Positions 1 through 64,000 of a DNA stretch of 64,000 bases are shown one piece after another (the stretch's first letter is position 1; the number at the start of each line of letters is the position of its first letter). The notes below the pieces were generated by a model. It saw nothing but the letters and a program-made list of their open reading frames with translations. It had not been told where the DNA came from and did no database searches. A program made the translations under genes and the position numbers. The stretch comes from Actinomycetota bacterium. GTDB taxonomy: Bacteria; Actinomycetota; Coriobacteriia; Anaerosomatales; Anaerosomataceae. The stretch is from the NCBI GenBank assembly GCA_009668945.1, contig SBEH01000001.1:62001-126000 (forward strand), written 5' to 3'.

Positions 1-309
1 TTCACGTACGTCGACAACGTCGTGGCCGCAAATCTCTCCGCACTTGTTGCCAACGGACTACACGGACAGGCAGTCAACGTGGCCTGCGGAGCGGCGTCGA
101 CGGTGAACGACCTCGTGGAGGCAATTTCCACAGCACTTGGGTCCGTGGTCAAGACACAGTACGTCGAGTCTCGCTCCGCAGATGTTCCCCATTCCCAGGC
201 GGACATCGAACGCGCTGCTCGCTTGCTCGACTACAGCCCGCGAATCGCCTTTCAGGAGGGTATCCGCCGGACACTCGCGTGGTACCGGGACCCTGCCAAC
301 ACACGGTAA
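1..309 (+). CDS. UDP-N-acetylhexosamine 4-epimerase family protein, C-terminal fragment
   Basis: The gene runs off the left edge; the reading frame is open from base 1 (FTYVDNVV...) to the stop at 307-309, leaving about 102 residues. This is the C-terminal part of an extended short-chain dehydrogenase/reductase nucleotide-sugar epimerase. The segment HSQADIERAARLLDYSPR followed by EGIRRTLAWY closely follows the tail of the TviC/WbpP group, which interconverts UDP-GlcNAc(A) and UDP-GalNAc(A). The Rossmann NAD-binding half and the YxxxK catalytic pair lie outside the window, so the exact substrate cannot be read. It is on the opposite strand to the polysaccharide operon and converges with its last gene, so it probably belongs to an adjoining sugar-biosynthesis unit. 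Confidence 0.8.
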   Translation, partial: FTYVDNVVAANLSALVANGLHGQAVNVACGAASTVNDLVEAISTALGSVVKTQYVESRSADVPHSQADIERAARLLDYSPRIAFQEGIRRTLAWYRDPANTR

Positions 310-352
310 TCCTTGCTCGGTTCGACCAACACACCCCGCGAAGCCGCCAGCG

Positions 353-1108
353 TCATCCAGTCCATGCGTGAACGTCGTACCAACCGCTGAGTCTCCCACG
401 CCTCCTCTCAGTGGAGAGCGCGGATAGCACCTCCTCGGCCGATGACCACTTTCCTTCGCCAAGCCAGGGCAGTGGTCCGGATGAATGCCCGGACGCGAAG
501 AAGCGGCCTCCTCGCCTGACTTGCGTCGGATTCCGATACCCGATTGCACCCATTAGTCGCAACGCCAATCGGTCGCGGAGGCAACGCTGTCTGGAAAGCT
601 CGCGGAAGGACACTTGGTTGACGACTTTGAAATGCCGATACCCTACGCTCGCGGCATGATCAAGCAGCTCTTCAACGTCCTCACCAATCTCGAATGACAG
701 GTAGTCGGGGTGCTGTGTTGGCGTCAACGCAAGAACGCACAACCGGTCTGCGCCTTCGATATCCACCTTCAAGTAGTCCGGCACCCCGTACGTCTCGAAG
801 AGCCCTGCAAGCGTCACGCCCGGCACGGTCAACGAGCCAACCGGGGACTGATCCACCACCCGCTCAGCGAACACCGAGCTCGAACCAAGATCCTTCCCTG
901 ACAGCGTGAGTTCGACTTCGCCGCCGTCGGACGTGACTGCCGCGTTGACGCATACGAACTGCCCTGATTGGAGCTCCTGTGCAAAGCGCTTGCATGCGCT
1001 TGCCGCAAGGTATTGGTTCGCCTCAACTGCGACTACTCGGAGACCGCACTGGAGGTAGTACTCAGAGTCCGCACCGTCGTACATGCCCACATCGAAGACC
1101 AGGTTCAT
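353..1108 (-). CDS. FkbM family SAM-dependent methyltransferase
   Basis: About 251 residues. The N-terminus MNLVFDVGMYDG is the SAM-binding glycine motif of the FkbM family (usual form VFDVGANxG), and VVAVEAN a few strands later is the expected acidic SAM-ribose loop. YLKVDIEGAD matches the conserved LKIDVEG motif that marks FkbM proteins. I chose the ATG at 1106-1108 over an in-frame ATG 33 bases upstream because it is preceded by GAGGTG at normal spacing and starts 7 bases after the stop of the upstream glycosyltransferase. FkbM enzymes O-methylate sugars or other small hydroxyl groups. As the last gene of the polysaccharide operon it probably methylates a glycan residue. The substrate is not predictable. 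Confidence 0.82.
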   Translation of the reverse strand: MNLVFDVGMYDGADSEYYLQCGLRVVAVEANQYLAASACKRFAQELQSGQFVCVNAAVTSDGGEVELTLSGKDLGSSSVFAERVVDQSPVGSLTVPGVTLAGLFETYGVPDYLKVDIEGADRLCVLALTPTQHPDYLSFEIGEDVEELLDHAASVGYRHFKVVNQVSFRELSRQRCLRDRLALRLMGAIGYRNPTQVRRGGRFFASGHSSGPLPWLGEGKWSSAEEVLSALSTERRRGRLSGWYDVHAWTG

Positions 1109-1115
1109 ATGCACC

Positions 1116-2453
1116 TCACTCGCCGTTGCCGACAGGCGCACCTAGAGCAGTGCCGCGCTTCTCACCAGAAGCGTACAGTCCATGGTGTTCCACTGATGCG
1201 GTCAGGATCGTTGACAGACGCCTCGAAACCTCCGAGAGCTCGAACTGACCGAGGACCCCACCTTCGCGCTGGCGCGTGTCATGAACGTGACCAGCAAGCT
1301 CAGCCACAATCATCGCTGTCTCCGTGGCAGTCCCTTCCCCCACAACGATTCCGTCGGCAGCACGGACCACCTCTGCAGTCAGTCCAGACGAGTCAGTGAA
1401 TGCGAGGATTGGGCGCCGAGTAGGTAGATAGTCGACGACCTTTGACGGGAGGAAGAGCGCCCTCCCGTCGACCAGCGCATCGAACAGAACGAGCACATCG
1501 GCTGAGCACGCCAACTCCAGCGACTCTAGGTATGTAACAGGAGGACGAATCACCGCCACGCCCAACTCGACATATGGTCGAAGTGCCGCGCTAGCCTCCG
1601 GTCCTGTATGCCCGATGAACTCGAACCGCACGCTCTCAAGCAGCTCGGGTGTCCGTGATGCCAAATCGTCGAGCCCAGCGACGAGCTGGCCTACACCTCT
1701 CAGACCGTACAGGCTGCCGATGTGTCTGAAGCACAGGCGGCTGTCCGCAGCGCGCTCCTGCGGTTTCGGATACCACTCGGGCACGTACGCGTGCGGAATG
1801 ACCACACCCTTACTGGAGATCTCCGGACGGTACTTCCCCATCACCAGGTCACGAGTGCGCTCGCTCACGAACACGACGGAGCAGGCGGACTCCAAGACCT
1901 TACGCTCGAGTCGCCCGTTTCTCGCACGGCTTGCTGATGTCCACGACCTGAACGGATTGTCTACCCAAGGGTCGCTGAAGTGGGCAACTAGCGGCAGGTC
2001 CGCCGCAGACGCGACCTTCGCGGATACGACGTGACTGATGAAGCTCTGGGCACGCGAGTACACGACGTCCGGCTTGAACTCGAAGCACATCTCCCGACCG
2101 CGTCGAACCGCGCCCTCAACCCAGAAGGCGTGCTCGTCCGGAGCGTCCACCGCGGCTGGAGCGATGCGGCGTAACACTCCCCTTGCTAGGCGACCAGGAA
2201 CGTAGCTCCGGGTCTCGGTCACGTCGAGACCGGACTCCCGCCTTAGAAGCTCCAAGTCCGAGTCCAACGGTGATCTCGAATCGCCGGGGCGTACTGTCAG
2301 CACCTTGATCTCGTGCCCCAGTTCGGACAGCCCGATGGCAAACTTGAAGGACTGAATCGACTCGGCGGTTGCCTGGGGCGGGAACCGGTATGAAACGTAC
2401 AGGATGCGTAGATGGCCGGGGGCGTCCGTGTCCCTCTTGTTCGCGATGTTCAC
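1116..2453 (-). CDS. glycosyltransferase family 4-like protein
   Basis: 445 residues, GTG start in a GTGA overlap with the stop of wecB. The N-terminus LRILYVSYRFPPQATAES is typical of GT-B glycosyltransferases of the WbuB/WcaI-like group, and the C-terminal half holds the nucleotide-sugar domain (FRHIGSLYGLRGVGQLVAG, then SKVVDYLPTRRPILAF). The classical EX7E pair of GT4 enzymes is not visible; a D...SKVVDYL arrangement occupies that place, as in several lipopolysaccharide glycosyltransferases. It probably adds one sugar to the lipid-linked repeat unit on the cytoplasmic face. Donor and acceptor cannot be assigned. Confidence 0.82.
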   Translation of the reverse strand: MNIANKRDTDAPGHLRILYVSYRFPPQATAESIQSFKFAIGLSELGHEIKVLTVRPGDSRSPLDSDLELLRRESGLDVTETRSYVPGRLARGVLRRIAPAAVDAPDEHAFWVEGAVRRGREMCFEFKPDVVYSRAQSFISHVVSAKVASAADLPLVAHFSDPWVDNPFRSWTSASRARNGRLERKVLESACSVVFVSERTRDLVMGKYRPEISSKGVVIPHAYVPEWYPKPQERAADSRLCFRHIGSLYGLRGVGQLVAGLDDLASRTPELLESVRFEFIGHTGPEASAALRPYVELGVAVIRPPVTYLESLELACSADVLVLFDALVDGRALFLPSKVVDYLPTRRPILAFTDSSGLTAEVVRAADGIVVGEGTATETAMIVAELAGHVHDTRQREGGVLGQFELSEVSRRLSTILTASVEHHGLYASGEKRGTALGAPVGNGE

Positions 2454-3448
2454 GCGGTGCTCACGAGTCCGCTTGATTCGATGACATCGAGAATGCGGGC
2501 CGCAGCGTGTCCGTCGCCGAACGCAGTGACCGGAACCGGGCGCGTCCCGTACAGGCCGTGGCAGGCGGTGACGATCCGGTCTGCGTCCGCCCCAACGCAG
2601 ACGCCACCCGCCTCGGGGCGTTCCGATTCATCCCGAAGCACCACAATAGGAATCCCAAGCGCCGAAGCCTCTTCCTGAATCCCACCTGAGTCGGTCACGA
2701 CGAGAGCGGCGGAGGCTAGCAGGCGTACAAACGCCCGGTAGTCGGGCGGCTCGACGACGGCATCGCCCAGGGCGCTGCGGGCGACATCGCGGACTGCGGG
2801 ATTGGGGTGGGCCGGGAACACGACGGGCCAAGGCAATCGCTTCAGTGCATCACAGATCGTCGCCATGAACGGCCAGTTCTCTCGGCGATGCACTGTGACC
2901 AGCACATGCTCCGCCCGCGGGACGCCGCCTGCTACCTCCGTCAACGCGTCAATCACCGTGTTGCCCGTCAGGAAGCCCTTCAGCCCTTCTCTTCGCAGGT
3001 TCTCCAGGGCCCCTGCCGTCGGTGCGAAGGACAGGTCCGCAATCTGCCCGATCAGCCTCCGATTCATCTCCTCTGGAAACGGCACGCCCTTCGTGGAGGT
3101 CCGGAGCCCAGCCTCGACATGAGCGACCGCCCGACCAGTGTAGAAACCCGCCAGCGCCCCGGCGAGCGCACTGGAAGTGTCGCCTTGCACAACCACGATT
3201 CCCCGCACGCGCTCCGCGATCCACGGTAGCGACAGAGTCAGTGTGTCCCATATGTGTTGGCTGGACTCCATGACGCCAAGATGATCATCTGACTCGATTC
3301 CGAACACGCCGAGCATCTGCTCGCACATCTCGATGTGTTGTCCGGTGTTGAGCACAGACACGCACTCGCCTCGGCGCCTTGCCTCCAGTATCACAGGCGC
3401 CAGCTTGATCGCCTCGGGCCGCGTGCCACACACACATGTTAGTCGCAC
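2450..3448 (-). CDS. wecB: UDP-N-acetylglucosamine 2-epimerase, non-hydrolysing
   Basis: 332 residues, GTG start inside the 3' end of the acyltransferase gene. Family signatures are in order: GTRPEAIKLAPV near the N-terminus (UDP binding), VVQGDTSSALAGALAG, HVEAGLRTS with the catalytic acidic residue, PFPEEMNRRL, TVHRRENW, and DSGGIQEEA that binds the UDP. It converts UDP-GlcNAc to UDP-ManNAc, a precursor for capsule or secondary wall polymer. No UDP-ManNAc dehydrogenase (wecC) is in the window, so ManNAc itself or a product of enzymes beyond the left edge may be used. It is somewhat shorter than the usual 360-380 residues, but all catalytic blocks are present. Confidence 0.93.
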   Translation of the reverse strand: MRLTCVCGTRPEAIKLAPVILEARRRGECVSVLNTGQHIEMCEQMLGVFGIESDDHLGVMESSQHIWDTLTLSLPWIAERVRGIVVVQGDTSSALAGALAGFYTGRAVAHVEAGLRTSTKGVPFPEEMNRRLIGQIADLSFAPTAGALENLRREGLKGFLTGNTVIDALTEVAGGVPRAEHVLVTVHRRENWPFMATICDALKRLPWPVVFPAHPNPAVRDVARSALGDAVVEPPDYRAFVRLLASAALVVTDSGGIQEEASALGIPIVVLRDESERPEAGGVCVGADADRIVTACHGLYGTRPVPVTAFGDGHAAARILDVIESSGLVSTA

Positions 3449-3969
3449 TGATCCTCACCGCCCTCGCAGGCCACTCGAATCGCCTCTTCGGACGCGAATC
3501 TCAGTAGCTCAGTACCGTGTCGCTCAACTTGCCGGCGCACGTAGTCCTTCGTCGAACACACACGCGACGCTGGATTGCCAGCCACGACTGTCATCGCTGG
3601 CACATCCTTCGTGACTACGCTTCCTGCGCCAACAATCGCGCCCTCACCAACCGAGACGCCAGGTAGCAGCACTGACCTTGCCCCCACGAAGGCGTTGCTG
3701 TGGATCTCCACGCTTCCCTCGATTGCAGCATCCCATTCCTGAGCTACACCCCGTGCCGCCAGCGCTCGCGACACCGCATGGTCATGGGTCAGTATCATCA
3801 CCTCAGCACTGATTACACATCCGGATCGGAGGCTGATCCGCGATGGGCCCCGGTCGTCGAACCATGCAGTCGGGTGCACATAACGCGGGCGCCCCTCGAT
3901 GCGGACGCCGGCGACACGCAATGCCCTCAAGAGAAGCTTCTGCGACGTCTCGGCGCTGACGGAGGACAT
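3439..3969 (-). CDS. left-handed beta-helix (hexapeptide repeat) acyltransferase
   Basis: About 176 residues from the ATG at 3967-3969. The frame is open much further upstream, but that part is only the other frame of the preceding glycosyltransferase. The core has hexapeptide turns (VEIHSNAFVGARSVLLPGVSVGEGA, then IVGAGSVVTKDVPAMTVVAGNPA), and THDHA in the middle supplies the usual catalytic histidine. The ending, with VAGNPA and a short basic helix, is characteristic of the maltose/galactoside O-acetyltransferase group. A GTG at 3991-3993 is an alternative start; neither has a clear ribosome binding site. The protein probably O- or N-acetylates a sugar of the repeat unit. Confidence 0.8.
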   Translation of the reverse strand: MSSVSAETSQKLLLRALRVAGVRIEGRPRYVHPTAWFDDRGPSRISLRSGCVISAEVMILTHDHAVSRALAARGVAQEWDAAIEGSVEIHSNAFVGARSVLLPGVSVGEGAIVGAGSVVTKDVPAMTVVAGNPASRVCSTKDYVRRQVERHGTELLRFASEEAIRVACEGGEDQCD

Positions 3970-4006
3970 CCCCCGCGACGCGAGGCGCAGCACCCCCTGC
4001 GCGACT

Positions 4007-5227
4007 CTATTGGATGTCCTGACCAGCCTCACATGCCTCACCCGTATTCGTCGCCGAACCCGAATGCGCCCGTCGCGCCTCTGCGTACACACCCAGAAGC
4101 CGTTCGACGTTGACCGCATCGGAGTAGACCCTTTCGTACAGCGTCTTCGCGCTGTCCGAGAGCCTCTCCCACTGTCGGCGGTCGAGTCCGGCGACCCAAC
4201 AGGCAGCGCCTGCAAGGCCGTCGAAGTCGCCGACCGGTAGAACCAGACGGGAGTCAACTCGCCGTACAACCTCACCCAGCTCCCCAACATCGAAGCAGAC
4301 AACGGGCGTTCCTGCAGCCAGCGCCTCCAGAAGTGCCAGGGGCAGAACCTCGAACCATACCGAGCTGACAACCGCAACTCTCGACGAGGCCATGACCCGA
4401 CGCGCAGCGAGGTTCTCAACGGGACCCACGACCTTGACGGCGCGTCCGGCCAGGCGGGTGGCCTCGGCGAGCTGCGGACCGTCACCGCACACGGTAATCG
4501 GACAAGCGGAGTCTGACCAGGCGTGCACCAGGCCTACTATCCCCTTCTCGCTGGACACGCGCGCCACACAACAGGCGCCCTCGCGATCCCCGTAGTCATC
4601 TCCTTGATAACCCGCCACACTGTTCGGCTTCACCAGTAGACGCGAACCGTCAGCTCCAGACGCGATCAGGCGCCGTGCCTGAAACTCCGTCAAGCACAAG
4701 ACCCTGTGAGGCACGGATCCCGCAGCTAGCATGTTCCAGTGGCCGGACATCGCGCGCGCCATGGCAAGGCTCTGTCCGAAGGATCCGCGATAGCACCTAC
4801 GGAGGACTCCGGGGCCGCGACGACGCACGGTGCAGTCCTCACATATCGCACCGCGCCGTTCGTGAGTCCCCGCTACGCAGCTGGTCCGGTAATTGTGCAG
4901 GGTCTCGACCACGGCGCATCCCGCCGCCGCCGCCTCGGCCATCGCTCCGTGACCTATGAGAGGGTACAGGTTATGGAAGTGCACTACATCGGCATCGAAT
5001 CGCTTGAGCGCCCGGCTCATCAGACTCCGCCCGAACTCATGATCACCGTTCGACGCCGCTATTGTCGCCCGTGTACGCATGGACAGACTGTCGAACTCCT
5101 TGCTCTGGAGTTCGAGCATCTCTACCTCAAGGCCCGCACTACGCATGAGTTCGGCCTCATGCATGACCACGGCGTCCTCGCCACCTGGCCTGCGGTAGAA
5201 CACATGCGCGAGCAGTACCTTAGCCAT
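4007..5227 (-). CDS. glycosyltransferase family 4 protein
   Basis: 406 residues, ATG start. The N-terminal GT-B domain begins MAKVLLAHVFYRRPGGED, the loop found in GT4 enzymes of the capsule type, and includes VHFHNLYPL. A cysteine-bearing insertion (TSCVAG...GAICEDC) resembles that of other GT4 proteins with the same start. The C-terminal domain has ARVSSEKGI for the donor phosphate and EVLPLALLEALAAGTPVV, a clean EX7E motif. It is followed after 37 bases by the acyltransferase start and preceded by another glycosyltransferase at a 7-base gap. It probably transfers a sugar onto the growing lipid-linked oligosaccharide; the sugar is unknown. Confidence 0.87.
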   Translation of the reverse strand: MAKVLLAHVFYRRPGGEDAVVMHEAELMRSAGLEVEMLELQSKEFDSLSMRTRATIAASNGDHEFGRSLMSRALKRFDADVVHFHNLYPLIGHGAMAEAAAAGCAVVETLHNYRTSCVAGTHERRGAICEDCTVRRRGPGVLRRCYRGSFGQSLAMARAMSGHWNMLAAGSVPHRVLCLTEFQARRLIASGADGSRLLVKPNSVAGYQGDDYGDREGACCVARVSSEKGIVGLVHAWSDSACPITVCGDGPQLAEATRLAGRAVKVVGPVENLAARRVMASSRVAVVSSVWFEVLPLALLEALAAGTPVVCFDVGELGEVVRRVDSRLVLPVGDFDGLAGAACWVAGLDRRQWERLSDSAKTLYERVYSDAVNVERLLGVYAEARRAHSGSATNTGEACEAGQDIQ

Positions 5228-5234
5228 GCCTTGG

Positions 5235-6413
5235 CTATCGACCTCCGCCCAGACCGCCTAGGAACTCATCTCGGAGTCGCAGAAACTGGCTCTCAGCCGC
5301 TTCCTTGAGGTACTCGTCGGCGAAACGCCCACCCGCAGTGATCAGCGCGTCGCGCAGACCGCCGTCATCCAGAATCCTAGCTACCATCACGGACATCGCG
5401 TCAGGGTCATGCATTCCGCACATGAGGCATTCCTGGCCACTCTGCAGCATCTCAGGAATGGCGCCGACCGCAGTCGTGACCACCGGCACCCCCAGTGCCA
5501 TAGCCTCGGCGACGACTCTGGGAAAACCCTCGCGCACAGACGCAAACACGAAAACGGTCGCCTGTTGAAAGAGGCTTGTCAGCACCGGTCCTTGGGGAAC
5601 GTAGCCGTGAAGGTGAACGCGCGCCAGCACGCCCAAGTCCTCAGCAACTCTCACAACCGACGAACTCGAGCCCTCGCCGACGACATCCAGGCAGACGTCT
5701 CGCCCAGCGGACGCCAGTCTCGCAGTCGTCCGCACCAAATCCTCGACTGCCTTGTCCGGGTGAAGCGAACCGACATACAGCAACCTATACGGGGCCGACG
5801 GCGGCCCGCCAATCCTGTGCTGCCACTCACCAGAGCGAACCGTCGTGACTGGAGCCGCAAGATACGCGTTGCCGCCGGCGCACTTGACTTCCTCGGTCAA
5901 TGGCGTGCCAGCTACGACCGAGAATGCCGCGTGCCTGCATGCCCGCAGAACGCAGTTCCACTTCAGTGCCCTTATCGCTCGCTCGCCGCGAGTGTTCAAC
6001 CCGAGCGGCCCCGCAAGGTGAACCCAGTACGGGACGCCCCGGACGCGCGCGAACTGAGCAGCGGCTATGCCCTTCCAGCCGGGCATCACAATCCCGCACT
6101 CGTCTATTCTGCCTGTGAGTCGCCATAGGCTGACGATCTTGAGCAGCGCCCGTCCCAGCTTGCAGCACGACAGACACCGCGGGCCGGCGTGTATGTCTTG
6201 AACGGATGCCTGCGCAGGGAGCGGCCAGACCTGCCTGCGAGATTCCAGCACCGATGTTGAGTCATCAACAGCCGCGCAGACCACAAGCGAATCGGCGTAC
6301 GTGAGTGCCCTGTCGAAGAACGAGCCCCAACTCGCGCTTGTCAGTCCCACGCCCTCATCGACTACGATCGGCTGCTCCAGAACCATGCCCACGCGCCATC
6401 CGCCCGGCGTCAT
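5235..6413 (-). CDS. glycosyltransferase family 4 protein
   Basis: About 392 residues from the ATG at 6411-6413, which overlaps the upstream stop as ATGA. An in-frame extension to 6647 exists but only mirrors the upstream glycosyltransferase in another frame. The donor-binding half contains LLYVGSLHPDKAVEDLV and EGFPRVVAEAMALGVPVVTT, giving the EX7E motif and the loop GAIPEML. The N-terminal acceptor half is poorly conserved, as usual. The protein is one of three consecutive retaining GT-B enzymes in the operon, implying a repeat unit of at least four sugars together with the 1116-2453 enzyme and an initiating transferase not seen here. Confidence 0.85.
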   Translation of the reverse strand: MTPGGWRVGMVLEQPIVVDEGVGLTSASWGSFFDRALTYADSLVVCAAVDDSTSVLESRRQVWPLPAQASVQDIHAGPRCLSCCKLGRALLKIVSLWRLTGRIDECGIVMPGWKGIAAAQFARVRGVPYWVHLAGPLGLNTRGERAIRALKWNCVLRACRHAAFSVVAGTPLTEEVKCAGGNAYLAAPVTTVRSGEWQHRIGGPPSAPYRLLYVGSLHPDKAVEDLVRTTARLASAGRDVCLDVVGEGSSSSVVRVAEDLGVLARVHLHGYVPQGPVLTSLFQQATVFVFASVREGFPRVVAEAMALGVPVVTTAVGAIPEMLQSGQECLMCGMHDPDAMSVMVARILDDGGLRDALITAGGRFADEYLKEAAESQFLRLRDEFLGGLGGGR

Positions 6414-7495
6414 CGTCGACTCAGCTCCCCGAAGAGCTCGTCGTATCCCTGCGCCATTGCGCCGATGGAATGCTCGCGCGAGACCACCACTCTGCCCGCA
6501 GCGCCCAGCTCGGTCCTCTCGTCCACGCTGCGGATGAGACGACCCATGGCACGCGCAAGTTCCACTACGTCGCTCGGGGGCACAAGCTCCAGACAGCGCT
6601 CCCGACAAGCCAAGTCGACCGCCCCTCCGACGGCGGTGGCTATGCAAGGAACACCTAGTGCCATCGCCTCTAGAAGCGCATTCGGCATCCCCTCAGACAG
6701 CGACGGCAGCACGAAGATGTCCGAACCGACGACCAGCGACCGCGTGTCCGGACAATCCTCCAACAACTCGCAGCAGCCGCTGAGACCAAGACGCTGGACA
6801 TCTTGCTCCAGTATCGGCACGCCGCGACCCACCAGAGTAAGTCGGTCCGCAGTTCCTCCGGTCCTGCGATGCAGCGCGAACGCCTCCAGTAGCTGGCGAT
6901 GCCCCTTCACCGGGTCCTCTCGCCCCACGCACAACACGCGCAAACCGTCGGGCGGGCTTGGAGCCTGCTTTCTTGCCTGCGCACGCAAGAAAGCCATCTC
7001 TGCCTCGGAATACAGACGGACGCCGTTCGGCAGTACGTGGAGCTTCGGACGAAGCACTCGAGCACGCCCTATGCGGTCGGCACTCTCGCGTGTGTTCGCA
7101 ACGATGGCGTTCGCTCGAAGGAACGCGACGTGTTCGGCCACGCGGTGATGTGTCCGATAGAAGTAGTCCATGCTCCGGACGTTGGCAACTAGGGCCGGGG
7201 GTCTTCTCGGGCGGACCGCACCTGCTGACAGAACGTAGGCTCTGAATGCCCATGCGCAGACTACATCAAAGCCCTTCGTCTGCGCCGACAGTCTCAGGGA
7301 GGTCCTGATATCGCTCGCCTGTTTCTCGAAGAGCATGCGAACCTCAGTATCCTCCGGGAGCTTCACGGAATCGCTCGACTCCCCGGACAACGTCATCACG
7401 CACTGATTCCTGATGGAGCTCGCGGCAAGATACGTCGCCAGCTGAGTCTCGGCGCCGCCGGTTGCTAGGTTGCCGATGACGTGCGCCACTCTCAT
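6410..7495 (-). CDS. glycosyltransferase family 4 protein
   Basis: About 361 residues. The ATG at 7493-7495 overlaps the stop of the polymerase gene as ATGA and starts MRVAHVIGNLATGGAE, the canonical GT4 N-terminal glycine-rich loop. Seventeen codons upstream in frame are therefore excluded. The donor domain shows LRVLCVGREDPVKGHRQLLEAF, LTLVGRG and SEGMPNALLEAMALGVPCIAT (EX7E). Like its neighbours it should act at the inner face of the membrane during repeat-unit assembly. Substrate unknown. Confidence 0.87.
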   Translation of the reverse strand: MRVAHVIGNLATGGAETQLATYLAASSIRNQCVMTLSGESSDSVKLPEDTEVRMLFEKQASDIRTSLRLSAQTKGFDVVCAWAFRAYVLSAGAVRPRRPPALVANVRSMDYFYRTHHRVAEHVAFLRANAIVANTRESADRIGRARVLRPKLHVLPNGVRLYSEAEMAFLRAQARKQAPSPPDGLRVLCVGREDPVKGHRQLLEAFALHRRTGGTADRLTLVGRGVPILEQDVQRLGLSGCCELLEDCPDTRSLVVGSDIFVLPSLSEGMPNALLEAMALGVPCIATAVGGAVDLACRERCLELVPPSDVVELARAMGRLIRSVDERTELGAAGRVVVSREHSIGAMAQGYDELFGELSRR

Positions 7496-8889
7496 CTCGT
7501 GAGGATTCCCGCAGCACTCGATGCCGATAGCCCCACAGCGAACCACAGGATCGCCATCTGCGAACTGCCAACGCCGAAGTCGCCGGTTAGACCAACGGCT
7601 CCCGCAGCGATGAGCGCGAGCAGAACACCTCTCGGCAGAGCGGTGTCTCTAGGATCCTCACGCATGCGGCGCAACACGAGTCGGACCGCCGATACTGCCA
7701 GCCACCCAACGACGACAAGCCCCACCAGGCCTGATTCCACGAGGACGCGAAGATACGTGTTGTGCACAGCGAACAGCCGGTCGACCTGCACGTACTCTCG
7801 GATGTGGTAGGTGTAGTCGGACATCCCACCGCCGAACCACAGGTGTACCGGATCGCGCACGTAGCGCCAGACTCCCAGCCAGATGGCATCCCGGCCCTGT
7901 GTCACGAGCCCCCAGTCACCCGAGCGAACGCCCTCAGCGTATACCGAGTAGTACTCAGCTACTTGCGGCAGCACGGTCACGGAAACGGCGAGCACCGCCA
8001 CCGCAGTCAGCAGCAATGCGCGTCTTCCCTGTGAGTGCGCGCCGCTCCATAGTACCCACACTCCGAGCGCCACCGCGTAAGCGACGATCCCGCCGCGATT
8101 CAGCGTCAGCACCAGGGTGGGCACTCCAACCACCTGAGCGCTGGCGACAAGAACCCTCTCCCAGCGTCTCAGAGAGCCGGACAGTCCTGGAAGCAGCAGC
8201 GCCAGGTAGACGGACAGGAATCGTCCCATCTCGTTGGCGCTTGCCAGGAAGCCCCCGATTCGCTTCTCGGGGATGCTACTCGTGTACGGCGAGAATGGGT
8301 GTTCGTAGAGTCCTAGGCGCTGCATGTAGACCGAGACCGCCATCAGCAGCACGATGCCTGCGACGACCCCGAAGAAGGGAAACGCCCTCTTGCCTTTCCA
8401 CGCCGACGCGCCCAGCCAGACCATGCTCATGTACATCGCTGGCTTGACGAACCCGAACGTCCAGCGCTCCGAGGCCTCAACAATAAGGGGGGCTGCACGT
8501 ACGACCGCGAGAGCTGACAGCAACAGAAGTGCGGCAATCGGAGCGGCCAGAGGGAACCTGAGCCTCCAATCCTGTGTTGCCCCCGCCGCGACCACACCCA
8601 GAGTCGCCACCCACGTCAGGGCGAACAGCCCCATGCCAAGAACTGGGCCGGACTCACCAAACGCCTTGTTCATCGGTGCCACAGCAAGCAGGAGTGATAC
8701 CCAAACCCCAGGCACAGCTGCGCCTACTCCGAGCAGGACCGCTCCCAACGCGGCTGCGACCACGATCCACCGTTTTGTTGCCACTCCCCAGCCAACAAGC
8801 CCGGACACAAACGCACTCGTGCCTACAAGGCCACGGGGCACTGCCACCCGTACTCCAGGCAACGCGGTGCGACTGCCGATTCTAGACAC
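7492..8889 (-). CDS. O-antigen ligase/polymerase family protein (Wzy-like)
   Basis: About 465 residues with ten or more hydrophobic segments along nearly its whole length. The long periplasmic loop between VLPQVAEYYS and the later helices carries HNTYLRVLVESGLVGLVVVG, the signature of the O-antigen ligase/Wzy C domain (Wzy_C). Position between the flippase and the glycosyltransferases supports a polymerase role: joining repeat units on the outer face of the membrane. The frame is open to a TTG at 8916, but no ribosome binding site precedes it. I prefer the GTG at 8887-8889, which overlaps the flippase gene by 8 bases. Ligase and polymerase cannot be separated by sequence alone. Confidence 0.8.
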   Translation of the reverse strand: MSRIGSRTALPGVRVAVPRGLVGTSAFVSGLVGWGVATKRWIVVAAALGAVLLGVGAAVPGVWVSLLLAVAPMNKAFGESGPVLGMGLFALTWVATLGVVAAGATQDWRLRFPLAAPIAALLLLSALAVVRAAPLIVEASERWTFGFVKPAMYMSMVWLGASAWKGKRAFPFFGVVAGIVLLMAVSVYMQRLGLYEHPFSPYTSSIPEKRIGGFLASANEMGRFLSVYLALLLPGLSGSLRRWERVLVASAQVVGVPTLVLTLNRGGIVAYAVALGVWVLWSGAHSQGRRALLLTAVAVLAVSVTVLPQVAEYYSVYAEGVRSGDWGLVTQGRDAIWLGVWRYVRDPVHLWFGGGMSDYTYHIREYVQVDRLFAVHNTYLRVLVESGLVGLVVVGWLAVSAVRLVLRRMREDPRDTALPRGVLLALIAAGAVGLTGDFGVGSSQMAILWFAVGLSASSAAGILTR

Positions 8890-10351
8890 GCGACGACGTC
8901 CGTTCCTGCGCGACAAGACGGGCGCCCGCGGCTAGCACGCTCCGGAAGTCCCCGCCCTGTGGCAGCAGATCTCGCAAGTCTACTTCTGTTATGCGACGCC
9001 AGGTGGCTACACACACTAGCGCGTAACACAGGTACGAGACCGACGAAACGATTGCCGCGCCCGTGATACCCAGCGAAGGTACCAGGACCAAGTCCAGCAC
9101 AATCGTGACCAGAGCTGCTACCGCGGCTGCAGCGCTGACCGCACCGGGCCGACTGGATCCGGACAGCGACGCCTCGATGGAAGAGACCGAGGACAGCACT
9201 ATCACGCCGGGCAACAGCAACATGAACGGGACGCGTGCAGGCGCGAACTCCGGACCGAAGACCAGGGGAACCAGCACCCATACTGCAGTCATCGCCAACG
9301 GCGCCGCAAGCAGCGCCGACACCAGAATCCCCCTGAACATCGCCGTAGTTCGACTGCGCCCACCTCGGACACCCTCGCCTCCCGATTGGGCGACGCGCAC
9401 GAACCAGACCTTCGCGAGAGACCTCGGCACGATGAGCATGACCTCCGCTAGGCGGGTTGCGACAGAGTACACTCCGACTGCTCCGGTACCCGCGAAGTAG
9501 TTCACCAGGAAGTAGTCCAGCCGGAAGTTCAACTGCTGCGCGAGGCTGCCCACCCAAACCCTGCGGCCATACGCGACCAGTCCGCGCAAGGTCATGCGAG
9601 TCGGACGAGCCGTCGAGTCATGACCGACCGAGATCATGCCCGCGACTGCAATCGTAGCTCCGACGAATGAAGCCACGACCCCTGCACCAACGGCACCCCC
9701 AACTCCCTGTCCAAGGATGTTCAGGGCTACTACAAGAGCCGCCAGGCGGGACACGATGGTGACGAGATCCACGCGGTTGTACACTCGCACCGCTCCCTTG
9801 CCGAGTGAGTACGATGCGGCCAATCTGGCCGCGATATCGGCCGGAATACAGAGGGCGGCAATCCTCAGCAATGTGGCATTCACGCCTTGCAGTATGGTGC
9901 GTGATGCGATTGGGGCGAGGACCAACCACAGCGCCAGCCATCCCGCCCCTAGGACGGCAGCACTGATCCATGTCCACGCGTAGACGTCTCCGTCGTCGGT
10001 GCTGGGAGAGGCGGCGTAGAATGCGATCGACTGGGCCATCCCCAGAACGCCCAGACTGCTGGTCAGCGCCGGACCAAGGGTGGCCATCGTGAGGACTCCA
10101 CGACCGGACGCGCCAAGCGCCCAGGCGGTCACCAAGGTGATCACGAAGTTGACGGCGAGCACCGCGGACTGCGTGAACGACATCCCTGCTACGGCGCGCC
10201 CGACACCCAAGGCGCTCGCCTCTCGAACCGCACTCCGGTCGTCCGCGATGCGGGGTTCGACGCCGGAGACAGGGACCTCGTTCGGACCGACCGTCGATTC
10301 ACTCTCCTGCGCGACCCCGTCCGGAGTGCCTGGGTCTGTACCGACTGCCAT
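8882..10351 (-). CDS. oligosaccharide flippase (Wzx-like, MOP superfamily)
   Basis: About 489 residues. A hydrophilic N-terminus of about 55 residues is followed by 12-14 hydrophobic segments (first FTQSAVLAVNFVITLVTAWA) with the polar intrahelical residues and SLSGSSRPGAVSAAAAV region typical of polysaccharide exporters. It should flip undecaprenyl-PP-linked repeat units across the membrane. The ATG at 10349-10351 follows TTG in the same frame; GGAGGG lies 8 bases before the TTG and 11 before the ATG, so either could start translation. It lies 22 bases after the BY-kinase stop. Confidence 0.87.
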   Translation of the reverse strand: MAVGTDPGTPDGVAQESESTVGPNEVPVSGVEPRIADDRSAVREASALGVGRAVAGMSFTQSAVLAVNFVITLVTAWALGASGRGVLTMATLGPALTSSLGVLGMAQSIAFYAASPSTDDGDVYAWTWISAAVLGAGWLALWLVLAPIASRTILQGVNATLLRIAALCIPADIAARLAASYSLGKGAVRVYNRVDLVTIVSRLAALVVALNILGQGVGGAVGAGVVASFVGATIAVAGMISVGHDSTARPTRMTLRGLVAYGRRVWVGSLAQQLNFRLDYFLVNYFAGTGAVGVYSVATRLAEVMLIVPRSLAKVWFVRVAQSGGEGVRGGRSRTTAMFRGILVSALLAAPLAMTAVWVLVPLVFGPEFAPARVPFMLLLPGVIVLSSVSSIEASLSGSSRPGAVSAAAAVAALVTIVLDLVLVPSLGITGAAIVSSVSYLCYALVCVATWRRITEVDLRDLLPQGGDFRSVLAAGARLVAQERTSSRV

Positions 10352-10373
10352 CAAGTGGAAGACCCTCCGCTGC

Positions 10374-12185
10374 CTAGAACGGGCTCAGTAGCTGGTCGAT
10401 CAGACCCCACCCCATCGCCTGGTCGAGGAAGTACACCACCAGCGCGGCGATTGCAGCCACCGCGAGTACCGCGAGCACGATGCTCATCACCCGACCCAGA
10501 CTCTCGGCGAACCTCCGCCCTGGACTCTTCGGCGGGATGTACACCTGCCCGGCAGCCTCAGCGGCCCGCTGCGCCGATCCCTTCCTCGTTCGCTCGTCTT
10601 CCGGCGCGTTGTAGTAGTCGGCGTACGAGTAGTAGCCACCGTACGAACCGCGACCGTACCCGTACGCGTAGCTGGCGCGCACGCCGGTCGCGTCCAGGCC
10701 CCACACGACCGAGCCGATCATGCGTCCGCCGGCACTCTCCAACATCTCGCCAGCCTTCTTCACGGCCTCACGTGTGGACGACGCAGCCTGGGTCACGAGC
10801 AGCACGCCGTCGGCATACCGGGCGACAGCCGCGCCGTCGGCAACCGCGAGCAGCGGAGGCGTGTCGATCACGATCCAGTCCGCCCACTCCTCGATCTCCT
10901 CGAACAGTTCCTTCATTCTCGTGGACCCGAGCAACTCGCTCGGGTTGGGAGGCATCTTGCCGCTGGTCAGCACCAGTAGATCGAGGCTCTCCACGGGCTT
11001 CTGCAGCGCGCTCTTCAGCGTGTGCGAGCCAGTGAGGACGTCGGCAAGCCCGATTATGTTCTTCACGCCGAAGAACTGCTGCGTGGTGGGCTTGCGGAAG
11101 TCGCACGCTACCAGCACGACCTTCTTGCCGGCCTGCGCCATACCTGCGGCAAGGTTCGCCGCCACGGTGCTCTTGCCCTCTGCCGGAGCGGCACTGGTGA
11201 CGAGCAGTGTCTTGATGTCGTGCTGGAAGTTGATGAAGTCCAGGTTGTTCCGCAGTACGCGGTACGCCTCGGCCGCTGCGCTGCTCGGGTTGGTGAGAAT
11301 GCTCGCGCGCCTGCGCTCGTCCTTCTCGTACTTCTCGGCAGGGATGATTCCGAGCACCGGCACACCGAGAAGCTTCTCCGCCTCATCCGAGTTCTTTATC
11401 GTGTTGTCGAGGTACTCGTAGAGGAAGGCCATCCCAAGACCGAACACGAGGCCCACCGCGAGTCCCAGCACCGTGTTGCGCATCGGGCTCGGCTCCACGG
11501 GCTGGGCGGCCACCACTGCCGGACTCACGATCCTCCCCGACCCTACCTCCAGCTGCGACTGGATTCGAAGCTCCTCGAGCTTGGTAGCGAGTGTGGTGTA
11601 GTTCCCGGTGGCGATCGCAAGTTCCGCCGAAAGCTCGTCGCTCTTGCCCCGTGCCTGGATTTCGCGCCCGAGATCGAGAATCTCGGACTTCGCGGCCTCA
11701 AGCCGTGTCTCAACCTCGTCGGCTGCGGCATTGATGGCTTCGCGCTTGTAGTCGCGGCTCCATACCACGAACTCCTCGCCAAGGGTGTTCGCGATGTCGG
11801 CAGCAACCTGCGAGTCGCCATCCTTCGCGACGATCTTCACGATGTTCGTCTGGCCGACAGCGGAGAACTCCACGCGAGCCGCAAGCTTCTCCGGCGTGGT
11901 TCCGAGATCAAGCTTCCGGATCGTGTTCTCGAGCAGCGGACGCACCTGCATCAGTTGCACCTGCGTCTGCATCGCACGCTCGGGCTGGCTTGAGATGTCG
12001 AGTCCGAGACTGCCGAAGATATCGGCCGCGGAACCCTTCTCGGAGATGAGGACCTTCGTCTCGCCCTCGTACACGGGCGATTGAAGAAGGCTTGCGATCA
12101 TGGCCGTGAGCGTCACGATCACGACGGCCTGGATGATGACCCACTTGCGCGCTCGGATGACGTTCAGGTAATCGCGGAGTTCCAC
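10374..12185 (-). CDS. Wzz chain-length determinant / BY-type tyrosine kinase fusion
   Basis: 603 residues. Wzz domain at 1-260 with membrane helices near 15-35 and 235-257, separated by an extracytoplasmic coiled region. The cytoplasmic kinase has Walker A SAAPAEGKST (331-340), Walker A' VVLVACDFR (356-364) and Walker B DWIVIDTPP (436-444). A tyrosine cluster of nine Tyr lies at 506-525, the autophosphorylation tail of BY-kinases. After it come a basic linker and an additional hydrophobic helix at about 567-588, which is not usual. The kinase controls chain length and export with Wzx/Wzy. No cognate tyrosine phosphatase is in the window. GTG start, 9 bases after the previous stop. Confidence 0.92.
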   Translation of the reverse strand: MELRDYLNVIRARKWVIIQAVVIVTLTAMIASLLQSPVYEGETKVLISEKGSAADIFGSLGLDISSQPERAMQTQVQLMQVRPLLENTIRKLDLGTTPEKLAARVEFSAVGQTNIVKIVAKDGDSQVAADIANTLGEEFVVWSRDYKREAINAAADEVETRLEAAKSEILDLGREIQARGKSDELSAELAIATGNYTTLATKLEELRIQSQLEVGSGRIVSPAVVAAQPVEPSPMRNTVLGLAVGLVFGLGMAFLYEYLDNTIKNSDEAEKLLGVPVLGIIPAEKYEKDERRRASILTNPSSAAAEAYRVLRNNLDFINFQHDIKTLLVTSAAPAEGKSTVAANLAAGMAQAGKKVVLVACDFRKPTTQQFFGVKNIIGLADVLTGSHTLKSALQKPVESLDLLVLTSGKMPPNPSELLGSTRMKELFEEIEEWADWIVIDTPPLLAVADGAAVARYADGVLLVTQAASSTREAVKKAGEMLESAGGRMIGSVVWGLDATGVRASYAYGYGRGSYGGYYSYADYYNAPEDERTRKGSAQRAAEAAGQVYIPPKSPGRRFAESLGRVMSIVLAVLAVAAIAALVVYFLDQAMGWGLIDQLLSPF

Positions 12186-12194
12186 GCCGGGCGC

Positions 12195-12977
12195 CTATGT
12201 CTTCGAGAAGCCGGTGATGAACCAGTGTGTCACGCCGCCGATCTCCTTGCTGATGCAGGTGATCTTGCCCTTGGCCTCGCCGTCGCTGCCGCCCGCAAGC
12301 GTTACCTCGACCGTGGCAGTACCGGCGCCGGTGGTGACATCATCGATGGCGATGACCTTGTAGCCGCCGTCGAGTATGGCCTTGAGGACCTCCTGGTTGG
12401 CGGCCTGCCGCTCGACGATCGCCTTCGTGACGGCCGCATCGGGCGTACCCGAAACCGGTGTCGTGGTCGGATTGCCGTCTCGGGTGATCATCGTGAAGTA
12501 CCACGCCTCGTCGTACTGACGCAGCAGCATCCATCCGCTCAGCGTCGTGCCATCGCGGTAGGTGCCCTTCACTCGGATGTCGGCCTTGTCGCCGGTCGTG
12601 GCAATCTGGTTCAGTTCGAAAGAGCCGAACTTGTTCTCTACGAGCTCGGTGATCGTCCCGTTGCTGGCGAACTGCTCCCAGTACATGACCTCCTGAGCGT
12701 CAGCCGGCGGAAGGGTCACAGTCGACGTGCTCGCGGCTTGCGTCGCCTCGGTAGTCTCGGTGGAGGCTGCGGGAGTCTCGGTCTGGGCCGCCGGCTCGGC
12801 TTCAGGCTTCGCGAACGGCCCGCTGCCCGTCAGGTACAGGACTCCGACGATCGCACCGATGACGACGACGATTCCAAGCAGAGCGAACAGCAACCCACTG
12901 CGGCTCTTGGCCACATCGCGGCCCGGATCCGGCGCCGGCACCTGCTGCTGCGGATACTGCTGCATCCCGTCTGACAT
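12195..12977 (-). CDS. membrane-anchored protein of unknown function, first gene of polysaccharide operon
   Basis: 260 residues; ATG preceded by GGGGAG at good spacing. A Gln/Pro-rich cytoplasmic N-terminus (1-25) is followed by a single helix (about 28-50, LLFALLGIVVVIGAIVGVLY), then a Thr/Ala/Glu-rich linker to about 90 and an extracytoplasmic domain of about 170 residues. The domain contains two repeats of beta-strand-like polar sequence (DIRVKGTYRDGTTLSGW; TATVEVTLAGGSDGEAKG) and one cysteine. I do not recognise a family; the fold could be NTF2- or lipocalin-like, but this is a guess. Being first in the operon, 9 bases before the BY-kinase, it may be an accessory or sensor of export. Confidence 0.75.
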   Translation of the reverse strand: MSDGMQQYPQQQVPAPDPGRDVAKSRSGLLFALLGIVVVIGAIVGVLYLTGSGPFAKPEAEPAAQTETPAASTETTEATQAASTSTVTLPPADAQEVMYWEQFASNGTITELVENKFGSFELNQIATTGDKADIRVKGTYRDGTTLSGWMLLRQYDEAWYFTMITRDGNPTTTPVSGTPDAAVTKAIVERQAANQEVLKAILDGGYKVIAIDDVTTGAGTATVEVTLAGGSDGEAKGKITCISKEIGGVTHWFITGFSKT

Positions 12978-13020
12978 CTCTACTGCTCCCCATCTGGTCG
13001 TGTACGTGCGTCAATAGCCC

Positions 13021-13059
13021 TCGGAACGTTGTGGAACGGGACAATAATACCACTATCGG
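13021..13059 (-). promoter_or_regulatory. possible start region of the polysaccharide operon (weak promoter)
   Basis: The 122-base gap between the LCP-like gene and the operon holds an AT-rich hexamer TATTAT (minus strand, about 13045-13050) in otherwise GC-rich DNA, suggesting a -10 element. No convincing -35 is seen. A GC-rich inverted repeat (GGCCG...CGGCC) just upstream could end the previous transcript. Confidence 0.25.
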
Positions 13060-13099
13060 CCGTTCGGCGGCCGGACTTGACCGCCTGGCGCCCCTGCGC

Positions 13100-13795
13100 C
13101 TACTGCACGATGCGCTCCATCGCGGCCTGCAGCGCGCCAAGCGCCTCCGCCGACAGGTCGGTATCCTGCACGGCCTCGAGCGTCTCCGGCGACGCGGCGA
13201 GGGTTTCCACCAGCGCCTGACCCAGTTCCGCGTCGAGCTTATCGCGCAGGTCCTGGGTCCTGTACGGCGCGCCTTTCAGCACGGCACCCAGCTCCTCGGC
13301 ATCAAGCGTCTGCTCGCCCGCCTCGAACGTGTACAAATCCTCGCCGTCGAACACGCTCATTGGTGCACGGAGGGTGACTTGTGCGCCGCCAGCCGCCTGC
13401 ACGGCATCCATGAGCGCGCCGGCTCCGATCGCCACGTACGGCAGCGGTTCCCCGCCCTCGGCCCGCGCCAGCGCCTCGGCGGTACCCGCGCCGCCGCCGA
13501 ACGGATACGCATCCCCGAGCGTCGAGTACGTCGTCCCGGGAATCGTCACCTCGAGCGCGGGGCTCACGGGTTCGAGCGTGCCCGTGGCGACGTCCACAAC
13601 GACGATGATCTGCCCCACGACGTCGCCGTTCTCGTCCGGCGCTGCGGCCACGATGAGCACGCGCTCCAGGTTTTCGGCGGAAACGCCTGCACGGCCGCTC
13701 CACGACCGGTAGAGCAGCGCGCCGCCAACCGCAACCGCGACGATGAGCACTCCCGCCACCACGAGACCCCGCGGCCTCCTGACAGGCTCTGCCAC
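13100..13795 (-). CDS. divergent LCP (LytR-CpsA-Psr)-like membrane protein
   Basis: 231 residues, GTG start sharing one base with the amidase stop (TAGTG). One N-terminal helix (about 10-30) then an extracytoplasmic domain. The pattern GGGAGTAEALARAEG...YVAIGAGALMDAVQAAGGAQVTL follows the LCP fold (GG, then central strand, then DalGGV). LCP enzymes transfer undecaprenyl-linked glycopolymers to peptidoglycan. However, the catalytic motifs are missing: the usual SIPRD segment reads VSPALEV, and the C-terminal YxRxR is not present. It may therefore be a binding or regulatory homologue. Its coupling to a wall amidase and closeness to the capsule operon fit a cell-envelope role. Confidence 0.65.
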   Translation of the reverse strand: MAEPVRRPRGLVVAGVLIVAVAVGGALLYRSWSGRAGVSAENLERVLIVAAAPDENGDVVGQIIVVVDVATGTLEPVSPALEVTIPGTTYSTLGDAYPFGGGAGTAEALARAEGGEPLPYVAIGAGALMDAVQAAGGAQVTLRAPMSVFDGEDLYTFEAGEQTLDAEELGAVLKGAPYRTQDLRDKLDAELGQALVETLAASPETLEAVQDTDLSAEALGALQAAMERIVQ

Positions 13796-14898
13796 TACTC
13801 GCTCACCCCCAGATACTGAAGCACCCCTCGTGCGATGCCGTCGGCCAGGTTGTCTTGATACTCCGGGTTGGCGAGCTGCTTGTCATCCACCGGGTTCGAC
13901 AGGAAGCCGGTCTCCACGAGCACAGCCGGCACCGTGCACCAGTTGAAACCGGCGAGGTCCGCTCTCGGCACCACACCGCGGTCATTGGCCCCGGTCGACG
14001 CCACCATCGCGTCCTGCACGAGCTTGGCCGCCTTGAGGCTCTCGGCCTCGATCGGCACCACCCAGTCGTTGCCCGACGGATAGAGCGTGGACACGCCGGT
14101 GATGTCAGCGTTGGTGTTCGCGTCGGCATGCACGCGCAGGAACACGTCGGCGCCGGCCTCGTTCGCCACCTGCGCCCGCTGCGCGTTGGAGATATCCACC
14201 GCGCCCGTCGTGCGCGTCATGACGACAGTCACGCCGTAGCGCTCCAGCCGCTCCTTGACCTTCATCGAGAGCGTGAGCGCCAGGGCGTTCTCAGCCTGCC
14301 CGGTCACGACGCCGCTCGCTCCGCCCGTGACCTTCGCCTTCGTCTCGCTCGCCCCCGGCCCGACAGGTTCTGTTCCGGTGTTCGCGATGGCCTGGTGTCC
14401 CGGGTCGATGCACACCACAAGGCCGCTCGCCGGTGCATCTGAACTCAGAGCGCCGCTCGTGGCGGCCGCAACCGCCGCCGGATCCGCGTAGATGAGCTCG
14501 ATCGGGGTGCCGACGGTGATACGCACTCCCGCAACCGGCGTCTGCTCCAACACGATGCCCGCCACCGCCTCCCCTGGAGGCGTCGGCACCTTGATGAGCG
14601 TGAGTCCCGCCGCCTTCACGAGCAGCTCGGCTTCGGAGATCTGCATCCCGACGAGCAGCGGCACCTCGACCGGCACGGTGGACGTCGGCACGTCCGACGC
14701 GTCGATGGTCGCCGACGCCTCCCGGAGCTCCGCGAGCTCCTTCCGCCTCCGATCCTCCAGAGCCGCTCGGACCGCGAAGAACGCGATTCCGGCAACAACG
14801 AGCACCAGTAGCGCTGCAACGACCCCGATAACGGTGCTGTTGCGCCTGCGCTTGCTGCGCACGCGCCCCATCCGCTCGGTTCTGCTGCTTTGCGCCAT
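13795..14898 (-). CDS. N-acetylmuramoyl-L-alanine amidase with PASTA domain
   Basis: 367 residues from the ATG at 14896-14898, which has AAGGA at 6 bases; the open frame further upstream is translated tRNA sequence. Basic cytoplasmic N-terminus, one membrane helix (about 24-45), a PASTA domain (VPLLVGMQISEAELLVKAAGL...GTPIELIY, about 80-145), then Amidase_3. Zinc and catalytic residues are seen in CIDPGH, ENALALTLSMKV, FLRVHADA and LVETGFLSNP. It cleaves the stem peptide from MurNAc; PASTA probably targets it to peptidoglycan or lipid II. It sits just 11 bases after the CCA end of the tRNA and is coupled to the LCP-like gene. Confidence 0.92.
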   Translation of the reverse strand: MAQSSRTERMGRVRSKRRRNSTVIGVVAALLVLVVAGIAFFAVRAALEDRRRKELAELREASATIDASDVPTSTVPVEVPLLVGMQISEAELLVKAAGLTLIKVPTPPGEAVAGIVLEQTPVAGVRITVGTPIELIYADPAAVAAATSGALSSDAPASGLVVCIDPGHQAIANTGTEPVGPGASETKAKVTGGASGVVTGQAENALALTLSMKVKERLERYGVTVVMTRTTGAVDISNAQRAQVANEAGADVFLRVHADANTNADITGVSTLYPSGNDWVVPIEAESLKAAKLVQDAMVASTGANDRGVVPRADLAGFNWCTVPAVLVETGFLSNPVDDKQLANPEYQDNLADGIARGVLQYLGVSE

Positions 14899-14909
14899 CT
14901 GTGTCCTTG

Positions 14910-14984
14910 TGGTGGGCCCGGCAGGATTCGAACCTGCAACCAAGGGATTATGAGTCCCCTGCTCCACCATTGAGCTACGGGCCC
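14910..14984 (-). tRNA. tRNA with CAU anticodon (Met or Ile2)
   Basis: Complete cloverleaf read on the minus strand: acceptor GGGCCCG/CGGGCCC, D stem GCTC/GAGC, anticodon stem GGGGA/TCCCT with loop CTCATAA, T arm GCAGG-TTCGAAT-CCTGC, discriminator A and encoded CCA at 14910-14912. CAU is read as elongator Met, or as Ile if lysidine-modified. The segment GACTCATAATC followed by CTTGGT resembles Escherichia coli ileX, slightly favouring Ile2, but this is not decisive. Confidence 0.92.
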
Positions 14985-15084
14985 GAGGGGTCATGCTCAC
15001 GCAAGCGATTATGATACCGCAAGGCCCGCGGCCGACCACCGTCGGATGCCCCACACACGCGCCCCGGACGGCGCTTCTCCTCGG

Positions 15085-15113
15085 TTGCGGAGGCTAGGGG
15101 CTATCCGTATAAT
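15085..15113 (+). promoter_or_regulatory. sigma-A promoter of tRNA-Asn
   Basis: TTGCGG (15085-15090), 17-base spacer, consensus TATAAT (15108-15113). Transcription would start near 15120, about 24 bases before the mature tRNA 5' end. Confidence 0.75.
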
Positions 15114-15143
15114 CGGCAATCGCGCTCCGGCGCGTACCGGCAT

Positions 15144-15219
15144 TCCTCGGTAGCTCAATTGGCAGAGCATCCGGCTGTTAACCGGAGGGTTGTAGGTTCG
15201 AGTCCTACCCGAGGAGCCA
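15144..15219 (+). tRNA. tRNA-Asn (GUU)
   Basis: Full cloverleaf: acceptor TCCTCGG/CCGAGGA, D arm GCTC...GAGC, anticodon arm with loop CTGTTAA (anticodon GTT), T arm GTAGG-TTCGAGT-CCTAC, discriminator G, encoded CCA at 15217-15219. It is followed at once by a strong hairpin and is one of the few plus-strand genes. Confidence 0.96.
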
Positions 15220-15227
15220 CACACACC

Positions 15228-15251
15228 GAAGGCCCCGCGTGCGGGGCCTTC
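15228..15251. terminator. bidirectional intrinsic terminator between tRNA-Asn and rpoD
   Basis: Perfect 11-bp stem GAAGGCCCCGC/GCGGGGCCTTC with a 2-base spacer, placed 8 bases after tRNA-Asn and 24 bases after the rpoD stop on the other strand. The following U-tract is short, but the symmetrical position fits termination of both transcripts. Confidence 0.75.
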
Positions 15252-15274
15252 GTCATTCGCAGGTGCGCTGCTGG

Positions 15275-16735
15275 CTACTCCAGGTAGTCCTTGAGCCTGC
15301 TCGAGCGCGAGGGATGGCGGAGCTTGCACAGCGTCTTGCTCTCGATCTGCCGGATGCGCTCGCGCGTCACGCCGAACTCACGTCCCACTTCCTCGAGCGT
15401 GCGCGGATGTCCGTCCTCGAGCCCGAAACGCAGCTCGATGACCTTGCGCTCGCGCTCGGACAGCGAGTCGAGCACCTTCGCAAGCTGCTCCTGCAGCATG
15501 CTGAAGCTCGCGGCGTCGGGCGGCACAACCGCCTCGCCGTCCTCGATGAAGTCGCCGAGCTGGGAGTCTTCCTCCTCGCCTATCGGCGTCTCAAGCGAGA
15601 CCGGCTCCTGGCTGATCTTGAGGATCTCGCGCACGCGCTCGGCGGTCATCTCCATCTTCTCGCCGATCTCCTCGGGCGAAGGCTCCCGCCCGAGTTCCTG
15701 GAGCAGCTGGCGCTGGATGCGGATGAGCTTGTTGATCGTCTCGACCATGTGCACCGGAATGCGGATCGTGCGCGCCTGGTCGGCGATCGCGCGCGTGATG
15801 GCCTGACGGATCCACCACGTCGCGTACGTGGAGAACTTGAAGCCCTTGCCGTAGTCGAACTTCTCCACGGCGCGGATCAGGCCGAGGTTCCCCTCCTGGA
15901 TGAGATCGAGGAAGAGCATCCCACGCCCGACGTAGCGCTTGGCGATGGACACGACCAACCGCAGGTTCGCCTCAACGAGCTGTTTCTTCGCCTCGATACC
16001 GATGCGCTCGATGCGCTCCAACCTGCGGACTTCGGTGCGATCGAGCTTCACGCCCTTCTCGGCCGCCGCCTCTAGCTCGTCGATGGCGAGCAGCCCGGCC
16101 TCGATCTTCATCGCGAGGTCGACTTCCTGCCTCGCGGTCAGCAGCGGGACCTTGCCGATCTCCTTCAGGTACATCCGCACCGGGTCGCTCGTGAGCGGTG
16201 CCGAGGTCACGGTGTCGTTCTTGCGTCGCGGCTTGCGCTTGGCAGCGCCCTTCGCGGCGGGCTTGGCGGTCGCTTCGGCGACCTCGTCCTCGGGAACCTC
16301 CTCGACAGCCGATTCCGAGTCGCCCGTCTCCTCATGCGGTACGTCATCCAGATCGACGTCCGCGACGTGCTCCTCGGCGATCTCTATCCCGCTCTTCTGG
16401 AAGAACGAGTAGATGTTCTCGAACTGCTCCTCGTTGAGGTCGATGTCCGAGAGCGCGCCCTGGATCTCCTCGTCGGTGAGGTTGCCCTTGGCCTTGCCCA
16501 TTTTGACGAGCGTCTTCACTGCCGAAAGCTCGAGTTCGGGCGCGGTCTTCTCGGGCTTGGGCGCGGGCGTTTCGGGCTTCGGCTTCGCAGCGGGCTTGGG
16601 CTCTGCTTTCGGCTTCGCGGCCGCCTTCGGCGCGGGCTTCGCGGCGGGCTTGGGCTCGGCCTTCGCCTTCGCGGCGGGCTTCGGCGCGGGCTTCGTGGGC
16701 TTGTCCTCTGCGGGCTTCTTGGGTGCAGGCGTCAC
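15275..16735 (-). CDS. rpoD: RNA polymerase primary sigma factor (sigma-70/RpoD)
   Basis: 486 residues, GTG start directly after the dnaG stop. Residues 1-70 are a Lys/Pro/Ala-rich tail; region 1.1-like acidic sequence spans about 70-165. Region 1.2 starts [17 protein letters not shown]. Region 2 has [33 protein letters not shown] and the -10-binding [19 protein letters not shown]. Region 3 contains [13 protein letters not shown], and region 4 [29 protein letters not shown] is the -35-binding helix-turn-helix. This is the housekeeping factor, consistent with the TTGACA/TATAAT-like promoters seen in the window. The dnaG-rpoD arrangement recalls the macromolecular synthesis operon. Confidence 0.97.
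16540..16732 (-). repeat. degenerate Lys-Pro-Ala codon repeat in the 5' end of rpoD
   Basis: Imperfect tandem repeats of short units encoding KPAAKP and AEPKPAAKP (two copies of the latter about 20 residues apart). The DNA is built from recurring gcgggcttcggc-like words on the plus strand. The tract could change length by slippage. Confidence 0.7.
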
Positions 16736-18574
16736 TTAGGTCTGCTCCGTCTCAACATCCATGTGGTCGGTCTGTCGTGCCTTGAAGGTCTCGCGCTCGC
16801 GCTGCAATTCGGCGATCTCGCCGAACAGTCGGTCGTACGACTCCGGGTCCTGCTTCGGGTCCAACGCGCGCAGCTCCGCATTCTTGGTGAAGATTAGACG
16901 TCCGAGTGCGAACTCCTTGACCCGGGAGGCAACTTCACGAAACGCGTATTCTACTTGTTCCACTTCCCGGGCGTCCACCAACCACCCCGATAGGCGGTCC
17001 GCGGCTTCTCTATCGGCACGCGCCACCGCCGAGTACAGCCCCTCGTTCACGGCGCCGCCCGATTCCGCTATGAGCTCTATCAGACGCGCCGCGCCCACGT
17101 CGGCGACAGCCCCTTCGCGAAGCAACTCCCGTGCCCTTTCCCGCACGGAAGGGGCGATCGCCGCAAGTCGTACCAGTTCCATCTCGGCCTTCTGCTCCAC
17201 GGACGACGGCTTCACCGGCGCTTCCGTCTTCGCAGCTACCGAAGTGCTTGCGCCGGGCTGCCTACGGGCCGTCGGCACCGCCCGCTGGACCGTCGAGAAG
17301 TCCGTCTGCAGCCGGCCTGCGATGTACCCCATGTAGTCCTTCCCGAGCAGCGACTCACGCACCGGCGTCAGCAACGCCGCCGCGTCCGCCAGCGCGGCGC
17401 TCCTGCCCTCGGGGCGACTAAGATCGTGCGCCTCCAGCCTGCTGTCGATGGCGAACCGCAGCAGCGGTTGCGCGCCGTCGATCAAGGCGAGCGTCTTCTC
17501 GGCGCCTTCGGCAGCCACGTAGTCTGCCGGATCCATCTCGCCGGGGATGAGGGCGACATCGAGCGCCACCTGGCCGCTTCCGGCCTCCGGTGTGATGCTC
17601 CAGTCGAGGAACTCAACGGCTCTTAGCGCCGCGCGACGGCCGGCTTCATCCCCGTCGAACAGGTACACCACGCGCTTGCCGAACCGCCCGAGCAGCTTCA
17701 CGTGGCGTTCGGTGAGCGCGGTGCCGAGGGTCGCCACCGCATTCGTGATGCCCCCCTCCTGGAGCGCGATCACGTCGGTGTACCCCTCCACGACCACTGC
17801 GGTGCCGCTCGCCACGATTTCGTTGCGCGAGCGGTCGAGCGCATACAGGTTGGCCGACTTGTGGAAGACAGGCGTTTCCTGCGAGTTCAGGTACTTCGGC
17901 TCGCCCTTGCCCACCACACGGCCTCCGAACGCGATCGTCCGCCCGTGAAGGTCGGCTATTGGGAACATGATCCGCCCGAAGAAGCGGTCCTTGAGCCCCG
18001 GTCCGTCCGGAAGCGCGAGGTTAGCGTCGACGATCTCATCGCGCGTGAACCCGGCTTCGGCCAGACGCCTCGCCAGCGCGTCGCGCGCGGACGGCGCGAA
18101 CCCGAGCCGCCAGCGCTTGGCCACATCCGAGCCGAATCCTCGTCTCGCGAGGTACTCGCGCGCCTCGTTCGCAGCCTGCGTGCGCGATGACGTCAGCTGC
18201 TGGTGGAAGAACTCGGCGGCGGTCTCGGAGGCGGCAATGAGACGCTCCTTGCGGCCCGCCGGCAGACCCGCGCCACCCTCCTCCACGATGTCGATCCTCG
18301 CGCGCTCGGCGAGGCGCCTGATGGCATCGGGGAAGTCCAGGTTCTCCGCCTGCATCACGAAGCCGAATGCATCTCCGCCCCGGTTGCAGCCGAAGCAGTG
18401 CCAGAGCTGGGTGGCGGGGTCGATCTTGAAACTCGGTGTCTTCTCGCCGTGGAACGGGCAGTTGCCCCAGTACAAGCGCCCCTTCTTCTTGAGGACCACG
18501 GTCTCGGAAACCAGCGACACGAGGTCGGTGGCGTCGCGGACGCGCGCGACGTCCTCGTCGGATATGCGGCCCAC
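16736..18574 (-). CDS. dnaG: DNA primase
   Basis: 612 residues from the GTG at 18572-18574, chosen because AGGAGG precedes it at ideal spacing and the product starts at the conserved GRISDEDVARVRDATDLV; a 23-residue upstream extension is unlikely. Zinc-binding domain: C39, H42, C60, C63 (CX2H-X17-CX2C). The TOPRIM core contains VVVEGYTDVIALQEGGI and YLFDGDEAGRRAALRA. It synthesises RNA primers at the replication fork with DnaB; the C-terminal helicase-binding region is present but divergent. It is followed without a gap by rpoD. Confidence 0.96.
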   Translation of the reverse strand: MGRISDEDVARVRDATDLVSLVSETVVLKKKGRLYWGNCPFHGEKTPSFKIDPATQLWHCFGCNRGGDAFGFVMQAENLDFPDAIRRLAERARIDIVEEGGAGLPAGRKERLIAASETAAEFFHQQLTSSRTQAANEAREYLARRGFGSDVAKRWRLGFAPSARDALARRLAEAGFTRDEIVDANLALPDGPGLKDRFFGRIMFPIADLHGRTIAFGGRVVGKGEPKYLNSQETPVFHKSANLYALDRSRNEIVASGTAVVVEGYTDVIALQEGGITNAVATLGTALTERHVKLLGRFGKRVVYLFDGDEAGRRAALRAVEFLDWSITPEAGSGQVALDVALIPGEMDPADYVAAEGAEKTLALIDGAQPLLRFAIDSRLEAHDLSRPEGRSAALADAAALLTPVRESLLGKDYMGYIAGRLQTDFSTVQRAVPTARRQPGASTSVAAKTEAPVKPSSVEQKAEMELVRLAAIAPSVRERARELLREGAVADVGAARLIELIAESGGAVNEGLYSAVARADREAADRLSGWLVDAREVEQVEYAFREVASRVKEFALGRLIFTKNAELRALDPKQDPESYDRLFGEIAELQRERETFKARQTDHMDVETEQT

Positions 18575-18667
18575 GACACCTCCTCTTTCTGAGCGCCTGC
18601 CGCGGGCCGTCGGCGCCCTCGGGAGACTGACTGTTCTTATCACGCCGAACCCGTGCGGCGGAAGAGG

Positions 18668-19513
18668 CTAGAGGTCCCTGCCGTACCCGCCGATCCCCGC
18701 GTGCGGCGTGTCGAATGCCGCCGGGATCCCGATGAGCGCGAATAGCGCGAGCGGCATCGCGACGATCGCGAACCACGCAAGCTTCTCCCCGCTCCACCTC
18801 AGCGCGAAGCGCGCGTGCAGGTACACGGCGTAGATGATCCAGACGATGAGACTCCACGTCTCGATTGGATCCCAGCCCCAGTACCTGCCCCAGGCCTCGT
18901 TGGCCCAGATGGCGCCCGTCACGATCATGATCCCCCAGAAGAAGAAGCCGACCAGCACGTAGCGCACGGTGAGGTTCTCGAGCGCCTCTTGCGCCGGAAG
19001 CTTCTCCAGGCGCTTCGCCCACGCGCCCGTGCGCGAGCGAGCACGCGCCACGAATGCGATGGCGCAGCCGAAGGAAAGGGCGAACGCACCGAAGGCCATG
19101 TTCGCGAAGGCCACGTGCACGAACAGCCAGAAGCTCGTCAGCTTCGCCGTCATCGCAACCTCGGAGCTCTGCGCGAGCATCGAGCCGCCGAGCAGTAAGA
19201 GCGCGACCGGCATGATGCCGATACCCGCGCTCGCGAGGCGGGGTCTGCGGAATGCCACAAGCACGAACGCAGCCACGGTGCAGAAGACGAGTGCGCCCGC
19301 GACCTCGTAAAAGCCCAGGTAGGGACCATGCCCCACCCGAACCCACCGAAGACCTAGCGAGAGCGTCTGGCATGCCAGCCCGGCGCCCGCAACGGCAACC
19401 GCCCGCGCGGCGAGCTTATCCCTGGCGAAGACCACACCGATCACCGACATCGCCGTGGACGCCGCGTACAGGAGCAGAGCCATCCAGATCGCGATGACTT
19501 CGAGTGTCATCAT
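18668..19513 (-). CDS. ccsA: cytochrome c biogenesis protein CcsA/ResC (system II haem handling)
   Basis: 281 residues with about eight membrane helices. The WWD haem-binding segment is WANEAWGRYWGWDPIETWSL, and flanking histidines (FVHVAF, LHARFA) probably ligate haem. ATG at 19511-19513 overlaps the resB stop as ATGA; a second ATG directly after is better spaced from GAGGAGG and may be the true start. With ResB it forms the synthetase that exports haem and joins it to CXXCH apocytochromes outside the membrane. This implies that the organism makes c-type cytochromes. Confidence 0.93.
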   Translation of the reverse strand: MMTLEVIAIWMALLLYAASTAMSVIGVVFARDKLAARAVAVAGAGLACQTLSLGLRWVRVGHGPYLGFYEVAGALVFCTVAAFVLVAFRRPRLASAGIGIMPVALLLLGGSMLAQSSEVAMTAKLTSFWLFVHVAFANMAFGAFALSFGCAIAFVARARSRTGAWAKRLEKLPAQEALENLTVRYVLVGFFFWGIMIVTGAIWANEAWGRYWGWDPIETWSLIVWIIYAVYLHARFALRWSGEKLAWFAIVAMPLALFALIGIPAAFDTPHAGIGGYGRDL

Positions 19514-20865
19514 GCCTCCTCGGCGCTTGGAGCCTGCAAACCCGCGCGCAGCTCGGCCTCGATCTCGGCCCGGCTCACAGACAGCGTGCGCCAAAGCCTC
19601 AGCCGAGCCAACAGCCGGATCCGCTCCGCCGTTTCGACCGGACTCGCCACCAGCAGCATCTGCTCGGCAAGCGTGGTCACGCCCAGACCCACGACGGCAA
19701 GCGCGAGAACCAGGTAGAGCACGGGAATCGAGGGGTCATCGACCAGCTGCAGCCGCGCGTAGTACCCGACATCGAGGAGACGCAGAGTGCCGCCCACGGG
19801 AAGAGCGACGGTCTCGCCAGGGCGCACCTCCTCATCGAAGGCCGTGCCACCGGACGCGTTCTCGACCTTGATGCGCGCGCGAGGCGCCTCCGGCAGGCGC
19901 GCGAGGTAGCCGCCGCCTTCGGCGGGATCGAGCGGCACCGAGACGAGCATGCGGTACTCGGTCTCGCCGTTCGCGTCCTCGAGCACGAGAGCCGACATCG
20001 GAGCCGTGCCGCCCTCGGCGCTGCCCGAGAAATCGACCAGCTGGCGGACGCGCTTGGTCTCCGTACCCGATGCATCGGTCAGCTCGACCGTCGTCGCAAG
20101 CCCGTAGTCGGCTGGATAGACCGCTAGCGAGCCGGTCTTGAGCGTCTTGTTGGGATACACGAGTTGCGACGCGATGACTTCGCCGTCGGCGTCCAGTACG
20201 CTCACTGTCGGCGTCGGACCGCGGTCCACGCCTCCGGCGGAGCAGTTCACGTCGAACTCGTCGACGCGTATCTGGCGCGTGACATCCCCCCAGTCCCGCA
20301 AAGGGCCCTGGTCCAGGACGCCGTACGATGACGGCTGGTCCGGGGCGGTCTGCCCCACCGCAAGACCCATCTGCCCTGAGGAGCGGACAAGTCCGCCAAG
20401 CGGGATGACGACTATCGCCGCCACGAGCGCCCAGTGGAAGACCGGACTCCCCCATACCGACCAGGCAGGCGATGCGGCGCACACGCACGTGCCGTCACGG
20501 CGTGCTGCCAGACCCGCTCGCGCCAGAGCAGCCTCAGCGATATCCAGGACGGCGGCTGTATCCAGGGAGGGATCGCACTCGATCGCGAAGTCCCACTGCG
20601 CCTCGCCTGCGTCGGGCAGGAGCTCGCGGACTCGCTTCAGCATCCCAGCGCGTCTGACGGCCACCCGCGTACGCTGCCACGCGCAAACGCCGGTGCTGAC
20701 CGCGAGCATTGAGACCAGCACGAGGAAGGGCGGCGATGTGAAGGCGTGTTGCGCTCCCACGATGCTTGCCAGCGCCGCCCAGGCTCCGAACGCCGCGAGC
20801 AGCAGCGTCGCCAACCTCGGCGACGCCAGTAGGCCCGTGCACCTCTTGAGGAATCCGGCGGTCAC
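19510..20865 (-). CDS. resB: cytochrome c biogenesis protein ResB
   Basis: About 451 residues from a GTG at 20863-20865 in a GTGA overlap with the upstream stop, with GAGG at proper spacing; the longer frame upstream only mirrors the neighbouring gene. ResB features: two N-terminal helices (LATLLLAAFGAWAALASIVG; FLVLVSMLAVSTGVCAW), a third near SPVFHWALVAAIVVIPLGGL, a long extracytoplasmic domain beginning GQTAPDQPSSYG, and a last helix VLYLVLALAVVGLG. It partners CcsA in system II cytochrome c maturation. It is divergent, and the conserved HFS-type histidine region is read as VFHWAL. Confidence 0.87.
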   Translation of the reverse strand: MTAGFLKRCTGLLASPRLATLLLAAFGAWAALASIVGAQHAFTSPPFLVLVSMLAVSTGVCAWQRTRVAVRRAGMLKRVRELLPDAGEAQWDFAIECDPSLDTAAVLDIAEAALARAGLAARRDGTCVCAASPAWSVWGSPVFHWALVAAIVVIPLGGLVRSSGQMGLAVGQTAPDQPSSYGVLDQGPLRDWGDVTRQIRVDEFDVNCSAGGVDRGPTPTVSVLDADGEVIASQLVYPNKTLKTGSLAVYPADYGLATTVELTDASGTETKRVRQLVDFSGSAEGGTAPMSALVLEDANGETEYRMLVSVPLDPAEGGGYLARLPEAPRARIKVENASGGTAFDEEVRPGETVALPVGGTLRLLDVGYYARLQLVDDPSIPVLYLVLALAVVGLGVTTLAEQMLLVASPVETAERIRLLARLRLWRTLSVSRAEIEAELRAGLQAPSAEEA

Positions 20866-21503
20866 TTGACCTCGCCGAGCGCCCTGGCTTGGATGTCGTC
20901 GACCACCCAGGTGTTGTCGCCGGTCCTCACGACCGTGTAGGTCGTCTCGTAGCTCGCCTCGTACGGCCCGCCGAGCACCTCGCCTGCCTCGGTGATGGAG
21001 ATATAGCGATACGTCCACTTCTCGGTTGCCGGCAGGTACACCATCTCGCCCTCGGCGATAGATTCCCCGAAGCCGATCGACTGAAGACGCTGATCGAGCA
21101 GACGCCCCTGCTGGATGTTGTACTGCACGTACGAGTCGACGTGCACTTCCTGGTTCGGGCCCATGGTGTCCCGTGCGACCTGCGACTGGCCGATCCGGTA
21201 GGCGAACGACGACCAGTCGAGGTACGACATCACCGCCGACTCCGGACTGGAGAGGTCGGGTGCGGCCGGCTCGCTTGCGAGGGCCTCATCCGTCACGTTG
21301 ACGTCGACCGCAAGGCCCGCCATCCGAGTGCCGGTGGGACCAGTAGTCTCACCGGCCGAACTGTCGTCGCCTGCGTCTTGACGATTCGCTATCGCGATTC
21401 CAGCCAATGCGACGGCCATTGCCAGGACGGCGTACAGGGCGATCCGGGCCGCTCTCGACCGGCCGGGCCCCTTCTCGGTGAGGTCCTCAGAGGCGTCCGT
21501 CAT
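20862..21503 (-). CDS. membrane-anchored protein of unknown function upstream of resB-ccsA
   Basis: 213 residues, ATG with GGAGAAGGG upstream. A charged N-terminus of 20 residues, one helix (about 21-39, ALYAVLAMAVALAGIAIA), a linker, and an extracytoplasmic domain from about 80 to the end. SPESAVMSYLDWSSFAYRIGQ and the ending TVVRTGDNTWVVDDIQARAL resemble NTF2-like export domains in outline, but I cannot assign a family. It is coupled to resB by a 4-base overlap, so a role in cytochrome c maturation or delivery is a reasonable inference only. Confidence 0.75.
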   Translation of the reverse strand: MTDASEDLTEKGPGRSRAARIALYAVLAMAVALAGIAIANRQDAGDDSSAGETTGPTGTRMAGLAVDVNVTDEALASEPAAPDLSSPESAVMSYLDWSSFAYRIGQSQVARDTMGPNQEVHVDSYVQYNIQQGRLLDQRLQSIGFGESIAEGEMVYLPATEKWTYRYISITEAGEVLGGPYEASYETTYTVVRTGDNTWVVDDIQARALGEVK

Positions 21504-21559
21504 GCCAACCCTTCTCCGGGCACGCGGTGCCAGCTCGACACCCCATGCATGGCCGTCCT

Positions 21560-21588
21560 AGTACACCACGGGCACAGAACCCCCGCAA
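21560..21588 (-). promoter_or_regulatory. candidate promoter of the unknown-resB-ccsA operon
   Basis: Minus strand TTGCGG (21583-21588), 17-base spacer, TGTACT (21560-21565), about 60 bases before the first ATG. It lies downstream of the hppA terminator, so it would give the operon its own start. Confidence 0.5.
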
Positions 21589-21656
21589 TCTGGACAGCCG
21601 CTCCGCGGGGGCGGGCACGGACGGTTCCTGCCCGCATGGTCGCGGACAAAACGAAA

Positions 21657-21688
21657 GCTCCCGGGCACCATCTCCGGTGCCCGGGAGC
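21657..21688 (-). terminator. intrinsic terminator of hppA
   Basis: Perfect 13-bp stem GGTGCCCGGGAGC pattern with a 6-base loop, 24 bases after the hppA stop. On the minus strand it is followed by a T-rich run (TTTCGTTTTGT). This is the clearest intrinsic terminator in the window. Confidence 0.9.
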
Positions 21689-21711
21689 ATCGTGGAACAC
21701 GTGCGACTCCG

Positions 21712-23832
21712 CTACCTGGTGAACAGCGGAGCGAAGACCACTGCGATGACCGACATGACCTTGATCAGGATGTTCATCGAAGGACCGGCTGTGTCCTTGA
21801 ACGGATCGCCCACCGTATCGCCCACAACGGCCGCCTTGTGCGCGTCGGAGCCCTTGCCGCCGAACACGCCACCCTCGACGTACTTCTTGGCGTTGTCCCA
21901 CGCACCACCGGCATTCGCCATGAAGATGGCCATCAGGAAGCCTACGACCAGCACGCCGGCGAGGAAACCTCCAAGTGCTGCCTTGCTCCATAGGCCGACG
22001 AGGATCGGAAGTGCGCTTGCCAGCGACGCCGGCAGGACCATCTCCTTGAGTGCCGCACTCGTAGCGATATCGACGCACTTGCCGTACTCACCTTCGACGC
22101 CTTCGACGCCTTCACGCAACCCCGTGATCTCACGGAACTGACGGCGGACTTCCTCGATCATGGCCTGGGCAGCGCGGCCGACGGCGTTGATGGCCATCGA
22201 CGAGAACAGGAACGGGAACATCCCGCCCAGGAACAGGCCGATGATGACCTTGTTGTCGAGGATGTCGATCTTGGTAAGGCCCACCTTCTCGGCGTAGAGA
22301 GCGAAGTACGCGAGTGCGGTCACGGCGGCCGAAGCGATGGCGAAGCCCTTCGCGATGGCGGCGGTGGTGTTGCCGACTGAGTCCAGCGAGTCGGTGATCT
22401 CACGGACCTCGGGTCCCTGATGGCTCATCTCGGAGATGCCGCCGGCGTTGTCGGCGATGGGACCGTAGGCGTCAACGGCCACAACGACACCGGTGGTGGC
22501 TAGCATGCCGATCGCAGATAGGCCGACAGCGAAGATGCCGCCGCCGTTGGCCATCGCCCAGTCACCCGCAACGAAGCTGACACCCATGGCCACCACGAGA
22601 AACACGATCGACGCGGCCGTGGACTGCATGCCGGTCGCAAGACCCGACAGGATGACGGTAGCCGGACCGGTGGTGCCGGACTCGGCGATCTTCTTGACGG
22701 CCTTGTACGCATCGGAAGTGTAGATCTCCGAGGCCTGGCCGATGGCCATACCCGCGGCGAGGCCGATGAAGATGGCGATGAAGAAACCAAGCGGGTTGCT
22801 GACGGTCATCTCACCGAAGACCGTGCCCTTGGGCACGAGCCACATGACGAGCGGGTAGCACGCAGCAAGCGTCAGGATGGCTGCGCCGTAGGTGCCGAAG
22901 TTCAGCGCGCGACCGGCGTTGCCACCCTCCTTGCCACGCACGAACGTGGTGGCGATGGCCGAGCAGATCATCCCTACGGCAGCGATGAGCACGGGCAGCA
23001 GCGCACCGCGGAAGCCGAGGTACAGCGCACCGAGAGCGAGCGGGGCCACGATGGCACCGACGTAGCTCTCGTAGAGGTCAGCGCCCATGCCGGCCACGTC
23101 GCCGACGTTGTCGCCGACGTTGTCAGCGATGACGGCAGGGTTGCGGGGGTCGTCCTCGGGTATCCCAGCCTCGACCTTGCCGACGAGGTCGGCGCCCACG
23201 TCTGCGGCCTTCGTGTAGATGCCGCCGCCGACGCGCGCGAACAACGCGATCGTCGATGCGCCGAGCCCGAAGCCGGGGATGACGTCCGAGAAGACCGTCA
23301 TGGCCGGGATGGACAGGCCGAAGATGCTCCAGGTAGCGCCGTCGACGATGTCCAGACCGGAGACCAAACCCGTCGCGAACAGGAAGATGAGGAAGCACAG
23401 CGACACGCCGAGCAGACCGAGACCTGCCACGGTCAGGCCCATGACCGCGCCACCGCGGAACGCGACCTCAAGAGCCTTGGGGAGACTCCTCGTAGCGGCC
23501 TGCGTTGTGCGAGCGTTCGCGCGCGTCGCGATGGTCATGCCGATGAAGCCGGCCGAAGCCGAGAAAACGGCACCCACCAGGTACGCGATGCCCATCACGA
23601 TGCCACCGCTCGCCTGCAGGAATACCGCCATCGCGATGGCGATCACGACCAGAACGACCGCAACGGTCCGGTATTCACGGGTGAGGAACGCGAGGGCGCC
23701 CTGCTGGATGTGCTTGGAGATCTTCTGCATGAGCTCCGAACCAGGATCTTGCTTCAAGACCCAGAACGCGTAGTAGGCGGCGGTGCCCAGTCCGATCAGT
23801 GCCGCCGCAATCGCAAGAAGTACGTAGAGCAT
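21712..23832 (-). CDS. hppA: membrane-bound, ion-pumping pyrophosphatase
   Basis: 706 residues from the ATG at 23830-23832 (GAGAGGAGAGGG just upstream); the longer open frame upstream only mirrors the acyltransferase gene. About 16 helices. The acidic PPi/Mg sites are DVGADLVGKVEAGIPEDDPR and IADNVGDNVGDVAGMGADL, with further Asp in the C-terminal DTVGDPFKDTAGPS block. The K+ determinant region reads GNTTAAIAKG; Ala rather than Lys there marks the K+-dependent subfamily. The pump couples PPi hydrolysis to H+ (or Na+) export; the ion cannot be decided by eye. It may conserve energy from PPi made in biosynthesis and link to the PPi-dependent PPDK nearby. Confidence 0.96.
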   Translation of the reverse strand: MLYVLLAIAAALIGLGTAAYYAFWVLKQDPGSELMQKISKHIQQGALAFLTREYRTVAVVLVVIAIAMAVFLQASGGIVMGIAYLVGAVFSASAGFIGMTIATRANARTTQAATRSLPKALEVAFRGGAVMGLTVAGLGLLGVSLCFLIFLFATGLVSGLDIVDGATWSIFGLSIPAMTVFSDVIPGFGLGASTIALFARVGGGIYTKAADVGADLVGKVEAGIPEDDPRNPAVIADNVGDNVGDVAGMGADLYESYVGAIVAPLALGALYLGFRGALLPVLIAAVGMICSAIATTFVRGKEGGNAGRALNFGTYGAAILTLAACYPLVMWLVPKGTVFGEMTVSNPLGFFIAIFIGLAAGMAIGQASEIYTSDAYKAVKKIAESGTTGPATVILSGLATGMQSTAASIVFLVVAMGVSFVAGDWAMANGGGIFAVGLSAIGMLATTGVVVAVDAYGPIADNAGGISEMSHQGPEVREITDSLDSVGNTTAAIAKGFAIASAAVTALAYFALYAEKVGLTKIDILDNKVIIGLFLGGMFPFLFSSMAINAVGRAAQAMIEEVRRQFREITGLREGVEGVEGEYGKCVDIATSAALKEMVLPASLASALPILVGLWSKAALGGFLAGVLVVGFLMAIFMANAGGAWDNAKKYVEGGVFGGKGSDAHKAAVVGDTVGDPFKDTAGPSMNILIKVMSVIAVVFAPLFTR

Positions 23833-23933
23833 GCACCCTCTCCTCTCTTGCGCCCCCCCTGTGCGGGCAACCGGAGCCACCCGGGGCGAAACGTGGGTCC
23901 GACCGACCACGAGACCGGCCGAACAATGCGCCA

Positions 23934-23962
23934 ATGGTAGCCGACATGAGTTTGGGCGGCAA
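23934..23962 (-). promoter_or_regulatory. candidate promoter of hppA
   Basis: Minus strand TTGCCG (23957-23962), 17-base spacer, TACCAT (23934-23939), about 100 bases before the hppA start and after the stop of the acyltransferase gene. The leader of about 90 bases is GC-rich with no recognised riboswitch. Confidence 0.5.
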
Positions 23963-23983
23963 CAAGCCCGAAATGAGCACGAA

Positions 23984-24985
23984 TCAGACGACGAATCGTC
24001 CCAATCGGAGCTTGCGAAGACGCTCGACGAGCGGCACACCGACCGCGGCTGTGAGCACGGTGGCGAGGAGGGCGGCCCACATCCCGCCTGTCCCGTGGGC
24101 AACCAGGACGACCGGGCCGACCAGGAGCGGGTGAAGTATGTAGATGCCGAGCGATGCCTGCCCGATGCGGGCACCGGTGCGTGCGAGCGGGATCTCGCTT
24201 CCCTTCGAGTCCCCCGTGGCGAGCAGAAGCGCTGCGCATCCGCCGAACAGTCCGATGCCGTATGGCAGCCACATGAGCCAACGCAACTCGGGGTTGACCG
24301 CGCGATCCAGCGTGACGACGCCACCTGCGATCATCGTCACCGCGACCGTTGCGATGAGCGACGATCTCGTCACCCTGGGGCGGCCATCGCGCGAGACCCT
24401 GAGTCCGAACCACAACGCGCTCACGTACAGCGGCGCCACCGCCCAGAAGGTGCCGTTACCCAGGTCGAGTGGCGAGGTGTTCGATCCGAAGGATGCGGCG
24501 GCGAGCGCGGCGTAGGCCATCAGGCCGACGATACCGGGCCACCAGGAAGTGGTCCGTGTATCCAGCACGGCACAGATCGCGGTAGCGGCGAAGAGAACCG
24601 GCAGGAACCACAGGGGGCCGCCGCCGAGCATGATTTCCGTCGCCCACGGCCCCGGCCGGAACTCCATCGGCAGAGGGCCTCCACCGACAAGGCCCCAGAG
24701 CAGGGGTGCTACCGCGTAGACAGGCGCCCATATCGCCCAGGGGACGAGCAGCTGACCCGCGCGCTTTCGAATGAGCGCTTGCTCATCACTCGGCGGGTGC
24801 AAGCCCTGCACATAACCGGCAACTGCCGAGAACGCCGCTACCGAGCCGAACGCGATGCCGTAGGCGAATGCGCTCAGGCGATCGCCGGCACGCATGGGCC
24901 AGAGCAGCGCGTGGTTGAAAACCACGAGCAGGATGCAGGCGCCCTTGAGGACGTCGAGCCCCATTCGGCGGGCCACTGCGTTCAC
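23984..24985 (-). CDS. acyltransferase family 3 membrane protein
   Basis: About 333 residues with ten or so hydrophobic segments. The start RRMGLDVLKGACILLVVFNHAL is the characteristic first helix of the acyltransferase-3 family (RxxxxDxLKG...H), with the essential His in VFNHAL. The end LGIYILHPLLVGPVVLVAHG is the typical late helix. These proteins move acyl groups, often acetyl, to sugars or other envelope molecules across the membrane. The GTG at 24983-24985 overlaps the dgt stop; a GTG 12 bases downstream has a better spaced GGGAG and may be the real start. Target molecule unknown. Confidence 0.85.
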   Translation of the reverse strand: MNAVARRMGLDVLKGACILLVVFNHALLWPMRAGDRLSAFAYGIAFGSVAAFSAVAGYVQGLHPPSDEQALIRKRAGQLLVPWAIWAPVYAVAPLLWGLVGGGPLPMEFRPGPWATEIMLGGGPLWFLPVLFAATAICAVLDTRTTSWWPGIVGLMAYAALAAASFGSNTSPLDLGNGTFWAVAPLYVSALWFGLRVSRDGRPRVTRSSLIATVAVTMIAGGVVTLDRAVNPELRWLMWLPYGIGLFGGCAALLLATGDSKGSEIPLARTGARIGQASLGIYILHPLLVGPVVLVAHGTGGMWAALLATVLTAAVGVPLVERLRKLRLGRFVV

Positions 24986-26022
24986 TCCCGCCAGGTACCG
25001 GACTGCGTGAGGCTCTCGTACGTGCGGATCGCAAACCGATCGGTCATGCCGGAGACGTAGTCGGCCACGGCCTGGGCCGGGTGGACGCCGGATTTCGGAC
25101 GCTCGTCCGGCGGCAGGTCCTCCGGGTGAGCCATGTAGTGCTCGAAGAGCTTCGTCACCACGGCCCTCGCCTCGGGCTCGTCGGACTTCGCGTGAGGCGA
25201 CAGATAGACGTTGTCGAAGAGGAACGAGCGCAGATCCATCATCGCCTTGTGGATGTGCTTGTCCATCGTGACCTCGGGAGAGACGGCCGTGGTCTCGATA
25301 AGGCTGGTGACCATCGTAGTGATCCGCTCGTTGGCGGTGTGGCCGAGTATCCGAATCGGCGGACCAGGAAGGTCGTCTTCGGTGAGCACGCCGGCGCGCA
25401 GCGCATCGTCGATGTCGTGGTTGACGTATGCGACACGATCGCACACGGCGACTATCTGGCCTTCGAGTGTCTCGGCGCGCGTCCTGCCCGTGTGATGTAG
25501 GATGCCGTCCCGCACCTCCCAGGTGAGGTTGAGCCCCTTACCCTCGTACTCCAGTGACTCCACGATCCGTAGGCTCTGCACGTTGTGCTTGTAGCCGGCC
25601 GGAGCGTTCGGGTCTGTCTCGTGCAGGCGCTTCAGCGCCTCATGGAGCGCATCCTCGCCTGTGTGCCCGAACGGCGTGTGCCCGAGATCGTGCCCGAGGG
25701 CGATCGCCTCCGTGAGGTCCTCGTTCAGCCGTAGCGCGCGGGCGACGCTCCGCGCGATCTGGGAGACCTCGAGCGTGTGCGTGAGGCGGGTGCGGTAGTG
25801 ATCGCCCTCCGGCGCCAGGAACACCTGCGTCTTGTGGGAGAGCCGCCGGAACGCCTTGGAGTGCAGAATCCGGTCCCGGTCGCGCTGGAAGTCGGTGCGG
25901 AAGCGATCGGGGATTCCTGGTCGCTCTCGGCCCTTCGTCCTCGAAGAGAGCGCCGCGCGCGGCGACAGCCGCTCGGCCTCGGCGGCCTCGTACTCCTCCC
26001 GCGTGCAGATCTCCCCGGCCAC
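24982..26022 (-). CDS. dgt: deoxyguanosinetriphosphate triphosphohydrolase-like protein (dGTPase)
   Basis: 346 residues, GTG start with GGGAGG about 10 bases before. HD-domain signature: FRRLSHKTQVF, then RLTHTLEVSQIARSVARAL and LGHDLGHTPFGHTGEDAL, with the metal-binding His/Asp residues, and AYVNHDIDDALRAG later. It cleaves dNTPs to deoxynucleoside and triphosphate, or acts as a general dNTPase. It lies between ppdK and the acyltransferase gene on the same strand. In many actinomycetes dgt neighbours dnaG, which here is only a few kilobases away. Confidence 0.93.
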   Translation of the reverse strand: MAGEICTREEYEAAEAERLSPRAALSSRTKGRERPGIPDRFRTDFQRDRDRILHSKAFRRLSHKTQVFLAPEGDHYRTRLTHTLEVSQIARSVARALRLNEDLTEAIALGHDLGHTPFGHTGEDALHEALKRLHETDPNAPAGYKHNVQSLRIVESLEYEGKGLNLTWEVRDGILHHTGRTRAETLEGQIVAVCDRVAYVNHDIDDALRAGVLTEDDLPGPPIRILGHTANERITTMVTSLIETTAVSPEVTMDKHIHKAMMDLRSFLFDNVYLSPHAKSDEPEARAVVTKLFEHYMAHPEDLPPDERPKSGVHPAQAVADYVSGMTDRFAIRTYESLTQSGTWRE

Positions 26023-26090
26023 TGAAGGCGCGCCTCCCGAGTCGAGAACCGGCGAGGGTGCCGGGTCGTACCAGTGCCCTCGCGCAGTGT

Positions 26091-28811
26091 CTAGCGGTTG
26101 TCGGAGGCCTTGGTCTTCGCGGCCAGAGACGCCTGCGCCGCGGCGAGCCGGGCCAACGGGACCCGGTACGGCGAGCAGCTCACGTAGTCCAGCCCGATGG
26201 CGAAGAACGTCTTCACGCTCTCGGGGTCGCCGCCGTGCTCACCGCAGACGCCCAGCTTGAGCTTCGGATTGGTGGCCCGGCCCCGCTGGCACCCCATCTC
26301 GACGAGCTTCGCCACTCCGGCATCGATCGTCTCGAAGGGGTTGCGGGTGAGCACCTTGCGCTCCAGGTACCTCGGCAGGAACTTGCTCTCGATATCATCT
26401 CGCGAGAAGCCGAATGTCGTCTGCGTGAGGTCGTTCGTGCCGAAGCTGAAGAAATCGGCCACCTCGGCGATCTCGTCGGCGCAGACAGCTGCGCGTGGCA
26501 GTTCGATCATGGTGCCGATCGTGATCGCGATGTCCACGCCGCAGTCGGCCTTGACCTGCTCGATCACTTTCGCGGTCTCGTCGCGCAGGGTCGAAAGCTC
26601 CGGCTTGACGCTCACCAGCGGGATCATGATCTCCGGCCGCGGGTCCTTGCCCTGCTTCTTGAGCTCGCACGCGGCTTTCGTGATGGCCTCGACCTGCAGC
26701 CCGTAAAGCTCGGGATACATGATGCCTAGGCGGCAGCCGCGCAGCCCGAGCATCGGGTTCATCTCGGCCATCGCGTCGATCTGTGCTAGCAGCCGGCGCT
26801 TCGCGGCAAGCTTCTCGGCGGGAACCCCGGCGCACTCGTCGCGGACGATCTCGACCTCGAGCTCGCGCGGCGAGTCGAGGAACTCGTGCAGTGGCGGGTC
26901 GAGCAGGCGCACCGTCACCGGCAGGCCGTCCATGGCGGAGAATATGCCGAGGTAGTCTTCGGTCTGCACCTTCAGCAGCTTCGCCAGCGCTTCGGCCTTC
27001 ACGCTCTCGTTGTCGCCGGCGAGGATGAAGTCCTGGATGATGTCCTTCCGCTCGCCGAGGAACATGTGCTCGGTGCGGCACAGGCCGATACCCGCCGCGC
27101 CGAACCTCCGGCCGAGGGCCGCATCGTCTGGCGTGTCGGCGTTCGCGCGCACGCCCATCGTGCGGAACTCGTCGGCCCAGGCGAGGATCGTGTCGAAGTC
27201 GCCGGATACCTCGGGCTGCACGAGGTCGACCGGACCGAGCACGACGATGCCGGTCGTGCCGTCGATCGAGAGGACGTCGCCCTCGCGGATCACGACGTCG
27301 GTGCCGCTCACGGCCGCTTGCTTGGCTTTCGCGTCGATCTTGAGCGCCTCGGCGCCGCAGACGGCCGGCTTGCCCATGCCTCGCGCGACGACCGCGGCGT
27401 GCGAGGTCTTGCCACCGTGGCTCGTGAGGATGCCCTGTGCGGCATCCATGCCGTGCAGGTCGTCCGGCGTGGTCTCCCACCGTACCAGGATGACTTTGCG
27501 GCCTTCGGCGACCGCCGCGACCGCGTCATCCGCCGAGAAGACGGCCTCCCCGACAGCGGCGCCGGGGCTGGCGTTGAGACCCTTCGCGAGCACGTCGTAC
27601 GTGGCGGTCTTGTCGAACTGCGGGTGCAGCAGCTGGTCCAGCTGAGCCGGATCCACGCGCAGCACCGCCTCCTTGCGGTCGATCATGCCCTCGGCCACCA
27701 TGTCCACGGCGATCTTGAGCGCCGCGCGCGCGGTGCGCTTGCCGATGCGCGTCTGGAGCATCCAGAGCTTGCCTTCCTGGATGGTGAACTCGATGTCGCA
27801 CATGTCCCGGTACGCGTTCTCGAGGATCTCGAAGACCTTGTAGAGCTCCTCGCCTGCCTCTGGCAGGACGCTCGACAGTTCCGAGATCGGGCGCGTCTTG
27901 CGGATTCCGGCCACGACGTCCTCGCCCTGCGCGTTGGTGAGGAAGTCGCCGTAGAACTCCTTCGTGCCGTCAGCCGCGTTGCGCGTGAAGCCGACGCCGG
28001 TGCCCGAGGTGTCGCCCATGTTGCCGAAGACCATCGCTTGCACGTTCACGGCGGTGCCGAGATCATCGGCGATCTTCTCCATCTTGCGGTAGTAGACCGC
28101 GCGATCGTTCATCCAGCTCTTGAAGACCGCCTCGATCGCCAGGTCGAGCTGTGTGTCGACGTCTTGCGGGAACACGACCTTCCCGTCGGCCGCAAGCTGC
28201 GGATAGTCGGCAGCCGGTACGTGCTCGGCCACGATGCCCTTGAATGCGTCCACGAGGCCGCGGAGGTCATCGGCACTGAGGTCGGTGTCCTCGGCAACAC
28301 CGCGGTCGAGCTTGATCGAGGTGATCGCGTTCTCGAACAGGTCGCCCTCGACGTCCAAGACGACCTTGCTGAACATCTGGATGAAACGACGGTAGCTGTC
28401 CCACGCAAAGCGCTCGTTTCCGCTCTTCGCGATGAGTCCCTGGACTGAGCGGTCGTTGAGGCCGAGGTTCAGGACCGTGTCCATCATGCCCGGCATGGAG
28501 AACGGTGACCCCGAGCGCACCGATACGAGCAGCGGATCCGCCTCGTCACCAAGCGTCTTGTTCATCTTGGCCTCGAGCGCGGCCTTGTGCTGTGCGATCT
28601 CGGCGGACAGCCCAGCCGGGAACGCGGGCGGTGTAGCGTTGTAGTACTCCATGCACGCCTGGCAGGTGATCGTGAAGCCCGGGGGGACCGGAAGTCCCAT
28701 ATTCGCCATCTCGGCGAGGTTGGCGCCCTTGCCGCCGAGGATGAACTTCATGTCCTTGTTGCCCTCGGTCTGACCGCCGCCGAAAGCGTACACGCGCTTG
28801 GAGTCCGACAA
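26091..28811 (-). CDS. ppdK: pyruvate, phosphate dikinase
   Basis: 906 residues. I place the start at a TTG (28809-28811) preceded by GAGGGAGGG at 6 bases; the product then begins SDSKRVYAFGGGQTEG as in the family. ATP-grasp domain 1-340 (FILGGKGANLAEMANMGLPVPPGFTI), phosphohistidine domain with SHGGKTSHAAVVARGMGKPAV (catalytic His plus the adjacent regulatory Thr), and the C-terminal PEP/pyruvate barrel ending at GVCGEHGGDP with the active-site Cys. It interconverts pyruvate + ATP + Pi and PEP + AMP + PPi. The gene for its regulatory kinase/phosphorylase lies just upstream, and a membrane pyrophosphatase is close by. Confidence 0.97.
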   Translation of the reverse strand: MSDSKRVYAFGGGQTEGNKDMKFILGGKGANLAEMANMGLPVPPGFTITCQACMEYYNATPPAFPAGLSAEIAQHKAALEAKMNKTLGDEADPLLVSVRSGSPFSMPGMMDTVLNLGLNDRSVQGLIAKSGNERFAWDSYRRFIQMFSKVVLDVEGDLFENAITSIKLDRGVAEDTDLSADDLRGLVDAFKGIVAEHVPAADYPQLAADGKVVFPQDVDTQLDLAIEAVFKSWMNDRAVYYRKMEKIADDLGTAVNVQAMVFGNMGDTSGTGVGFTRNAADGTKEFYGDFLTNAQGEDVVAGIRKTRPISELSSVLPEAGEELYKVFEILENAYRDMCDIEFTIQEGKLWMLQTRIGKRTARAALKIAVDMVAEGMIDRKEAVLRVDPAQLDQLLHPQFDKTATYDVLAKGLNASPGAAVGEAVFSADDAVAAVAEGRKVILVRWETTPDDLHGMDAAQGILTSHGGKTSHAAVVARGMGKPAVCGAEALKIDAKAKQAAVSGTDVVIREGDVLSIDGTTGIVVLGPVDLVQPEVSGDFDTILAWADEFRTMGVRANADTPDDAALGRRFGAAGIGLCRTEHMFLGERKDIIQDFILAGDNESVKAEALAKLLKVQTEDYLGIFSAMDGLPVTVRLLDPPLHEFLDSPRELEVEIVRDECAGVPAEKLAAKRRLLAQIDAMAEMNPMLGLRGCRLGIMYPELYGLQVEAITKAACELKKQGKDPRPEIMIPLVSVKPELSTLRDETAKVIEQVKADCGVDIAITIGTMIELPRAAVCADEIAEVADFFSFGTNDLTQTTFGFSRDDIESKFLPRYLERKVLTRNPFETIDAGVAKLVEMGCQRGRATNPKLKLGVCGEHGGDPESVKTFFAIGLDYVSCSPYRVPLARLAAAQASLAAKTKASDNR

Positions 28812-28925
28812 CTGAATCCCTCCCTCGAACCTGCTGACCGACAAGCCAGAAGAGCCTAATGATAGCGCACGTACCCGGGTAGCAGGCACGGCTACGGGCG
28901 GCGCACTGCCGCTCTCGTCGCCTCC

Positions 28926-29744
28926 CTAGTCCTGCGTCTCATATGTCACACCGATGTGCCGCAGGATCTCCTGCGCCGATTCCTCCACTGCCCTGTTGTC
29001 CGTATGAACCACCAGGCAGCCGATCCTCCGCATGACGGTCCGCGCCTCGGCAAGCTCGATTTCAACGGCCCGGCGCTCGGCATACCCCGGCACCCAGCCT
29101 CCGAGCTCCTTCATCCGCTCCCGCCGGATCTGCAGCAAGACATCGACGCTGGTTACCAGGCCGAACACCTTGCGCGGCTCGAGTGTGAAGATCTCGTCCG
29201 GAGGCTGCACACCCGGGGCAAGCGGGACGTTCGCCACGCGCCACCCCTTGAACGCCAGGTACATCGAGATCGGCGTCTTCGAGGAGCGCGACACGCCTAT
29301 GAGTACGATGTCGGCCCCGAGAAGCCCCTCGATGTTGCGCCCGTCGTCGTGCTTGACCGCGTACTCCATAGCCTCGATGCGGTCGAAGTAGCCCTCGTCG
29401 GTCCGGCGCAGCCTGCCGACTTCGCCCGTCGGCTGAAGGCCCGTCACTCCCGAAAGCCGCTCGACGGCGGGCCCGAGCAGATCCACGCCTATCACGCCGC
29501 CCTCGACGAGACGCTGCATCTCCTCGCGCAGACCTTTGTCGACGAGCGTGTAGAAGAAGATGCAGTCGTGTCCGCAGTGCTTGGTCACGTACGACCGGAG
29601 CTCCGCGGGCGAGCCTACCTTGGGCAGCCGCTCGATCCTGAAAGTGTTCGGCTTGAACTGCGAGACCGCCGCGAGCGCGACCGTTTCCCCCGTCTCGCCA
29701 AGCGAGTCCGAGACGACGTGTATCGAGATCGGGTCGCCGCGCAC
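28926..29744 (-). CDS. ppsR: PPDK/PEP synthase regulatory protein (bifunctional kinase/Pi-dependent phosphorylase)
   Basis: 272 residues, GTG start 4 bases after glyS. Family hallmarks: IHVVSDSLGETGETVALAAVSQF at the N-terminus, the P-loop GVSRSSKTPISMYLA around 150-165, and KVFGLVTSVDVLLQIRRERM. This DUF299 family phosphorylates and dephosphorylates the Thr two residues from the catalytic His of PPDK (or PEP synthase) in an ADP/Pi-dependent way. The 115-base gap to ppdK on the same strand supports PPDK as the target. It probably switches the enzyme with the energy state. Confidence 0.95.
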   Translation of the reverse strand: MRGDPISIHVVSDSLGETGETVALAAVSQFKPNTFRIERLPKVGSPAELRSYVTKHCGHDCIFFYTLVDKGLREEMQRLVEGGVIGVDLLGPAVERLSGVTGLQPTGEVGRLRRTDEGYFDRIEAMEYAVKHDDGRNIEGLLGADIVLIGVSRSSKTPISMYLAFKGWRVANVPLAPGVQPPDEIFTLEPRKVFGLVTSVDVLLQIRRERMKELGGWVPGYAERRAVEIELAEARTVMRRIGCLVVHTDNRAVEESAQEILRHIGVTYETQD

Positions 29745-29748
29745 GGCA

Positions 29749-31821
29749 CTACCCCGCGAGCTTGCCGAAGTCGGCGAAGTCGGCGAACAGCCCCTGCAGG
29801 CGGTTCAAGAGCGCCAGACGGTTCGTCCTTAGCGTCTCATCCGGGTCCATGACCAGCACGCGCTCGAAGAAGGAATCGACCGGACCGCGCAGGTCGGCAA
29901 GTGCGGCGAGCGCTCCCTCGTAGTCCCGGTCGACGGCCATGAGGGCGCCCACGCGCTCGTAGGTGATCTCGACCGCGTCGGCGAGCGCCGCCTCCTCCTC
30001 GCCCATGATGGTGTGATCGGGAGACTCACCTGCAGCCGGATCGGCAAGGTTCGCGACGCGCTTGAACGCGACCGACAGATCCGCACCGGCATCGCTCCGG
30101 CGGAAGCCCGCGAAGGCGCTCACCCGGTGCACGGTGTCGGCCGGGTCGGCGGACGCGACTTGCATGACCGCCTCGATCTCGTCGTACTCGAAGCCGCGGT
30201 CGCGGAGCATCACCGCAAGGCGGCCGTCGAAGAACGTCTTCGCTGCAGCGCCGGTCGCGTTCGCGTCAAGATCTGGCACTGCGCCTGCGTAGCCGGCGAG
30301 CGCAGCGGAGATCGACTCGTCGAGCTGCAGCCTCACGTCACCGTCGATGATCATCGTGAGGATGCCGATCGCCGAGCGCCGCAGCGCGTACGGATCTGCC
30401 GAGCCCGTCGGCCCCTGCCCGATCGCGAAGATGCCGACGATCGTGTCGAGCTTGTCGGCGATCGACACGAGCTTGCCGGCCAGCGAGTGCGGCAGCGCGT
30501 CACCTGCGAAACGCGGCCGGTAGTGGTCGACGATCGCCTCGGCGACGACAGGCGACTCGCCAGCTGCCTCGGCGTAGCGGAAGCCCATCACGCCCTGCAA
30601 GGACGTGAATTCGACAACCGCGTGTGTCACGAGATCGGCCTTCGCCAGGTGGGCCGAGCGCAGGGCGTACGCGGCGTCGTCGGCCGGGGCGTCTACCTGA
30701 TCGCACAGCGCCTTCACGAGTGCCTCGATCCGCACGACTTTCGCGCCGAGCGACCCCAGCTTCTCGTGGAAGACGATCCTGTCCAGGTCCTCCACGTAGG
30801 CCTCAAGGGGCCGTGCGAGGTCCTCGGCGTAGAAGAAGGCGGCGTCGGCCAGGCGCGCGCGGATCACGCGCTCGTGACCCTCCACGATGGGCCCGGTGCG
30901 TGCCGGATCGCCGTTGTGCACCACCAGGAAGCGCGGAAGCAGCGTGCCGTCGGCGCTCTCGAGCGGGAAATACCGCTGGTGGCTCTCCATCGCCTCTTCG
31001 ACGATCTCCCGCGGGACGCTCAGGAACGCTTCGTCGAACCTGCCGACGGCCACGGTGGGCCATTCGACAAGGTTGACAACCTCGGCGAACGTCTTCTCGG
31101 GCACGACCGCACGCGCGCCGAGTGCGGCTGCAGCACGGTCGAGTTCGGCGCGGATGAGCCCCGCGCGCTCGGCCGCGTCGGCGATCACGTACGCGTCGCG
31201 CAGGGTCTCGATGTACGCGCCCGCGTACGGCACCGCGGCCTCTCCGCCCAGGATGCGGTGACCGAGCGTGGACCTGCCGGCCACAATGCCCGCGAAGTTC
31301 ACCGGCACCACTATCGAGCCGAACAGTGCCACGAGCCAGCGGACCGGCCGGATGAACCTCACCGAGCCGCTTGCCCACTTCATGGACTTCGCCCAGTCGA
31401 GGTCGCCGATCAGCGCCGCAAGCAACTCCGGCAGTATCTCCTCGGCGGGCTTTCCGACCTCTTCCACCTGCGCGAAGACGTACTCGCCACCGTCGGTTGA
31501 CTCGCGGACGAGGTCCGTGACCGCCAGGCCGCGGCTTCGCGCAAAACCCTCGGCGGCCTTCGTCGGATTGCCGTCTGCATCGAACGCCGCCGCGACAGCA
31601 GGTCCCTTCACCTTCATCGACAGATCCGTCTGGCGCTCGGCCAGCTCGGTCACGAGCAGCGCGAGGCGCCGAGGCGAACCGTACGACGAGATCTCCCCGT
31701 ACGAGAGACGCGCGTTGTCGAAGGCCGCCTCGGCCCGGGTCTTCAGCTGCGTGACGGCGTCGTACAGCGGCGCCGAAGGCACTTCCTCGACACCGATCTC
31801 CAGCAGCAGGTCGCGGCTCAC
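29749..31821 (-). CDS. glyS: glycyl-tRNA synthetase beta subunit
   Basis: 690 residues, GTG start in a GTGA overlap with glyQ. Starts [20 protein letters not shown], the family N-terminus; [25 protein letters not shown] and the later HD-like and DALR anticodon-binding parts ([20 protein letters not shown] near the end) follow in order. Together with GlyQ it forms the alpha2beta2 enzyme that charges tRNA-Gly; the beta subunit binds the tRNA. Length is normal. Confidence 0.97.
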
Positions 31822-32744
31822 TCCGCATCACCGCCTTCGGCCGGCGACGCTGTAGCATCCGGCGTGATGACGCCCGGCTCGGCGAGTTCGGTCGTCCCGG
31901 CCGCCGTGGCCACGTACGCCTCGGCCGCCGCCCGCGCGAGCGCGCGTACCCGGCCGATGAAACTCACGCGCTCGGTGACAGCGATCGCGCCGCGCGCGTC
32001 GAGCATGTTGAAGTAGTGCGAGCACTTGAGCGCCTGCTCGTATGCGGGAAGCACCGCGCCCGCCTCGAGCACGCGCCGCGACTCGGCCTCGTGCATATCG
32101 AAGAGCTGCCGCAGCATCGCGGTGTCGGCAAGCTCGAAGTTGTACTTGCTCTGCTCGCGCTCGTTGCGCACGAACACGTCGCCGTACGTGTAGCCCGGAC
32201 ACCACTCCAGGTCGAAGACCGAATCCACGCCCTGGATGTACATCGCCAGACGCTCCAGACCGTACGTGATCTCCGCCGGCACGGGATCGCACTCGATGCC
32301 GCCGACTTGCTGGAAGTACGTGAACTGCGTGACCTCCATGCCGTTCAGCCACACTTCCCAGCCCAGCCCCCACGCGCCGAGCGTCGGCCCCTCCCAGTCA
32401 TCCTCCACGAAGCGGACGTCGTGCTCGGTAGGCTCGATACCGATGGCCCGCAGCGAGTCGAGGTACAGATCGACGACGTCGTCTGGGCTCGGCTTCAGGA
32501 TCACCTGATATTGGTAGTAGTGCTGAAGGCGGTTCGGGTTCTCGCCGTAGCGGCCGTCGGTCGGCCTGCGGGAGGGCTGCACGTACGCCGTGCGCCACGC
32601 CTCCGGGCCGAGCGAGCGCAGCGTGGTGGCCGGGTGGAACGTACCGGCGCCGACCTCCATGTCGTGCGGCTGGAGAACCACGCAGCCCTGGTCGGCCCAG
32701 TACCGCTGCAGCGCCATGATCATGTCCTGGAAGTTGAGCGCCAT
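31818..32744 (-). CDS. glyQ: glycyl-tRNA synthetase alpha subunit
   Basis: 308 residues, ATG with GGGGAG at 4 bases. Class II catalytic core: [85 protein letters not shown] and [14 protein letters not shown]. It makes glycyl-adenylate and transfers glycine with the beta subunit. The last 30 residues (Ala/Thr/Pro/Glu-rich) are a short extension without clear function. No T-box leader was found upstream, where only 87 bases separate it from recO. Confidence 0.97.
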
Positions 32745-32770
32745 GAACTCCCCGAATCGTCACCGTGGAT

Positions 32771-32787
32771 GCGTGCTTCCAGCACGC
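32771..32787. other. small inverted repeat between recO and glyQ
   Basis: GCGTGCT-TCC-AGCACGC, a perfect 7-bp stem with a 3-base loop. It lacks a U-tract in either direction, so it could be a weak terminator for recO, an mRNA stem or an operator. No assignment is made. Confidence 0.3.
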
Positions 32788-32831
32788 CCATAAGTGGCGA
32801 TTAGTGTACACCAGGGCAGGCGCACACGCGC

Positions 32832-33599
32832 CTACTCGCGCGTGGCGCGCAGCACTTCCGCCGAATACATCCCGAGCGCCTTGAGCTTGGCCGGCACGTG
32901 ATAGACGACGAACGCCCGCATTACGCCGAACGCCTCGGCAAGCACCCCGTGCGGAACTCCGAGCTCCGCGACTTCGGCCATCTTCGCGGACATGAGTGCC
33001 TTACACGCCGCACGCGCGTCCCCGGACAGCCACACGGCTTCATCGCCGGCGCCGCTGCAAGCCTCACAGGCAGGGCCGCCTAGCTCGAGCGCGAACCGGA
33101 TCTCGCCCGCGCCGGCTCGTGAGCCGCATACTGCGCATGCGTCGAACTGCGGCCGGTAGCCATGCATCGCCATGCCCTTGAGCAGGAACGCGACTACCAG
33201 CGCGAGTAGCGCGTCGTCCTCGGCGCCATCCATCGCATCGAGCGTCGCGCACGCCAGCGCGAACAGCCGGTCCTCGGTCTGGCACTCGACGGATACCTTG
33301 TCGAGGAAGTCGGCCACCACCGACGCGGCCTGCGCGCGGTCGTAGTCCTCGCGAATGGCGGCGTGTGAGGTGACGATTTCCGCGTCGCTGATCGTCTCGA
33401 GAGTGCGCCCGGTGTGGAGCAGCATGTCGACGACCGTGAACGGCTCCACTCGCCCGCCGAACCGCGAGCCGGGCTTCCTCGCGCCCTTGGCCACGGCTCG
33501 TATCTGGCACCCATCCTCGGCGAGGAACGTCACGATGAGGTCGGTCTCGCCGAGTTTCGTCTTCTTGAGGGAAAGCGCCCGGACGCGGTGCGACGGCAT
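32832..33599 (-). CDS. recO: DNA repair protein RecO
   Basis: 255 residues, ATG. The N-terminal OB-fold starts RVRALSLKKTKLGETDLIVTFLAEDG with AVAKGARKPGSRFGG, followed by a helical region. A four-cysteine zinc site appears as CAVCGSRAG and CEACSGAG. It loads RecA onto SSB-coated DNA with RecR in recombinational repair. It lies 6 bases after deoC and ahead of glyQ, a common actinobacterial and firmicute neighbourhood (era-recO-glyQS). Confidence 0.95.
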   Translation of the reverse strand: MPSHRVRALSLKKTKLGETDLIVTFLAEDGCQIRAVAKGARKPGSRFGGRVEPFTVVDMLLHTGRTLETISDAEIVTSHAAIREDYDRAQAASVVADFLDKVSVECQTEDRLFALACATLDAMDGAEDDALLALVVAFLLKGMAMHGYRPQFDACAVCGSRAGAGEIRFALELGGPACEACSGAGDEAVWLSGDARAACKALMSAKMAEVAELGVPHGVLAEAFGVMRAFVVYHVPAKLKALGMYSAEVLRATRE

Positions 33600-33605
33600 G
33601 TTCCG

Positions 33606-34286
33606 CTAGCCGCGCGCGTCGAGCGCTTCGAGGATCTCGATGCCCGAAGACGTGCCGATACGGGACGCGCCGGCGTCGAGCATCGCGAGAGCGGCATCGA
33701 GGTCGCGGATGCCGCCTGCGGCCTTCACGCCGATGTCCGGGCCGACCGTCTTGCGCATCAGGCGCACGTCCTCGACCGAGGCTCCGCGCGGACCGAAGCC
33801 GGTGGATGTCTTCACGAAGTGCGCGCCCGCATCAGCCGCGATCGTGCATGCCCGCTCGATGTCCGACGGCTCCAGTTGGCCTGTCTCGAGGATGACCTTC
33901 ACGATCGCGGCGCCTTTCGACGCTTCGGCCACCGTGCGCACGACCGCCTTGATGTCGTCACTCACGAACCGGTCGTCGCCCTCGAGGAGCGCGGCGAAGT
34001 TGAGCACCATGTCCACCTCGTCGCAGCCCAGCTGCACGAGATGTGCCGCCTCTTCGGCCTTGGACTCCGTGTTGTTGTATCCGAGCGGGAATCCGCATAC
34101 CGAGCAGACCTTCGTCCCGGTGCCCGCGAGCTGTTGGGATGCCAGCGGTACGAGGAACGGTGACACGCAAAGCGCGGCGAACCCATGCGGCACCGCGGCC
34201 TGCATCCACCCCGCCGCCTTCTGATAGCCCGCCGTCGGCTTCAGCAGTGTCTGGTCGATGGCCTTCGCAAGCGTGGTGCGGTCCAT
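33606..34286 (-). CDS. deoC: deoxyribose-phosphate aldolase
   Basis: 226 residues from the ATG at 34284-34286 (GAGG upstream, 4 bases after era); an extra 17 codons upstream overlap era and are excluded. TIM-barrel signature: DRTTLAKAIDQTLLKP, VCSVCGFPLGYN, CDEVDMVLNFAALLEGD, KVILETGQL, and FVKTSTGFGPRGAS with the Schiff-base Lys. VGPDIGVKAAGGIRDLDAAL provides the second Lys. It splits 2-deoxyribose 5-phosphate into glyceraldehyde 3-phosphate and acetaldehyde. Pairing with cdd suggests deoxynucleoside salvage. Confidence 0.96.
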   Translation of the reverse strand: MDRTTLAKAIDQTLLKPTAGYQKAAGWMQAAVPHGFAALCVSPFLVPLASQQLAGTGTKVCSVCGFPLGYNNTESKAEEAAHLVQLGCDEVDMVLNFAALLEGDDRFVSDDIKAVVRTVAEASKGAAIVKVILETGQLEPSDIERACTIAADAGAHFVKTSTGFGPRGASVEDVRLMRKTVGPDIGVKAAGGIRDLDAALAMLDAGASRIGTSSGIEILEALDARG

Positions 34287-34290
34287 GACC

Positions 34291-35205
34291 TCACAGCCCC
34301 TCTCCGTACCCGAACCGCTTGATCTGCGCGCCGTCACGGCGCCAGTCCTTCTTCACCTTCACGCGGAGGTCCAGGTGCACCCCCGTGCCGAGAAGCCGCT
34401 CCATGTCCGCGCGCGCCTCCGTGCCGATCGCGCGGATCATCTCGCCGCCCTTCCCGATGATGATGCCCTTCTGCGACTCGCGTTCCACGTAGATCGTGCA
34501 GCGCACCGTGTGGAAGTCGCGGCCTTCGTCGTACTCCAGCTCGTCGAGCTGAACGCCGACGGCGTGCGGCACCTCGTCCTGCGTCTTGCGCAGGACCTTC
34601 TCCCGAACGAGCTCGGCCAGCATCACCCCGAGCGGCTGATCGGTGGTCATGTCGCGCGGGAAGAACCGCGGGCCTTGCGGCAGGAAAGGCAGCACCGCGT
34701 CGGCGAACCCCTCGAGGTTGAAGCCGTCCTTCGCCGAGAGCACCACCTCGGCCGCGGGCGTCACGAGCTCACGCGCTCGCGTGAGCTGACGCGCGACGGT
34801 CGCCTCATCGGCAGCGTCGGCCTTCGTGAGCACGAGCACGACGGGGCGCCTGCCCTTCGCGACGCGCTCGGCAACCCAACGGTCGCCCGAGCCGACCGGC
34901 GCGCTCGCGTCGATGCACAGCGCGATCACGTCGACGTCGGCCGCCGCAAGGATGCTCGAGCGGTTGACCTCCTCGCCCAGCGCGTCCACCGGCTTGTGCA
35001 GCCCCGGCGTGTCGACGAGGACGATCTGCGCGTCATCACGGTCGATCACGGCGCGCAGCCGGTGGCGCGTGGTCTGCGGCGTGTCCGAGGTGATGGCGAC
35101 CTTGACGCCGACGAGCGCGTTGACGAGCGTGCTCTTGCCCGCATTCGGCCTTCCGACAACCGCCACGAACCCGCTTGCGACGGTGTCCGAATCGTGCGCT
35201 CCCAC
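34291..35205 (-). CDS. era: GTPase Era
   Basis: 304 residues, GTG start directly after the cdd stop. G1 GRPNAGKS (18-25), effector TTRHR, G3 DTPGLHKP, G4 TKAD and G5 SAKDG. The C-terminal KH domain has GIIIGKGGEMIRAIGTEARADMERLLG. Era binds the 3' end of 16S rRNA and helps 30S assembly. Its grouping with ybeY, also a 16S rRNA processing factor, a few genes upstream is typical of bacteria. Confidence 0.97.
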   Translation of the reverse strand: MGAHDSDTVASGFVAVVGRPNAGKSTLVNALVGVKVAITSDTPQTTRHRLRAVIDRDDAQIVLVDTPGLHKPVDALGEEVNRSSILAAADVDVIALCIDASAPVGSGDRWVAERVAKGRRPVVLVLTKADAADEATVARQLTRARELVTPAAEVVLSAKDGFNLEGFADAVLPFLPQGPRFFPRDMTTDQPLGVMLAELVREKVLRKTQDEVPHAVGVQLDELEYDEGRDFHTVRCTIYVERESQKGIIIGKGGEMIRAIGTEARADMERLLGTGVHLDLRVKVKKDWRRDGAQIKRFGYGEGL

Positions 35206-35634
35206 CTACTCGGCCTCGTTGTCGTCCTGGTCGAGGTAGCCGCGCACGAACGCCTCGGGGAGCAGCTCGTCGAGGCGCATGACGTCGATCTCATCGGTGC
35301 GGCCGCTCATTATGACCCGCATGCCCGGGTTGAACTCGGCGAGGAACTGACGGCATGCGCCGCAAGGCACGCACGGCGCCTCCGAGTCGCCGATCACGGC
35401 GACCGCGTCGAAGTCCGTGTGACCCGCCGTGACCGCCGCCATCGCCGCGGCACGCTCGGCGCAGACCGTCGATCCGTAGGCGGCGTTCTCCACGTTCACG
35501 CCCTGGAAGATCTCGCCGCCGGCGAACACAGCGGCCCCGACCCGGAAGTTCGAGTACGGGACGTAGGCGTTGGGCTGCACCTCCCGGGCGAACGCAAGCA
35601 GCGCCAGATCGGCCTCAGTTATGTGCTTCGGCAT
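35206..35634 (-). CDS. cdd: cytidine deaminase
   Basis: 142 residues from an ATG at 35632-35634 that overlaps the end of the CBS-domain gene by 20 bases; the longer in-frame extension is not family-like. VPYSNFRVGAAV, GVNVENAAYGSTVCAERAA (catalytic Glu and first zinc Cys) and APCGACRQFLAEF (two zinc Cys) are present. It deaminates cytidine and deoxycytidine to uridine compounds. With deoC it forms a small nucleoside salvage pair embedded in the era cluster. Confidence 0.95.
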   Translation of the reverse strand: MPKHITEADLALLAFAREVQPNAYVPYSNFRVGAAVFAGGEIFQGVNVENAAYGSTVCAERAAAMAAVTAGHTDFDAVAVIGDSEAPCVPCGACRQFLAEFNPGMRVIMSGRTDEIDVMRLDELLPEAFVRGYLDQDDNEAE

Positions 35635-36910
35635 CCTCGTCCTCACTCTCGGGCTCGGTGCGGGGGCTGACATGCAGCGTTCTCACGCGGGTGCCTTCGA
35701 CGTCCTGGGCTGTGATCCGCACGCCTTCGACCTCGATCTCCTCGCCCGGCTCGGGGATGTGGCCGGCGAGCTCTACGAAGAGTCCTCCGATCGAGTCCGC
35801 TTCGAGTTCGATGGCGGTGCCGAGCAGATCGTTGAAGTCATCGATAGGAAGCCGGGCGTCGAGGAGCAGGTCGCCGTCGAGCAGCTCGGTCACCATGGGC
35901 TCGGCCCGGTCGTACTCGTCGAAGATCTCGCCCACGATCTCCTCGAGCAGGTCCTCGATGGTCACGAGACCCGCCGTGCCGCCATACTCATCGGCCACAA
36001 GCGCCATGTGCGTCTTGCGCTGCCGCATCTCCACCAGCAGTTCGTCCACCGGCTTCGTCTCGGGAACGAAGTACACCTGACGTGCCAGTCCGCCGACATT
36101 GGCCGGACACGACTCGGCGCCGACGCAGATCAGCAGGTCCTTCGCGAAGAGCACTCCGCGGACGTCGTCGACCGTCTCGTGGTACACCGGCACGCGCGAG
36201 AGGCCGGACTGCGCGATCACCGCGACGGCATCGGGCACCGATGCGGTGTCCTCGAGGCAGATCATGTCCGTGCGCGGCACCATGACCTCGCGCACGATCT
36301 TGCTGGCGAAGTCGACGACCGCTTCGAAGAACGCCTCCTCGGCGTCCCCGCGCTCGGACTCCTCGTCAACCGCGTCTGCACCGTATTCGTCGCCGGTGAG
36401 CCACGCGTCCGTCACTGCCTCGTCCGAGATGAGGGACGCCATGCCCACCCACGCAGCGGCGAAGAAGCGGCCAACCGGCGCGAGAACCGCGGTTATCGCC
36501 GAGGCGACCGGAGCCGCCGCCAACCCGACACGTTCCGGGTTCTGGACCGCCAGGGTCCGCGGGAGCGCCTCCCCGAGCGAGAAGAGCAGCAGCGCTCCTG
36601 TCACGCCCGCAACCGGTATCACCACTACGTCCGGACCGACCTCCAGGATCACGATCGCCGCCCAGCCGAAGGCCGCCGATACCTTCGCGAACGAGATGAC
36701 CCGGATCACTGCTGCTGCTGCAGTGAGCCTGCTCGGGCGCTCGGCGAGACGGTCGAGTGCAGCGGCCCCGGCGACTTCGGCCTCTACGAGCCTGCGCGTG
36801 CGCGTACGGGACAGGAGCCGTACCGACGCTTCAGCGGCCGACATGACGGCCAGCACGAGGGTCAGCAGCAGGAGTGTGGCCAGCGCCACGGCAAGCGCGA
36901 TCGCAGCCAT
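35615..36910 (-). CDS. HlyC/CorC-type membrane protein with CNNM, tandem CBS and transporter-associated domains
   Basis: 431 residues, ATG. Three to four N-terminal helices form a shortened CNNM (DUF21) domain (about 1-165). The CBS pair follows (VREVMVPRTDMICLEDTASVPDAVAVIAQSGLSRVPVY; MALVADEYGGTAGLVTIEDLLEEIVGEI), then the CorC_HlyC domain and an acidic tail. Members are linked to Mg/Co efflux, and the CBS domains bind ATP-Mg. No evidence for haemolysis despite the family name. It lies in the ybeY-era cluster as in many bacteria, where a CorC homologue often occurs. Confidence 0.88.
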   Translation of the reverse strand: MAAIALAVALATLLLLTLVLAVMSAAEASVRLLSRTRTRRLVEAEVAGAAALDRLAERPSRLTAAAAVIRVISFAKVSAAFGWAAIVILEVGPDVVVIPVAGVTGALLLFSLGEALPRTLAVQNPERVGLAAAPVASAITAVLAPVGRFFAAAWVGMASLISDEAVTDAWLTGDEYGADAVDEESERGDAEEAFFEAVVDFASKIVREVMVPRTDMICLEDTASVPDAVAVIAQSGLSRVPVYHETVDDVRGVLFAKDLLICVGAESCPANVGGLARQVYFVPETKPVDELLVEMRQRKTHMALVADEYGGTAGLVTIEDLLEEIVGEIFDEYDRAEPMVTELLDGDLLLDARLPIDDFNDLLGTAIELEADSIGGLFVELAGHIPEPGEEIEVEGVRITAQDVEGTRVRTLHVSPRTEPESEDEDAEAHN

Positions 36911-36943
36911 CGGTCCGGTCTCGGCTCCCTCCGCAAGGGGCGG

Positions 36944-37645
36944 TCAGAACCAGGATAACTGAAAGATGAGCGTGGTGATGAGGATGCCGAGCAGCGCACC
37001 AGCGATGACCTGCGGCACCGTGTGCGCCTCGCCCTCTACTCGGCTCTGCGCCACGAGCACCGCGATGAAGCCCGCAAGCACCGCGGCGCCCGCGCTCTCG
37101 GTGATGAAAGCGATCGCCGTCGCGCAGGCCGCGGCCACCGCGCTGTGACCCGACGGCCAACCGCCTCGCATGTACGTGCCCTTCTTGGTGACCGCCTTCA
37201 GGATGAGCACGGCGATGCCGGTCAGCAGGACCGCGATGATCGTGATGTGTGCCGGAGTCTGCCGCACGCGGGTGAGCAGCGAGTCGGTCATCGACGTGAT
37301 ACGGGCGAAGAAGACGATGTAGCCGACGACCATAGCGTTCACGGCCGCAACGAACACAGCTCCGGCGGCCACGTCCTTGGCGACCTTTGCCAGCGGGTCG
37401 AAGCTCTGAGTCGCGACGTCCACCGCCGCCTCTAGGGCCGTGTTCGCCAGTTCGGTCACGAAGACGAACGCGATCGAGAACAGGATGGCAATGAACTCGA
37501 TCCGCCCGATCCGGAAGAAGAGCGAAGCGGCCAGCACGAGGATCGCGGTCACCGCGTGGATGCGCATGTTGCGCTGCGTACGCAGCGCGTAGACCATCCC
37601 CTCGATCGCGTAGTTGAAGCTCCACAGGAGCGAGCGGCTGCGCAC
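36944..37645 (-). CDS. diacylglycerol/undecaprenol kinase fused to PAP2 phosphatase domain
   Basis: 233 residues from a GTG at 37643-37645 (GGGGAG at 4 bases). N-terminal DgkA domain (1-115): LLWSFNYAIEGMVYALRTQRNMRIH and FVTELANTALEAAVDVAT, the substrate and ATP site with its essential Glu. C-terminal PAP2 domain: TKKGTYMRGGWPSGHSAV and SRVEGEAHTVPQVIAG, with the PSGH and SR...H motifs. The fusion joins a lipid kinase to a lipid phosphatase, probably acting on undecaprenol/undecaprenyl phosphate or diacylglycerol. It sits 10 bases after ybeY. Confidence 0.9.
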   Translation of the reverse strand: MRSRSLLWSFNYAIEGMVYALRTQRNMRIHAVTAILVLAASLFFRIGRIEFIAILFSIAFVFVTELANTALEAAVDVATQSFDPLAKVAKDVAAGAVFVAAVNAMVVGYIVFFARITSMTDSLLTRVRQTPAHITIIAVLLTGIAVLILKAVTKKGTYMRGGWPSGHSAVAAACATAIAFITESAGAAVLAGFIAVLVAQSRVEGEAHTVPQVIAGALLGILITTLIFQLSWF

Positions 37646-37655
37646 GGTGCTCCCC

Positions 37656-38099
37656 CTAGCCTGCCGCGTACGCTTCGATGAGCGCGTCCTCACGCGCGGA
37701 CATCGCGCTGGCGTCGTCATCGGCCTCATGGTCGTAGCCGAGCAGGTGGAGCACGCCGTGGATGAGCAGCACGTCGAGTTCGTGCTCGATGCTGTTCCCG
37801 AGTTCGGCCGCTTGCCGTTCCGCAACCTCTGGAGCGATCACCACGTCTCCGAGGGTGATGGGCTCGTCACCCGAAGCGGGGCACGGATCGTCGCAGCCGA
37901 AGGACAGCACGTCGGTCGGTGCGTCGATCCCGCGGTATTGGCCGTTCAGATGAGCCATCTCCTCGTCCCCGACGAGCGCAATCGAGAGTTCGGTCATGTC
38001 CGGCACACTCTCCATCGACAGCACGAATAGCGCGAGGCGTTCGAATGCGTGCAGGTCGAGGGGCTCAGGCTCCCTGTGGCTCACGACGCTCACCTGCAT
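37656..38099 (-). CDS. ybeY: endoribonuclease YbeY
   Basis: 147 residues from an ATG at 38097-38099 with AAGGTGAG upstream; it overlaps the pgpH gene by 35 bases. LNGQYRGIDAPTDVLSF is the conserved substrate strand, and HGVLHLLGYDH is the metal site with three His. YbeY is a single-strand endoribonuclease for 16S rRNA 3' maturation and ribosome quality control. The order phoH-pgpH-ybeY-dgkA-CBS-cdd-era is close to the standard gram-positive cluster. Confidence 0.96.
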   Translation of the reverse strand: MQVSVVSHREPEPLDLHAFERLALFVLSMESVPDMTELSIALVGDEEMAHLNGQYRGIDAPTDVLSFGCDDPCPASGDEPITLGDVVIAPEVAERQAAELGNSIEHELDVLLIHGVLHLLGYDHEADDDASAMSAREDALIEAYAAG

Positions 38100-40188
38100 G
38101 GCTCTCACCTTCTTCGGCGGGTTCCAGATACTCCACCCGGGGATGATAGATGCTCGAGAGCATCCGCGTGTAGACCCTGATGATTGTCTCGATGTCCGAG
38201 ATGGTGAGCGCTGTGTCGTCCAGCTGGTGATCCTCGATCTTGCCGCGGACCATCTTGCGGATCATCTGCTCGATCTTCTGGGGCGTTGGCTTGCCGAGCG
38301 ACCGCACGCCGGCCTCGGCCATGTCCGCGAACATCACGAGCGCTGCCTCGCGCGTCGCCGGCCGCTTGCCGTCATAGCGGAAGTCCGCTTCGAGCAGCGG
38401 CCCGCCCTTCTTCGACGCCTTGTCGTAGAAGTAGCCGACCACCGACGTGCCGTGGTGTTGGCGCACGATGTCGATCACTTCCGCGGGCAGCCCGTGCTGC
38501 TCTGCGAGCTGAACTCCTTCGCGCACGTGGGCCACGATGATGCGCGCCGAGAGCAACGGCGACGTGCTGTCGTGCGGGTTCTCGCCGCCGGCCTGGTTCT
38601 CGGCGTAGAACGCCGGCCGGACCACCTTGCCAACGTCGTGGAAGTACGCGCCCACGCGCGCCAGCAGCTGATTCGCGCCTATGGCTTCGGCGGCCGTCTC
38701 GGCGAGGTTCGCGGTGATCACCGAGTGAGCATACGTGCCAGGCGCCTCGGTCATGAGCCGCCTCAGCAACGGGTGGCTCGGATTGCCGAGCTCGAGCAGC
38801 GTGATGTCGGTGGTCACACCGAAGACGAACTCCAGGAACGGCAGCAGGCCGACCATCAGCACCGCGGTGGTGAGGCCGCCTGCAAGCCCGTAGAGACCTG
38901 CGACGAACGCGTCGGCAGGTGCGTTGCCGGACGCGAGGGAGGAGCCGAACGAAACCAGGCCGAGAAGCACGATCATGAAGCCACCCAGGTAGAACAGGTG
39001 CGAACGCTTCGAGAGCCCCTTGAGCGCGACGATCGCCGCCAGGCTGCTCAGCAGCGTGGCCACCACCTGCACGCCACCGGAAAAGCCGAGAAGCAGCGCA
39101 GCCACCGTGGTGAGGACCGTGAGGACGACGGCGGGTCGCGGCCCGAGCAGCAGCCTGGCCAAAATCGCCGCCAGGGGCACCGGCATCAGGTACGGCGACA
39201 CCTCGGGAGCGAGGATCGTCATGCCGCGCGAGATGTACATCACCCCAAGCAGCAACGACGCCAGAAGCAACAGGTTCCGGAGGAGCCCCCAGGTGACCTG
39301 GTCGTATGACGCCCAGTACGCTCCAGCCGCGATGATGAGCAGGGACATGAGCACGATGCCCGCGACCACCGAGGTCGCGTCGGTTCCGCGCTCGAGGCCG
39401 CTGAGCGTGCGGATGAGCTCGATCTCGCGCTCGGTGACGATGTCGCCGCGCTCGACGATGTCCTCGCCTTCCTGAACCACGATGACCACCGGTGAGACGC
39501 GATCGATCGCGTCGGCGCGGGCTCGCGAGGTGGCGGCGGTGTCGACCGTGTACGTCGGCTGCAAGAACGCGGTGCCGGCAGTGATGAGCGCATAGCGCTC
39601 GGCGATCGACAGCGGGATGAGTTCCGCACTTCGCGCCAGCTGGTCCTGTGCGCTGGCGAGATCGCCCTCTTCGATCCGGCCGGAGAGGATGTTGCTCACC
39701 AGTCCCTCGACGTTGCGTTCGACCGTGTCGACGGAGGCATCCGGCAGCGCCACGACCGCGGCGATGGTCTCGGTGCCAACCGTCGAGGCGAATCGCTCGT
39801 TGAGAAGGGCCGTTTGGCCGGCGGGGTCGGCTGGATACGAGACACGGGCCGAAGCTGCGGACGAGAAGAACTCCACGATTGCCGTCCGCACTTCGCTCTG
39901 AGCGTCGTCGTCGAAGACGTACACCGGCAAGACCGCATCCGAGGCGGCGCGCCTGAGCGCGCTTGTGGCCACCTCGTCCACGTACTGGATCGACCGCGGT
40001 GCCTTGAACGTTCGCGGCGCGGACTCGCCCACCTCGTAGCCCAGCGGGACGACGCGCACTGCAAGCGGGATCGACGCCAGGATGATGACCGCGATGCCGA
40101 GCACGACCCGCTTGCCGAGCGGCGTCGCGACCCAGCCGCTCTTCGGCCACAGGCGGGCCAGGCGGTTGATGAGTCGCTGTCTAGGCAT
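38065..40188 (-). CDS. pgpH: 7TM-HD cyclic-di-AMP phosphodiesterase (PgpH family)
   Basis: 707 residues from the ATG at 40186-40188, overlapping phoH by 8 bases. One N-terminal helix, a large extracytoplasmic 7TMR-HDED domain (about 45-290), seven helices (about 290-480) and a cytoplasmic HD domain: GTYAHSVITANLAETAAEAIGA, VGAYFHDVGKVVRPAFYAENQ, HGLPAEVIDIVRQHHGTSVVGYFY. Homologues such as Listeria PgpH hydrolyse c-di-AMP, so this organism probably uses that messenger to control osmotic balance. No diadenylate cyclase is in the window. Confidence 0.92.
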   Translation of the reverse strand: MPRQRLINRLARLWPKSGWVATPLGKRVVLGIAVIILASIPLAVRVVPLGYEVGESAPRTFKAPRSIQYVDEVATSALRRAASDAVLPVYVFDDDAQSEVRTAIVEFFSSAASARVSYPADPAGQTALLNERFASTVGTETIAAVVALPDASVDTVERNVEGLVSNILSGRIEEGDLASAQDQLARSAELIPLSIAERYALITAGTAFLQPTYTVDTAATSRARADAIDRVSPVVIVVQEGEDIVERGDIVTEREIELIRTLSGLERGTDATSVVAGIVLMSLLIIAAGAYWASYDQVTWGLLRNLLLLASLLLGVMYISRGMTILAPEVSPYLMPVPLAAILARLLLGPRPAVVLTVLTTVAALLLGFSGGVQVVATLLSSLAAIVALKGLSKRSHLFYLGGFMIVLLGLVSFGSSLASGNAPADAFVAGLYGLAGGLTTAVLMVGLLPFLEFVFGVTTDITLLELGNPSHPLLRRLMTEAPGTYAHSVITANLAETAAEAIGANQLLARVGAYFHDVGKVVRPAFYAENQAGGENPHDSTSPLLSARIIVAHVREGVQLAEQHGLPAEVIDIVRQHHGTSVVGYFYDKASKKGGPLLEADFRYDGKRPATREAALVMFADMAEAGVRSLGKPTPQKIEQMIRKMVRGKIEDHQLDDTALTISDIETIIRVYTRMLSSIYHPRVEYLEPAEEGESHAGERREPQGA

Positions 40189-41161
40189 CGGAGGACTGCG
40201 CGGAACGCTGCGCCTCTTCGTACTCGTGGTACGCGGTGACGATGCGCTGCACGAGACGGTGGCGAACCACGTCACGCGGCTGGAGCTCCACGAACGCCAC
40301 GTCGGCGATATCGGTAAGGATGTTGCGGACTTGCCGCAGGCCCGACAGCCCGCCGATGAGGTCCACTTGCGTGACGTCGCCGGTGACGACGACCTTGCTG
40401 CCGAAGCCCAGGCGCGTGAGGAACATCTTCATCTGCTCGGGAGTGGTGTTCTGTGCCTCGTCGAGGATGACGAACGAGTCGTTCAGCGTGCGGCCGCGCA
40501 TGAACGCGAGCGGTGCCACCTCGATCACGCCGCGCTCGGTCAGTGACGATGACTTCTCCACGTCCATCATGTCGAAGAGCGCATCGTACAGCGGCCGCAG
40601 ATACGGATCGACCTTCTCGTAGAGGTTGCCCGGCAGGAAGCCGAGCTTCTCCCCCGCCTCTACGGCCGGCCGAGTGAGGATGATGCGCCCGACTTCCTTC
40701 TTGCGGAGCGCGTCGACAGCCATCGCCATCGCCAGGTAGGTCTTGCCGGTGCCGGCCGGCCCGATCCCGAACGTCACCGTGTTCTTGCGGATGGCATCCA
40801 CATACCGTTTCTGACCTGCGGTCTTCGGCCGAATCGCCTTGCCGCGATGCGTGAGGATGACATCGGAGAACACGCTCGACGGACTGCACTCGCCTCTTCG
40901 GAGCATGTCGATGGCGTGCTCGACAGCGTCGGCGGTGAGCGGCTCGGTTCCTCCGACGAGCTCGAAGAGCTCGGTGAAGAGCGCGGATACCGCCTGCGCC
41001 TCGGCGGTATCTCCCGTGATGGTGATCTCGTTGCCGCGAACCGCAATGTCGGACTCGAACTGCTCCTCGATGAGCCTAAGGATGTGGTCCCCCTCCCCGA
41101 GGAGCTCGACCATGTTCACTTCGGACGGAGCGACCAGGTGCACCTGGGTGGAGTTCGTCAC
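40181..41161 (-). CDS. phoH: PhoH family ATPase (YbeZ-like)
   Basis: 326 residues, GTG start. An N-terminal KH-like domain (about 10-75) precedes the ATPase core with Walker A GPAGTGKT (134-141), LTRPAVEAGEKLGFLPG, Walker B FVILDEAQNTTPEQMKMFLTR and VVTGDVTQVDL. PhoH-like proteins are cytoplasmic NTPases and possibly RNA helicases, acting with YbeY in rRNA maturation. The adjacent pgpH and ybeY genes support that assignment. Confidence 0.94.
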   Translation of the reverse strand: MTNSTQVHLVAPSEVNMVELLGEGDHILRLIEEQFESDIAVRGNEITITGDTAEAQAVSALFTELFELVGGTEPLTADAVEHAIDMLRRGECSPSSVFSDVILTHRGKAIRPKTAGQKRYVDAIRKNTVTFGIGPAGTGKTYLAMAMAVDALRKKEVGRIILTRPAVEAGEKLGFLPGNLYEKVDPYLRPLYDALFDMMDVEKSSSLTERGVIEVAPLAFMRGRTLNDSFVILDEAQNTTPEQMKMFLTRLGFGSKVVVTGDVTQVDLIGGLSGLRQVRNILTDIADVAFVELQPRDVVRHRLVQRIVTAYHEYEEAQRSAQSSDA

Positions 41162-41235
41162 GTTGGCGGGCCTGCGCTTTCTGTTGAGTCGTCACGCCCG
41201 GTTCCCCCACGGACGCGGGCGCGCTCACCAGCAGG

Positions 41236-41264
41236 ATTCTACCACGCGTACGTCTGAACCAAGC
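41236..41264 (-). promoter_or_regulatory. candidate promoter of the phoH-pgpH-ybeY operon
   Basis: Minus strand TAGAAT (41236-41241) in the 115-base gap upstream of phoH. A weak -35 lies at 15 or 17 bases (TTGGTT or GCTTGG, 41257-41264). Confidence 0.45.
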
Positions 41265-41276
41265 CGATGCAGCGCA

Positions 41277-42527
41277 CTACTCGGCGGCCTCACCGATCAG
41301 TACCGCCGGGTGGTCCACGCGCGCGCCTACAAAGCGCACCAGCTCGCCCGGAGCCGCGGTTGTATGGGCGATCCGCGCGCGCACGTATTCACGCGCGGTG
41401 CCCTCAACCGCACGCGGAGTGCTGGTCATGACCCTCTCGACCAGCAGCTCGTCTTCCCTGCCCAATCGCGATTCGGCGTATTCGCGCGCCTGCTTCTCGC
41501 CAAGCGAACGCAACTCCGCAGCGCGAACACTGCGAACAGCGGGTGCCACTTGCTCGGGCATCGCCGCGGCGGGTGTCCCGGGCCGCGCGGAGTATCGGAA
41601 CACGTGCAGCCGAGAGAACCCGATGCGCTCGACGAACGCCAGCGTCTCGGCATGCTCGGCGCCAGACTCACCCGGGAAGCCGGCGATCAGGTCGGTGGAG
41701 ATCGCCACACCCGGGAACGCCTTGCGCGCCCGTTCGGTCGCGAGAGCGAACTCCGAGGTCGTGTACGGCCTCCCCATCCGCGCGAGTACGGCATCCGAAC
41801 CAGACTGCAGCGGCACGTGCAGGTGCGGGCAGAATGCGGCGATCTCCTGCGCGGCCGCTAGAAACTCGTCGGTCACATCGCCTGGCTCGATGCTCGAGAC
41901 CCGGAGGCGCGGTACGCCCGTCGCAGCTACCCGGCGCAGCAGCTGCGGCAACCGAGTGCCGCGGTCGTCGTATCGACCGATGTTGATGCCGGTCAGCACG
42001 ATCTCCGCCGCGCCTGCCGCAACGACCCGCTCGGCCTCTGCCACCACCAGGGCCGCCGGTACCGCGCGCGGGAGACCGCGTGCGTGCGGAACGATGCAGT
42101 AGGCGCAGAACACGTCGCAGCCGTCTTGGACCTTCAGCTGTGCGCGGGTGCGGGCAGGTCGAGCGCCCACGGCTTCCGCGACTGTCCCGACGCGCTCACG
42201 CACGAGTGTCGCGACGGCGGTCTTGTCGGCCTCGACGAGCACGCGGTCGCCGAGACGCCGCAACCCGTCTGCGTCGAGAGTCGCGAGACAGCCGGTGGCG
42301 ATCACGATCGGCTCGCGGGCAAGACCGAGCGCGTGACGCACCGCCTTGCGCGCCTTGCGGTCGGCCTCTCCGGTGACGGTGCAGGTGTTGACGATCACGA
42401 CGTCGGCGTCGGCCAGCGCGCATCCGGGGGCGTGCACTCCGACTTCGGCGGCGACCGCCTCGGACTCTGTCTGGTTCACCTTGCAGCCGAGGGTCACGAA
42501 CGCCACGCGCGGCACAGCGTCAGTCAT
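41277..42527 (-). CDS. mtaB: tRNA (N6-threonylcarbamoyladenosine(37)-C2)-methylthiotransferase
   Basis: 416 residues, ATG overlapping rsmE by 8 bases. N-terminal methylthiotransferase domain with cluster cysteines C15 (LGCKVNQ), C49 (VNTCTVT) and C80 (ATGCLA). Radical-SAM cluster is C137/C141/C144 (CDVFCAYC), followed by GINIGRYD and HLHVPLQSGSD. The C-terminus forms a TRAM domain. MtaB converts t6A37 to ms2t6A37 in tRNAs that read ANN codons. It ends the hrcA-dnaJ-rsmE operon. Confidence 0.94.
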   Translation of the reverse strand: MTDAVPRVAFVTLGCKVNQTESEAVAAEVGVHAPGCALADADVVIVNTCTVTGEADRKARKAVRHALGLAREPIVIATGCLATLDADGLRRLGDRVLVEADKTAVATLVRERVGTVAEAVGARPARTRAQLKVQDGCDVFCAYCIVPHARGLPRAVPAALVVAEAERVVAAGAAEIVLTGINIGRYDDRGTRLPQLLRRVAATGVPRLRVSSIEPGDVTDEFLAAAQEIAAFCPHLHVPLQSGSDAVLARMGRPYTTSEFALATERARKAFPGVAISTDLIAGFPGESGAEHAETLAFVERIGFSRLHVFRYSARPGTPAAAMPEQVAPAVRSVRAAELRSLGEKQAREYAESRLGREDELLVERVMTSTPRAVEGTAREYVRARIAHTTAAPGELVRFVGARVDHPAVLIGEAAE

Positions 42528-43272
42528 GCCTAGCGCCCAGGCCGCCGCGAAGGTACATAGCGAGCGCGGTGGAGACGACCCCGGCCGTCTCGGTCCGAAG
42601 AATCGTCTCGCCGAGCGACACTGTGACCGCGCCTTCGGCGGACAGCATGCGCGCTTCGTGCTCGGTCAGTCCGCCCTCGGGGCCTATCACGACGGCGACG
42701 TCCTGCCCGTCGGTCGGCGCAAGAGCCGCAAGCCCCTCGCCGATACCCGGCGAACCCGCTGCGTCCTCCCAGCACACGAGCACCGCCGATTCTGCCAGCA
42801 GCGACGGCAAGTCCCGCGCGGCGGCGAGTGGCAGCACCTCCGGGATGTCCGCCCGCTGCGACTGCTGCGCGGCCTCGGCGGCGATGCGCCGCCAACGTTC
42901 GACGCGCTCAGCGGCCTTGCGCGCATCGAGCTTCACGACGCTGCGCTCGGCGGCAAACGACACGATCCGCGATACGCCGATCTCGGTGGCCTGCCGGACG
43001 ATGTCGTCCATCTTCTCGCCTTTGGCCAGGCCCTGGACGAGCGTCACTCGGGGCAGGCGAACGGGCGGCAGGTCCTCCATGCGCTCACCTCTCACCGACA
43101 CGCCCACGTCCGTGAGGCGCACGCGCGCTGCCGTACCCGCGTACACCACGATGATCTCGTCACCGGTGCCGAGTCGCAGCACGTCACGCAGGTGATGCAC
43201 CGCACGGTCGTCGAGCGGGAGCGCGCCCGAGTCCGGGACCGGCCCTTCGGCGAAGAATCGGTGGAGCGCCAT
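42520..43272 (-). CDS. rsmE: 16S rRNA (uracil(1498)-N3)-methyltransferase
   Basis: 250 residues, ATG directly after the dnaJ stop (TAGATG). An N-terminal PUA-like domain (HRFF...HHLRDVLRLGTGDEI) precedes the SPOUT core: LVQGLAKGEKMDDIVRQATEIGV, RWRRIAAEAAQQSQRADIP, and VVIGPEGGLTEHEA with LGETILRTETA forming the knotted SAM site. It methylates U1498 of 16S rRNA. The dnaJ-rsmE-mtaB order is common in gram-positive bacteria. Confidence 0.95.
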   Translation of the reverse strand: MALHRFFAEGPVPDSGALPLDDRAVHHLRDVLRLGTGDEIIVVYAGTAARVRLTDVGVSVRGERMEDLPPVRLPRVTLVQGLAKGEKMDDIVRQATEIGVSRIVSFAAERSVVKLDARKAAERVERWRRIAAEAAQQSQRADIPEVLPLAAARDLPSLLAESAVLVCWEDAAGSPGIGEGLAALAPTDGQDVAVVIGPEGGLTEHEARMLSAEGAVTVSLGETILRTETAGVVSTALAMYLRGGLGARHD

Positions 43273-44385
43273 CTACCCGCCCAGCCAGTCCTTGAGCTTC
43301 GAGAGCGGAGTGCGCTCGTCGCCCTTGCGCCCGGTGCCGAAGCTCTCGCCGAGTTCTGCGAGCAGCTCCTTCTGGCGCTTGCTGAGCTTCTTCGGGGCCA
43401 GCACGTCGAGGTGCACGATGAAGTCCCCCTGCCCGCCGTCCATGCGCGGCATGCCACGGCCACGGATGCGGACGTTGTCGCCGGTGTGCACGCCTGCGCC
43501 GAACGCGACCTTCACGTCGCCGTCGAGGCCCCGCACCGTGATCTCGCCGCCGAGCGCGGCTTGCGCGATATTGATTCCGGCCATCGCGTGCAGGTCGTTG
43601 CCTTCGCGATGCAAGAACTCGTGCGGCTTGACACGCACGGTCACGAGCAGGTCTCCGGAGCGCGCGTTGCGGATACCGGCCTCGCCCTTGCCCGGCACCC
43701 GCAGGGTGTAGCCGTCCGGGATGCCCACCGGCAGCGTCACGCGGACTGTCTCGCTGCCGTTCACGCGACCTTGGCCATCGCACGTCAGGCATGGCTTGTC
43801 GAGGATCACGCCGGTGGCGCCGCACTGGTCGCACGGCGCGCTGCTCTCCATCACGCCGAGAAACGTTCGCCTCTGCGTACGCTTCTGGCCGGTACCCGAG
43901 CAGGCAGGGCACGTCTGCGCCGAACCGCCTTCGGCGGCACCGCTGCCGGAACACGTCGCGCAGTTCATCGGGTGCGTGATGGTCACGTCCACCGGCGCGC
44001 CGGTAGCCGCGTCCTCCAGTGTCACGGTCACCTGCGTCCGCATGTCCCTGCCGTCCGGACTCGGCCTTCCCCCGGCGCCGCGACCGCCGCCGAAGAAGAC
44101 GCTGAACAGGTCGTTCATGTCGAAGAAGTCGCCGCCGAAGTCCGCCCCGAAGCCGCCCGCGGCGCGCGGGTCGGCTGTGCCGAAGCGGTCGTAGCGCGCA
44201 CGCTTGTCCGGGTCCGAGAGGATCTCGTACGCCTCGTTGATCTGCTTGAACGTCTCCTCGGCACCATGACCATCGTTCACGTCGGGATGCGTCTCACGGG
44301 CCTTCTTGCGGAACGCGCTCTTGATCTCGTCGGCGGACGCCTCGCGCTCCACACCGAGCAGCTCGTAGTAGTCGACAGGGCTCAC
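43273..44385 (-). CDS. dnaJ: chaperone protein DnaJ
   Basis: 370 residues from a GTG at 44383-44385 with GGAGGG at good spacing. J domain 1-70 with HPD at 33-35; Gly/Phe-rich linker (FGADFGGDFFDMNDLFSVFFGGG). There are four CXXCXGXG-type zinc repeats (CATCSGSG, CPACSGTG, CDQCGATG, CLTCDGQG), then the substrate-binding domains and dimerisation tail. It is the DnaK co-chaperone. dnaK and grpE are not in the window; the gene follows hrcA by 16 bases and so should be controlled by the CIRCE element. Confidence 0.97.
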   Translation of the reverse strand: MSPVDYYELLGVEREASADEIKSAFRKKARETHPDVNDGHGAEETFKQINEAYEILSDPDKRARYDRFGTADPRAAGGFGADFGGDFFDMNDLFSVFFGGGRGAGGRPSPDGRDMRTQVTVTLEDAATGAPVDVTITHPMNCATCSGSGAAEGGSAQTCPACSGTGQKRTQRRTFLGVMESSAPCDQCGATGVILDKPCLTCDGQGRVNGSETVRVTLPVGIPDGYTLRVPGKGEAGIRNARSGDLLVTVRVKPHEFLHREGNDLHAMAGINIAQAALGGEITVRGLDGDVKVAFGAGVHTGDNVRIRGRGMPRMDGGQGDFIVHLDVLAPKKLSKRQKELLAELGESFGTGRKGDERTPLSKLKDWLGG

Positions 44386-44401
44386 AGGTGACCCTCCAGC
44401 T

Positions 44402-45424
44402 CTAGGATTCCAGCACGTCAGTGAGCGCGCTCGATACGCTGCGCACGGCCGACATGGCACGACGGTAGTCCATCCGTGTCGGGCCGATCACGCCGACGAT
44501 GCCGCCCGAGTCCCCGTCCCCATACCGGGCGGCGACGAAGCTCGCGTGACCCAGTGCCGCCGAAGGGTTCTCGCGTCCGATTCGTACCTCCACGCTGGTG
44601 GCGCGCATCACGTCCGAGAGCACCGTGAGCATCGCGTACCCGTCCTCGAGCAGCCCCACGAGCGGCCGGACAGCTGCCGGGTCGCTGAACTCCGGATGCG
44701 CGAGCAGCGCGGAGACGCCCCCCGTGAGCACACGATCCTCGTCTGCTTCCACGAGGCACTCGAGCACCACGTCGAGAACGCGCAGGGCGACATGCGCTTC
44801 GTGCCCCGCGACGCCTTCGATCTCTCGACGCACGGATTCGGCCTCCCCGCCCGGCGCTCCGTCGAGCGTGCGCGAGAGATACGCCTCGACGCTTTCGAGC
44901 GACTCAGCGGTCACGTCCCGTTCGAACTCGATCTGACGGTTCGCGACCTGCCCGGAGTCGGTGACGACCACGACGAGAGCGCGGCGCGGCGCAAGCGGCA
45001 CGAGCGTCACTCGACGAATGCGCGCCCGGCGAAGCGTCGGAGCAGCCACGACAGCCACGTACGACGTGAGCTTCGAGAGCATCACCGACGTCTCTCGCAG
45101 CACGTCGCCGAGTTCGTGCTCGACCTCGGCGTAGAAGGTGCGGATGCGCTCGTCGTCGACGCTCGCCAGCCGCTGCTCTCCTGTGCCCACGACGTCATCC
45201 ACGTACGCGCGGTAGCCGATGTCCGTGGGGATCCGGCCCGCCGAGACGTGCGGCTGGAACACGAGGCCGGTCTCCTCGAGCGCGGCAAGCTCGGAGCGCA
45301 CGGTCGCGGGACTGCAACCCAGGTGATACCGCTCGACGAGGACTTTGGAGCCCACCGGCTGCACGCTTGCGATGTATTCGTCTACGAGGGCGGATAGCAC
45401 CGTCCGCCGGCGGTCGTTGAGCAT
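44402..45424 (-). CDS. hrcA: heat-inducible transcription repressor HrcA
   Basis: 340 residues; ATG sharing one base with the hemW stop and preceded by AGGAGG. N-terminal winged helix: LNDRRRTVLSALVDEYIASVQPVGSKVL and GCSPATVRSELAALEETGLVFQPHVSAGRIPTD. The GAF-like middle and C-terminal part includes GEYRxxM-type elements, here IGPTRMDYRRAMSAV. It represses chaperone genes by binding CIRCE, and a CIRCE site lies directly upstream of this gene, so autoregulation is expected. Slightly degenerate in the centre but normal in length. Confidence 0.95.
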   Translation of the reverse strand: MLNDRRRTVLSALVDEYIASVQPVGSKVLVERYHLGCSPATVRSELAALEETGLVFQPHVSAGRIPTDIGYRAYVDDVVGTGEQRLASVDDERIRTFYAEVEHELGDVLRETSVMLSKLTSYVAVVAAPTLRRARIRRVTLVPLAPRRALVVVVTDSGQVANRQIEFERDVTAESLESVEAYLSRTLDGAPGGEAESVRREIEGVAGHEAHVALRVLDVVLECLVEADEDRVLTGGVSALLAHPEFSDPAAVRPLVGLLEDGYAMLTVLSDVMRATSVEVRIGRENPSAALGHASFVAARYGDGDSGGIVGVIGPTRMDYRRAMSAVRSVSSALTDVLES

Positions 45425-46683
45425 CAGCGCCTCCTGGCACTCACACCTGCCGAGTGCCAGACGATTCTAGGGCGCGGGTGTGGAGGGGTCAAACGCTCCG
45501 CATCGCTCCACAGGCGCCCGAACACCTCGTTGCCGAAGAGCCATCCGCGCTCCGTCGGCCGCCACCGCCCACATTCGCTCAGTACGAGCCCGTCGGCCGC
45601 CAGCGCTCCCAGCGCGCGGACGACACCCGCGTGCTCCGCGAGTTCGTCGGCAATCCCGCAGGTCATCCGCATGCCGAGCATCGCGTCCTCGCGCGCGGCC
45701 TCGTCAGACGTCAACGACTCGACGAGCGAGAACGGAGCTCCGGGAGCGTCCGGGAGCAGCTCCGAAACGTAGGCGTACCGAAGGCGGCCCAAGTTGAAGT
45801 CTCCGGTCGCCAACCCGGTTGCGCGTGCCTGCGCGGCGTCGAGCATGCCGTGCGCTCCCCCGCCGATGCCGAGATACGGCCTGCCCGTCCAGTATGCCGA
45901 GTTGTGCCGCGACTCCCGTCCCGGCAGCGCGTAGTTCGCGACCTCATAGCGTTCGAGACCACCGGTGCGGAGCACTTCTGAGGCAGCGCGCATCGCCTCT
46001 GCGGCCTCATCCTCATCCGGCGCCGCAATCTCTCCGCGTTCAATCGCACTCGCAAGCGGCGTCCCGTCCTCGATCGTGAGCGGGTAGACCGACACGTGCT
46101 CCGCACCCGCCCCGACGACGCTCTCAAGCGCCGCCCGCCATCCCTCGGCAGACATGCCCGGAACGCCTGCGATCAGGTCGCAGGCGAGGTTCATCCCCGC
46201 CTCACGCACCACTCGCATCGCATCCATCGCACCGGCCGCATCGTGACACCGGCCCAGCCATCGCAGCGCAGCATCGTCCAGCGACTGCACGCCCACGCTC
46301 ACACGCGTGACTCCCGCGGATGCGAGCGCGTCGGCCAGCTCTCGCGTGAGTGACTCGGGATTAGCTTCGACGGTCACCTCAGCGCCGGGCGCCAGCGGAA
46401 TCGCTGCGGCAATCTCGCGCAACAGGCGCACCAGATCAGTGCCGAGCACGGTCGGCGTGCCCCCGCCGACGTACAGCGTCTCGAGCGGCACCGCGTGGAC
46501 CTTCGGCGTGAGCCAACCACGGAGCAGCGCGACGGTCTCGTCCACGAGTTCGGAGTGCGAGACCGAGCCGTCGTCGGCTCGAGAGAAGAAGTCGCAGTAT
46601 GAGCACTTCGAGCGGCACAGCGGCACGTGCACGTAGAGGTGTGCGGGAAGCGGGACTCGCGCTTCTTCGGCCGGGCTACTCAT
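45424..46683 (-). CDS. hemW: radical SAM haem chaperone / coproporphyrinogen III oxidase-like HemW
   Basis: 419 residues, ATG overlapping lepA by 8 bases. The radical-SAM cluster is C23/C27/C30 (CRSKCSYC) after [20 protein letters not shown] and [29 protein letters not shown] follow. The C-terminal region ([13 protein letters not shown]... [15 protein letters not shown]) matches HemW rather than oxygen-independent HemN. HemW binds and delivers haem. Its last 20 or so codons hold the hrcA promoter and CIRCE, so the C-terminus ([14 protein letters not shown]) is shaped by that dual use. Confidence 0.93.
45434..45460 (-). promoter_or_regulatory. CIRCE operator for HrcA
   Basis: Perfect inverted repeat CTGGCACTC-N9-GAGTGCCAG at 45434-45442 and 45452-45460; the consensus is TTAGCACTC-N9-GAGTGCTAA. 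It lies between a sigma-A promoter and the hrcA Shine-Dalgarno AGGAGG, and within the last codons of hemW. Confidence 0.93.
45464..45492 (-). promoter_or_regulatory. sigma-A promoter of hrcA-dnaJ
   Basis: Minus strand TTGACC (45487-45492), 17-base spacer, TAGAAT (45464-45469), 3 bases before CIRCE. The transcription start would fall inside CIRCE, so bound HrcA would block initiation. The promoter lies inside hemW. Confidence 0.85.
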
Positions 46684-48478
46684 CGACCTTCAGGATGGCC
46701 ATGAACGCCTCCTGCGGAATCTCCACCGATCCCACCTGTTTCATGCGCTTCTTGCCCTCTTTCTGCTTCTCGAGGAGCTTGCGCTTGCGGGTGATGTCAC
46801 CGCCGTAGCACTTGGCCAGCACGTCCTTGCGTTTGGCCTTGACCGTCTCCCGGCTGATGATCTTCGCGCCAATCGCGGCCTGGATCGGGACCTCGAACAT
46901 CTGCCGGGGGATGATCTCGCGGAGCTTCTCGGTGAGCACCTTGCCGCGGGCATACGCCTTGTCGCGGTGCACGATGAACGACAGCGCGTCCACAGGCTTG
47001 CTCGCGAGCAGGATGTCTAGCTTCACGAGGTTGCTCTCCCGGTAGCCTATGTACTCGTAGTCGAGGCTCGCATAGCCCTTGGTGCGACTCTTGAGCTGGT
47101 CGAAGAAGTCCATGATGAGCTCGGAGAGTGGCATCTCGTAGTGCATCTCCACGGTGGTAGCCGAGAGGTACTGCATGTCCTTGAACGCGCCGCGCCGCTG
47201 GTCGGAGAGCTCCATCACCGGCCCCACGTAGTCGGGCGGCACCAGGATCGTCACTCGCAGGTACGGCTCCTCGATGCGCTCAAGATGCCCCGGATCCGGC
47301 ATGTCCTGCGGCGAATGCACCGCCAGCATCTCGCCCTTGGTGAGGTACGCGTGGTACTCCACGCTCGGCGCTGTGGCGAGAAGGTCGAGTGAGAACTCGC
47401 GCTCGAGACGCTCCTTCACGACCTCCATGTGGAGCAGTCCGAGGAAACCCACGCGGAATCCGAAGCCGAGCGCGTGGCTGCTCTCGGGATCCCAGATCAG
47501 CGCCGGGTCGTTCAGCGTCAGGCGTTCCAGCGCGTCGCGCAGATCCGGGTACTGGTCGCCGTCGATCGGGAACAGGCCCGTGTACACCATCGGCTTCACA
47601 TCGCGGTAGCCCGGCAGCTGTTCGGTGGCGCCGTGCTTCGCAAGCGTGACGGTGTCGCCGACCTTCACGAGCAACGGGTCCTTGAGGCCTGTGATGAGGT
47701 ACCCGACCTCCCCCACGCCGAGCGTGTCCACCGGCGTGTTGGCGGGGCGCCGGACGCCCACTTCCTCCACGTCGGTGACCGTGGAGGTCGCCATCATGCG
47801 CACCTTCATGCCCTTGGTGACGTGACCGTCGACAACGCGGATGAGCGCTACGACACCCCGATAGGTGTCGAAGTACGAGTCGAAGATGAGCGCCTTGAGC
47901 GGCGCGTCCGGATTGCCGACGGGATGCGGCACGAGGCGCACCACCGCCTCGAGCGCATCGCGGACCCCCTCGCCGGTCTTCCCGCTCGCCAGCACTGCCT
48001 CGTCGGCGGGGATCGCCAGTCCCTCCTCGATCTCGTGCCGCACGCGCTCGGGGTCGGCGGCGGGCAGGTCGATCTTGTTGATGAGCGGGATGATCTCGAG
48101 GTGCGCGTTCATCGCCATGAGCGCGTTGGCAACCGTCTGCGCCTCGACGCCCTGTGCGGCGTCGACCACCAGAATCACGCCCTCGCATGCGGCGAGTGAA
48201 CGCGAGACCTCGTACGTGAAGTCGACATGCCCCGGCGTGTCGATGAGGTTCAGCTGATACGTATTGCCGTCATCGGCGTCGTACATCACGCGCACGGCCT
48301 GCGCCTTGATGGTGATGCCGCGCTCGCGCTCGATATCCATCGAGTCGAGCAGCTGATCCTGCATGTCGCGGTCGGCGACGGTGTGCGTGAGCTGCAGCAC
48401 CCGGTCGGCCAGGGTCGATTTCCCGTGGTCGATGTGCGCGATGATCGAGAAGTTGCGTATGAGGGCGGGGTCAGTCAT
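46676..48478 (-). CDS. lepA: elongation factor 4
   Basis: 600 residues from the ATG at 48476-48478; the frame upstream is antisense to rpsT. G1 [10 protein letters not shown]2 RGITIKAQ, G3 DTPGHVDF, G4 NKID; EF-G-like domains II, III and V and the unique C-terminal domain ([24 protein letters not shown]). LepA acts on stalled or newly started ribosomes and can back-translocate. It is divergent from rpsT and followed by hemW, a very common order. Confidence 0.97.
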
Positions 48479-48542
48479 CGGAGCGTAAGGATAGCGCAGG
48501 CGCCCGCAGTAGAGATAGCCGAGCGCCCGCTTGCACAGTGTA

Positions 48543-48571
48543 TTGGCGACCCCCCTCCCCTGTGCTATCCT
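48543..48571 (+). promoter_or_regulatory. sigma-A promoter of rpsT
   Basis: TTGGCG (48543-48548), 17-base spacer, TATCCT (48566-48571), 64 bases before the rpsT GTG. It lies in the 157-base divergent region with lepA, whose own promoter I cannot place with confidence. Confidence 0.65.
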
Positions 48572-48635
48572 CGTGCGGTTCGTCCGCACCCCACTGCGAC
48601 GGGCACCATCGTACGTAAGGCTGGAGGAACAGCAC

Positions 48636-48902
48636 GTGGCGAACATCAAGAGCCAGAAGAAGCGAATTCTCACCAATGAGAAGGCGCGCATGCGCAACAA
48701 GTCCGTGAAGTCCGCGCTCAAGACCGCGATCAAGCGTGTCGACGCAGCGGTCGCCACGGGCGACAAGCCTGCCGCCCTCGATGCCGCCCGGCAGGCATCG
48801 CGAGCGCTGGACAAGGCGGCCAGCGCCGGCGTCATCCACAAGAACCAGGCCGCGAACCGCAAGTCCGGCGTCATGGCGAAGGTGAACGGCCTCGAGGGCT
48901 AG
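48636..48902 (+). CDS. rpsT: 30S ribosomal protein S20
   Basis: 88 residues, GTG start with GGAGGA at 7 bases; the in-frame upstream extension is not S20-like. [34 protein letters not shown] and the C-terminal [15 protein letters not shown] are the standard S20 blocks that bind 16S rRNA helices 9 and 44. It is the only plus-strand protein gene in the interior of the window. Confidence 0.97.
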
Positions 48903-48928
48903 AACACTCGGACTCGCATGCATTGCAG

Positions 48929-48950
48929 AAGGGCCGGACAACCGGCCCTT
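48929..48950. terminator. intrinsic terminator between rpsT and holA
   Basis: AAGGGCCGG-ACAA-CCGGCCCTT, a perfect 9-bp stem with a 4-base loop, 27 bases after rpsT and 28 bases after the holA stop on the other strand. It is followed by CTTC on the plus strand and can serve both convergent genes. Confidence 0.75.
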
Positions 48951-48977
48951 CTTCATGAGCGGACTCGCCTCGGGCGC

Positions 48978-49955
48978 TTAGTCCCGGTTGCAGACCGAGA
49001 CCAACCACATCTCGAGAAGCACCTTCGGTTCGCCCCTGCCTGACTTCATCCTGGCCTCAAGCGCCGCAGCAGAACGAAGCGCCCTCGATAGCTCCTCGGG
49101 CGTGAAGCGTGCCGCCTGCTCCATGGCAACGCGCGCCTGCCAGTCGGCCATCCCGACCGACTGCTGCACTTCGAGACGTGTCGCACCGCGCTCGACCATG
49201 GCGCGCGTGCTGACGAGCGTTCTGATGTGACGGTCCGTCATGGCCAGGATGCCGTACAAGTCCTCGCCATCCGCGATGAGGTCGTTGAGCCGCGCAAGCG
49301 CAGTCGAACACTCCCGCGCACCCAGTGCGTTCAGGTAGTCGAAGACCGACACCGGCGCGGTCTCCGAGACCACGTTCACGACGTCCTCACGCGAGATGTC
49401 GGCGCGGTTCCCCACAAACGCGAGAACCTTCTCCGACTCCGTCTCCAGCCGGCGGAGATCACGGCCGACCGCCGCCACCAGCGCCACTGCGCCGTCATGC
49501 GACAGCCTGCGACCCTTCGATGCGAACAGCTCGATGACCCATCCGGGATACTCGTTGCGCTTCGGCGCCTGGTACTCGGCGACCCCGCCGAGTGCCGCCA
49601 CCGCCTTGAGCAGTTTCGAGTCCTTCCGCATCTTGCGCGCGACCAGGACGAGACACGCCGTCGGAGCAGGGTCCTGCGCGTATTCGGCGAGCACGGCCTG
49701 GCCGGTTGCGAGCATCCGATCGACCCCCCGGACGATGACCAGGCGCTTCTCCGATGCGAACGGCAGCGTGTTCGCGGCCGCGACCACCGCGGTAGCGTCG
49801 GCGGTCTCGCCGTCGAACGCCTCGAAGTTGAAGTCGAGGTCTGCGGACTTCGCGACGCGATCCCGAAGGCGGCGGAGCGCGCGCTCCAGGAGCAGGTCCT
49901 CTTCCCCGAAGATGAGGTAGACGGGCTTCAGCTCTTCTATCGTCTTGACTGCCAC
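48978..49955 (-). CDS. holA: DNA polymerase III subunit delta
   Basis: 325 residues from a GTG at 49953-49955 with GAAGGG upstream; the start matches the family (KPVYLIFGEEDLLLERALRRLRDRV). Continuing features: FNFEAFDGETADATAVVAAANTLPF, RLVIVRGVD, GWVIELFASKGRRLS and the C-terminal collar helices. It opens the beta clamp as part of the clamp loader. The upstream comEC frame runs without a stop through its first 461 bases. holA itself looks intact. Confidence 0.93.
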   Translation of the reverse strand: MAVKTIEELKPVYLIFGEEDLLLERALRRLRDRVAKSADLDFNFEAFDGETADATAVVAAANTLPFASEKRLVIVRGVDRMLATGQAVLAEYAQDPAPTACLVLVARKMRKDSKLLKAVAALGGVAEYQAPKRNEYPGWVIELFASKGRRLSHDGAVALVAAVGRDLRRLETESEKVLAFVGNRADISREDVVNVVSETAPVSVFDYLNALGARECSTALARLNDLIADGEDLYGILAMTDRHIRTLVSTRAMVERGATRLEVQQSVGMADWQARVAMEQAARFTPEELSRALRSAAALEARMKSGRGEPKVLLEMWLVSVCNRD

Positions 49956-52398
49956 TGAGCCCTTCTTCTTCAGCCGTGCCCGAGTCGCGGCGGTGAGCGG
50001 CGAGAACCAGGCGGCCACCAGGCTGCATTCTCGCACGAACGGCGCTCGGGCTTCCACGCCGCGCGGTACGGATGCTATAGCCCGAGGAGCGGACGGCCAC
50101 CTCGATATCGCCACACTCGTCTGTCCGGTACACCCGTATCCCGGAGGTGCCGAGCAGTTCGAGTGTCTCCGGACACGGGTGACCGAAGTCGTTACCCGCT
50201 CCGACGCTGATGATCGCGTCTTGCGGCAACCACCCGGCCAGACCCTCGGCGGTGAGCCCGTTAGTGCTCCCATGGTGCGGCACCTTCAGCACCTCGACCT
50301 GGTGCAGCTCACCTTGGGCGATCATCCCGCTCTGCGCGACGCCCTCTGCGTCGCCCGTGAGTGCCATGTCGAACGCCCCGCGGCTGATCTGCAGCACCAC
50401 GCTCGTGTCGTTCGTCTTCAGGTCACCCGGCGAGTCGCCCGCGGGCCAGATCACGCGCACCCGCGTTCCGCCGATCCGCCAGGAGTCGCCGGCGCTCACG
50501 GCACGAACCGGCGCGTCCGGCCCGTCCCACGCCGCGTTCCCGGGCATCGGGTCACGTGCCGACGCGCTCCATCCCGCTTCGTCCTCCCCGACATCGGGAA
50601 CCGCGATCCACCCGACCTGGACCACCCCCGAGAGACCGCCCGCACCGCCGGTGTGGTCACCATGAGCATGCGTGAGCACCAGCACGTCGATGACCCGCAC
50701 GCCCGTGCGGGCGAGCGCCCGCCGCAACACCGTGGGATCGGAGCCGACGTCCACGAGCATCGCCCGCCCGCTGTCCCGCACGAGGATCGCATCGCCCTGA
50801 CCGACATCGAGCACCGTGATCGTCGCCCGTCGCATAGGCGCGGGCCCGAGAGCGAGCAGTAGCGTCACGCACGTTGCCGCCGAAAGCGCGCGGAGACCCG
50901 CCCTCGGCGCGCGCGGCAGCGGCCACCAGACCCAGAGTGCCGCGGCCGCAACCACCGTGCCCAGGACGAGCGCCGGACCCGCCCCGAGAGCGATAGCGGC
51001 ACCCGGCAACCGTGCCATCCACGAAGCGATCCACGCCGCGGCGGCAAGCACTCCCGCACACGCGCGGCTTCCCAACTCTGCGACGTCCGGCAGCACTCCC
51101 CCTGTGACGGCTGCGCCAAGGCCGAGCAGCAGCGCAAGCGAGACCATCGGCCCCGCATACGCGTTGGCTAGCGGCGCCAGCAGTGAGAGCATCCCGAAGC
51201 TTCCGGCGACGACCGGTGCCGTCATGAACTGGGCCACAAGCGTCAGCGCCAACGTGCCCGCGGCCAGGCGCGCCGGACCGGCCAGCCCGCGGGTCAGCCA
51301 CTCGGTGGCAAGAGAACCGAACAGCAGCAGACCGCATACCGCGAAAGCGGAGAGCTGCAGCCCAGTGTCGAAGACCGACCACGGCTCCAGCAACAGAACG
51401 CCGATGAGCGCAGTTGCCAGAGACGCGAGTCCGCTGCTCCTGCGGCCGATCAGCTCGGCTCCACCGCCGACCGCGAGCATCAGGAGGGACCGCAGCGCCG
51501 AGTAGGGCATGCCGGTCACCACCGCATACGCCGCGCCAGCCGCGACGGTCGCCACGACAAGCGGGCGCTTCGGCACCCGTAGCAGCCTGCACAAGAACGC
51601 CACTGCGGCGCATGCGAGCGCGAGGTGCGAGCCGGATACCGCGACCAGGTGCGTCAGCCCGAGCACTTTGAAGTCCTCGTCGGCGTCCGTGCCCGTCAGC
51701 CGCCGCCGGTCGCCGAGTACGATGCCCTCGGCCAGATCGCCACCCGGACCTTCGACCGAGTGCATCCGCGCGAGCGCATCCTGGCGCCACGCGAAGAGCG
51801 GTCCGGTCGGTCCCGGTCGCCACCCGCCCACCTCGGCGCGCCAGGCGTTGCCAGTCGCGCAAACACCCGATCTCGCCGTACGACGCGCCCACGGTTCGCT
51901 GCACGGCAACGGCTTCAGGATTGCCGCGAACCGCACGGTGCGCCCTACCTCCGGAGCCAACGTCTCTGCGGGCCACCCGACACGAACGCGGGCGCCGTCG
52001 AGAGGTCCGCCTTCGATCCTCACTCGAACAACGACGCCGAACGCCCCGGGCAGCGGGTCGGCCTCCACGGTGCCGGCCCACTCTCGAGCGCCACACGCGC
52101 CGGCGGTGCGCACTTGCCGCTGCCACGCGGCACCCTGCAGTCCCGAGAGCAAGACACCGGCGATCAGGCCGCCGCACAGCAGCGCGGCCACCGGGCGTAG
52201 GGCTGCCCGTCTCCAGCCGACTGCCGCCGCGATCGCCGTGCCGGACCCCGCCGGCAGTAGCGCCCGCAGAGCGATTGCGACGCCGAATCCTTCGGCGATC
52301 CGCCAACTCACCGCTTCGCCGATGACGCAGCCGGCCGCCATCGCTAGGGCGAACCACACGACGGGGGGCAGGTCGGGCCGTGCCGGCGGGCCGTTCAC
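49495..52398 (-). CDS. comEC: DNA internalisation competence protein ComEC/Rec2, with out-of-frame read-through into holA
   Basis: GTG start in a GTGA overlap with comEA. Family layout is complete by about residue 780: DUF4131 (1-200), the membrane Competence domain (HLVAVSGSHLALACA, PYSALRSLLMLAVGG and about ten helices) and a metallo-beta-lactamase-like domain (DVGQGDAILVRDSG, LTHAHGDHTGG, LKVPHHGS). Normally the protein would end near YSIRTAR. Here the frame stays open another 187 codons to 49495, the last 153 inside holA; that tail is Arg/Gly-rich and looks like translated noise. Either the stop was lost or there is a frameshift. ComEC forms the channel for single-stranded DNA uptake. Confidence 0.85.
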   Translation of the reverse strand: MNGPPARPDLPPVVWFALAMAAGCVIGEAVSWRIAEGFGVAIALRALLPAGSGTAIAAAVGWRRAALRPVAALLCGGLIAGVLLSGLQGAAWQRQVRTAGACGAREWAGTVEADPLPGAFGVVVRVRIEGGPLDGARVRVGWPAETLAPEVGRTVRFAAILKPLPCSEPWARRTARSGVCATGNAWRAEVGGWRPGPTGPLFAWRQDALARMHSVEGPGGDLAEGIVLGDRRRLTGTDADEDFKVLGLTHLVAVSGSHLALACAAVAFLCRLLRVPKRPLVVATVAAGAAYAVVTGMPYSALRSLLMLAVGGGAELIGRRSSGLASLATALIGVLLLEPWSVFDTGLQLSAFAVCGLLLFGSLATEWLTRGLAGPARLAAGTLALTLVAQFMTAPVVAGSFGMLSLLAPLANAYAGPMVSLALLLGLGAAVTGGVLPDVAELGSRACAGVLAAAAWIASWMARLPGAAIALGAGPALVLGTVVAAAALWVWWPLPRAPRAGLRALSAATCVTLLLALGPAPMRRATITVLDVGQGDAILVRDSGRAMLVDVGSDPTVLRRALARTGVRVIDVLVLTHAHGDHTGGAGGLSGVVQVGWIAVPDVGEDEAGWSASARDPMPGNAAWDGPDAPVRAVSAGDSWRIGGTRVRVIWPAGDSPGDLKTNDTSVVLQISRGAFDMALTGDAEGVAQSGMIAQGELHQVEVLKVPHHGSTNGLTAEGLAGWLPQDAIISVGAGNDFGHPCPETLELLGTSGIRVYRTDECGDIEVAVRSSGYSIRTARRGSPSAVRARMQPGGRLVLAAHRRDSGTAEEEGLSGSQDDRRAEARLPHLRGRGPAPGARAPPPSGSRREVRRPRLQLRGVRRRDRRRYRGGRGREHAAVRIGEAPGHRPGGRSDARNRPGRARRIRAGPCSDGVSRPGRAQDAEGLETAQGGGGTRRGRRVPGAEAQRVSRMGHRAVRIEGSQAVA

Positions 52399-53069
52399 CC
52401 GCAGGTCACGAAGTCCTTCAGTGCCTCGAACTTCTTCGCGCCGATACCGGAGACCCGCATGAGGTCCTCAGGCGTCGCGAATGGTCCGTTGAGCTCGCGG
52501 TCGTCCACGATCTTCTGTGCCGTTGACGGACCGACGCCAGGGAGCTCGTCCAGTTCAGCGGCCGAAGCGGTGTTGATGTCCACCGTACCTGCCGCTCCCG
52601 AACCACCGCTCGCGCCCGCAGCCGCAGCGGCCGGGGACGCGGTACCCGACGCGGCCTCCTGTGCCGTCGGCACGTAAACCTGCTCACCGTCGGCGATGAT
52701 GCGTGCGAGATTGAGGCTGTCCAGCGCCGCGTCGCCGATACCGCCTCCGGCGGCGCTAACGGCATCCGTGACCCGGCTGCCTAACGGCAGCGCGTAGACA
52801 CCCGGCCGCATCACCGCGCCCGCGACGTGCACCACCACGCACGTCGCCTCGGCGCTTTCGGCCTCCGGGCCCGCGACCGCGCCGTCAGCCGAGGGGGCGT
52901 CGTCGAACGCCATCTCGGGCGCAGGCGCCGAGGGCCAGAAGCGCCAGAGACCGAGACCCGCCACGAGCGCCACAGCCGCAAGAACGATTCGGAGCGTGCA
53001 CGGGCCGAGACCGCCCAGACCCGCGCGGTCGAGCAGCTCGCGAACGCGATCGGATTCGAGGATCGACAC
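52395..53069 (-). CDS. comEA: ComEA family DNA-binding competence protein
   Basis: About 224 residues from a GTG at 53067-53069 with GGAGGGG before it; two ATGs 15-18 bases upstream overlap that site and are less likely. One N-terminal helix (about 27-45), a Pro/Ala linker, an SLBB domain (VVVHVAGAVMRPGVYALPLGSRVTDAV), a Ser/Gly/Ala linker, and a C-terminal helix-hairpin-helix pair (VDINTASAAELDELPGVGPSTAQKIV; EDLMRVSGIGAKKFEAL). It binds double-stranded DNA outside the membrane and hands it to ComEC. Type IV pilus genes are not in the window. Confidence 0.93.
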   Translation of the reverse strand: MSILESDRVRELLDRAGLGGLGPCTLRIVLAAVALVAGLGLWRFWPSAPAPEMAFDDAPSADGAVAGPEAESAEATCVVVHVAGAVMRPGVYALPLGSRVTDAVSAAGGGIGDAALDSLNLARIIADGEQVYVPTAQEAASGTASPAAAAAGASGGSGAAGTVDINTASAAELDELPGVGPSTAQKIVDDRELNGPFATPEDLMRVSGIGAKKFEALKDFVTCG

Positions 53070-53137
53070 ACGACACCCCTCCATCATGAGGACGGAGGGG
53101 GCGTCCGTTCACACAGTGCGCTCGGACTCGTAGCCGG

Positions 53138-53166
53138 ATCTCACGCGGACCTTGCCGCGATGTCAA
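53138..53166 (-). promoter_or_regulatory. candidate promoter of comEA-comEC-holA
   Basis: Minus strand consensus -35 TTGACA (53161-53166), 17-base spacer, weak -10 TGAGAT (53138-53143), about 70 bases before comEA in the gap after leuS. The good -35 with poor -10 could suit an activator-dependent gene. Confidence 0.5.
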
Positions 53167-53185
53167 CGCACGCGAAGCCGGGACG

Positions 53186-55729
53186 TCAGGCAGTAGCCAC
53201 CACGCTCACGAGCTTGCCCGGCACCACCACGACCTTGCGTACCGTCAGGCCCTCGAGATGCTCCAGCACCTTCGGCAGGCCGAGCGCCGCCTCGCGAATG
53301 GCGTCCTCTGACGCATCGGCCGCGATCGTGAGCTTCGCGCGCACCTTGCCGTTCACTTGAACCGCGATCTCGACCTCGTCGGCCGCCGCAAGCGCGGGAT
53401 CGGACGCGGGCCACGGCTCCCTGTGCACCGAGCCCGGGTGCCCCAGCACCTCACGCCACAGCTCCTCGGCCATATGCGGGGCGAACGGCGCCACGAGCAG
53501 CACGAGCGTCTCGGCCACGTCGCGCTCCAGAGCCGCGCTGCGAGAGCCCGCGGGTGCGTCGCGCCGGTAGTCGCCGGCCGCATTGAGGAGCTCCATCATC
53601 GCGGAGATCGCCGTGTTGAAGCCGAATGCCTCGATGTCGTCGGTCACCTTCCCGGTCACGCGATGCCGCTCGCGCAGGAGCGCCTTGCCTGCCGTGTCGC
53701 AAATCGCTGCCGAATCGAGCGGCCCGGGATCGGATGCTTCGGCCACGTCGCTCACGTACCGCCACAGTCTGCCGAGGAACCGGGACATACCTTCGAGCCC
53801 GTCCTGGTTCCAGTCGAGATCCTTGTCCGGCGGCGCCATGAAGAGGATGAACGCACGCAGCGCGTCGGCACCGTACTTGGCCACCATATCCTCCGGCGCA
53901 ACGACGTTGCCCTTGGACTTGGACATCGTCTCGCCGTCCTTCTTCACCATGCCCTGCGTGAGAAGGTTCGTGAACGGCTCGCGCGCGGCCGCGAGGCCCA
54001 TGTCGGCGAAGACCTTGGTGAAGAACCGCGAGTAGAGCAGGTGCAGGATGGCATGCTCGATGCCGCCGATGTACTGGTCCACGGGCATCCAGTAGTCGGC
54101 ACGGGCGCGCGAGAAGGCCTGCGCGTCGTTGCGCGCATCGCAGTAGCGGAAGTAGTACCAGCTCGAACAGGTGAACGTGTCCATCGTGTCGGTCTCGCGC
54201 CTGGCGGGACCTCCACATCGCGGGCAGGTCGTCTCGTAGAACTCGGGGTGGTCCGCGAGCGTCTCGCCCCTGGTGATGTCGACATCCATCGGCAGCACGA
54301 CCGGCAGCCGATCCTCAGGTACGGGCACAAGTCCGCACACCGGGCAGTGGATCGCCGGGATCGGGTTGCCCCAGTAGCGCTGACGGCTGATGAGCCAGTC
54401 GCGCAGCCGGAAGTTGATGCTGAAGCGGCCCTGTCCGCGCGACTCGAGCCACTCGGTGACCGCCTTCATACCCTCTGAGGCCTTGCCTCCGCGCATGCCC
54501 GTGAACTGCCCCGACTGCACCATCGTCCCGTAGCCGTCGTACGCCTGCGCCCACGGCACGTCGTCCATCACGCGTTCGCGCGTGCCGGAGAGCTTCTCGT
54601 GCAGCGAATCATCCTCGGCCACGATCACAGGTGGGATTGGCAGGCCGTACTTGCGGGCGAACTCGAAGTCACGCTGGTCACCTGAGGGTACCGCCATGAC
54701 CGCTCCGGTGCCGTACTCCATGAGCACGTAGTTGCTGACCCAAATCGGCACCTTCTGGCGGTTCACGGGATTCACCACAAACCGTCCGGTGAACGCGCCG
54801 AGCTTCTCGGCTTCACCGCTCGCACGCTCCACAGCGGTCTCCCGCGCAGCGGCCTTCACGACCGCTTGCACGTCGGACTCGTGGGCGGTACCGGAGACCA
54901 GCGCGCTGACTAGCGGATGCTCCGGAGCGAGCAGGAAGAACGAGCAGCCGAAGAGGGTGTCCGGCCGGGTGGTGAACACGGTGATGGTCTCGCCCGAAGG
55001 CTCGCCGCCGGCGTCGCAGACCTCGAAATCGACTTCGGCGCCTTCGGAGCGTCCGATCCAGTTCGCCTGCATCGTCTTCACACGCTCGGGCCACCCGGCA
55101 AGCGTATCGAGATCGTCGAGGAGTTCCTGCGCGTACTCGGTGATCTTGAAGAACCACTGCTCGAGTTCGCGCTTCTCCACCGGAGTCTTGCAGCGCCAGC
55201 ACACGCCGTCACCGATCACCTGCTCGTTGGCGAGCACGGTCTTGCACGAAGGACACCAGTTGACCGGTGACTTCTTGCGCTCGACGAACCCGCGTTCCCA
55301 GAACTTGAGGAATATCCACTGGCCCCACCGGTAGTACTCCACATCGCACGAGCGCACCATGCGCTCGGGGTCGTAGCTGAAGCCCATCCGCCTGAATGAA
55401 GCCGCCTGCGTCTCGATGTTCGCGTACGTCCACTTGGCCGGGTGGGTGCAGCTCTTGATGGCGGCATTCTCCGCAGGCAGGCCGAAAGCGTCCCAGCCGA
55501 TCGGATGGAGCACGCTGTAGCCGCGCATCACCGAGAAGCGGGCGATAACGTCGCCGATGGAGTAGTTGCGCACGTGCCCCATGTGGATGTCGCCGGAGGG
55601 GTACGGGAACATCTCGAGGACGTACTTCTTCGGCTTGCCGGGGTCCTCGGTCACCGAGTACAGACCCTCGGCGTCCCAGACGGACTGCCACTTCTCCTCG
55701 AACGAGTGCGGTTCGTACGGACGCGCCAC
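53186..55729 (-). CDS. leuS: leucyl-tRNA synthetase
   Basis: 847 residues from a GTG at 55727-55729 (GGAGG at 7 bases). An ATG further upstream exists, but it would coincide with the likely transcription start. HMGH at 49-52 (class I HIGH motif), the CP1 editing domain with TTRPDTLFG and [14 protein letters not shown], zinc-like CPSCKTVL...CWRCKTP and CPVCG...CPRCGG, and TMSKSKGN (KMSKS) near residue 603. The anticodon and C-terminal domains end [20 protein letters not shown]. It charges tRNA-Leu and edits mischarged products. Bacterial-type length and layout. Confidence 0.97.
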
Positions 55730-55769
55730 GGACGTGCCTCCACTCTCAAGTACTGCGACGGTGCGCATC

Positions 55770-55775
55770 ATTGTA
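55770..55775 (-). promoter_or_regulatory. possible -10 box of leuS
   Basis: TACAAT on the minus strand, about 40 bases before the leuS GTG. The -35 region is unclear. If real, transcription starts near 55763, so an upstream ATG could not be used. Confidence 0.35.
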
Positions 55776-55815
55776 GCGGAAGCGGCAGGCCACGCACCCC
55801 GGGCGGAAGCGCGGG

Positions 55816-56208
55816 CTACTCCACCACGACGTTGATCTCGTAGAGGTTCGCCGGCGGCTGCTCTTCCTCCCACGACCGCACGTACTCGAGAACGAGCGCT
55901 CCCTCTCCGGCATCTCCTGCGGTGAAGCGCCACGTCTCCTCGCCCGGTGCACCCATCATGCCCGGCGCGCCCTTCGACTCGTACTCGGGCTCTCCGTCCT
56001 GCGCGAGACAGTCCGGCAGATCGCGCACCCGCCACCCGTAGCCGGTGGTCCGGTTGGACCCGAGGCGTACGATGAGCGTTTCGCCGGACGCGACCTTCAC
56101 TGTCGTGCCGTAGTCCTCATCGTCGACCCGTACGCCCCTGTCGCAGGCCGCCAGTGTGAGCGCCAGCGACAAGGCCAGCGAAACCAAGAGCATCACACGC
56201 CGCGTCAT
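55816..56208 (-). CDS. chagasin-like (I42 family) cysteine protease inhibitor lipoprotein
   Basis: 130 residues from an ATG at 56206-56208 with GGAGG upstream; the frame further up is translated tRNA-Ala and terminator. Signal peptide with lipobox LAAC (Cys22). The I42 loops are recognisable: [10 protein letters not shown] (NxTTGYxW, L2 loop), [10 protein letters not shown] (GxPG loop) and [13 protein letters not shown] (RPW-like loop). Chagasin family proteins block papain-type cysteine proteases. In bacteria the target is unknown; it may guard an extracellular protease of its own. It stands alone between tRNA-Ala and leuS. Confidence 0.82.
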
Positions 56209-56261
56209 CTCGTCCTCCCGACTCGGGACCTCAGCCCGGTTCTTACCCTCAAGACGACAGC

Positions 56262-56292
56262 GATGCCCGCTGCGGTTCTCGCAGCGGGCATC
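56262..56292 (-). terminator. intrinsic terminator after tRNA-Ala
   Basis: Perfect 13-bp stem GATGCCCGCTGCG/CGCAGCGGGCATC with a 5-base loop, 12 bases after the tRNA 3' end. Only a mixed T-rich stretch follows on the minus strand. Confidence 0.78.
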
Positions 56293-56304
56293 GGGTCTTG
56301 TGTT

Positions 56305-56380
56305 TGGTGGAGCCAAGGGGGATCGAACCCCTGACCTCATGGCTGCCAGCCATGCGCTCTCCCAGCTGAGCTATGGCCCC
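56305..56380 (-). tRNA. tRNA-Ala (GGC)
   Basis: Cloverleaf on the minus strand: acceptor GGGGCCA/TGGCTCC with the G3:U70 alanine identity pair, D arm, anticodon loop CTGGCAG (anticodon GGC), T arm AGGGG-TTCGATC-CCCCT, discriminator A and encoded CCA (56305-56307). Confidence 0.97.
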
Positions 56381-56412
56381 ACATCTGGGTCGCCTCGTGA
56401 GGCGCGAGCGAC

Positions 56413-56440
56413 AGTATAGCACCCTCGCCTGGCCGGTCAA
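56413..56440 (-). promoter_or_regulatory. sigma-A promoter of tRNA-Ala
   Basis: Minus strand TTGACC (56435-56440), 16-base spacer, TATACT (56413-56418), followed after about 7 bases by a GC-rich start region; 32 bases before the mature tRNA. Confidence 0.8.
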
Positions 56441-56462
56441 CGCTCGTGCAGGCCTCGTCGGC

Positions 56463-57392
56463 CTACTCCCCTCCGAGCCGGACCGGGGGGCCTTCCACGC
56501 TCGGCTCGAACGCCGCTTCGCCCTCGCCGGGCGCCTTCGCGCCGAGCAGCTCAGAGACCACCATGCCCGAGAGGATCAGCGCCGCTCCGGCCAGTCCGCC
56601 GATGCCGAGACGCTCCCCCGCGAACCACCCGAAGATGCCGCCGAACGCCGGCTCGGAGGTGAGGATGAGCGCGGTCTTCGTCGGCGAGAGGAACCTCTGC
56701 GCGTATGTCTGCACCGCGAACGCCACGGCCGATCCAAGCACCCCGGTCAGAACCAGAGCGCCCCAGACGTCAGCACCAGGGGGCAGCCCCGCGGACTCGA
56801 ACGCCGCGGATACCGCACCGCACACCACCGCGACCGTCGCGAGCTGAACGAGCGTGAGCGGACGTATGTCGTGATGGTGCCCGATGCCCCCCAGCACGAT
56901 CATATGTCCCGAGTAGGCCACCGCGCAGAGGAACACACGGGTGTCACCGACCGTCCACCCGCCGCCTCCGCCGCCGGACAGCAGCCAGAGTCCGGCCACC
57001 GCCAGGGCGACACCCAACACCATGCGAGTGCCGGGGGCACGATGCAGCAACAGCGCCTGCAGCACCGGCGTGATCACGACGAACATGCCCGTGATGAATG
57101 CGGCCTTCGAGGCGCTGGTGTCCTGCAGGCCCCACGTCTGGAACACGTAGCCGGCGGTGAGGAAGGCGCCCGCGAGCAGTCCGACGCCAAGCGTCTCGCG
57201 ACGCATCAGGCGAACCGATGCCGGAGAAACGGCCGCAAAGGCGATCGCGGCTATGGCGAAGCGGAGCGCCAGAAACGCGTACAGCGGGTACTGCGCTACG
57301 GCGTTCTTCACGATGACGAAGGTTCCGCCCCAGACGGCGGCTACGCCGACTAGCGCAAGCTGGATCCAATACTGCCGAAGCGTCCGGACCAC
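56463..57392 (-). CDS. EamA/DMT superfamily transporter
   Basis: 309 residues from a GTG at 57390-57392, 5 bases after the rsfS stop. Ten hydrophobic helices in two EamA repeats: YWIQLALVGVAAVWGGTFVIVKNAV at the start, ALRFAIAAIAF, and in the second repeat ALVLTGVLGSAVAFAVQTYAQ and TALILTSEPAFGGIFGWFAGE. A glycine run (SGGGGGG) separates the halves. Such drug/metabolite exporters move amino acids, nucleosides or unknown metabolites; the substrate cannot be inferred. The last 25 residues are a polar tail. Confidence 0.88.
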   Translation of the reverse strand: MVRTLRQYWIQLALVGVAAVWGGTFVIVKNAVAQYPLYAFLALRFAIAAIAFAAVSPASVRLMRRETLGVGLLAGAFLTAGYVFQTWGLQDTSASKAAFITGMFVVITPVLQALLLHRAPGTRMVLGVALAVAGLWLLSGGGGGGWTVGDTRVFLCAVAYSGHMIVLGGIGHHHDIRPLTLVQLATVAVVCGAVSAAFESAGLPPGADVWGALVLTGVLGSAVAFAVQTYAQRFLSPTKTALILTSEPAFGGIFGWFAGERLGIGGLAGAALILSGMVVSELLGAKAPGEGEAAFEPSVEGPPVRLGGE

Positions 57393-57397
57393 GGGGT

Positions 57398-57793
57398 CTA
57401 GCCCTGCGCGACGGTGGCCGAGACACCTTCGGGCACATCGACTCTCGGCGCGTCCGACCACAGCTTGTCGAGCCGGTAGAAGTCGCGCTCCTCGGGTTGG
57501 AACACGTGCACCACGACGTCCGCGAAGTCGAGCAACACCCACTTCCCCTCGCGCTCGCCCTCTCGGCCCATCGGCTTCACGCCAGCCTCCCTGCGCAGCC
57601 GGTCCTCGATCTCGTCGGCGATGCTCCGTACCTGACGATCGCTGCTGCCGGTGGCTATGACGAAATACGCCGTGATGACTAGCGTCTCCGCCACGTCGAG
57701 CACAACGATGTCTTCCGCCTTCTTGTCGCTGGCCGCAGCGGCGGCAAGGATCGCTATCTCCCGTGGTTCCAGAACAGCACTCCCCTCGGTCAC
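57398..57793 (-). CDS. rsfS: ribosomal silencing factor RsfS
   Basis: 131 residues, GTG start in a GTGA overlap with the LCP gene. DKKAEDIVVLDVAETLVITAYFVIATGSSDRQVRSIADEIEDRL and EGEREGKWVLLDFADVVVHVF are the full family signature. RsfS binds ribosomal protein L14 and prevents subunit joining when nutrients are scarce. Located at the end of the obgE-nadD-yqeK run as in most gram-positive genomes. Confidence 0.96.
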   Translation of the reverse strand: MTEGSAVLEPREIAILAAAAASDKKAEDIVVLDVAETLVITAYFVIATGSSDRQVRSIADEIEDRLRREAGVKPMGREGEREGKWVLLDFADVVVHVFQPEERDFYRLDKLWSDAPRVDVPEGVSATVAQG

Positions 57794-58971
57794 TGATTGC
57801 TGGAGGCCGGCGGCTCGTAGTCCCGGCCGATTATCACGATCACGTCCGCCACGTCTTGGTCAGACGGGTCCTCACTCACTTCGCCGGTCCCCAGGGCCGC
57901 CCGCACCTGCTCGCCCTGCTCGGGCACGCCGCTCTGCACCACCACGAGTGTGGCGTCGTAGTCGAACCTGTCGGCGTTCTTCGTGTCGACCACCCGCATG
58001 CCGGCGGCGATGAGCTGCTGAGCGGCTATTCCCGCGATCCCGGGCGTGCCTGCTCCGTTGTAGATGATCACGCGCACCGCCGAGTCCTCGGCGCCAAGCT
58101 TCACGTCCCACCAGCTCAGGAGCAGGTCGGCGATCTTGTCGCGTTGCGGCTCGAAGAAGGTCTGCCCGCCCAGATCGATGGGCTTGACCGGAAGCGGTAC
58201 GAGCGCGGTGCGGTCGCCGCTGACCGAGTCGATGAACTCCGTGATCTGCTCCCGCTGCTTGTCGTCGAGATCGGTTTCCTGCGCGTTGGCCATGACGTTC
58301 CGGAGACTCTGGTTGGTGAGCGCGTCCTGATAGACGGTGACATCCACGATGACGTAGTGCTCGAACGGCACTGTCAGGTAGTTCGACACCGCGGCCAGCG
58401 ACACCCCGATGCCCGCACTGTAGCTGTCCCCCACTCGCTCGAACCCCTGCCCCGGGACCTCCATGAACGCGCCGCTCGGAATCGCGATGCCGAGGATCTG
58501 GTCGTCGCGCTCGTCGAGGCGCACCGCCAGGAACTCGGCGGTCGTCCCGTCGGTTCCTACGATCAGCAGGTTCTCGCGCGCCTTCTCGGCCATCGCTTCC
58601 GGGGTTGCCGCCCTCTCCGCATCACGCTTGGCCATCCATCGGGCGCCGGCATTGACGCCTAACGCCAGCAGAGCGAGCACGAGCACGAGCCCGACCGCTC
58701 CCGCCATCGCCGTGCCGATGATCTGGAGCATCCCGAGGACGCCGTTCTTGGTCGCGCGCACTCCTTCGCTCAGGCGTTGCCTGCGCTGCGCCGAGCGCGA
58801 GTCCTTGCGCACGCGCTTGCCCAGCTTCGATGAGCGCTTCGATGCCCGCCATCCCGGCGAGGTCGCCGGATCCGGCTCTCGATGCGTCCGCCGGCGCGGA
58901 TAGTCCTCGCCCGCGGGCACGCTGGCCCGGAGTCTGCCGCTTCCGCGGCTGTCACGACGCTGTGCCGTCAC
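57790..58971 (-). CDS. divergent LCP-like protein with LytR C-terminal domain
   Basis: 393 residues, GTG start in a GTGA overlap with yqeK. A basic 75-residue cytoplasmic part, one helix (about 85-105, AGAVGLVLVLALLALGVNAG), an LCP-like domain (ENLLIVGTDGTTAEFLAVRLDERDDQILGIAIPSG... to about 270) and a LytR_C domain (AVRVIIYNGAGTPGIAGIAAQQLIAAGMRV) to the end. The LCP catalytic Asp/Arg motifs are absent: the usual SIPRD reads AIPSG. LytR_C proteins next to yqeK-rsfS are common in actinobacteria. A role in wall glycopolymer attachment is possible, but catalysis is doubtful. Confidence 0.8.
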   Translation of the reverse strand: MTAQRRDSRGSGRLRASVPAGEDYPRRRTHREPDPATSPGWRASKRSSKLGKRVRKDSRSAQRRQRLSEGVRATKNGVLGMLQIIGTAMAGAVGLVLVLALLALGVNAGARWMAKRDAERAATPEAMAEKARENLLIVGTDGTTAEFLAVRLDERDDQILGIAIPSGAFMEVPGQGFERVGDSYSAGIGVSLAAVSNYLTVPFEHYVIVDVTVYQDALTNQSLRNVMANAQETDLDDKQREQITEFIDSVSGDRTALVPLPVKPIDLGGQTFFEPQRDKIADLLLSWWDVKLGAEDSAVRVIIYNGAGTPGIAGIAAQQLIAAGMRVVDTKNADRFDYDATLVVVQSGVPEQGEQVRAALGTGEVSEDPSDQDVADVIVIIGRDYEPPASSNQ

Positions 58972-59546
58972 CGCTGCGTCCTTGCGGCGATGTCGTTCCA
59001 GGTGGACACGGTCTGCGGGTGGATGCGCCTCCGGCGCTCGACAAGGTGGTTGAGCGAAGCCGCATACGCCTCGGCGAAGAGGTCGTCGAGCGTGCGGATT
59101 CCTGCCGAGGCACGGAGCGCGCTCGCGCCTTCCTGGTGGCGGTTCGGTTCCATCACATCTGCGATGTAGACGATCATCGCGAGCCGCGGCATGTCCGGCA
59201 CACCGTAGGTGTGTGCGCCGACGGCGACCAGCACCTCCTCGGAGATGCCGGGGATCTCGCGGGACAGGTCCGCCTGTGCGACCGGACCGTGCAGCAGATA
59301 CGGGACGGCCTCATCGACGTCGGTCACCTCGATCCCGAGCTCGCGCGCGCGTTGCAGCAGCTCCTCCGCGGGCATCTCGCGATGCCAGTCGTGGAGCAAG
59401 CCGGCGAGCCGGGCCGCCTCGGGATCCTCGCCGTACTGGGACGCAAGATGCGCGGCGGTGGCGGCCACGCGTTCCGAGTGCCCGAGGCTGGCCGCCGACA
59501 GCCGTCGCTCGACCAGCTCGTGCGCCTGTTCGTACGTGACGGTCAC
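58968..59546 (-). CDS. yqeK: HD-domain hydrolase YqeK family (Ap4A hydrolase-like)
   Basis: 192 residues from a GTG at 59544-59546, overlapping nadD by 4 bases. Metal-binding HD motifs: LGHSERVAATAAHLASQYG, AGLLHDWHREMP, HGPVAQAD and AVGAHTYGVPDMPRLAMIVYIADVMEPNR. YqeK enzymes split diadenosine tetraphosphate symmetrically into two ADP. Always beside nadD in such clusters. Confidence 0.93.
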   Translation of the reverse strand: MTVTYEQAHELVERRLSAASLGHSERVAATAAHLASQYGEDPEAARLAGLLHDWHREMPAEELLQRARELGIEVTDVDEAVPYLLHGPVAQADLSREIPGISEEVLVAVGAHTYGVPDMPRLAMIVYIADVMEPNRHQEGASALRASAGIRTLDDLFAEAYAASLNHLVERRRRIHPQTVSTWNDIAARTQR

Positions 59547-60154
59547 GCCGCCCCCTCGTAGAGCCGGTTCTTGCGGATATAGGTGGCCACCGCCTCGGGC
59601 AACAGGTACCTCACCGGCCGCTTGGCTACGATCCGCGTCCGGATATCGGTCGAGGATATGGCGAGTGCCGGCACCTCCATCAGCTCGATCTTGAACTCGG
59701 CCGACTCGGGCCGCTGCGACAGACGCGAGAGGTCGTAGCCGGGTCTCGTGGCGGCGATGAGTGTGCACGTGTCGGCGAGGCGCTGCGAGTCCTTCCATGT
59801 GAGGATGTCGAGAATGGCGTCAGCGCCGGTGATGAAGAACAGCTCCGTCTCGGAACCGTGGATCGTCCGAAGCTCGAGCATGGTATCGACCGTATACGTC
59901 ACGCCCGGACGGTCGATCTCAAGTCTGCTCACCTCGAAGTCCGGGTTGCTCGCGGTCGCGATCACAGTCATCAGGTAGCGGTGCTCGGCTGGAGTCACCA
60001 GCCTGTGCGTCTTTCGGACCGGCTCACCTGTAGGCATGAACACGACGCGGTCCAGATTGAACTGGACGAGCGCCTCTTCGGCGGCGACGAGGTGACCGTA
60101 GTGGATCGGGTCGAACGTGCCGCCCATGATGCCGAGCCGGAGTTGCTTTCTCAC
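59543..60154 (-). CDS. nadD: nicotinate-nucleotide adenylyltransferase
   Basis: 203 residues from a GTG at 60152-60154 overlapping proA (GTGA). GGTFDPIHYGH (11-21) is the nucleotidyltransferase motif, and AISSTDIRTRI near the C-terminus is the ISSTxxR phosphate site. It adenylates nicotinate mononucleotide in NAD synthesis. Normal length. Confidence 0.96.
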   Translation of the reverse strand: MRKQLRLGIMGGTFDPIHYGHLVAAEEALVQFNLDRVVFMPTGEPVRKTHRLVTPAEHRYLMTVIATASNPDFEVSRLEIDRPGVTYTVDTMLELRTIHGSETELFFITGADAILDILTWKDSQRLADTCTLIAATRPGYDLSRLSQRPESAEFKIELMEVPALAISSTDIRTRIVAKRPVRYLLPEAVATYIRKNRLYEGAA

Positions 60155-61404
60155 TCCCGTATCTGACCGCTCCCCATCGCAACCCACTTGGTGGTAGTGA
60201 GCGCCGCAAGACCCATCGGCCCGCGAGCGTGCAGCTTCTGCGTCGAGATGCCGATCTCGGCGCCGAGGCCGAATTCGCCGCCGTCGGTAAACCGTGTTGA
60301 CGCGTTGACGTACACCGCTGCGGCGTCCACTTCATTCAGGAATCGCACGGCAGCCGTGTAGTCTTCGGTGACGATGGCCTCGCTGTGTTTCGTGCCGTAG
60401 GTGTTGATATGGCGGATAGCCTCGTCTATCCCGCTCACGACCTTGCACGCGATCTTGAGGTCGAGATACTCCGTTGCCCAGTCCTCTTCGGTTGCCGGAT
60501 TGACCCGCATCACCGCGCCCAGCGCGCGGGTCTTGTCGTCCGCGCAGATCGTCACGCCCGCATCCTCGAGTGCCTTGAGGATCGGAGGCAGGGCCACCTC
60601 ATACACCGCCTCATCTACAAGCAGCGTCTCTGCCGCATTGCAGACCCCCGGCCTGGAGCACTTGGCGTTCAGGACGATGCGCTTGGCCATTTCACGATCG
60701 GCCTTCTCGTGCACGTAGACGTGACAGTTGCCGACGCCGGTCTCGATCACCGGAACTTTCGCGTTCTCCACCACGCTCTTGATCAGCCCCGCACCCCCAC
60801 GCGGGATGAGCACATCGATCATCCCGTGCAGGCCCATGAGCTCCTCGGCAGCCTCACGTTCCGTGGACGACACCGACTGGATGCAGCCCTCGGGCAGACC
60901 GGCGCCGACCGCGGCGTTCGAGAGCACGCGCGTGATCGCGAGGTTGGAGTTCACGGCTAGGGACCCGCCCTTGAGAATGACCGCGTTGCCGGTCTTGACG
61001 CACAGCGCCGTCGCATCCGCCGTCACGTTGGGCCGTGCCTCGTAGATGATCGCCACGACACCCATGGGCACCCGGATCTGCTGGAGCCAGATGCCGTTTG
61101 CGAGCCGCGAGCCCGTGAGCACCTCGCCGATGGGGTCCGGCAGCACCGAGAGACTCTTCAGCGCCTCCGAGATGGCCTTGATCCTCATCGGATTGAGCTC
61201 GAGGCGGTCCAGTAGCGACGGCGCGGTCCCCTTGGCCTTCGCTGCCACCATGTCCGCTTCGTTCGCCGCGAGGACTTCGTCCTGATTCGCCACTAGCGCG
61301 TGAGACATCACGAGAAGAGCCCGGTTGCGCTGATCGGTCGACGTGCTCGAGAGCGACAGTGCGGCCTGTTGAGCGCGAGCCGCAAGATCGCGAACCTCCG
61401 ACAT
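60151..61404 (-). CDS. proA: glutamate-5-semialdehyde dehydrogenase (gamma-glutamyl phosphate reductase)
   Basis: 417 residues, ATG. Aldehyde dehydrogenase fold: VPMGVVAIIYEARPNVTADATALC, GNAVILKGGSLAVNSN, LIPRGGAGLI and the catalytic NAKCSRPGVCNAAETLL. The C-terminal FTDGGEFGLGAEIGISTQKLHARGPMGL is the family end block. It makes glutamate semialdehyde for proline. It follows proB after 30 bases. Confidence 0.97.
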   Translation of the reverse strand: MSEVRDLAARAQQAALSLSSTSTDQRNRALLVMSHALVANQDEVLAANEADMVAAKAKGTAPSLLDRLELNPMRIKAISEALKSLSVLPDPIGEVLTGSRLANGIWLQQIRVPMGVVAIIYEARPNVTADATALCVKTGNAVILKGGSLAVNSNLAITRVLSNAAVGAGLPEGCIQSVSSTEREAAEELMGLHGMIDVLIPRGGAGLIKSVVENAKVPVIETGVGNCHVYVHEKADREMAKRIVLNAKCSRPGVCNAAETLLVDEAVYEVALPPILKALEDAGVTICADDKTRALGAVMRVNPATEEDWATEYLDLKIACKVVSGIDEAIRHINTYGTKHSEAIVTEDYTAAVRFLNEVDAAAVYVNASTRFTDGGEFGLGAEIGISTQKLHARGPMGLAALTTTKWVAMGSGQIRE

Positions 61405-61434
61405 GTGTCCTTCCCTTCTACGCAGCCTCAGGAC

Positions 61435-64000
<2,566 letters not shown>

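Follow-up and report, generated by a model that had tools for sequence, protein, structure and literature searches.

Introduction

Palleja et al. (2008, PMC2478687) surveyed 338 genomes and regarded co-directional overlaps of 60 bp or more as annotation errors, none of them real; the longest real overlap was that of holD-rimI, at up to 56 bp. The junction of comEC and holA described here likewise involves a 3' extension into a same-strand neighbor by more than 60 bp. In contrast to the overlaps in that survey, it measures 95-1052 nt, is common to 56 of 62 genomes and comes with evidence of selection.

Termination-reinitiation coupling is reported in the review PMC12548453 for spacings of about -50 to +40 nt, with one study describing weaker effects up to +350. 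There too the upstream stop lies near or inside the downstream start region, whereas in the overlapping genomes comEC stops at least 95 nt inside holA, and in none of the 56 does it end as close as about 50 nt to that start. Sabath et al. (2008, PMC2542354), who treat a compositional null for overlaps on one strand, similarly deal with overlap by stop loss and with a phase bias that arises from composition. Here, the yardstick for comEC-holA stops was the synonymous codon usage of each individual genome, and their depletion is greater than this usage predicts.

A C-terminal metallo-beta-lactamase-like domain occurs in about half of ComECs, and the C-terminal domain of known ComECs is extracellular (PMC8579336, as excerpted). 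The ComEC studied here has the same Competence and Lactamase_B domains; it differs from the proteins covered there by an additional, predicted disordered tail of at least 62 residues, partly encoded in holA. Prodigal, according to PMC2848648, limits same-strand overlaps to 60 bp. Since a caller with this limit cannot represent the present overlap, comEC or holA is likely to have been mis-called in genomes of the order. No title on a comEC-holA overlap appeared among the matches listed by our literature search, which is not proof of absence.

Results

The comEC-holA locus

The window, meaning the whole analyzed stretch of 64,000 nucleotides, belongs to a genome of 32 contigs (G000). Its relevant features are as follows.

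49495..52398, minus strand: comEC open reading frame, 967 aa, GTG start at 52398; the layout of the product is Competence (residues 227-493), metallo-beta-lactamase (residues 531-730), tail
49497-49495, minus strand: TGA, first in-frame stop of comEC, inside holA
48978..49955, minus strand: holA (DNA polymerase III delta subunit), 325 aa, GTG start at 49955, stop TAA
50065..52398, minus strand: folded part of ComEC, residues 1-778 in the AlphaFold model, last predicted strand 773-778
49495..50064, minus strand: predicted disordered C-terminal tail of ComEC with stop codon, pLDDT below 50 over residues 790-967
49956..50064, minus strand: spacer from the end of the ComEC fold to the holA start; comEC frame stop-poor across the order, peptide not conserved
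50027..50037, minus strand: CGTGCGAGAAT, extended -10-like motif inside the comEC tail, 9 of 11 positions matching TGTGCGACAAT; putative holA promoter
49868..49955, minus strand: first ~30 codons of holA; comEC frame stop-free across the overlapping genomes of the order
49495..49867, minus strand: remaining overlap, probably mostly passive run-on; relatives have stops here, and over codons 42-77 these are still somewhat below expectation

The coordinates confirm the original prediction that comEC has no stop ahead of holA and stays open for 461 nt inside it, counted from the holA GTG at 49955, with holA read in another frame. Pfam assigns ComEC residues 227-493 to the Competence domain PF03772 (E 5.1e-47) and residues 531-730 to Lactamase_B PF00753 (E 2.1e-15), and HolA to the delta-subunit domains PF06144 (E 4.7e-17) and PF21694 (E 8.3e-22). 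The tail region (49495-50100) gave no Pfam match at E 0.001. The earlier estimate that the ComEC domains end near residue 780, leaving about 187 residues of tail, is reproduced by an AlphaFold model built on 29 ComEC sequences (29 of 30 comEC loci entered the alignment), in which order extends to about residue 780 and pLDDT falls below 50 at 781-786 and 790-967.

The overlap across relatives

The order sample, Anaerosomatales-type Coriobacteriia, comprised 69 genomes with a readable junction in 62; in the other seven (G004, G028, G036, G041, G047, G066, G068) there was no match or the genes lay on different contigs. From the other orders of the class, 28 of 30 junctions were read, with G073 and G081 left out as their genes are 2-3 kb apart. 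In all, comEC and holA were each matched in 96 of 99 relatives. Most of the named genome records are metagenome-assembled, all data are sequence comparisons, and the lineages are not independent.

In 56 of the 62 readable genomes of the order the comEC stop lies inside holA. Measured from HolA query residue 1, which is one codon before the window's GTG, the overlaps extend for 95 to 1052 nt; by this measure the window has 464 nt and is exceeded by five genomes. Scanning for stops onward from a Gly-Asp anchor that is conserved gave the same comEC stop in 62/62. In the other orders of the class, comEC often stops near the holA start: all 27 genomes readable in the stop scan (of 28, G071 being unreadable) end at or before +13 nt, and none beyond. 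Apparent overlaps in outgroups G077, G084, G086, G093, G094 and L187 were rejected, as the matches had run past the true stop and the anchor scan gave ordinary ends. An attempt at independent replication with named genomes brought no new data, because all 42 readable loci among 45 further order-like ones matched genomes already used.

Among the 56 overlapping genomes, 48 share the phase of the window (phase 1), including its three readable congeners, which have the same overlap, and eight are in the other (phase 2), all of these open for at least 136 nt. On a HolA tree of 67 rows, drawn from 60 of the 62 order genomes (HolA below 250 aa left out) and seven of the 28 class genomes, the earliest-branching members of the order all overlap; the tree is midpoint-rooted for drawing only, and some of its deep forks are not starred. 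Phase 2 requires at least three changes on it (G033/G046; G053; a five-genome clade). Non-overlap, found in six of the 62 genomes, requires at least four (G031; G035; G032/G045/G058; G009, with its comEC stop at -16 relative to holA). We read these changes as probable switches and losses. Taken over the order, the comEC-holA overlap looks like a real, unusual gene arrangement and not a sequencing mistake.

The comEC frame is depleted of stops

In the spacers of the 53 phase-1 genomes, the comEC frame has 3 stops in 1273 codons, compared with 30 in 1273 and 22 in 1221 for the other two frames, the count starting at the extrapolated end of the ComEC domain, so that the earlier stops of non-overlapping G031, G035, G045 and G058 are not among the three; G035, G045 and G058 belong to the 53 and stop just ahead of the counted stretch. 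Genomes with any stop in the spacer number two in the comEC frame, against 23 and 17 in the others.

Inside holA, the null was the number of comEC-frame stops expected from each genome's own synonymous codon usage. Over all 62 genomes, the first 90 nt of holA are free of comEC-frame stops in 48 of 53 with phase 1 (24.3 expected) and in 9 of 9 with phase 2 (1.9 expected), while the alternative, unused frame is stop-free there in 12 versus 8.4 expected (phase 1) and 7 versus 4.6 (phase 2). The 56 overlapping genomes have no comEC-frame stop before holA codon 30, where 42.1 are expected from the raw null. Stop-like junctions elsewhere occur at 0.75 (ComEC body) and 0.71 (late holA) of expectation in phase 1 and at 1.01 and 0.92 in phase 2; correction with the lower value of each pair leaves 31.8 expected stops versus zero seen, with a chance of about 2e-14. 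With one mean value for each of the 34 genera, 17.9 stops are expected and the chance of zero is about 2e-8; for the 13 families the figures are 7.8 and about 4e-4, and with the least favorable member per family 5.9 and about 3e-3.

The depletion is specific to the boundaries at which a stop would arise. In codons 2-30 of the 48 overlapping phase-1 genomes, third-position T is absent from stop-making boundaries (32.3 expected) and near normal at all others (107 versus 121.2). Over codons 2-32, the unused frame has 63 stops versus 73.4 expected in phase 1 and 2 versus 6.8 in the eight phase-2 genomes. The class genomes have, over the same codons, 22 stops versus 35.5 in the phase-1 frame and 39 versus 44.5 in the phase-2 frame, position-wise counts whose codon pools took in a few codons beyond the true comEC stop in the outgroups with spurious overlap. 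The second frame is open beyond chance over orthologues of these overlapping coding regions, and the open comEC frame over the first ~30 holA codons looks selected.

Beyond codon 32, phase-1 frames still at risk show 11 stops versus 14.6 expected, then 9 versus 20.4 (codons 42-57), 2 versus 10.0 (codons 57-77) and finally 10 versus 9.9. The constraint has no sharp limit, since stops stay below expectation for a while after codon 30. In the non-overlapping genomes, the first stop of the measured stretch falls at 20 nt in G035, G045 and G058 and at 83 nt in G032, positions expected under relaxation; the values for G009 (92) and G031 (223) are uninformative on this point.

Length is the most constant property of the tail

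In nine close pairs, one of them the non-overlapping G045/G058 and several with gapped alignments, spacer changes at codon positions 1, 2 and 3 number 38, 34 and 48, versus 125, 95 and 397 in the ComEC core. The spacer part of the extension thus shows no amino-acid conservation in these pairs. The description of the tail as noise, given in the original prediction, therefore holds for the spacer peptide and fails for the frame, which is kept open. Where the frame changes, the overlap encodes a different peptide.

In the overlap, holA codons show a synonymous identity that is slightly above expectation throughout. In phase 1 it reaches 0.501 versus 0.371 expected at codons 22-32 (class genomes 0.478 versus 0.399), and in phase 2 (28 pairs) 0.756 versus 0.543 at codons 12-22 and 0.562 versus 0.367 at codons 22-32. 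This would allow for some peptide constraint inside the overlap, most of all in phase 2.

The shortest tails of the overlapping genomes reach 62, 64, 67, 70 and 71 residues past the ComEC fold, which was taken to end 15 residues beyond the anchor, as it does in the model of the window's ComEC. A one-step model fits best with its threshold 76 residues beyond the anchor (logL -64.1), with -66.3 for 30 codons into holA and -66.2 for the distance to the motif. Permuted offsets did equally well in 5 of 300 cases for the ComEC tail and in 71 of 300 for the motif, and the genus-thinned tail-length threshold gave a mean p of 0.042 (20 draws of 60 permutations). Length is the most constant property of the tail. 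The comparison leans weakly, and without deciding, toward tail length over ribosome transit, the contrast being ~1.7-2.2 log units across lineages that are not independent.

The tails are mostly basic, with a mean net charge of +11.4 over up to 90 residues. This charge is not uniform: six of the 56 fall below +5, two of them negative. Selection for positive charge was considered and rejected, as the phases disagree: arginine exceeds the shuffle mean in phase 1 and falls short of it in phase 2.

A putative holA promoter inside the comEC tail

Within the 200 nt ahead of holA, the top-scoring match to TGTGCGACAAT reaches 8-11 of 11 in all 62 order genomes, non-overlapping ones included, and 6-9 of 11 in the 28 class genomes. 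In the order, the motif ends 23-71 nt ahead of HolA query residue 1. One frame reads it as CATI or CETI, another as CDN, so that its conservation lies at the DNA level. We infer that it is a holA promoter. In the window's genome, TGYGASAAT occurs 11 times versus once for the reversed control, and for eight of the ten other sites an ORF of at least 90 codons begins no more than 250 nt away, an observation of little weight given the GC-rich genome. Such genome-wide matches neither support nor exclude a promoter, so that the claim rests on conservation. In five of the six non-overlapping genomes the comEC stop lies ahead of the motif.

RNA folding around the holA start is not unusual (mean fold z 0.07 to 0.38 for four stretches in 56 genomes), and no stable structure that would mask the start, and so couple the genes by RNA unfolding, was found in these genomes. 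The programmed coupling raised in the original prediction is left only in a loose sense, with the nearest stop 95 nt inside holA, outside the usual reinitiation spacing, and the start free of unusual folding. A separate small ORF on the holA mRNA was rejected as a general feature: an in-frame ATG, GTG or TTG between the predicted transcription start and holA occurs in 19 of 56 genomes.

Discussion

The reading that we favor, with middling confidence, is that a ComEC C-terminal tail of minimum length and largely free sequence is overprinted on holA. ComEC of this order would usually bear a disordered tail that extends about 62 residues or more past the folded metallo-beta-lactamase domain. This tail would be encoded by the comEC frame as it continues through the putative holA promoter and leader and then through at least about 30 holA codons in another frame. 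The tail is presumably translated, and selection would act on its length and not on its sequence. Flexible and usually basic, it may serve as an extension of the extracytoplasmic C-terminal domain or as a tether on it, and holA is probably served by its own promoter as well. The window genome would follow this rule, with its overlap beyond roughly 100-170 nt probably mostly passive run-on.

A more specific version, which we consider rather improbable, is that the export machinery dictates how short this tether of free sequence may be, so that the extracytoplasmic nuclease domain could emerge and fold before release. Selection would then act on length alone, and holA would simply be the DNA at hand for a tail of any sequence. 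A tail of about 62 residues would be close to the combined span of ribosome tunnel and translocon.

The two cultured Anaerosomatales strains, M08DHB and Es71-Z0120, are described as Gram-positive (PMC9686372); together with the extracellular C-terminal domain of known ComECs, this means that the ComEC C-terminal domain should face the wall.

The strongest competitor to a length-selected tail, possible if somewhat unlikely, is that ribosome traffic itself is selected. Ribosomes translating comEC would pass over the holA start and terminate at too great a distance beyond it for reinitiation, and would thereby insulate holA, which would use its own promoter. This would fit the drifting spacer peptide, the tolerated frame changes, the promoter-like motif upstream of holA in 62/62, the stops before the motif in five of six non-overlapping genomes and a minimum overlap of 95 nt, which exceeds the overlap range given for reinitiation in PMC12548453. 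It fits less well with a threshold that follows ComEC length slightly better than distance into holA, with the comEC stops often found near the holA start in other class orders, with the stop at -16 in G009, or with the absence of unusual RNA folding at the holA start in 56 genomes.

Passive extension is improbable and disfavored. Here, an ancestral stop would have been lost once, leaving the frame to run until a stop happens to occur, something that GC-rich genes often permit. Stops past codon 30 do occur, at 0.61 of expectation versus a phase-1 baseline of 0.71-0.75, and the window's own run is borderline relative to chance (P = 0.054 in 2000 synonymous reshuffles). Against these stand the zero stops versus 31.8 expected over the first 30 codons, specific to stop-making boundaries, and a spacer whose shortage of stops is confined to the comEC frame.

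A programmed +1 frameshift in the overlap, yielding a ComEC-HolA fusion besides HolA, is very improbable. A +1 slip in phase 1 does enter holA, and the window's holA frame is open upstream of the gene up to a stop at 50286-50288. The eight overlapping phase-2 genomes would, however, need a -1 slip, and inspection of the junctions by eye, which was no formal test, found no shared slippery site.

Finally, an assembly or sequencing indel, or a recent stop loss, confined to the window genome has next to no probability: the junction compared across relatives shows the same overlap throughout most of the order, including its earliest-branching members and, in the same phase, the three readable congeners. 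The third-frame TAG that had prompted the idea does exist, at 50075-50077 (codon 774); it sits inside the last predicted strand of the folded domain, and an indel exposing it would cut into the ComEC fold.

The comEC-holA pair thus represents an order-wide same-strand overlap of more than 60 bp with evidence of selection. Such a system lets one ask whether selection acts on the presence and length of a tail, or on the transit of ribosomes, largely apart from sequence, and the natural frame changes and natural losses within the order are already available for that question.

Sequence features around comEC and holA

The predicted disordered C-terminal tail of ComEC harbors, upstream of holA, a promoter-like element:

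50027-50037, minus strand: extended -10-like motif

In the junction comparison this motif is kept in all 62 order genomes (readable Anaerosomatales-type Coriobacteriia), and we regard it as a putative holA promoter.

The frame of holA itself is also open 5' of its GTG start codon:

49956-50285, minus strand: open holA frame, with an upstream stop codon at 50286-50288

Read at its longest, the holA ORF would begin at 50273, adding 106 codons upstream of the GTG.

Run-ons in which the comEC frame extends 854-1052 nt into holA occur in G010, G006 and G038 (loci L014, L031 and L023), and in G010 the frame extends beyond the holA end.

The other flank of comEC begins with:

52395-53087, minus strand: ORF preceding comEC, possibly comEA-like, judging by its position

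Its end and the comEC start share 4 nt, GTGA (52395-52398, minus strand), an ordinary junction, unlike that of comEC and holA.

In two outgroup genomes from other orders of the class, G088 (L107) and G074 (L094), the comEC stop, TAG or TAA, also supplies the opening three bases of a -10-like hexamer (TAGAAT/TAAAAT), with a holA ATG following within ~10 nt. In both, holA looks leaderless.
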